Virus record (IMG/VR): IMGVR_UViG_3300031277_000015
Location: 1 to 23,313 of that record
DNA: 23,313 nt
From: a virus
Reading direction: 5' to 3' (one strand)
Part shown: positions 1 through 23,313 of the stretch, one piece after another
Numbering within the stretch: position 1 is the stretch's first letter
Layout of the letters: the number at the start of each line of letters is the position of its first letter
Notes under the pieces: model-generated
What the model was told of the DNA's origin: nothing
What the model saw: the letters and a program-made list of their open reading frames with translations, nothing else
Database searches by the model: none
Made by a program: the position numbers and the translations under genes

Positions 1-60
1 GACAGGATAGAAAATAATATGTTGGAATTCCAGGAATATATGGATAGAGTTATTCAATGA
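1..60 (+). CDS. C-terminal end of an upstream protein (partial)
   Basis: An open frame enters from the left edge and gives 19 residues ending in YMDRVIQ before a TGA. The next ORF starts inside its stop (ATGA overlap), which is typical of translational coupling in a phage operon. Lambda-like head modules usually have a portal protein or a small gpW-like joiner here, but 19 residues are too few to identify it. Confidence 0.5.
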   Translation, partial: DRIENNMLEFQEYMDRVIQ

Positions 61-215
61 CCGAAAAGGATAAAATATTACTTGACATAAAATCTAAAAT
101 AATATTATTGAAAAATGAATGTTTTCCAGAAAGCAGTATAAGATTATTGTTTAATGTTTCGGAAAAACACAAGAACGCGGAGAGTATAAAGACAGAAATA
201 ACTGAAATAAAATAG
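57..215 (+). CDS. Small 52-residue phage protein, function unknown
   Basis: The ORF starts MTEKDKILLD and ends ITEIK. Its ATG overlaps the TGA of the preceding frame (ATGA), which supports real, coupled translation. It is charged (Lys/Glu rich) and probably mostly helical, with one Cys and no membrane segment. It lies at the end of the unseen upstream gene block, just before a terminator-like hairpin and the prohead protease, where small joiner or unknown proteins are common in lambda-like head modules. I do not recognise the family. Confidence 0.55.
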   Translation: MTEKDKILLDIKSKIILLKNECFPESSIRLLFNVSEKHKNAESIKTEITEIK

Positions 216-254
216 GCGGACATTAGTTCGCAAGTCGTTATCGATAAATCAGAG

Positions 255-290
255 CGGCACGTTTCAAATAGAGGCGTGCCGTTTTTTTTT
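255..290 (+). terminator. Rho-independent terminator-like hairpin before the protease gene
   Basis: CGGCACG at 255-261 pairs with CGTGCCG at 275-281 and is followed directly by a run of nine T (282-290). The form is that of an intrinsic terminator. It sits inside what should be a continuous late operon, and the ribosome binding site of the next gene (GAGG, 291-294) follows the T run at once, so it may attenuate rather than end transcription. Confidence 0.75.
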
Positions 291-299
291 GAGGAAAAA

Positions 300-1658
300 A
301 TGAAAACAATCGTACTTGACAAAGTTGTCGGAGATTTCGGGGCTGACGATGAATGGTTGAGGGAAGAATTAAACAAAGCCAACGGAGAAGATATTAAACT
401 GGAATTGTCCTCTCCCGGTGGGTATGTATATCCCGGCCTTTCAATGTTTAATCTTCTAAAAAATTATCAGGGTAAAGTCTGGACTCATATTATGGGACTT
501 GCCGCGTCAATGGCCTCGTATATCGCGCTCGCAGGTGAAAAAATAACAGCTGAAGCTAACGCCGTATTTATGATTCATAATGTTCAGGGAATGGTTGTTG
601 GCGATCATAATGACATGTCGGAAGCGGCGGATATATTCGGCAGATTTTCAAATTTACTCGCCAGGACATACGCGGATAGAACGGGAAAAAAATTAACTGA
701 AATACAATCATTGATGGACAATACGACTTATTTTTTCGGCGATGAGATGAAGGATGCCGGATTCGTTGATGAAATTATTTCGGTTGATAAAAAGGAATCT
801 AAAGATGACGCGGTTGCTTACGCGCAGTTGATGATTGAAGATTGTATTTCAAAGATGAAAAAAAATAAGAACGAAAACGATCTTTTGAAAATAGCCGCGC
901 TTTTACCTATAGATACAGTAACAAGCTACAGTTCGAGTGCGAAGCTGGTTGATGAATCCTGGGATGCCGGAGAAAGTGAAAAGAGATGGAGAACTCACGC
1001 GAAAGTAGAAAGTTCCGATGATCTTCCGAATGCCACATATCAGAAAAGATTCGCCTGGTTTGATTCTGCAAATAAAAAGAATTTTGGGGCTTATAAATTT
1101 CCTCACTGGGATTACAAGGATGGAGAATTTGTAAATGTAGCCGCTGTAAGAAATGGACTTGCCAGGTTAAGTCAATCGGATATTCCCGCGGCGGAAAAAT
1201 CTAAAGTTGAATCGTTATTAAGAAAATATCTTGATCGTTTTAATAAAGACAAAGAAGCAAAAAATCCCGCTGGTGCGGGTGATAATAAATTAGGAGGTGT
1301 CAAAATGACGCTTGAAGAATTAAAGGCTCAGCACCCGCATCTATATGATGAAATATTCAAGGCGGGGAAAGAGGCCGCAAAGGCTGAGATGCAGCGCAAT
1401 ATCGATGCTCATCTTGAATGGATTGAAGCGGATCAGCAGGGAGTAATCAACGCCCTTAAAAATGGAGAGCAGTTTGATTACAAACATTTATCCGCCTATA
1501 ACAAATCGGCACTGAAGAATCAGGCTGTAAAAGATCGTGAAGACGATGATCCTGATGATGTGACAGTTGACGACAAGAACAAGAAAGAAGCGTTCGGCCA
1601 GGCATTAGACAAGGCAATAGATGAACGTTTTGGTATTAAACCGGAAGGAGGAAAATAA
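300..1658 (+). CDS. ClpP-like prohead protease fused to capsid scaffold
   Basis: This 452-residue protein should mature the procapsid and supply its scaffold, like lambda C plus Nu3. Residues 1-165 are a ClpP/S14-type serine protease: SSPGG near 37-41, the catalytic serine in AASMAS (Ser70), and a histidine in FMIHN (His93). Residues about 200-320 form a second domain with W, YKFPHWD and LRKYLDRF motifs, resembling an unnamed domain I associate with phage protease fusions. The last 117 residues are charged and helical, as expected of a scaffold, and have their own internal start. The start at 300 is preferred over a GTG at 276 because GAGG (291-294) is well spaced and 276 lies inside the terminator hairpin. 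It ends just before the decoration gene. Confidence 0.9.
   Translation: MKTIVLDKVVGDFGADDEWLREELNKANGEDIKLELSSPGGYVYPGLSMFNLLKNYQGKVWTHIMGLAASMASYIALAGEKITAEANAVFMIHNVQGMVVGDHNDMSEAADIFGRFSNLLARTYADRTGKKLTEIQSLMDNTTYFFGDEMKDAGFVDEIISVDKKESKDDAVAYAQLMIEDCISKMKKNKNENDLLKIAALLPIDTVTSYSSSAKLVDESWDAGESEKRWRTHAKVESSDDLPNATYQKRFAWFDSANKKNFGAYKFPHWDYKDGEFVNVAAVRNGLARLSQSDIPAAEKSKVESLLRKYLDRFNKDKEAKNPAGAGDNKLGGVKMTLEELKAQHPHLYDEIFKAGKEAAKAEMQRNIDAHLEWIEADQQGVINALKNGEQFDYKHLSAYNKSALKNQAVKDREDDDPDDVTVDDKNKKEAFGQALDKAIDERFGIKPEGGK
1266..1307 (+). promoter_or_regulatory. Internal ribosome binding site and start for the scaffold
   Basis: Inside the protease-scaffold frame, AGGAGG at 1292-1297 stands 7 nt before an in-frame ATG (1305-1307). 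It is among the strongest Shine-Dalgarno sequences in the window. A small hairpin (CCCGC 1266-1270, GCGGG 1275-1279, loop TGGT) lies just upstream and could keep the site open or shape its use. This layout is that of lambda C/Nu3. Confidence 0.75.
1305..1658 (+). CDS. Capsid scaffold protein from internal start (Nu3-like)
   Basis: Starting at the internal ATG gives a 117-residue protein (MTLEELKAQH...) identical to the C-terminal part of the protease fusion. It is strongly charged and predicted helical: an N-terminal helical stretch (LYDEIFKAGKEAAKAEMQ), an acidic linker near residues 79-92 (DREDDDPDDVTVDD) and a basic-acidic tail. In lambda the same arrangement makes an excess of scaffold (Nu3) over the protease (C) from one gene. 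Separate synthesis here is inferred from the internal SD and start; the sequence cannot show the ratio of the two products. Confidence 0.65.
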   Translation: MTLEELKAQHPHLYDEIFKAGKEAAKAEMQRNIDAHLEWIEADQQGVINALKNGEQFDYKHLSAYNKSALKNQAVKDREDDDPDDVTVDDKNKKEAFGQALDKAIDERFGIKPEGGK

Positions 1659-1659
1659 C

Positions 1660-2052
1660 ATGGCTGGAGAACTTGTAACAACCAATTTTGATACGGGCGG
1701 CGTTGTAATGGGGAACAACGAGTATGAAGACGGACTCTTGAAATTTCCCGGAGCAGATACTTATGTTGCCGGAACCATTCTTGCCCGCGATCCCTTGGAT
1801 GAAACATGGGTGGTTTGTGATCCTGATGAAAGTGATGGAACGGAAATTCCTTCCGCTATTCTCACGATTGAAACTGTGGCCACATTAGCAAGCAATGTAT
1901 CAATCCGAGGAATGATAAGCGGGAAAGTCCGTTTAGACAAACTTGTTTATGATGGTGGTCATGCCGTTGATGTAGCGACAGTGGATGCATTAAGATCATT
2001 CGGAATTTTAGCCGTGGACGTTGATGAAGTCGGCGTCCTGGATAACCAGTAA
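1660..2052 (+). CDS. Head decoration protein, lambda gpD-like
   Basis: This 130-residue protein matches the phage head decoration family (HDPD, lambda gpD type) in length, position and pattern: GTILARD near 37-43, a central TEIPSAILTIE segment, and a MISGKVRLDKL strand toward the C terminus. The family binds as trimers on the expanded capsid and stabilises it against internal DNA pressure. The start at 1660 is chosen because GGAGG lies just upstream; an upstream in-frame ATG at 1621 falls inside the protease gene. It lies between protease/scaffold and major capsid gene, exactly as in lambda. Confidence 0.88.
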   Translation: MAGELVTTNFDTGGVVMGNNEYEDGLLKFPGADTYVAGTILARDPLDETWVVCDPDESDGTEIPSAILTIETVATLASNVSIRGMISGKVRLDKLVYDGGHAVDVATVDALRSFGILAVDVDEVGVLDNQ

Positions 2053-2063
2053 GGAGGTATAAC

Positions 2064-3164
2064 ATGGCTGGACAATACGCAACAAAAATGTTGAGGGTAT
2101 ATCGGGAGACGCCGAATATTGCCCGTAATATGTTTCTATCGAGTTTTTTCGTTACATCTCCTGAAGATATAACGGATTCTGAATTCATAGAAATTGATAT
2201 AGTCAGAAGTGACGAAGAAATCGCGCCTGTATTAACGGATATATCAACCGGCGCGAATATGACAAGTGAAGATATATACACCGGAAAACAGTTCAAGCCT
2301 CCGGCGTTCAGGGAAGGGAGAGCTTTTAATGTATATGATCTTTTAAAACGTGTTCCGGGATCAACCCAGTATGAAATGGATTCAGCTGATAAAATGGCCA
2401 TTTTGATGGGTAAAGTCCGAAACGCATGGACAAGACTGACAGAAAGAATCAAGAGAACAATCGAATTACAGGCTGCGCAGATTTTGCAAACCGGTACGGT
2501 TACTCTTTATGATGCCGCTGGTAATGCCAGGTACACATTAAATTTCGTACCGAAAGCAAGTCATTTTCCCACAGCAGCGATTGCCTGGGGTGCGGCGGGA
2601 TCAGCTCCCTTAGTTGATATCAATAATCTGTCTGAAACAATCAGAGATGATGGATTGGTTGATTGTAAGAATCTTATCATGGGGCCTGGAGCATTCGCAC
2701 AGTTTCTGAATAATGCTGATGTACAATTGATATTCCGCAGGGATTCATTCGCGCTTGGTACATTGTCTCCGAGAATGCAGGCAAGCGGGGCTACAATTCA
2801 AGGATTTATTCCTGTTGGCAACTATCAGTATAACATCTGGACTTACGGCGGAAGATTCATCGATCCGGTTACTCATACAAAAATTCAGTATTTGAACTGG
2901 GATAGCTGCATTCTTATGCCTGATCCAGAAGATTTGGATTTCAGAAAAGTTTTCGGCGGAGTTCCGGTAATAACAGAATCAACGCCTCCTTTTAACGAAT
3001 TCCTACCTGATAGAGTAGTCATACCTGGTGCGTTTGATTTCAAACCCCGTGTATATGTCGATGAAAAGGCCGAAACTCTTGTAGCTGAAGTCGCGAGCAG
3101 ACCTTTATTAATACCTGTAAGTATTGACAGGTATGGATGTATAGACACTAACGCGGCCACATAG
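2064..3164 (+). CDS. Major capsid protein, lambda gpE family
   Basis: A 366-residue protein of the phage_cap_E family (lambda gpE is about 340). Family-like features are the early SSFFVTSPEDITDSEFIEID stretch, a GREGRAF-like motif (FREGRAFNVYDL), the central helix around 115-135 (RNAWTRLTERIKRTIELQAA), and the C-terminal IWTYGGRFIDP and DRVVIPGAF segments. It forms the icosahedral shell of the head. AAGGAGG lies just before the ATG, fitting very high expression. Upstream neighbours are protease/scaffold and decoration protein; downstream are the head-tail connector genes. Confidence 0.92.
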   Translation: MAGQYATKMLRVYRETPNIARNMFLSSFFVTSPEDITDSEFIEIDIVRSDEEIAPVLTDISTGANMTSEDIYTGKQFKPPAFREGRAFNVYDLLKRVPGSTQYEMDSADKMAILMGKVRNAWTRLTERIKRTIELQAAQILQTGTVTLYDAAGNARYTLNFVPKASHFPTAAIAWGAAGSAPLVDINNLSETIRDDGLVDCKNLIMGPGAFAQFLNNADVQLIFRRDSFALGTLSPRMQASGATIQGFIPVGNYQYNIWTYGGRFIDPVTHTKIQYLNWDSCILMPDPEDLDFRKVFGGVPVITESTPPFNEFLPDRVVIPGAFDFKPRVYVDEKAETLVAEVASRPLLIPVSIDRYGCIDTNAAT

Positions 3165-3173
3165 GAGATGATC

Positions 3174-3545
3174 ATGGAATACATGGTAGCTTCAGGAAAA
3201 AGCATACTTACTAAAGCCGGGCAGGTGAATGAATATCAGGCGATAACAGCAAAGATGATTGGAAGTGCTTCTATATTTGACGGATTGATTAAAATAGGAA
3301 CAATCGTTGAAAAAGGCACTTCCGAACCTACAAGAGTTCATCGTGTTGATTTGAGGCCGGTAGCTAAAGCCTCTGTTAAATCAGTGGAAGTAATTGAACC
3401 GGAAGTAATTGAAGTCGGAAAGCCTGATATGCCGGATGAAAAGCCGAAACGGAAATACACTAAAAAACTTTCTTTCGGTGCTGAGAAAAAAGAAGAAACA
3501 GAAGAAGTAGAAGAAATTCCCGTGGAATCAAAGGATAGTGAATGA
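3174..3545 (+). CDS. Head or neck protein after the capsid gene, function unknown
   Basis: The product is 123 residues. The start at 3174 is preferred to the ATG at 3168, because AGGAG (3163-3167) abuts 3168 but is 6 nt from 3174. The first 65 residues look like a small beta-rich domain (MVASGKSILTKAGQ...GLIKIGTIVEKG). The rest is low complexity: acidic, then a basic patch (KPKRKYTKK), then a Glu-rich tail, suggesting a disordered arm. Its place after the capsid gene suggests a head-completion or packaging role like lambda FI or Mu gp35, but this rests on position only. Confidence 0.75.
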   Translation: MEYMVASGKSILTKAGQVNEYQAITAKMIGSASIFDGLIKIGTIVEKGTSEPTRVHRVDLRPVAKASVKSVEVIEPEVIEVGKPDMPDEKPKRKYTKKLSFGAEKKEETEEVEEIPVESKDSE

Positions 3546-3925
3546 ATTTAATTACACAAGCGGAGAGTGATCTTGAATTTACACTTGAAGATGAAGAGGA
3601 TGGATTCGGAGTGGAAATAATATTAATTAGAAATACAAGTGATGAGTATAGTTTTTATGGTCAATCAACTGATATTTCTTTTTTAATTGATCCAAATACC
3701 GGGATAGGAGTTCAAGGGCGCACGTGTGAAGTTTCTCTCCGTTTGTATAATATCTTAGGAGTTATCGGAGAAATACCGAATAAAACCGAAGAAGGAACCG
3801 GCTGGATTGCTAAGTATCGAAATGTAAATGGCGATGAATGGACTTTTGCAATTGAACAAGTAGATGTAGACAGGAAAATAGGAATTGTAAAATTAACATT
3901 GAGTTTATTAAAAAATGACGGCTAA
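3542..3925 (+). CDS. Probable head-tail connector protein
   Basis: This 127-residue protein overlaps the previous stop by ATGA. It has an acidic N terminus (LEFTLEDEEDGFG), a DPNTGIGVQGRTCEVSLRL segment, a TGWIAKYRN core and a C-terminal strand DRKIGIVKLTLSLL. The pattern DPxTG...GRxxxVxLRL, with a late DRxxGxV, recalls a family of head-tail joining proteins I have seen in Mu-like and related phages at this position, with no named function I can confirm. Size and place between capsid and sheath fit a connector or stopper ring. Confidence 0.72.
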   Translation: MNLITQAESDLEFTLEDEEDGFGVEIILIRNTSDEYSFYGQSTDISFLIDPNTGIGVQGRTCEVSLRLYNILGVIGEIPNKTEEGTGWIAKYRNVNGDEWTFAIEQVDVDRKIGIVKLTLSLLKNDG

Positions 3926-4601
3926 AATAACTACATTAATTGATAAATACGATAACATTGAACTTATCAGAGATAAGACTGCCGTAATATTGTTCGAGGA
4001 ACGGGACAATCAGAAAGAACTTGCAATTGCAGACGGCCAGGATTCTGCGGGATGGGATTTTGATATTTATATTGAAAGATCGTCTCCCTGGGAACTTATA
4101 GAAGACGCAAATGGAGAAATTCTGAAACAGACTCCATTGATTAATGTGTACTGGAATAATTCTTCTATTGACGAATCGATGAGTGACAGCGTAAGTAGAC
4201 AAACTTATAATTCAATAATTCATATTGATTGTTTATCCGCGAAAGTACATGAAATTACTGACGGACAAATTATGCGGGCTGATGAACTTGCGTCAAAGGA
4301 TGCGCAAAGAATAGCAAGATTAGTCAGAAATATTTTATCAGCGGCAGTTTATAAGCAGTTAGATATGACGGAAGTTGTACACAATAAAAAGATACAATCA
4401 ATAACAATGTTCCAACCGCAAATCAATGACAGGCCGGCACAGCATTGCGTGGGTGCGAGATTAGTTTTACAAGTATTACATAATGAATATTCTCCTGAGT
4501 ATGACGCTCCGATTATGGAAATAATCATGGGCGAAATGACAAGAGGAGATGACGGATTATTATATTCCGAACAAACTTATGATGTTGAAGAAGAAACTTA
4601 G
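3915..4601 (+). CDS. Probable tail terminator or neck protein
   Basis: A 228-residue soluble protein that overlaps the preceding gene by 11 nt. A beta-rich N-terminal half carries ERSSPWELIED and PLINVYWNNSS. A helical region follows (ADELASKDAQRIARLVRNILSA), and then a segment with ITMFQPQ and GARLVLQVLHNEYSPE. It is the last gene before the sheath, the usual place of the tail-completion protein that caps the tail and joins it to the head. No catalytic motif is visible. Function is inferred from position and general layout only. Confidence 0.7.
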   Translation: MTAKITTLIDKYDNIELIRDKTAVILFEERDNQKELAIADGQDSAGWDFDIYIERSSPWELIEDANGEILKQTPLINVYWNNSSIDESMSDSVSRQTYNSIIHIDCLSAKVHEITDGQIMRADELASKDAQRIARLVRNILSAAVYKQLDMTEVVHNKKIQSITMFQPQINDRPAQHCVGARLVLQVLHNEYSPEYDAPIMEIIMGEMTRGDDGLLYSEQTYDVEEET

Positions 4602-4611
4602 GAGGTAAATT

Positions 4612-6072
4612 ATGTCAGCAGTCGATGCTTTAGCTGTTTCCCGTGTAGTCGGGATTCAGACACAATTTAAAGATTTTGGATCAGGACGGGTGAGATTTCT
4701 TCCGCAAAGAATAGCCGTTATCGGTCAGGGTAAAAGCGCGGAAACTTATTCGCTGGATAAATATGCCGTTACAAGCGCGGCGCAGGTGGCAGCAAGATAT
4801 GGTTTTGGGTCTCCGCTTCATCTCGCAGCTATGATGCTTTTCCCAAAAAATGGAGACGGTGTGGGGTCTATCCCTGTGACAATATATCCGCTGGAAGACG
4901 ATTCAATGGCGGTTACTGCGGCTGGCAATTTGGCAGCTTTAGGAACGCAGACTGAAACAGCGGAGTACAAAATAAAAGTGAGCAACATCGAGGCAACAGT
5001 TGTTCTTCAGGAAGATGATACGGCAGACACAGCACTAGGACGGATAAGAACTGCAATTTTGGCCGTTCTTGAAATGCCGATCATACCTGGAGCTGTGGCC
5101 GCCGGGAATTTGCCGTTTGATGTTAAATGGGCTGGAGAATCCGGAAATGATGTTCATGTGGAAATTGACGGCGACGCGCATGGAATTGTTTTTACGATTA
5201 CGCAGCCTGTAGGCGGTCTTGTGAATCCGGACATCACGGAAGCACTTGAACAGATGGGGTCGGTATGGGAAACAATAGTTGTCAATTGTCTTAATTACGA
5301 TGACACTGACGCGCTGGATGCTTTACAAGAGGCCGGAGAAACACGATGGGGGCCGCTTGAGAAAAAGCCTTTCTTCACGATAAGCGGTACAGGGGATGCT
5401 TATGCCGTGAGAACTGTAATAACAGACGCGAGAGCCGATGATAAAATTAATGTGCTTGAATCTTGTCCGGGATGCTGGAATTTACCCGCGCAAATAGCGG
5501 CCAGAGCAGCTGCAAGAATAGCGGTTAAGGCACAGAATAATCCGCCTTTGAATTATTCCGACAAACTTACAGGATTGACTCCTGGAGACGATGCCTATCA
5601 GGAAGAATGGGCGACAAGAGATTTATCTGTTAAGGCCGGGTCTGGAACTACAATTGTAGTCGGAGATGAAATTGAAATGAATGATACTATCACGATGTAT
5701 CATCCGGAAGGAGAAGAACCTCCGGGATTTAGGTATGTTGTTGATATTGTCAAACTTCAGAATGTGATATATAATTGTAGATTAATATTTGAATCTGAAG
5801 AATGGAAAGGCGCGCCATTACTGCCGGATGCTACGCCAACAGTGAATCCTGCAGCTAAGAAGCCGAAGGACGCGAAAACGGCACTCTGTAATTTGGCAGC
5901 AAATCTTGCGCTTGAAGCAATTTTGGCGGAATCAGACTTTACAAAAGAAAATATGACAGCTGTTATTAATTCAACTAATCCTAAGAGACTTGACTGGACT
6001 TATCCGGTTAAACTATCGGGGAATGTTGAAATTATAGATGGTACTATTAATTTTGGATTTTATTTCGGATAG
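4612..6072 (+). CDS. L: Contractile tail sheath protein, Mu gpL-like
   Basis: This 486-residue protein belongs to the Mu gpL-type tail sheath family. The N terminus (VVGIQTQFKDFGSG) is followed by PQRIAVIGQGKSA and by a long alternating alpha/beta region with VWETIVVNCLNYDD. The C-terminal half contains WNLPAQIAARAAARIAVKAQNNPPLNYSDKLTG split by short loops, a WATRDLS segment and the closing NVEIIDGTINFGFYFG. The sheath polymerises around the tail tube and contracts at infection, so this gene makes the phage a myovirus. AGGAGG sits just upstream, and the tube gene follows after 10 nt. Confidence 0.92.
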   Translation: MSAVDALAVSRVVGIQTQFKDFGSGRVRFLPQRIAVIGQGKSAETYSLDKYAVTSAAQVAARYGFGSPLHLAAMMLFPKNGDGVGSIPVTIYPLEDDSMAVTAAGNLAALGTQTETAEYKIKVSNIEATVVLQEDDTADTALGRIRTAILAVLEMPIIPGAVAAGNLPFDVKWAGESGNDVHVEIDGDAHGIVFTITQPVGGLVNPDITEALEQMGSVWETIVVNCLNYDDTDALDALQEAGETRWGPLEKKPFFTISGTGDAYAVRTVITDARADDKINVLESCPGCWNLPAQIAARAAARIAVKAQNNPPLNYSDKLTGLTPGDDAYQEEWATRDLSVKAGSGTTIVVGDEIEMNDTITMYHPEGEEPPGFRYVVDIVKLQNVIYNCRLIFESEEWKGAPLLPDATPTVNPAAKKPKDAKTALCNLAANLALEAILAESDFTKENMTAVINSTNPKRLDWTYPVKLSGNVEIIDGTINFGFYFG

Positions 6073-6082
6073 GAGGTAATAT

Positions 6083-6472
6083 ATGGCAGTTATAGGCGGC
6101 CCGGTTGAAAATGTAAGCATAGCAGGAAGAACTTTTGGAGTTCCACAGGATTCAGAAGTCATGATCGTTTTAGGGGGAGATCAGAATACGGTTGAACCTA
6201 ACGGCGACGGTGCGACAGCAAGAATAATAAAGGAAAAAGTACCGTTTAAAATATCAAGTTTATCGGTTGTTATTGACGATGACAGGGATGATCATCAGTT
6301 TATTCAGGATGTTGTCGATGGAACTGATTTTGTTGATATATCTCTTTCAATGCCGAAAAGCGGAGATGTGTTTTATGGCCAGGGGATTATCATTGATGAG
6401 ATACCCCGAAGCGTAAAAAAGGCTACGATGGAACTCACAATATCCGGCCAGGGGAGACTTGACAAACAATAG
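6083..6472 (+). CDS. M: Tail tube protein, Mu gpM-like
   Basis: A 129-residue protein in the exact place and size range of the Mu tail tube (gpM, about 118). It is beta-rich with few Cys or Trp: MAVIGGPVENVSIAGRTFGV, a DGATARIIKEKVPFKISSLSV stretch, a DDRDDHQFIQDVVDG loop, and a C-terminal KKATMELTISGQGRL strand. The stretch FKISSLSVVIDDDRDDHQFI recalls the Mu tube family. It forms the inner tail conduit and is translated from AGGAGG 10 nt after the sheath stop. Confidence 0.85.
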   Translation: MAVIGGPVENVSIAGRTFGVPQDSEVMIVLGGDQNTVEPNGDGATARIIKEKVPFKISSLSVVIDDDRDDHQFIQDVVDGTDFVDISLSMPKSGDVFYGQGIIIDEIPRSVKKATMELTISGQGRLDKQ

Positions 6473-6480
6473 GAGATTTT

Positions 6481-6897
6481 ATGGCTGATAAGATAGACAG
6501 CGAAAGCGCGGAATTAATGTTTCAGCAGTTTTGTGATGATTGGCATATTAAAGACGATATATCAAAATTTAACGCTGAAGATATGGACACATTTAATCAG
6601 GCGAAAGACAGAATTATTGAAGCATTTGAATCCGGTAATCTTGAAATTGTGGATACAAAAACACTCGAATATAAATTTATTTTTGCCGAAGAATTAAATT
6701 GCCAGTCCGTTAAAATACGCCGGCCGAGGGGAGCGACATATATGGAGGCCGATGCCGGGAAGAAAGATGATAATATGAAAAAAATGTTTTATATGTTATC
6801 GGAAATGACCGGCAAATCGGCAGCTTTTTACTCGAAGGTTGACGCAGTGGATATTAAAACCATAATGGCAGTGACTTCCCTTTTTTTCGGTTCGTGA
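6481..6897 (+). CDS. Tail assembly chaperone (Mu gp41-like), zero-frame product
   Basis: This 138-residue protein lies between tube and tape measure, where tail chaperones sit. Residues about 10-60 form a charged helical domain. Residues 75-135 fit the gp41/gpE pattern: KIRRPRGATYMEADAG, a helix MKKMFYMLSEMTGKS, and VDAVDIKTIMAVTSLFF. The chaperone binds tape measure protein during assembly. As in Mu and P2, a slippery run lies at the very end (T TTT TTC, 6882-6888), so a fraction of ribosomes should shift to -1 and make a longer form. That extension is interrupted here (see the 6888-7094 entry). Confidence 0.82.
   Translation: MADKIDSESAELMFQQFCDDWHIKDDISKFNAEDMDTFNQAKDRIIEAFESGNLEIVDTKTLEYKFIFAEELNCQSVKIRRPRGATYMEADAGKKDDNMKKMFYMLSEMTGKSAAFYSKVDAVDIKTIMAVTSLFFGS
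6882..6888 (+). promoter_or_regulatory. -1 ribosomal frameshift slippery heptamer
   Basis: The heptamer is T TTT TTC in the chaperone reading frame, an X XXY YYZ site inside the sequence C then seven T then C (6880-6888). It lies 6 nt before the zero-frame TGA (6895-6897). Slippage to -1 would replace the last GS by RFVISRLARGGEEIEEL and onward. Slippery sites at this gene boundary are known in Mu, P2 and lambda tail chaperones. Confidence 0.72.
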
Positions 6898-7094
6898 TTT
6901 CCCGTCTGGCGCGAGGAGGCGAGGAAATAGAGGAACTCGGTATAAGCGGCATATCTTCTCAACTAATATAAATTGCCGCTGATTATAATAGTTTGCCGGA
7001 TTTGAATAAGATAACAGTCAATCAAATCCGTTTTTTTTATGAGCCGATGATTAATGGACTGATAAAAATGCAGAGGAAGGAGACTGAAAGTTAA
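6888..7094 (+). pseudogene. -1 frame extension of the tail chaperone, interrupted by TAA
   Basis: After a -1 shift the frame reads RFVISRLARGGEEIEELGIS and on to SSQLI, then meets TAA at 6969-6971. In the same frame it stays open from 6972 to the TAA at 7092-7094 (IAADYNSLPDLNKITVN... ending MQRKETES), whose last base is the first base of the tape measure ATG. The composition on both sides of the stop is protein-like, and the 196 nt have no other use. Either the true extension ends at SSQLI, or one base change has cut a longer gp42/E'-like product of about 68 residues, or the stop is read through. The frame has no good start codon of its own. Confidence 0.5.
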
Positions 7095-8920
7095 TGGCAT
7101 CAAGATTCAGTGTGGAAGCTATATTCAGTGCGATTGATAGGATGTCTGCGCCTGTAAAAAAAATGAGTTTGTCTACTAAAGCATTGTCCACAGGCATTAA
7201 AAGAGATTTCGCAGCAGCACAAAGACAAGCTGAAAACATGGGACGATCAATTAGCGGTGCTGGGAAAAAGATATTTAAATATGGACTCGCCGCAGGTGGA
7301 CTTGCTACAGGTTTAATAGTTCGAGAATTTATAAATTTTGATCAGGCCATAACTTCTGCATCTTCAAAGTTCGGCGATTTGAATTTAGCTACAGCGGAAG
7401 GACAAAAAATATTAGCAGATTTAGGTTCTACCGCGCGGAATGTAGGCGCGGGAACACAGTTCACGGCAACACAAGCAGCACAAGGACTTGAATTTTTGGC
7501 AATGGCTGGATTTTCCGCTAAGCAATCAATGGCACTTTTACCCGGAGTTGTTGATCTTGCAACTGCGTCAAATATTGAACTTTCCAGAGCAACGGATATC
7601 GCATCTGATGCAATAGGCGCATTTGGAATGATGAGTTCGGATACTGCAAAATTAACCGAAAATTTTACACGCATTAATGATGTTATGGCAAAAACAGTTA
7701 CTTCTACAAATACAACACTTGAAGACTTATTTGAGGCCGCTAAAATGGGCGCGCCTGTATTTACTTCGGCCGGTCAGGACATAGAAACTTTTTCGGCAAT
7801 TGCCGGAAGGATGGCGGCCAATGGTATAAAAGCCTCTAACGCAGGGACTGCATTAAGAATGGGATTATTACGTTTATCGAAACCTCCGGCAGAAGCAGCC
7901 AAAGCATTACAAAGCATGAATATACGCACTGCCGATTCAAGGGGAAATATGAGAAATATGATCGATATTCTTGCTGATGTTTCAAAAGGCACTGCTAAAA
8001 TGGGAAATCAGCAGAAACTTGCAACTATAGGAATGATATTCGGCGCAAGGGCTGCATCAGCTTATGCATCTATAATTAATGAAGGCGTAGATCAGACACA
8101 GGCACTTGAAAAAGTATTAAGAGATAGCGGCGGGGCAGCCGCAAAGATGGCGGAAATTGTCAGAGGGTCTTTGCTCAATAAACTCAAAATGTTATGGTCT
8201 GCAACAGTTGAAATAGGATTTAAATTTATTGATGCATTCGCGAAACAAGGCGGAAATGCGATTGATTCCATAACAAAAGCAGTAAGTGAATTTAATCCAC
8301 AGCCTATTATTGATGTATTTAAATCAGTATATAAATTTTTAAGATTTATTAAACCTTTAATACCGTATTTACTTGCTTTAATAGCGGCATGGATGATCTA
8401 TAAAAAAGTTATGCTTATTGTTGCAGCAGTGCAAATGATAGTTGCTTTAACGAATCCTGTCACGCTTATTATAATCGGAGTAATCGCACTTATCGCAATT
8501 GTAATGCTTTTAATAAAAAATTGGGATAAAGTAAAATCTGTTTTTATATCTGCCGGGAAAGCTATAATAAATTTATTAAAAGAAACAGGAAAATTTATAA
8601 TGAGACTTTTGCTTGCTCCGGTTAATATGGTAATTGATGCTATTATTGGATTATTAAAACTTGCTTCTAAAATTCCAGGAGTCGGAAAGAAATTTTCTGC
8701 GGCTGTTGAATGGGCAACTGAAATGCAAAATAAAATGAATTCTCCGTTTGAAGCTACAAAACCAGAAGTAACTACACAGAGGGAAGCGATAACAAAAACA
8801 ATTGAAAATAAAAATAATACAAGCAGGGTGGTAATTGAAAATCAATCAAATAATAATGTGAGAAACGGAAGCCGCCCGATTAAAACCGGAACATCATTAA
8901 ATCTTGCAACATCGGGGTAA
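7094..8920 (+). CDS. Tail tape measure protein
   Basis: At 608 residues this is a short member of the TP901-1-type tape measure family. The family core is clear: FDQAITSASSKFGDLN near 80, GTQFTATQAAQGLEFLAMAG near 118, ATDIASDAIGAFGM near 168, and GNQQKLATIGMIFGARA near 300. A hydrophobic region at about residues 420-475 has two or three membrane-type helices, common in tape measures and probably used in DNA passage through the inner membrane. The protein sets tail length; at about 0.15 nm per residue the tail would be roughly 90 nm (inference). AAGGAGA lies 9 nt upstream, and the ATG overlaps the stop of the interrupted chaperone extension. Confidence 0.9.
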   Translation: MASRFSVEAIFSAIDRMSAPVKKMSLSTKALSTGIKRDFAAAQRQAENMGRSISGAGKKIFKYGLAAGGLATGLIVREFINFDQAITSASSKFGDLNLATAEGQKILADLGSTARNVGAGTQFTATQAAQGLEFLAMAGFSAKQSMALLPGVVDLATASNIELSRATDIASDAIGAFGMMSSDTAKLTENFTRINDVMAKTVTSTNTTLEDLFEAAKMGAPVFTSAGQDIETFSAIAGRMAANGIKASNAGTALRMGLLRLSKPPAEAAKALQSMNIRTADSRGNMRNMIDILADVSKGTAKMGNQQKLATIGMIFGARAASAYASIINEGVDQTQALEKVLRDSGGAAAKMAEIVRGSLLNKLKMLWSATVEIGFKFIDAFAKQGGNAIDSITKAVSEFNPQPIIDVFKSVYKFLRFIKPLIPYLLALIAAWMIYKKVMLIVAAVQMIVALTNPVTLIIIGVIALIAIVMLLIKNWDKVKSVFISAGKAIINLLKETGKFIMRLLLAPVNMVIDAIIGLLKLASKIPGVGKKFSAAVEWATEMQNKMNSPFEATKPEVTTQREAITKTIENKNNTSRVVIENQSNNNVRNGSRPIKTGTSLNLATSG

Positions 8921-8921
8921 T

Positions 8922-10187
8922 ATGTGGAAAGAACGAATAATTGAGGGCGCGATAGAAACTCCGGATTCAATTCGGTATGTTTTTTATTATCGTGATCTTG
9001 AAAAAGATATAGATAAAAAAATAAGCAAATATAATTTCGGGGATATTGACGGCACGTTAATCCAGGATTTCGGACTTGGTGAAGTTTCTTTCCCGATGAT
9101 AATTTATTTTTCCGGTGCTGACTGCGATCGAACCGCGAACAGTTTTGAGAAATCGGCATCGAAGAAAGGCGTCTGCATACTGGAACATCCGGTATATGGA
9201 ATTAAAAATGTCGTAATTGAAAAGATTAAACGACAGGATTTACTTTCAACGGCTGCCAACCAGGTAATATTTACTCTCACAATGACGGAGACAATTCTTT
9301 TTGAAGTTCCCGTGGCCGGAGAGGATACAAGAATTGGAATACTTTCCGCGCTTGAAAAATTAAAAGAAAAAATAAGCAATGCTTACCAGGGATCATTTCT
9401 TGCCACTACAGTCACGGCAATATCAAACGCGGCAGACAGAATTACAGACGCTGTAAATGAAGTTGCTGATTCGGTTGAATTAATTTCCAGTTCGGTAAAT
9501 GAAATAACATCTGTCGTGAACAACACTCAAAGATACATAAATCAAAACATTGAAACATTGATGGAAGCTCCTTTAACATTGGCTGATTCTGTTCAGGAAA
9601 TGATATCCGCTCCCGCGAGGGCGGTTGCTTCCGTGAAACAAAGAATTACTATTTATAAGGATTTATATTCCGATCTTGCGTCAAATCCTACCGGGCAGAA
9701 TACCAACGATAAAAAAAATCAATGCGCTGAGAAGCAATTACTTTTACCTTCTCTTGTGTCGGCCTCCTGCGAATCTGCTGTGTTTCCTGATACTGACGGC
9801 ATAGGTTTCCGTATTCGTTCTGATGCTACCGCTGCTGCTGCTGAGGTACTGGAATTTTATCTTGATTGTCAGGATTTTCTTGATGAGATGCAATCGGACA
9901 CAGAGAACGATAATCTTGTAAATACGTTTGTCGTGTCTGACGCATTAACGCAAATACTAAAATATTCAGTTGCTTTGACTGTAAAGAATCTTGTCAGACT
10001 GTCTTTTCAGCTTGCGCAGGAGAGAGTAATAACTTTAACCAGCGACAGAAATTTAATTGATTTATGTTATGAACTTTACGGGACTTCAGACGATGAGCAT
10101 CTTAATTTACTTATAGAATCCAACGGTTTAACAGGCGACGATATAATAATGATACCATCCGGCAAGGAGGTTGTATATTATGCCTGA
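8922..10187 (+). CDS. N: Mu gpN-like baseplate/tail protein with DNA-circularisation N-domain
   Basis: This 421-residue protein starts at 8922, one base after the tape measure stop. Residues 1-125 match the DNA circularisation N-terminal domain of Mu gpN: WKERIIEGAIETPDSIRY, a central GLGEVSFPMIIYFSGADCDRT segment, and HPVYGIKNVVIEKIKRQDLL. A long helical region follows (about 140-250) rich in Ala, Asn and Ser, then a helical C-terminal part. The last 50 residues (LTSDRNLIDLCYELYGTSDD...ESNGLTGDDIIMIPSGKEV) look like a LysM-type or tail-X-like fold. Despite the family name, these proteins are now seen as baseplate hub parts next to the tube tip. Confidence 0.85.
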   Translation: MWKERIIEGAIETPDSIRYVFYYRDLEKDIDKKISKYNFGDIDGTLIQDFGLGEVSFPMIIYFSGADCDRTANSFEKSASKKGVCILEHPVYGIKNVVIEKIKRQDLLSTAANQVIFTLTMTETILFEVPVAGEDTRIGILSALEKLKEKISNAYQGSFLATTVTAISNAADRITDAVNEVADSVELISSSVNEITSVVNNTQRYINQNIETLMEAPLTLADSVQEMISAPARAVASVKQRITIYKDLYSDLASNPTGQNTNDKKNQCAEKQLLLPSLVSASCESAVFPDTDGIGFRIRSDATAAAAEVLEFYLDCQDFLDEMQSDTENDNLVNTFVVSDALTQILKYSVALTVKNLVRLSFQLAQERVITLTSDRNLIDLCYELYGTSDDEHLNLLIESNGLTGDDIIMIPSGKEVVYYA

Positions 10188-11280
10188 TTATATGTCCGGC
10201 GCACCGGATAAAGTCGAAGCAAAAAACGAAAATGAAATTTCTCTTTTGATAAACGATAAACTTTTTAAATACTGGAATGACATTACAATAATAAGATCAT
10301 TCGATACAGTTGCCGATCAATTTTCTTTATCATGTCCATTCTATCCTAATAATAAAACCATGAAAGAATTATTCCGGCCATTCATGTATAATGAATGCGT
10401 TATATATGTTGGTGAAGATAAAGTTTTAAGTGGTACAATGATGAAAGTAATTCCTAAAAGTACAGCAAATTCACAAACAGTTACAATCGAAGGATACAGT
10501 CTTCCGGGAGTGCTTGCGGATTGTCAGGCTGCCGTGTCGTCATGGCCGTTGAGTATTATAGGGCTTAATCTTAAACAAATTGCCGAGAAGCTGGCTGAAC
10601 CGTATGGGATTATAGTTACTTTTGATGGTGATCCGGGTGCTAAATTTACCGCAAACGATAGAATCGAAATCGAAACGGATGAAAAGATATATGAACTTTT
10701 AACGAGACTTGCGCGTGAGAGAGGATTTGTAATTTCTTCTATGCCTGACGGGGAAATGTATTTTAGAAAAACCGTAAATGAACGGGCAACTGTGAGAATA
10801 AACTCCGGAGAGCCGCCATATCTAAATTCGAGTGCTGAATATAATGGTCAGGAAAGATATTCCGATATAATTATATTAAAAGCAGGACATCGGGGCGGAG
10901 TAGGAGGGAAATATACAATAAAAGATGCGGAATTAACAGCAAATGGAATATTCCGGCAGCTTGTAGATAACGCGGATGACACGGAAAAAGGAAATTTAAA
11001 AACAGCTGCAATATGGAGATTAGGAAGAATGTTGGCTGAAGCAATTCCAATTTCTTTATCTTGCATAGGATGGCGCAGGCCGGATAATAATAAATTATGG
11101 CAGGATGGCCAGAAACTTATATTTTATTCGCCTGGTGATATGATTTATGAGCCTACGGAATTATTGATACGAGAAGTTAAATTAAACAAAAAGAACAATG
11201 AAATAACTTCTGATTTTACATTGGTTTTACCGGAATCTTACAGCGGTGAGGAGAGAAAAGAATTTCCATGGGCTTCATAG
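10180..11280 (+). CDS. P: Baseplate hub protein, Mu gpP-like
   Basis: A 366-residue protein of the Mu gpP (gp44) hub family: an N-terminal EISLLINDKLFKYWNDITI, FSLSCPFYPN, the mid-section VTIEGYSLPGVLADCQ, a helix LNLKQIAEKLAEPYGI, and a C-terminal GWRRPDNNKLWQDGQ followed by YEPTELLIREVKL. It forms the trimeric hub between tail tube and spike. The start at 10180 is preferred over TTG at 10171 because AAGGAGG (10164-10170) abuts the TTG but is 9 nt from the ATG. It overlaps the gpN stop by 8 nt and the next gene by 13 nt, so the baseplate genes are tightly coupled. Confidence 0.86.
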   Translation: MPDYMSGAPDKVEAKNENEISLLINDKLFKYWNDITIIRSFDTVADQFSLSCPFYPNNKTMKELFRPFMYNECVIYVGEDKVLSGTMMKVIPKSTANSQTVTIEGYSLPGVLADCQAAVSSWPLSIIGLNLKQIAEKLAEPYGIIVTFDGDPGAKFTANDRIEIETDEKIYELLTRLARERGFVISSMPDGEMYFRKTVNERATVRINSGEPPYLNSSAEYNGQERYSDIIILKAGHRGGVGGKYTIKDAELTANGIFRQLVDNADDTEKGNLKTAAIWRLGRMLAEAIPISLSCIGWRRPDNNKLWQDGQKLIFYSPGDMIYEPTELLIREVKLNKKNNEITSDFTLVLPESYSGEERKEFPWAS

Positions 11281-11789
11281 GAAAAATTATTAATCAGGCG
11301 ATAAATGATAATATAAGAGAAATTGTAACGGAAATATTTCCGCAATATAACAGAGTATCCGTCCAGGCTTTGCCTCCTGGAATTGATGCGGCTCCGCTTG
11401 AGGAAGATCAGGGAGTTTCTATTGTCATCGATAAAGCGAACCGATCCGTTAATATTGGGGTATATCCGGACGCGCAGGCTGAACCGGGAGAGGTAAGAAT
11501 CTACAGCAGAGATTCAGGCGGTTCAATTCAGGCTTTGCTTTATTTCAAGACTGATGGAACAATAGAGATTAATGGATCAGATGATTTTGCGGTAAGATTT
11601 TCAAAACTTAAAGAAGTTGTTGACGAATTACAGGGAGATGTTACAGATTTAAAGACAGCTTTTTCATCATGGGTTGTGGCTCCGAATGACGGAGGTGCGG
11701 CATTAAAAGCATCAGCCGCGACATGGTTCGGAACGCCGCTGACAAAAAATATTGATGACGCTAAAGTGGAGAATGTAAAATTATCATGA
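11268..11789 (+). CDS. Tail spike / baseplate protein, Mu gp45-like
   Basis: This 173-residue protein fits the Mu gp45 family of central spikes: QYNRVSVQALPPG near the N terminus, an EDQGVSIVID strand, GEVRIYSRDSGGSIQALLYFKTDGTIEING, then a helical C-terminal part (FSKLKEVVDELQGDVTDLKTAFSSW) and a short tail. In Mu the spike tip has a His-x-His iron site; no His-x-His is present here, and the C terminus instead reads WVVAPNDGGAALKASAATW. So it may be a spike with a different tip, or the tip may be a separate protein. It lies between hub and gp46-like gene as in Mu. Confidence 0.82.
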   Translation: MGFIGKIINQAINDNIREIVTEIFPQYNRVSVQALPPGIDAAPLEEDQGVSIVIDKANRSVNIGVYPDAQAEPGEVRIYSRDSGGSIQALLYFKTDGTIEINGSDDFAVRFSKLKEVVDELQGDVTDLKTAFSSWVVAPNDGGAALKASAATWFGTPLTKNIDDAKVENVKLS

Positions 11790-12232
11790 GTATTTTAAGA
11801 CAAGGTGATATATATATTTACCTCACAGAGGACGGCGCGGAAATATCCGTCATAAATGGCGAACCAGTAATGGACGGAGGTTTTGAAAGCGCGGTTTTAA
11901 TATCTCTATTTGCGAATGAAAATAAAGATCACTGGATGAATGAGTATATGTCGGAAAATGAAAAAATGAAAGGCAACTTTTATTCATTCATAAAAAACAC
12001 CGCTAAAACATTAACAACGATGCGAAAAGCCGAAGAACTTGCGAAATTGGATTTGCAATGGTTAATTGATACCGGTGCGGCAGATGATGTACAGATTACA
12101 ATTATATCGGAAAGTCCTATAAGAATAAATATGGAAGTTAATGTATTGGCTAATGGCAATACTATTTTAAATCGGATTTACGGCGTGAACTGGTTATACC
12201 AGAAAAATGATCCTGCATCCGGGAGGATATGA
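11786..12232 (+). CDS. Baseplate wedge protein, Mu gp46-like
   Basis: This 148-residue protein overlaps the gp45-like stop by ATGA. It has the gp46 layout: early GDIYIYLTEDGAEISVINGE, GFESAVLISLFANEN, a helical middle (AKTLTTMRKAEELAKLDLQWLIDTGAADDV), and a C-terminal strand VLANGNTILNRIYGVNW. In Mu and P2 (gp25-like W) this protein is a small wedge component linking the J-type protein to the hub. It is co-translated with the next gene (TGATG). No oddity is seen. Confidence 0.85.
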   Translation: MSILRQGDIYIYLTEDGAEISVINGEPVMDGGFESAVLISLFANENKDHWMNEYMSENEKMKGNFYSFIKNTAKTLTTMRKAEELAKLDLQWLIDTGAADDVQITIISESPIRINMEVNVLANGNTILNRIYGVNWLYQKNDPASGRI

Positions 12233-14235
12233 TGCTTACCACACCAACTATAAAAGAAATACAAACTAATATAATCGCCGACATTGAAGCGAAAATCGGT
12301 CAAACAATACCAATTCTTGCGAAAGCGGTTTTTATAATACTTGCTTACGCGCTTGCCGGAGCGTGGATAATACTTTATAAATTCGGAACAGACGCTTACA
12401 GACAGAGATTTGTGCAGACAGCAAATCGGACATGGCTTGTGATGCTTGGTGAACTGATAGGAATATTTATTCAGTCTGCTACTACATGGATCGGACAGGC
12501 TGAAATTGAGGCCACGGGAGCTGTCGGGACGATTGTATCCGGGACACAATTTTTAAGAACAGAAACAGGTATTGTATATATTGTACAAAATGATGTCGCA
12601 ATAGTTCCCGGAACTTTGACGCTTGATCTGTATTCCGGGACATCCGGTGATATAGGGAATTTGCTTGTCGCTGATGAACTGGATATTGTATCTCCAATAT
12701 CCGGTATTGATTTAACCGCGGTTGTTTCTGCTGTTACAGTACAAGGTGAAGATGAAGAAGACCTTGAAACTTATCGCCAGAGAGTACTTGACGGATATCA
12801 GAAAAAACCGCAAGGAGGTGCGAGCGCGGATTATGAAAGTTGGGGGAAACAGGCTCCGCATGTGCTTTCCGTTTATCCTTATCCGGCTGTTATACCTGGA
12901 TGGGTTGATATATTTGTTGAGGTTGATGATCAAACCGACGGAATTCCGAATAATTTTGGCACGGGATGGGATGAAATAACAGCCGCGGAAGATAATTCCT
13001 GGAAAAGAACCGCATTTGGGAATGGAGTTTTAATCGCGATATCTCAAGACGGTACAAATAGAATTATGAGATCAATAGACAGGGGCGAAACATGGGAAGC
13101 GATTGCGGCTCCTGAAGATAATACGCTTGAAGACATAACCTGGGGTAATGGTGTTTTTGTAATTGTCTGTTCGGATGGAGTGCATAGAGTTTTCAGATCG
13201 CTTGATAACGGCAGTACATGGATAACAGCGGATGCCGCAGAAGCCAACGCATGGAAAGGCATTTCTTATGGTGAGGGGGTTTTTACAGCAGTATCTGAGG
13301 ACGGTACGAATCGGGTTATGTACTCCACGGATAACGGCGCTTCATGGACGGCCTCTGCCGCAGAGGCTAATCAATGGCAAAAGTTAGCTTTTGGCCAGGG
13401 AACATTTGTGGCGATAGCAAATAGCGGAATTCATCGGGTTATGTATTCAACCGATGGGGGTGTAAACTGGACAGCGATAGCAGCTGCTGAAGATAATACA
13501 TGGGAAGATATTTGTTTCTTAGAGGATGTTTTTATTGCGGTAGCGTCAGATGGCACAAATAGAGTAATGAGATCGGAAAATTACGCGGTTACATGGACAG
13601 CGATTGCCGCAGCAGAGGCCAACGCATGGAAAGGCATTGACGGTGGAAGTAGAGTATTACAAGCGGTATCGGAAGACGGGACAAACAGAACAATGAGATC
13701 GCTTGACCTTGGTGAGACATGGACGGCGGTTGCAGCAGCGGAAGATAATCAATGGCAGGGAATTTGTTACGCGCCTGGTATGTTTTGTTCTGTAGCAGAC
13801 AGCGGAACTCATAGAATCATGATTACAAAAGACGCGGAACTTGAAGATGTACGAGAATATGAAACTTATAATCCAATTACGGGAAAACAAAATAGAAAAC
13901 CGGTTACAGCCGGGATGAATATTTTTCCAATAAGCAGATATTCGTTTGATATAACTATAAATGGTCTATCACCTGATCTTTTGGATACAAGAAACGCGAT
14001 AGATGCCGCGCTTGAAAATTATATGAATGGTAAAGAACCATATATAAGAGGTTTAACAGTTGTAAGAAATGATATTATTTCAAAAATGGAATCCGTGTCT
14101 GTAGCTTTGGCGGTAGCGCAGAGTCTTGAGGCAACATTTTCAAATTTAACTCTATTCGATGAAACCGGAGCAATTGATTTATGTGTACTCGCAAGAGGAC
14201 AAAAAGCAAAACTTGGGACGGTAACTTATGCTTAA
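12232..14235 (+). CDS. Baseplate J (Mu gp47-like) with inserted seven-bladed beta-propeller
   Basis: The 667-residue protein is a Baseplate_J wedge protein nearly twice the usual 350-390. Residues 1-243 carry the family N-terminal part (RQRFVQTANRTWLVMLGELIGI, GTQFLRTETGIVY, DEEDLETYRQRVLDGYQKKPQGGASADYESW). Residues 535-667 give the C-terminal part (VREYETYNP, KQNRKPVTAGMNIF, DITINGLSPDLLDTRNAID). Between them, at the DGIPN loop, seven repeats of about 42 residues are inserted. Each ends with a DGTNR(V/I)M(R/Y)S-D-G-TW-like stretch, as in BNR/sortilin-type propeller blades. The wedge function should remain; the propeller is probably displayed outward and may bind a receptor, glycan or other tail part (inference). 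The start at 12232 (TGATG overlap) is preferred to the ATG at 12229 by spacing from GGAGG. Confidence 0.85.
   Translation: MLTTPTIKEIQTNIIADIEAKIGQTIPILAKAVFIILAYALAGAWIILYKFGTDAYRQRFVQTANRTWLVMLGELIGIFIQSATTWIGQAEIEATGAVGTIVSGTQFLRTETGIVYIVQNDVAIVPGTLTLDLYSGTSGDIGNLLVADELDIVSPISGIDLTAVVSAVTVQGEDEEDLETYRQRVLDGYQKKPQGGASADYESWGKQAPHVLSVYPYPAVIPGWVDIFVEVDDQTDGIPNNFGTGWDEITAAEDNSWKRTAFGNGVLIAISQDGTNRIMRSIDRGETWEAIAAPEDNTLEDITWGNGVFVIVCSDGVHRVFRSLDNGSTWITADAAEANAWKGISYGEGVFTAVSEDGTNRVMYSTDNGASWTASAAEANQWQKLAFGQGTFVAIANSGIHRVMYSTDGGVNWTAIAAAEDNTWEDICFLEDVFIAVASDGTNRVMRSENYAVTWTAIAAAEANAWKGIDGGSRVLQAVSEDGTNRTMRSLDLGETWTAVAAAEDNQWQGICYAPGMFCSVADSGTHRIMITKDAELEDVREYETYNPITGKQNRKPVTAGMNIFPISRYSFDITINGLSPDLLDTRNAIDAALENYMNGKEPYIRGLTVVRNDIISKMESVSVALAVAQSLEATFSNLTLFDETGAIDLCVLARGQKAKLGTVTYA
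12961..13833 (+). repeat. Seven tandem beta-propeller blade repeats
   Basis: Seven units of about 42 codons follow one another without gap. Common signature: A-E-(D/A)-N-x-W-x-x-I, F-x-A-(V/I), then DGTNR-x-M-(R/Y)-S and a W closing each unit. Units 3 and 6 share AEANAWKGI and SEDGTNR; 21 bases are identical at 13243-13263 and 13618-13638 (three units apart). Seven blades close a full propeller. This is a coding repeat, not an array of DNA elements. Confidence 0.85.
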
Positions 14236-14917
14236 AGTAGCAAAAATGTTAAAGTCCTTATTTCCCAAAGGACTTGTATTCCGATTCTTTAACAATTCAA
14301 CTTTTAGATTGTTTATTGAGGCGTTAGCGGAAGAACCATCAAGGATTAAAATATATTCCGAAGGCGTTAGAAATGGCGGTATACCTGGATTACTGCCTGA
14401 TGATGTTTTATCGGACTGGGAAACTTTTCTTGCGTTGCCTTATGATAGTTCTTTAACTGCGGAAGAAAGACAAAGCCGGATAGTCGGAAAGTATACGGCC
14501 ATGGGGGGGCAATCAGTACAGTATTTGCAAGAGGTTATGCAGATGGCCGGTTTTCCGGTTTATGGATTTGAAAATGTGCCGATACACATAAATCCGACTA
14601 CGATTACCGGCCATCTTATTACCGGGCCGCCAGGATGGTACAGCTATAAAACTTATCTGGCGGCATTAGGAGGTTTCCAGCTTGGGGAATATCAACTCGC
14701 GGAATATAGCGGTACGATAGTTAGAGAGATTGATGCGGAAATTCCGGAAATATTTCCACAATATATTTTTATATGGTTTTTGTGTGGCCCGGCAGGAATA
14801 GGTGATTTTGTAGATATTCCAGAATCAAGAGAAATTGACTTTAAAAGATTAATTGAAAGTGTGAAACCTGCTCATACGTGGATTTTAGCGCAGGTAAACT
14901 TTGTAACGGAGTCATAG
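14228..14917 (+). CDS. Baseplate protein, Mu gp48-like (DUF2313)
   Basis: A 229-residue protein of the Mu gp48/DUF2313 family. It has an N-terminal helix LKVAKMLKSLFPKGLVFRF, the family stretch SDWETFLALP and LTAEERQSRIVGKYTAMGGQSVQYLQEVMQMAGFPVYGFE, a middle part and a C-terminal FKRLIESVKPAHTWILAQVNF. It is the baseplate part that holds the fibres, and the fibre gene follows after one base. A G7 run lies at 14503-14509 within the frame. It overlaps the J-type gene by 8 nt, keeping the Mu order gp46-gp47-gp48-fibre. Confidence 0.87.
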   Translation: MLKVAKMLKSLFPKGLVFRFFNNSTFRLFIEALAEEPSRIKIYSEGVRNGGIPGLLPDDVLSDWETFLALPYDSSLTAEERQSRIVGKYTAMGGQSVQYLQEVMQMAGFPVYGFENVPIHINPTTITGHLITGPPGWYSYKTYLAALGGFQLGEYQLAEYSGTIVREIDAEIPEIFPQYIFIWFLCGPAGIGDFVDIPESREIDFKRLIESVKPAHTWILAQVNFVTES

Positions 14918-14918
14918 C

Positions 14919-15896
14919 ATGAGAGATTTAAGTACTATAGCAAATGTCGATCCGGCAACACCGAATCTTATTTACGGGGAAATGGTGAATTTTGTTGCAG
15001 ATACTGTAGATGGTACGGCAATGACCAAAGAGTGGGTACAGGATTTATATTATGCTTTAATTGCCGTTATGAATGAAGCTGGTGTTATACCGAATAACAC
15101 AGAGGAAGGAGCAACGAGCAGCCAGTTTTTAACGGCATTGCAAGCTATTATTTCTAACTCATTGTCTATTCTAAACAAAAAAGAGATTGATAATGCTGAT
15201 GAAACAATTCTGGATACGGACAGATATATTTTATACACTTTTGATAATCTTACGGCAAATCATAATTTAAATCTCCCTACACTCGCGGATAATGAGGGCA
15301 AAACTTTTTATGTCGTAAATCTCGACGGCAGTTATAATGTCGTAATTACTCCAGAAGGCGCGGAATTGATTAATGATTGGAATGAAACTTTTGAGATAAC
15401 AGAAAAATACGGCGTATTAAAAATCACAGCATTATCCGATAGGTGGCTTGTTACTCCTCTCAATGATGCCTGTATTTATGAAGTAAGCACAGAAACGGCA
15501 GATACAGGGCTTACCTTGGATGGAACGTGGGATGATGTCATATCATTAACACCTCCGATAGGATTGGGATATTTGAGTACAAAAGGGACTCAGTTAGGAC
15601 GAGATACATCGAATCCGGCAATTATTGAATTGTATTTTGGATTAGGAAAAACATCTGGCAATAATGCTCCTAATATTAATGGGGGAGATGATAATGTTGC
15701 ACAAACTAAAATAAGTGCTAATAATAACGAATCTTTAATTATGCCACGAAAAATAATACCTTTTGAGTATGTTTCAGATGGAACCACAATTTACATGAAA
15801 GCAAAAATTATATCAGATGAATCTCCGGCAAATTATCATTACATGTATGGGGCTACCCATTCGCCGATGTATATAAAATGGAGGAGAACGTATTAA
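14919..15896 (+). CDS. Tail fibre protein 1
   Basis: This 325-residue protein directly follows the gp48-like gene. The first 75 residues (NVDPATPNLIYGEM, QDLYYALIAVMNEAG, SSQFLTALQ) are nearly the same as in the second fibre gene at 16138 and are probably the baseplate-binding part. The middle (about 85-185) is a beta-rich domain with NLNLPTLADNEGKTFYVVNLDG. The C-terminal 120 residues have a separate all-beta look ending KWRRTY and would be the receptor-binding tip. It contains no GxY collagen repeats or clear enzyme motif. Its stop overlaps the next start (TAATG). Role is inferred from position and domain layout. Confidence 0.8.
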   Translation: MRDLSTIANVDPATPNLIYGEMVNFVADTVDGTAMTKEWVQDLYYALIAVMNEAGVIPNNTEEGATSSQFLTALQAIISNSLSILNKKEIDNADETILDTDRYILYTFDNLTANHNLNLPTLADNEGKTFYVVNLDGSYNVVITPEGAELINDWNETFEITEKYGVLKITALSDRWLVTPLNDACIYEVSTETADTGLTLDGTWDDVISLTPPIGLGYLSTKGTQLGRDTSNPAIIELYFGLGKTSGNNAPNINGGDDNVAQTKISANNNESLIMPRKIIPFEYVSDGTTIYMKAKIISDESPANYHYMYGATHSPMYIKWRRTY

Positions 15897-16141
15897 TGAA
15901 ACGACCATATTTAACAACTGAAGGAATGCCTGTAATGACAAACTGTCCACAAAAAGACTGGGCTGAAATTACGGATGAAGACTACAAAAAAATCTGCAAA
16001 GAACGGAATGACCAGATAGCGGAAGATCAGGCAAGACAAGAGGAAGAAATGAAGCCTATCCGGGAAAGACAGAAACTTATCAATGAGCGCATGAGACAGA
16101 TTGCGGAGCAACAATTAATTGACGAAGGAGTAATTAAATGA
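15896..16141 (+). CDS. Small charged coiled-coil protein between the fibre genes
   Basis: An 81-residue protein (MKRPYLTTEGMPVMTNCPQK...) whose ATG overlaps the fibre-1 stop (TAATG) with GAGGAG just upstream. An in-frame upstream start at 15878 lies in fibre 1 and is less likely. The N-terminal 25 residues are unordered; from about residue 25 on it is one long charged helix (EDQARQEEEMKPIRERQKLI). Position after a fibre gene and size suggest a fibre-specific assembly factor, but there is no sequence match I recognise, so this is inference. Its stop overlaps fibre 2 (ATGA). Confidence 0.68.
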   Translation: MKRPYLTTEGMPVMTNCPQKDWAEITDEDYKKICKERNDQIAEDQARQEEEMKPIRERQKLINERMRQIAEQQLIDEGVIK

Positions 16142-16995
16142 GAGACATATCAGGACTTATTAATGTTGATCCGCCAACCGCTAATCTGCCGTACGGTGAG
16201 ATGAAAAATGTAGTCAGTCCAGGCGACGGAACCGGAACACCTGTTGTGAAAGAATATATACAAGACCTTTATTATGCATTAATTGCTGTATTAGAGGAAG
16301 CCGGAATTATACCGGATAATACCGAGGAGGGGATTACAAGCAGTCAGTTTCTTACGGCGTTACTTTATTGTATCAGTCACATTAATGATGTTTTGCACAT
16401 CTTGGATACTACAGAATCTACAACAAAAGACACAGGATCGATAGTGACTGAGGGTGGCATAGGTGTTGAGAAAAACGGCAATTTTGGCGGAGATTTAGGA
16501 ATCGGAGGTGATTTGACTGTTGCGGATACAACAGAGTCCACTACAAAAGATACAGGATGTGCCATATTTGAGGGCGGTATTGGCGTTGAGAAAAACGTTA
16601 ATATCGGAGGTGATTTTGCTTTAGCAACAGGCAAAGATGTAAAAATTGTTGGAGCAGGAAGACTCGAACATGATGGTAGTCCAGTTGCAGGATATTTAAA
16701 TGACGGGACACCATATTATATTAAGGAAATTAATATTGGAGACTGGAATATGGATTCTACTGCATCTGTAACGGTTGCTCATGGATGTACTTATGCCAAT
16801 ATATTAGATATTAATGTTTTGATAAGAGATGACAGTGATACTTACAGATATTTTTTACAAGATACTAACAAAGGTTCAGTAGATATAGGTTCAGTAAATT
16901 TAACCTTATGGCGTATAGGAGGCGGATATTTTGATAATGCACTTTTTGATTCTACTTCTTTCAATAGAGGATTTATTAAAATAAGATATAAATAA
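16138..16995 (+). CDS. Tail fibre protein 2, paralogue of fibre 1
   Basis: This 285-residue protein begins with the same N-terminal domain as fibre 1 (NVDPPTANLPYGEM, QDLYYALIAVLEEAG, NTEEGITSSQFLTAL) but has a different body. Residues 90-160 hold two repeats with TTESTTKDTG and EGGIGVEKN, each 40 residues apart, a motif common in phage fibre shafts. The C-terminal part (about 190-285, ending FNRGFIKIRYK) is beta-rich and unlike fibre 1. So two fibres sharing an anchor but with different tips are encoded in tandem. The stop at 16993-16995 abuts the stop of the opposite-strand gene. Confidence 0.8.
   Translation: MRDISGLINVDPPTANLPYGEMKNVVSPGDGTGTPVVKEYIQDLYYALIAVLEEAGIIPDNTEEGITSSQFLTALLYCISHINDVLHILDTTESTTKDTGSIVTEGGIGVEKNGNFGGDLGIGGDLTVADTTESTTKDTGCAIFEGGIGVEKNVNIGGDFALATGKDVKIVGAGRLEHDGSPVAGYLNDGTPYYIKEINIGDWNMDSTASVTVAHGCTYANILDINVLIRDDSDTYRYFLQDTNKGSVDIGSVNLTLWRIGGGYFDNALFDSTSFNRGFIKIRYK
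16405..16618 (+). repeat. Two 40-codon repeats in fibre 2
   Basis: Copies at about 16405-16498 and 16525-16618 with a period of 120 nt encode TTESTTKDTG...EGGIGVEKN...GGD. The DNA is less alike than the protein, so the duplication is not very recent. Such repeats form shaft segments in other phage fibres. Confidence 0.8.
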
Positions 16996-17409
16996 TTAAA
17001 ATTTAAATTTAACATTAGCATTATAATTTTCTGAAGTAATATATATCTCAAAAGCAATACCAGATATTTGAAATATATTTCTGTATGGTTTAGGTAAAAC
17101 ATAAGAAATAGCAGTATGACTTATTATACAAGATGAAAAATAAATTGCTATTTTCTTTTTAGATGGATGTTTGCCTAATATTGGGTTAGATTCTTCATGA
17201 AGTGTTGTGCGTTTTAATGAATTTGCTTCTCCATAATATTCTACTATAACTGGATTGTCTGTAATCCAATTTGTTTGTCCCCAATCTATTAACATTGTTC
17301 CGATAAATACACTTTGTAATATAGTATCTCCAGTTGTCCATTTATCAAACCATGCAAAAATTTTAGTTGGCATTAAAATCATCAATAAAATTATTATTAA
17401 TTTTTTCAT
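16996..17409 (-). CDS. Probable exported or membrane phage protein
   Basis: A 137-residue protein with a clear signal-type N terminus (MKKLIIILLMILMPTKIFAW; a K pair followed by a hydrophobic core). The mature part has LIDWGQTNWITDNP, EESNPILGKHPSKKKIAIYFSS and LPKPYRNIFQ. I associate the DWGQT...NPILGxHPS pattern with a family of small phage proteins of unknown role; I cannot name a function. It is the last gene of the minus-strand operon and its GGAG lies 7 nt before the ATG. The 47-nt overlap with the gene upstream suggests coupled translation. A role at the envelope is likely from the signal sequence. Confidence 0.78.
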   Translation of the reverse strand: MKKLIIILLMILMPTKIFAWFDKWTTGDTILQSVFIGTMLIDWGQTNWITDNPVIVEYYGEANSLKRTTLHEESNPILGKHPSKKKIAIYFSSCIISHTAISYVLPKPYRNIFQISGIAFEIYITSENYNANVKFKF

Positions 17410-17557
17410 TTCTTAACTCCATTGCTTCTTTATTTGCTTTTGAATTTATACACTCGCCTAAAAAATCATGCCTGCAAGTACCGGATATCATAGGATTGTA
17501 GTATTCACAGGTATATGGTTTAACGCATACAAACCTGATTCGGCAGCCTATCATCAT
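17363..17557 (-). CDS. Small cysteine-rich protein
   Basis: A 64-residue protein that starts with two ATGs (17557, 17554) overlapping the stop of the gene before it. It has cysteines at regular places: MIGCRIRFVCVKPYTCEYY, then TCRHDFLGEC. This suggests a small zinc site or disulphides. The C-terminal third is charged with no Cys. It shares the Cys pattern in style but not in sequence with the proteins at 22332 and 22804. Function unknown. Confidence 0.62.
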   Translation of the reverse strand: MMIGCRIRFVCVKPYTCEYYNPMISGTCRHDFLGECINSKANKEAMELRNEKINNNFIDDFNAN

Positions 17558-17718
17558 GCGACCTCTTGTATTTCTTTAAGTTTGCGCTCGATTTCAGAGC
17601 GATCATAACTGATTGCAATAATAGTATCCTTATATAACAAGTAAAACTTTTTCCCTTCCTGGCCGATCTTCCAAACTTTGACCGGGAATAGTGTTGTTAT
17701 TTCTTTAATTATTGTCAT
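17554..17718 (-). CDS. Small basic-acidic phage protein, unknown
   Basis: A 54-residue protein (MTIIKEITTLFPVKVWKIGQ...). An upstream in-frame ATG (17742) exists but lies in the preceding gene and lacks a good SD, while GGAG lies 8-9 nt before 17718. It looks like a small beta-hairpin domain (VKVWKIGQEGKKFYLLYKDTI) with a C-terminal helix (RSEIERKLKEIQEV). No Cys, no membrane segment. It overlaps the preceding gene by 14 nt and the next by 4 nt. Function unknown. Confidence 0.6.
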   Translation of the reverse strand: MTIIKEITTLFPVKVWKIGQEGKKFYLLYKDTIIAISYDRSEIERKLKEIQEVA

Positions 17719-17881
17719 GATCTTTCTCCCGGCAAAAGTCAAAAATTATGCTATCCGTTTCCCTGCATCTGACTTTGCCTTTTCTTCTGATTGCATCTCT
17801 TTTAACTTCTTCCCGGTCATGATAGACTTTGGCGACCTTGTAGATATGACCGTTCTTTTTGACGATTAAATCGTACTTCAT
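17705..17881 (-). CDS. Small protein of 58 residues, unknown
   Basis: The frame reads MKYDLIVKKNGHIYKVAKVY, then HDREEVKRDAIRRKGKV, and ends EKDHDNN. GGTGA lies about 4 nt before the ATG. It overlaps the following gene, and its upstream neighbour ends 22 nt away, so it belongs to the same operon. It is basic and charged with two Cys near the C-terminal half. The start region (YDLIVKKNGHIYKV) resembles a short beta-hairpin. It is not a known family to me, but frame, overlaps and SD support it as real. Confidence 0.55.
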   Translation of the reverse strand: MKYDLIVKKNGHIYKVAKVYHDREEVKRDAIRRKGKVRCRETDSIIFDFCREKDHDNN

Positions 17882-17903
17882 ATAATCACCTTATGCGACA
17901 TAA

Positions 17904-18047
17904 TTAAAGGCTGTAGCGGCCTTTATATTGCGTCTGACGGCCTATTCCGAGATATTTCCTGATGATCTCATGAGCCTTTTTCTTGTCGCCGGACTTGAGG
18001 GCTTCGTCAAGGTTCTTTTCATAAGTAATTTGTTCTTGTGTTTTCAT
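17904..18047 (-). CDS. Small 47-residue helical protein, unknown
   Basis: The product reads MKTQEQITYEKNLDEALKSG, then DKKKAHEIIRKYLG, and ends KGRYSL. Its start overlaps the preceding zinc-ribbon gene by ATGA and AAGGATG precedes the ATG. It is mainly charged helices. Too small for family assignment; the overlap and SD argue that it is translated. Confidence 0.55.
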   Translation of the reverse strand: MKTQEQITYEKNLDEALKSGDKKKAHEIIRKYLGIGRQTQYKGRYSL

Positions 18048-18334
18048 ATCGTCATCCTTTCAATCTTGCCGAGTTCTTTTTCCAGGCAATCCGGACACAG
18101 CTGATGATTTTCCTGGTATTTGCTATGCAGTGTTCTGGAGTAGAAGTATACCCATCTGCCGCCCATCAAAGTCTTCCGGCAGTAAGGACATTTTACTATT
18201 TCTTCTTTTTGCCATTTCAATTCGCATCCGCAGTGCTGGCATTTCTGATCGCCGATGAAAATTACTTTCCTGCATTCAGGGCAACTGTAAAAATTCATGT
18301 GATCCTTTTTAATTATTGTTATTATTTGTTTCAT
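18044..18334 (-). CDS. Zinc-ribbon protein
   Basis: This 96-residue protein carries two CxxC knuckle pairs and one more CxxC: SCPECRKV near residue 18, CQHCGCEL near 33, KCPYCRKT near 49 and LCPDCLEK near 83. These make one or two zinc ribbons (inferred from spacing). Such proteins bind nucleic acid or partner proteins; a specific role is not visible. A fine AAAGGAG lies 4-5 nt before the ATG. The frame is open further up to an ATG at 18433, which would add 33 very basic residues (MAARPQRGKRKRLRR...). I prefer 18334 because of its SD, but the longer form is possible. It is the first gene of the minus operon. Confidence 0.7.
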   Translation of the reverse strand: MKQIITIIKKDHMNFYSCPECRKVIFIGDQKCQHCGCELKWQKEEIVKCPYCRKTLMGGRWVYFYSRTLHSKYQENHQLCPDCLEKELGKIERMTI

Positions 18335-18503
18335 GTGTCTCCTTTCGCATCCTTCCTGATCATCTATGGCATCAGGTTTTTTGGCGTCGCGTCGGAGTCG
18401 CTTTCGCTTGCCTCTCTGGGGTCTCGCGGCCATGAGGACTCTCTTTATCTCCTTATCTGTGCCTTGCTCGTTTTTAAAGATCAAACAAACTCTTTCTACT
18501 ATT

Positions 18504-18532
18504 AATATACAATAATACTTTGCAGTCGTCAA
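18504..18532 (-). promoter_or_regulatory. Promoter of the minus-strand small-gene operon
   Basis: On the minus strand, -35 TTGACG (18532-18527) and -10 TATATT (18509-18504) are separated by exactly 17 nt. The spacer holds TGCAAAGTAT, also present at the same place in the plus promoter at 18923. Transcription should start near 18497, leaving a leader of about 160 nt before the preferred first gene start at 18334. Confidence 0.75.
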
Positions 18533-18550
18533 GTAAATAATTAAAAATTA

Positions 18551-18742
18551 TTATTTTTTTCTATCTTTTAAAAATGTCTTAAAATCGTGATCTTGTATTA
18601 TATAGTAGCTACTTATTTTTTGTGCTTTTAATTTTCCATGCATAATTAACCATTGCACGCCTTGCCGGGAAATGTTAAGTAATTTTGCAATATCAGATAC
18701 TGCATATATTTTATTTGTGTTTGTCATTTTCTGGTTTTCCAT
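18551..18742 (-). CDS. Excisionase-type HTH protein (HTH_17-like)
   Basis: A 63-residue protein with a single helix-turn-helix of the small excisionase/MerR-like type: IYAVSDIAKLLNISRQGVQW, followed by LIMHGKLKAQKISSYYIIQDHDF, the winged part with the usual x-x-(Y/W)-x-I-x-x-x-(D/E)-(V/F) ending, then KTFLKDRKK. Such proteins bind DNA as Xis, or as small phage regulators. It lies between two operons with matching promoters, so local regulation is plausible. AGGA stands 5 nt before the ATG. It overlaps the 47-residue gene upstream by 32 nt. No integrase is in the window, so an Xis role cannot be shown. Confidence 0.78.
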   Translation of the reverse strand: MENQKMTNTNKIYAVSDIAKLLNISRQGVQWLIMHGKLKAQKISSYYIIQDHDFKTFLKDRKK

Positions 18743-18854
18743 AAAATTCCTGGATTTTCTTTTCTCTAAGTTTTATATAATAATCGAATAATTCTTTATC
18801 TTCAGGATTATTTTTTATTTGATCAATTAATTTATTTAATTCTTTAAGATTCAT
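18711..18854 (-). CDS. Small 47-residue helical protein upstream of the HTH gene
   Basis: The product reads MNLKELNKLIDQIKNNPEDK, then ELFDYYIKLREKKIQEF, ending NDKHK. It is a charged helical peptide with no Cys. No SD sits before 18854, but a promoter on the same strand (18861-18889) would start transcription about at this ATG, which would make a leaderless message. The next gene starts inside it, so translation may be coupled. Function unknown; it could partner the HTH protein. Confidence 0.5.
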   Translation of the reverse strand: MNLKELNKLIDQIKNNPEDKELFDYYIKLREKKIQEFYGKPENDKHK

Positions 18855-18860
18855 ACTTAA

Positions 18861-18889
18861 TAGATACAAAAATATATAGTATTTGTCAA
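18861..18889 (-). promoter_or_regulatory. Promoter candidate for the HTH gene pair
   Basis: On the minus strand, a perfect TTGACA -35 (18889-18884) is followed after 17 nt by TATCTA (18866-18861), a weak -10. The start point would fall at about 18854, the first base of the downstream ATG. TGCAAAATAA stands next to the -35 on the plus strand (18891-18900). Confidence 0.45.
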
Positions 18890-18922
18890 GTGCAAAATAA
18901 TTTTAAAAATGAAATATTTTAC

Positions 18923-18951
18923 TTGACATGTGCAAAGTATAGTATTATATT
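18923..18951 (+). promoter_or_regulatory. Strong promoter of the repeat-linked cassette
   Basis: TTGACA (18923-18928), a 17-nt spacer and TATATT (18946-18951) make a near-consensus sigma-70-type promoter, with the start near 18958 and the first gene at 18985. Its spacer contains TGCAAAGTAT, shared with the minus promoter at 18504; the two are divergent and flank the HTH gene pair. Confidence 0.8.
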
Positions 18952-18984
18952 GGTATTAGAAAGATTAAAGAAAGGAGAAACAAA

Positions 18985-19200
18985 ATGAAATATAAGAATA
19001 GAGAAATCGAAATAAACAAAGAAAATGATCAAATAAGGTTAATACCTTTATCAAACCCTATTGAAAATTGTTCTTTTAATTTTGATCATTTCGCCCTTAC
19101 GCCCGATGATGATGATGACATTATAGAGGCGATGATCAAGGAATGGATAGACGATCAGGAAGCAGTACGACAAGAATTTGCAGATTTAAGCGGGCAATAA
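18985..19200 (+). CDS. Small acidic phage protein, first gene of the cassette
   Basis: A 71-residue acidic protein with AAAGGAG upstream. It starts MKYKNREIEINKENDQIRLI, has a run of aspartates (PDDDDDIIEAMI) and ends with a helix and ADLSGQ. The last six codons lie inside the direct repeat, so the C terminus is identical to that of the next gene. No known family; the acidic nature could mean a DNA-mimic or partner role, but this is only a suggestion. Confidence 0.6.
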   Translation: MKYKNREIEINKENDQIRLIPLSNPIENCSFNFDHFALTPDDDDDIIEAMIKEWIDDQEAVRQEFADLSGQ

Positions 19201-19242
19201 ATTTAATCCAGCCCGGGGAATAAATACCGGACAAAAAAGAGG
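19180..19242 (+). repeat. Direct repeat, copy 1 (partner at 19601-19662)
   Basis: A 63-bp unit spans the last six codons and stop of the gene before it (ADLSGQ), the short leader, and the start of the following SD (GAGG). It is identical to copy 2 except for one A in a run (6 versus 5). The copies are 421 bp apart. The unit can fold: CGGGC 19191-19195 with GCCCG 19211-19215, or CCGG 19213-19216 with CCGG 19227-19230; the two share bases and exclude each other. Confidence 0.9.
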
Positions 19243-19246
19243 AAAT

Positions 19247-19621
19247 ATGAACACAGCAAGGAATTACAGATATCAATTAGTATTTAAACCCCCCCCAACT
19301 CTGCATATTTGGGGAGATGGGACAAAAGCAAAATGGTATGATAATCAATGTGCATGGACAGGTTGTGAAGGAAAACAAATTATTGCTGAGATCATTTACG
19401 ATTACATTACCGGTAGTAAAGGGAGATGGTCTACAAACAGAAAATTTGTGTGCAAAGATCATCTTGAACAATGGCTGAAAAAACATCCAAAGGCTATAAA
19501 ATTTTCAGGCAAAGAAAGTAGATTTAAATGTCAAAATTGCAAATACTGTCAAGATTATAATGTTTGTTTTGGGTGTTATCTGCAAAGTAAATATACAATA
19601 GCAGATTTAAGCGGGCAATAA
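19247..19621 (+). CDS. Zinc-finger-like cysteine-rich protein
   Basis: A 124-residue protein starting after AGAGGA. A central CAWTGCEGKQ and CKDHLEQW form a possible first metal site, and the C-terminal CQNCKYCQDYNVCFGC gives five closely spaced cysteines. The N-terminal part has a run of eight C (19289-19296, coding KPPPT). It ends ADLSGQ from the repeat. The Cys/His arrangement suggests a treble-clef or HNH-like fold but I cannot place it in a family. The 8-C run makes it a possible frameshift contingency site. Function unknown. Confidence 0.62.
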   Translation: MNTARNYRYQLVFKPPPTLHIWGDGTKAKWYDNQCAWTGCEGKQIIAEIIYDYITGSKGRWSTNRKFVCKDHLEQWLKKHPKAIKFSGKESRFKCQNCKYCQDYNVCFGCYLQSKYTIADLSGQ

Positions 19622-19662
19622 ATTTAATCCAGCCCGGGGAATAAATACCGGACAAAAAGAGG
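19601..19662 (+). repeat. Direct repeat, copy 2 (partner at 19180-19242)
   Basis: Same unit as copy 1 with one A fewer. It covers the end of the cysteine-rich gene (ADLSGQ and stop), the leader and GAGG before the HNH-like gene. The near perfect match between non-homologous neighbours points to a recent duplication or gene conversion of the junction. Confidence 0.9.
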
Positions 19663-19671
19663 AGAATAAGA

Positions 19672-19941
19672 ATGTTAAGATTTAGAAATAATCAATATTA
19701 TAAATATATTAAAGAATGGGAAGAAAAAAATATCAATAAATTAAAAGTTATAAAACAAGTAAATTATGCCGTTCGTATTGGTAAATTGATAAAACCAAAA
19801 TATTGTTCGTCTTGCAATAAAAAGAAAAGATTATACGGACATCATATTGATTATTCTAAGGCTTTAGAAGTAATATGGCTTTGCGGTTCTTGTCATAAAT
19901 TATTGCATAATAAATTAAAGTCAGAGTCAAGCGGGCATTAG
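19672..19941 (+). CDS. HNH-endonuclease-like zinc protein
   Basis: This 89-residue protein has an N-terminal basic helical half and a compact zinc motif: YCSSCNKKKRLYGHHIDYSK, then LEVIWLCGSCHKLLHNKL. The order C-x2-C, GHHIDY, LC-x2-CH-x3-H is that of the small phage HNH family (the HHIDY start of the beta-beta-alpha-metal unit with two zinc knuckles). It may cut or nick DNA near packaging or as a free homing-like enzyme; size is short for a full homing enzyme. Its stop TAG lies in the loop of a perfect hairpin. It follows the repeat and GAGGAG. Confidence 0.75.
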   Translation: MLRFRNNQYYKYIKEWEEKNINKLKVIKQVNYAVRIGKLIKPKYCSSCNKKKRLYGHHIDYSKALEVIWLCGSCHKLLHNKLKSESSGH

Positions 19942-19949
19942 TCCCGCTT
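19929..19949 (+). terminator. Perfect 7-bp hairpin at the end of the plus-strand cassette
   Basis: AAGCGGG 19929-19935 pairs with CCCGCTT 19943-19949; loop CATTAGT contains the TAG stop of the HNH-like gene. No T run follows (AGTCTTCCCC), so it is a weak or processing-type end signal rather than a proven terminator. Its left arm is the same AAGCGGGC that begins in the repeat copies. Confidence 0.5.
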
Positions 19950-19965
19950 AGTCTTCCCCTATATT

Positions 19966-19994
19966 TAAAAAAATTGCCCCGCATCTGACGGGGC
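19966..19994 (-). terminator. Intrinsic terminator of the minus-strand lysis block
   Basis: GCCCCG 19976-19981 pairs with CGGGGC 19989-19994. On the minus strand the hairpin is followed by a run of seven T (19973-19967). This is a clean intrinsic terminator after the gene ending at 20025. Confidence 0.8.
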
Positions 19995-20024
19995 ACAATA
20001 AGGAGTTAGTAAATGTATAAGTGA

Positions 20025-20408
20025 TTACTTTAAAAAATGATATAAAAGTAATCCGCTTCCAATGCCTACGAGGCCAACTGCTATATAAATCTTGTAATTT
20101 CCGGAGGTTCCTATTTCATATTTGACTTCGCCTTCTTTGCAATCATCCCATGCTTTCACAAGTATTTCATTATTTTGAATATTGTAACCAAACCGTAAAG
20201 GACTATCATAACAATTAAGCAGCCGATCAAAATTTTCCTGATCAAATATCGGGGATGCTTCTTTCTTGAGTTCTTTGTACTTCCATTTTGTTTCGTAGAC
20301 GATTTCTTTTTTAACAACGATTTCAGTTTTTGCATAATATTTTCCGCCTATTATAACTCCGGCTATAAATATTATAATTGCAATGACTGCGCCTATGATA
20401 TATTTCAT
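20025..20408 (-). CDS. Membrane protein with N- and C-terminal segments
   Basis: A 127-residue protein whose first segment (IIGAVIAIIIFIAGVIIGG) is a strong membrane helix, followed by a charged middle (KKEIVYETKWKYKELKKEA) and a C-terminal hydrophobic stretch (IYIAVGLVGIGSGLLLYHFL). The start at 20408 is preferred to 20453: the extra residues look out of frame with family use and AGG lies before it. It is the last gene of the lysis block. A spanin or holin partner role is possible from location and topology; no motif proves it. Confidence 0.62.
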   Translation of the reverse strand: MKYIIGAVIAIIIFIAGVIIGGKYYAKTEIVVKKEIVYETKWKYKELKKEASPIFDQENFDRLLNCYDSPLRFGYNIQNNEILVKAWDDCKEGEVKYEIGTSGNYKIYIAVGLVGIGSGLLLYHFLK

Positions 20409-20749
20409 AAAATAAACCTGATAACAATAAATATAAAAAATGCTATAATACAAATTTGAAGCACTCTCTGTTCTGCCTTTGCTTTCGGAATCAAGTCTTT
20501 ACTTTCATCGAAATCAAACGTAGGGGTTAATGCGGCATTTTGACAATGAGATTGCACTCTCTGCCAGAAGAAAAGTTTATCAACAAATTTTGCGAATAAA
20601 CTATTTGGAAAAGATCGTCCGAAATGACTGGAAATAGTCTCTCCAGGTTGTCCAAAAAAAATAACAACATTGATAAATATATCAATCTCAACAACTATAT
20701 TTGCAATATACATTCCTAAAAACCATAAAATATTTTTAATTATTATCAT
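20405..20749 (-). CDS. Phage membrane protein, unknown
   Basis: A 114-residue protein with a hydrophobic N-terminal half (IIIKNILWFLGMYIANIVVE and INVVIFFG) and a C-terminal membrane helix (ICIIAFFIFIVIRFIL). Between them FGQPGETISSHFGRSFPNS and a later HCQNAA recall a recurring phage membrane protein pattern (G-x-P-x-E-T-x-S...HC), which I know only as unnamed. It is overlapped by ATGA-like coupling at both ends. A role in host lysis or the envelope is plausible from neighbours. Confidence 0.62.
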   Translation of the reverse strand: MIIIKNILWFLGMYIANIVVEIDIFINVVIFFGQPGETISSHFGRSFPNSLFAKFVDKLFFWQRVQSHCQNAALTPTFDFDESKDLIPKAKAEQRVLQICIIAFFIFIVIRFIL

Positions 20750-20940
20750 GCCTTAACCTCCATCATTTTCCCTGAGTATTTAATCCAGATCGGATACCCG
20801 AAACGTTTGGCTGTTTTTTTTGCTCGGCGTAATTTGTTTGTATCCCATCGTTGCTCTTTTGCATATTTTACATGGCAGGGTTTGGCTTTATTCCTGCCGA
20901 TCTTTTTGCCCTTCTTGCTAAGGTTTTGTTTTGTTGCCAT
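20746..20940 (-). CDS. Small basic protein
   Basis: A 64-residue strongly basic protein (MATKQNLSKKGKKIGRNKAK...). Nearly a third are Lys/Arg, with one Cys and no membrane helix. The C-terminal half (RFGYPIWIKYSGKMMEVKA) looks beta-rich. It overlaps its neighbours at both ends, so it is likely real and co-translated. Binding to nucleic acid or to acidic partners is plausible from charge only. Confidence 0.58.
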   Translation of the reverse strand: MATKQNLSKKGKKIGRNKAKPCHVKYAKEQRWDTNKLRRAKKTAKRFGYPIWIKYSGKMMEVKA

Positions 20941-21170
20941 TATGGCTCATCCTCTTTTTTTACTTGATATTTATTTTTAGCATGATTAACAGCACTTACA
21001 GACCCCCACACAACGCCCACAATACCGGATTGAGCAAGTAAGATAATATCCATATCGCTTATTGTTGCTTTATTAACGCCTACTTTGTATAAGGTCATGA
21101 TTGCAAATGTACAAATAATAATTTCCGAAATCGTTAAAACCGTTATTCCTATTTTTTTATATGGCTTCAT
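20940..21170 (-). CDS. Holin candidate, two membrane segments
   Basis: A 76-residue protein with two hydrophobic segments (ITVLTISEIIICTFAIMTLY and IILLAQSGIVGVVWGSVSAV) and a charged C-terminal end (KNKYQVKKEDEP). Size, two helices, basic C-terminal tail and place directly downstream of the endolysin gene fit a class II holin. No sequence family match is claimed. Its start overlaps the endolysin stop (ATGA). Confidence 0.6.
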   Translation of the reverse strand: MKPYKKIGITVLTISEIIICTFAIMTLYKVGVNKATISDMDIILLAQSGIVGVVWGSVSAVNHAKNKYQVKKEDEP

Positions 21171-21532
21171 GTGTGTTTTCTATTGTCCCACTGCCTTTTA
21201 CTTCCGATATCCACATGGACAAATGTGTCATAAATCCCTATTCCCCCGGTAAATATATCTTCTGATGTCAGAGCGACTGAATGCAGTTCCGGGATTGTAA
21301 ATCCTTTAACGTGGAAGTCACAGGCTTGACCCAAAGTATGATATGATCCTGGTACACCTCCGACTTCTTCGTTATGTTTTGGACATCTATTGACACAGTG
21401 TACTATTACTTGTTTTTTTACTAAGTCCCTGAAGGATTGCATCATGTTCACCAGGGCAGGTTCAACTATGCATTGCCCGCATCCGCAGCGGCATTCCCAT
21501 TCGATAGTGCTAAAATTTTTTGAAAGCATCAT
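21167..21532 (-). CDS. Endolysin, M15-type peptidase
   Basis: This 121-residue protein is an M15A (peptidase_M15_3-like) D-Ala-D-Ala carboxypeptidase-type endolysin. The zinc site is seen: His65 and Asp72 in SYHTLGQACD and His106 in FVHVD. The FSTIEWECRCGCGQC start is a typical N-terminal motif of this phage group; extra cysteines (14, 16, 18, 21) may form a small metal or disulphide site. The GG(I)GIYDTFVHVD ending is family-like. The usual SGYR of the first helix is replaced by HCVNR (45-49). It cuts the peptide part of peptidoglycan. It sits between the coiled-coil and holin candidates, fitting a lysis operon. Confidence 0.87.
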   Translation of the reverse strand: MMLSKNFSTIEWECRCGCGQCIVEPALVNMMQSFRDLVKKQVIVHCVNRCPKHNEEVGGVPGSYHTLGQACDFHVKGFTIPELHSVALTSEDIFTGGIGIYDTFVHVDIGSKRQWDNRKHT

Positions 21533-21837
21533 GATTTTGCCTTAACCCATGCATACATTTTTTCAAGAATTCGCGTGATGTCTTCTTTGTATTCTTTGCG
21601 GACTTGATTAACGTCTTCTTTGCATTGCCCGGAAAATTCATATATTTTTTTCATATTTTCTTCTTGCTTGACCTTGAGTTCCTGCATTTCGGATTTTAGT
21701 TCTTGTTTCATGTCTTTGATGTCAGTTTTTAATGGTATGAGAACATAAAGCATAATGGCAGAAAAAATGATGGGTATGACTGTTAAGATGATTTTGAAAG
21801 GTTCTGTTTTGTCAGATAAGCGTTTATTGTTGGGCAT
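21529..21837 (-). CDS. Membrane-anchored coiled-coil protein (spanin or XhlA-like candidate)
   Basis: A 102-residue protein starting at 21837 (GGAGG 6 nt upstream; an in-frame start at 21849 is less well placed). One N-terminal membrane segment (FKIILTVIPIIFSAIMLYVLI) is followed by a long coiled coil (DIKDMKQELKSEMQELKVKQ) to the C terminus. Single helix plus coiled coil is the shape of an inner-membrane spanin (Rz-like); XhlA-type lysis proteins also have coiled coils but a C-terminal anchor. Its stop overlaps the endolysin start (ATGA). Function is inferred from topology and place. Confidence 0.65.
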   Translation of the reverse strand: MPNNKRLSDKTEPFKIILTVIPIIFSAIMLYVLIPLKTDIKDMKQELKSEMQELKVKQEENMKKIYEFSGQCKEDVNQVRKEYKEDITRILEKMYAWVKAKS

Positions 21838-21857
21838 AAGTACCTCCAATTTAAGTA

Positions 21858-21886
21858 AATATATAATTATCGGATTTTTTTGTCTA
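21858..21886 (-). promoter_or_regulatory. Promoter of the lysis block
   Basis: On the minus strand, TAGACA (21886-21881) is 17 nt from TATATT (21863-21858). The start would lie near 21851, giving a short leader before the SD of the coiled-coil gene (start 21837). It is back to back with the plus promoter at 21911. Confidence 0.65.
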
Positions 21887-21910
21887 TAACTTTATTTTTT
21901 TAAAATTGGC

Positions 21911-21938
21911 TTGACTTTTTGTATACATTTTGTATACT
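21911..21938 (+). promoter_or_regulatory. Promoter of the early-type operon
   Basis: TTGACT (21911-21916), a 16-nt spacer and TATACT (21933-21938). The spacer and -10 are filled by a tandem repeat (21917-21937). The start should fall near 21945, 20 nt before the regulator ATG at 21965, which has GGAGG upstream. Confidence 0.7.
21917..21937 (+). repeat. Tandem operator-like repeat in the promoter
   Basis: TTTTGTATAC occurs twice with an 11-bp period (21917-21926, 21928-21937). GTATAC is palindromic. It overlaps the -10, so a bound protein would block RNA polymerase. The downstream gene is a ribbon-helix-helix protein, the class that binds such tandem sites. Confidence 0.6.
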
Positions 21939-21964
21939 GACAATAAAAATATAATGGAGGTCAA

Positions 21965-22114
21965 ATGATAAATCAAAATAAGGATGCAGTTATAACTTTC
22001 CGGGACACAAAGGAAAGAAAGAAAGAACTGCAAAAAGAAGCACGGAAACATCGAACGACACTAAGCCAGTTTATTAAGCACATAATTGATGAATATTTCA
22101 GGAGAGGGCAATGA
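21965..22114 (+). CDS. Ribbon-helix-helix regulator
   Basis: A 49-residue CopG/Arc-type protein: an N-terminal strand (AVITFRDTKERKKELQ) and two helices (KEARKHRTTLSQFIKHIIDEYF) around the TTLSQF turn. Full length is that of a minimal RHH dimer. GGAGG lies before the ATG, and the promoter region carries a tandem site it could bind, so autorepression is likely (inference). Its stop overlaps the next start (ATGA). The protein is the likely control point of the plus-strand operon. Confidence 0.78.
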   Translation: MINQNKDAVITFRDTKERKKELQKEARKHRTTLSQFIKHIIDEYFRRGQ

Positions 22115-22335
22115 ATCAATCAATGCTAAGTCAATATCACAACATAAAAATATGTCGTGAATCAATCAAAAACAAACGGGCAATAATCAAGCATCTTCCA
22201 ACTGCTCAGTACCGCAAAGAAATCCAGGTCTTGAAATACCGGATAAGGCAGGAGAAAAAAGAACTCAGGCAGCTACGACGAAAACTTTGGAGAGACTGGC
22301 TGGACTTACATCTGGAGATATGGAGGGCTATATGA
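22111..22335 (+). CDS. Small basic helical protein
   Basis: A 74-residue protein, mostly charged helix: NIKICRESIKNKRAIIKHLP and YRIRQEKKELRQLRRKLWRD, ending WLDLHLEIWRAI. The middle part looks like a coiled coil. No metal site or membrane segment. It is overlapped by both neighbours (ATGA at the start, ATGA at the end), so it is co-translated. Function unknown. Confidence 0.6.
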   Translation: MNQSMLSQYHNIKICRESIKNKRAIIKHLPTAQYRKEIQVLKYRIRQEKKELRQLRRKLWRDWLDLHLEIWRAI

Positions 22336-22667
22336 CACGTAAACAAGCTATCAAGAAAACAATTTTTAAGTATGAGTGGATAAAGGACAATCTCAGGAAG
22401 GATGAGATTGGTGCGAATGAACTTTATGACTTTATTGCCGCATATCCCGAATATTTTGAATATCATGATGAATGTCCGTTATGTGAGCTTTTTCGTACAG
22501 GGTGCTATGACAATCCCGATTGTCCGGAATGTATTTTAAACACGGATAATTGTTTTAATGAAACCGGTAGATTTCAGAATTTTCTGTTAGAAAAATCCAT
22601 CCCTGGAAAAAGAAAGTTCTGCAACTGGATATTAAAGAAATGCAAGAAAGCACTGGAGGTATTATGA
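22332..22667 (+). CDS. Cysteine-rich protein, zinc-binding candidate
   Basis: A 111-residue protein starting MTRKQAIKKTIFKYEWIKDN. The start at 22332 overlaps the preceding stop and has GGAGGG upstream; a frame-open start at 22287 is less likely. It has a central Cys cluster: DECPLCELFRTGCYDNPDCP, then ECILNTDNCF, and a late KFCNW and KKCKK. Six cysteines within about 25 residues suggest one or two metal sites. Family not recognised. Confidence 0.65.
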   Translation: MTRKQAIKKTIFKYEWIKDNLRKDEIGANELYDFIAAYPEYFEYHDECPLCELFRTGCYDNPDCPECILNTDNCFNETGRFQNFLLEKSIPGKRKFCNWILKKCKKALEVL

Positions 22668-22807
22668 TAAAATGTGATTTGCATTTACCTGATAAAAGAA
22701 TTATTCCCGTAAAAATAAAAGAAAGGCATTATCGCAGATTAACTATAAAGATAGACAAAATGTCTTTTTGGGAAAAAATTAAAGTATTATTCGGAGGCAA
22801 GAAATGA
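22664..22807 (+). CDS. Small basic 47-residue protein
   Basis: The frame starts MIKCDLHLPDKRIIPVKIKE and ends SFWEKIKVLFGGKK. The ATG overlaps the preceding stop (ATGA), the stop overlaps the next start (ATGA), and GGAGG lies 4-5 nt before the ATG. The N-terminal half looks like a beta-hairpin and the C-terminal end is an amphipathic helix. Function unknown. Confidence 0.58.
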   Translation: MIKCDLHLPDKRIIPVKIKERHYRRLTIKIDKMSFWEKIKVLFGGKK

Positions 22808-23055
22808 TCTGTAAAAACTGCTATTACCGGGAAGACCGGGAAATCGACGATACCGAAGCCTTTGACATGGAACCACGTCTGCGAGTATGCCGGACAAAAA
22901 TCATAGATTATTGTGCGGAGCATGATCTGCCCTGTGAGGATGCATATAGAGACTGTCAGTACAGAGACATTATTATTCAGGCAGATGACCTGATCCACAT
23001 AAGAAATCTGTACCCGGAAACGACGAATAAAATTAATGAATTATTAGGAGAATAA
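22804..23055 (+). CDS. Small cysteine-rich protein, metal-binding candidate
   Basis: An 83-residue protein. Cysteines: MICKNCYY at the start, then RVCRTKIIDYC, LPCEDAYRDC near the middle. The N-terminal two pairs suggest a zinc site; DYCAEHD could add ligands. The last third (LIHIRNLYPETTNKINELLG) is helical. GGAGG stands before the ATG and it overlaps the gene before it. Family not recognised. Confidence 0.62.
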   Translation: MICKNCYYREDREIDDTEAFDMEPRLRVCRTKIIDYCAEHDLPCEDAYRDCQYRDIIIQADDLIHIRNLYPETTNKINELLGE

Positions 23056-23059
23056 GTAA

Positions 23060-23239
23060 ATGATAGATATAAATGATATTAATGATTATAATTGTGGTTT
23101 AATAAATGATTATGGAGGAGGGAATGTGCAATGGTGGCAAGATTATATTCGATCAGAAATCCAAAGATGTAATGATTATTGGAGAGAACAAATTCAAGAT
23201 ATGATAGACTATGAAAACAAACAGGAGGGAAGTAAATGA
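23060..23239 (+). CDS. Small 59-residue protein rich in Asn, Asp, Trp and Gln
   Basis: The frame reads MIDINDINDYNCGLINDYGG, then WWQDYIRSEIQRCNDYWREQ, ending NKQEGSK. An SD (AGGAG) lies 9 nt upstream, and the stop overlaps the next start. The N-terminal part is repetitive (ND/IND) and may be low complexity; the second half is an amphipathic helix. Unknown. Confidence 0.5.
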   Translation: MIDINDINDYNCGLINDYGGGNVQWWQDYIRSEIQRCNDYWREQIQDMIDYENKQEGSK

Positions 23240-23313
23240 ATAATGAAATCGAAGTAGTAAACACAGATTTAATAACAAACCTTGTACTTACCGGTGACAT
23301 CTCAAAAATGAAT
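23236..23313 (+). CDS. N-terminal start of a larger gene, cut by the window edge
   Basis: Twenty-six codons are seen (MNNEIEVVNTDLITNLVLTG, then DISKMN) with AGGAGGG before the ATG. The frame is open at the edge. The start resembles N termini I associate with a phage early-gene family seen in recombination or replication blocks, but the segment is too short to claim it. Confidence 0.55.
   Translation, partial: MNNEIEVVNTDLITNLVLTGDISKMN

Follow-up and report, generated by a model that had tools for sequence, protein, structure and literature searches.

A Predicted Seven-Bladed Propeller Inserted Into the J-Type Baseplate Wedge Protein of a Contractile-Tailed Phage: A Candidate Host-Binding Module

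The virus fragment analyzed here (hereafter the window, the whole 23,313-base stretch of DNA) carries a contractile-tail operon that encodes the major head protein, sheath, tube, tape measure, hub, gp44, gp46, J/gp47, gp48, and two fibre-like proteins (Table 1). The J gene sits between those for gp46 and gp48 in this operon, as expected for the Mu gp47/J family, and its product shares with Mu gp47/J (BW2; triplex 1) the core sequence, the predicted core fold, and the place in the gp43-gp48 operon. An 87-aa ORF (15878-16141) lies between the two paralogous fibre-like genes, whose adaptors are ~60% identical, and overlaps both of them, while an endolysin/peptidase-like gene is found on the minus strand at 21167-21532 (PHROG 894, lysis, E 2.8e-27).

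Table 1. Features of the window, and of two other virus contigs (L259 and L262) in which J or gp48 carries a propeller.
Feature	Position	Strand	Basis or remark
Virus fragment (window)	23,313 bases		Contractile-tail operon
Contractile tail sheath	4612..6072	+	PHROG 165, E 5.7e-84
gp44-type baseplate hub	10171..11280	+	Pfam Gp44-like
gp46-type wedge protein	11786..12232	+	Pfam GP46 at its cut-off; PHROG 180
Mu gp47/J-type baseplate wedge protein, 668 aa, propeller inside	12229..14235	+	Baseplate_J; PHROG 6
J core before the insert, residues 1-242, up to DGIPNN	12229..12954	+	Alignment with L090, L010, and L280; pLDDT mostly 85-97 per 10-residue block
Inserted block, 293 aa, residues 243-535, predicted seven-bladed BNR/Asp-box propeller	12955..13833	+	Gap in all relatives; AlphaFold2
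Propeller unit 1, residues 247-288	12967..13092	+	First strand WDEITAAED expected to close blade 7
Propeller unit 2, residues 289-330	13093..13218	+	
Propeller unit 3, residues 331-372	13219..13344	+	
Propeller unit 4, residues 373-413	13345..13467	+	41 aa
Propeller unit 5, residues 414-455	13468..13593	+	Degenerate Asp box SENYAVTW
Propeller unit 6, residues 456-497	13594..13719	+	
Propeller unit 7, residues 498-535	13720..13833	+	No Asp box; leads directly into J helix AELEDV
J core after the insert, residues 536-668 and stop	13834..14235	+	pLDDT 90-98 in most blocks
gp48-type wedge protein, 229 aa, no insert	14228..14917	+	Pfam Phage_Mu_Gp48, 44.9 bits (cut-off 37.4)
Tail-fibre-like protein 1, 325 aa, fibre adaptor N-terminus	14919..15896	+	PHROG tail fibre; adaptor 60% identical to that of fibre 2
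Tail-fibre-like protein 2, 285 aa, adaptor type as in fibre 1	16138..16995	+	
J with second propeller type	L259 4998-7163		
J with second propeller type	L262 4423-6612		
gp48 with propeller of the L259 J type, seven units	L259 7166-8761		

The J protein matches the Pfam Baseplate_J profile (PF04865) in two stretches, the first of which ends at residue 240 (99.2 bits against a cut-off of 21.1), and it matches the PHROG 6 baseplate wedge subunit with an E value of 6.8e-40. When aligned with seven phage relatives of 392-398 aa, it has a single extra block after DGIP, and comparison with its three nearest insert-free relatives (L090, L010, and L280) places the gap at residues 243-535. A solved gp47 homologue of 360 aa also aligns through the DGIP loop without an insert, whereas the window J protein has 293 residues of propeller at that point. 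Within the block the BNR/Asp-box profile (PF02012) scores 44.3 bits against a cut-off of 27, and the Sortilin profile is also above its cut-off. The J protein and the insert were predicted separately, as MAFFT misaligned a mixed alignment of J and propeller sequences. In the full-length model, for which only J homologues were aligned, the core is confidently predicted on either side of the insert, and the insert itself is of low confidence because the alignment contained no homologues over it. The J core after the insert is 44-48% identical to the C-terminal parts of the J proteins of L090 and of a prophage in genome G046. The first-pass annotation had described a J protein of 667 residues with one block of 291 residues (12961-13833) at the DGIPN loop and normal family sequence on either side. 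The long protein, the single block, and its location all stand, the true length being 668 aa and the left edge lying two residues further upstream, and the family character of the flanks is borne out by the Baseplate_J match and by the confident predicted core on each side.

The inserted block consists of seven units spaced at 42, 42, 41, 42, 42, and 42 residues. The repeat signal at a lag of 42 is strong, with a mean BLOSUM score of 1.69 versus a maximum of −0.20 in 500 shuffles, and the DNA of the insert has a 126-nt periodicity that matches the protein repeat. When the block alone (296 aa, window 12946-13833) was predicted by AlphaFold2 using 40 homologous propellers, the model had a pLDDT of 96.8, a pTM of 0.93, and 28 strands, and the block is thus predicted to be a closed seven-bladed propeller of seven four-stranded blades. 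It is usual in propellers for closure to be achieved by a short first strand that precedes unit 1, with the last unit lacking its outer strand, and in the present case the N-terminal WDEITAAED is expected to provide the outer strand of the seventh blade. Hence, by virtue of this closure by the first strand and the incomplete last unit, the two ends of the insert come together on a single blade, which is what insertion into a loop requires. These results agree with the earlier proposal of seven tandem units of ~42 residues, sufficient to close one propeller, and a predicted fold other than a closed propeller, which would have spoken against it, did not appear. The BNR/sortilin signature that was claimed for the units is confirmed by the profiles, but the Asp box is canonical in only five of the seven. 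The fifth unit has a degenerate version (SENYAVTW) and the seventh has none.

The best structural matches are complete seven-bladed propellers such as 2z2o (Z 34.0, rmsd 2.2 over 278 residues; VIA-align), and Foldseek matches to the block include YCF48 and many others. A profile of the propellers found no PDB sequences at an E value of 1e-6, and the chains of phi11 Gp45 and phiKZ gp131 are absent among the structural matches listed. A shared fold is in itself no proof of function. One alternative is that the propeller is a glycosidase- or lyase-like enzyme that degrades envelope sugars. Streptogramin B lyase is the top structural match, and there are weak profile matches to the sialidase-like BNR_3 and to the NCBIfam glycosylhydrolase F510_1955. 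However, the lyase match is only 12-14% identical, BNR_3 reaches 20 bits with the whole protein and 26 with the insert alone where the cut-off is 27, F510_1955 gives 48-52 bits against a cut-off of 175, and the seven near-equivalent units offer no evident unique active site, all of which makes an enzymatic role very improbable. Among 41 propellers the unit varies most at positions −20, −18, and −4, which correspond to the D-A loop, the beginning of strand A, and the B-C loop. By standard propeller geometry these would all lie on one face, as expected of a ligand face.

The distribution of the insert among J proteins was assessed in sequences collected from a phage collection, viral contigs, and genomes, of which 239 had both ends found (207 distinct sequences). 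Only one of the 239, that of the window, has an insert at the DGIP loop in the fetched loci, and the J match spans 668 residues in the window while the next longest span is 405. The block is not a conserved part of the family core, in keeping with its original description as an insertion. In this set there was no sign that the DGIP loop is used repeatedly for insertions, and the other lineage with a propeller in J uses a different loop of the protein. The three nearest relatives of the window J protein are 57, 50, and 49% identical to it, and the loop is empty in all of them. A tree built from 60 J proteins places the window sequence as sister to L090 (100/99) and then to L010 (100/95), both with an empty loop. 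Given that the nearest relatives lack the block, it is a recent in-frame insertion, and a single gain on the window branch is the simplest reading of these sequence comparisons. Since only one J protein carries an insert at the DGIP loop, a conserved function cannot be read from the insert.

The relatives also point to the probable host. L090 comes from a spirochaete metagenome-assembled genome, and a survey of 296 genomes of the spirochaete phylum yielded locus L280, a prophage of genome G046. It shares synteny with the window over the whole stretch between the head protein and the fibre, its sheath is 58.5% identical, and its J protein (375 aa) has no insert. The insert-free relative in the spirochaete metagenome-assembled genome, together with this syntenic prophage, makes a spirochaete the likely host of the window virus. 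The same metagenome-assembled genome has two J-like genes on separate contigs (L090, 2246-3376; L273, 4485-5525) with no other recognized baseplate genes near them, and they are perhaps pieces of decayed prophages.

Neither inverted nor flanking repeats that would be a sign of a mobile element were found at the insert, and viral contigs gave no matches when the whole J protein, the insert, or the L280 J protein was used as the single query. We also considered whether base composition marks the insert as recent foreign DNA. The GC and GC3 values are 0.461 and 0.373 for the insert and 0.428/0.308 and 0.361/0.203 for the two flanks, and such an origin is unsupported as these are within the range of other genes. 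That the architecture is known from one virus contig, with no near-identical second copy of the window found in the collections, raises the matter of whether unrelated sequences were joined in the metagenome assembly. The insert is in frame at both ends and the J sequence and gene order are normal on each side of it, and two other contigs (L259 and L262) have an independent propeller in J, so that the likelihood of an assembly artefact is negligible.

The closest homologues of the window propeller are found in phage tail proteins and in spirochaete lipoproteins (~45-50% identity). Spirochaete genomes encode stand-alone proteins of 333-496 aa with the same propeller, and several of these have signal sequences and lipobox-like cysteines as judged by eye. 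They belong to the same repeat subfamily as the window insert (AxEANxW, DGTNR), and the best of them is 47% identical over the full domain, but they are secreted cell proteins in their own right, unlike the virion part encoded in the window. A FastTree analysis places the window insert among the spirochaete lipoproteins with support of 0.81-0.88, and in a smaller tree of propellers without those lipoproteins it groups with L125/L127 with a support of 0.69. We infer that the donor was either a host lipoprotein or a phage tail module.

A second and independent case of a propeller within J is provided by L259 and L262, whose long J proteins (722 and 730 aa) are 72% identical to each other. Their insert consists of seven 46-aa units with Lactonase and WD40-like Pfam matches and is located in a loop near the J C-terminus, at a site that is empty in the relatives L254, L255, L257, and L258. 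This propeller is unrelated to that of the window and represents an independent insertion in J. The gp48 protein of L259 has a propeller of the same type as its J protein, as does that of L262, although the latter copy runs off the contig. The L259 contig (G300) is 34.6 kb and extends from terminase-like to partition-like genes (functions assigned by eye from sequence). A profile of 20 adaptors found no fibre-adaptor gene in it, and the gene after gp48 is on the opposite strand. Complete loss of the fibre from this contig is not proven, since a 286-aa ORF without a PHROG match (L346, 8515-9375) could be a spike.

Many virus contigs have propellers related to the window insert, but among 50,697 deposited phages there are only 4 with one. 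Such propellers recur on the neighboring wedge and fibre proteins of related phages. The gp48 protein of L125 contains a 50%-identical propeller and the next gene encodes a short adaptor with another propeller, in L160 propeller repeats come after gp48 and the short-tail-fibre adaptor bears another propeller, and L063 and L015 have Asp-box repeats after a fibre adaptor that is homologous to the adaptors of the window fibres. The propeller of L011 is in an earlier loop of gp48, a second loop of which weakly matches the carbohydrate-binding domain CBM_4_9 (23.4 bits, below the cut-off of 25.9), and that of L094 precedes gp48. L011 and L094 were candidates for J proteins with inserts and were rejected as such, because in them the propeller belongs to gp48 or to a gene joined with it. 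L201 has an RCC1-type propeller after gp48, with PDB matches to UVR8 (E 2.6e-52). The Mu fibre docks on a loop of gp48 (PMC11915804), and hence the propeller sites at gp48 are the usual attachment places of receptor-binding parts.

Several further features were noted among these loci. In L094 (7167-8704) the ORF of the propeller overlaps the remainder of gp48, which is in another frame (8069-8081), indicating a frameshift that is either real or made by the assembly. Unusually long gp48-type proteins are encoded in L201 (6116-8260), L031 (1444-4380), and L294 (4766-7033), and those of L031 and L294 have long N-terminal extensions that by eye resemble lectin-type (LamG, BACON) and beta-helix domains. 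In Synechococcus phage B23 (L008, 2905-3873) the plus strand has a full propeller ORF in a place annotated in the record as two short genes of the opposite strand, which is likely a misannotation. L168, L172, and L178 (7053-17411) and L174 (3-9413) have very long ORFs of 3,137-3,453 aa that contain 31-34 Asp boxes and are probably several propellers in a row.

We propose that a self-contained BNR/Asp-box propeller was inserted in frame into a loop of the J (gp47) protein of a contractile-tailed phage and that, with both of its ends on one blade, the J core and the propeller could each fold. The Mu wedge contains one gp46, two gp47, and one gp48 (PMC11915804), and the solved J homologues have 12 chains per baseplate as calculated from the structure entries. 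By this homology twelve copies of J would ring the baseplate, and twelve displayed propellers are expected rather than the six that the first-pass annotation had placed around the tail tip. The propeller would most likely serve to bind the host envelope, probably a glycan, in addition to or instead of the tips of the tail fibres. According to the model proposed for E217, the J homologue goes from a handshake to a finger-tip contact, and its pin domain frees the tail tip when the fibres pull the gp48 homologue (PMC10329688). A binding domain on J could thus put host contact on a moving part of the contraction switch.

Exposure of the propeller on the particle, its binding to a ligand, the chemistry of that ligand, and any role in triggering contraction are what we infer from such comparisons. 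Two fibre-like proteins are still encoded by this phage, so that receptor binding need not be the task of the propeller. It might instead be a structural spacer or clamp for wedge-wedge, wedge-sheath, or wedge-hub contacts that has no host ligand. J proteins form wedge handshakes and make pin contacts to the hub and tail tip (PMC11915804, PMC10329688), which an added domain could brace. The other 238 J proteins, some of them from close relatives that share the gene order, nevertheless lack this insert. Unrelated propeller families also recur on J, gp48, and fibre adaptors, which is easier to reconcile with a ligand-facing role than with one shared brace, so we regard a purely structural function as unlikely. 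Many propellers serve as protein-binding platforms, and with two fibre genes downstream of J the domain could be a docking site for another virion protein, such as a fibre or a chaperone, and not for the host. Yet the Mu fibres dock on gp48 and not on gp47, and relatives with homologous fibre adaptors have J proteins without a propeller, which leaves docking a decidedly unlikely function. The structural and docking roles are nonetheless the chief competitors of host binding.

The comparative evidence makes it more likely that the propeller binds a ligand, and the best explanation in our analysis is a display module like that of the evolved Dit proteins, in which a propeller on the wedge would bind an envelope ligand, an account that we consider probable, albeit with considerable room for doubt. 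In lactococcal siphophages, a carbohydrate-binding domain inserted in evolved Dit aids adsorption (PMC10688798, PMC6669499). Evolved Dit, with its BppA-like insert, and the window J protein both have a binding-type domain inside a core baseplate protein and both have sister phages that are free of the insert. They differ in that Dit is not the J protein of a contractile tail, while the window insert is a seven-bladed propeller, the binding of which is putative. Propellers at the baseplate of tailed phages are also exemplified by phi11 Gp45, which is five-bladed with a GlcNAc-sized cavity (PMC4901313), and by phiKZ gp131C, which is seven-bladed and located at the baseplate periphery. These are domains of separate receptor-binding or peripheral proteins, whereas the window propeller is inside the wedge core. 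A broader reading would treat J and gp48 of this group of contractile phages as a repeatedly used scaffold for propeller receptor-binding modules, in which the J and gp48 propellers of at least one lineage (L259, G300) have replaced the fibre so that the trigger subunit touches the host directly, and the window propeller was captured from a spirochaete surface lipoprotein. Taken as a whole we consider this possible but doubtful.

The window J protein therefore represents ordinary parts in an unusual join, with an architecture and a recent origin that are well evidenced and a putative host-binding function that has comparative support. Textbook contractile phages recognize the host by fibres that are hung on the wedge. 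Here, a wedge protein of the contraction switch itself bears a complete predicted propeller, and unrelated propellers are found in J or gp48 elsewhere. If these propellers bind the host, recognition and triggering would be joined in one protein, and the baseplate itself, besides the tail fibres, may hold host-binding modules. The loops of J and gp48 are places to seek receptor-binding modules that have been overlooked, and they may provide a handle on the phages of spirochaetes.
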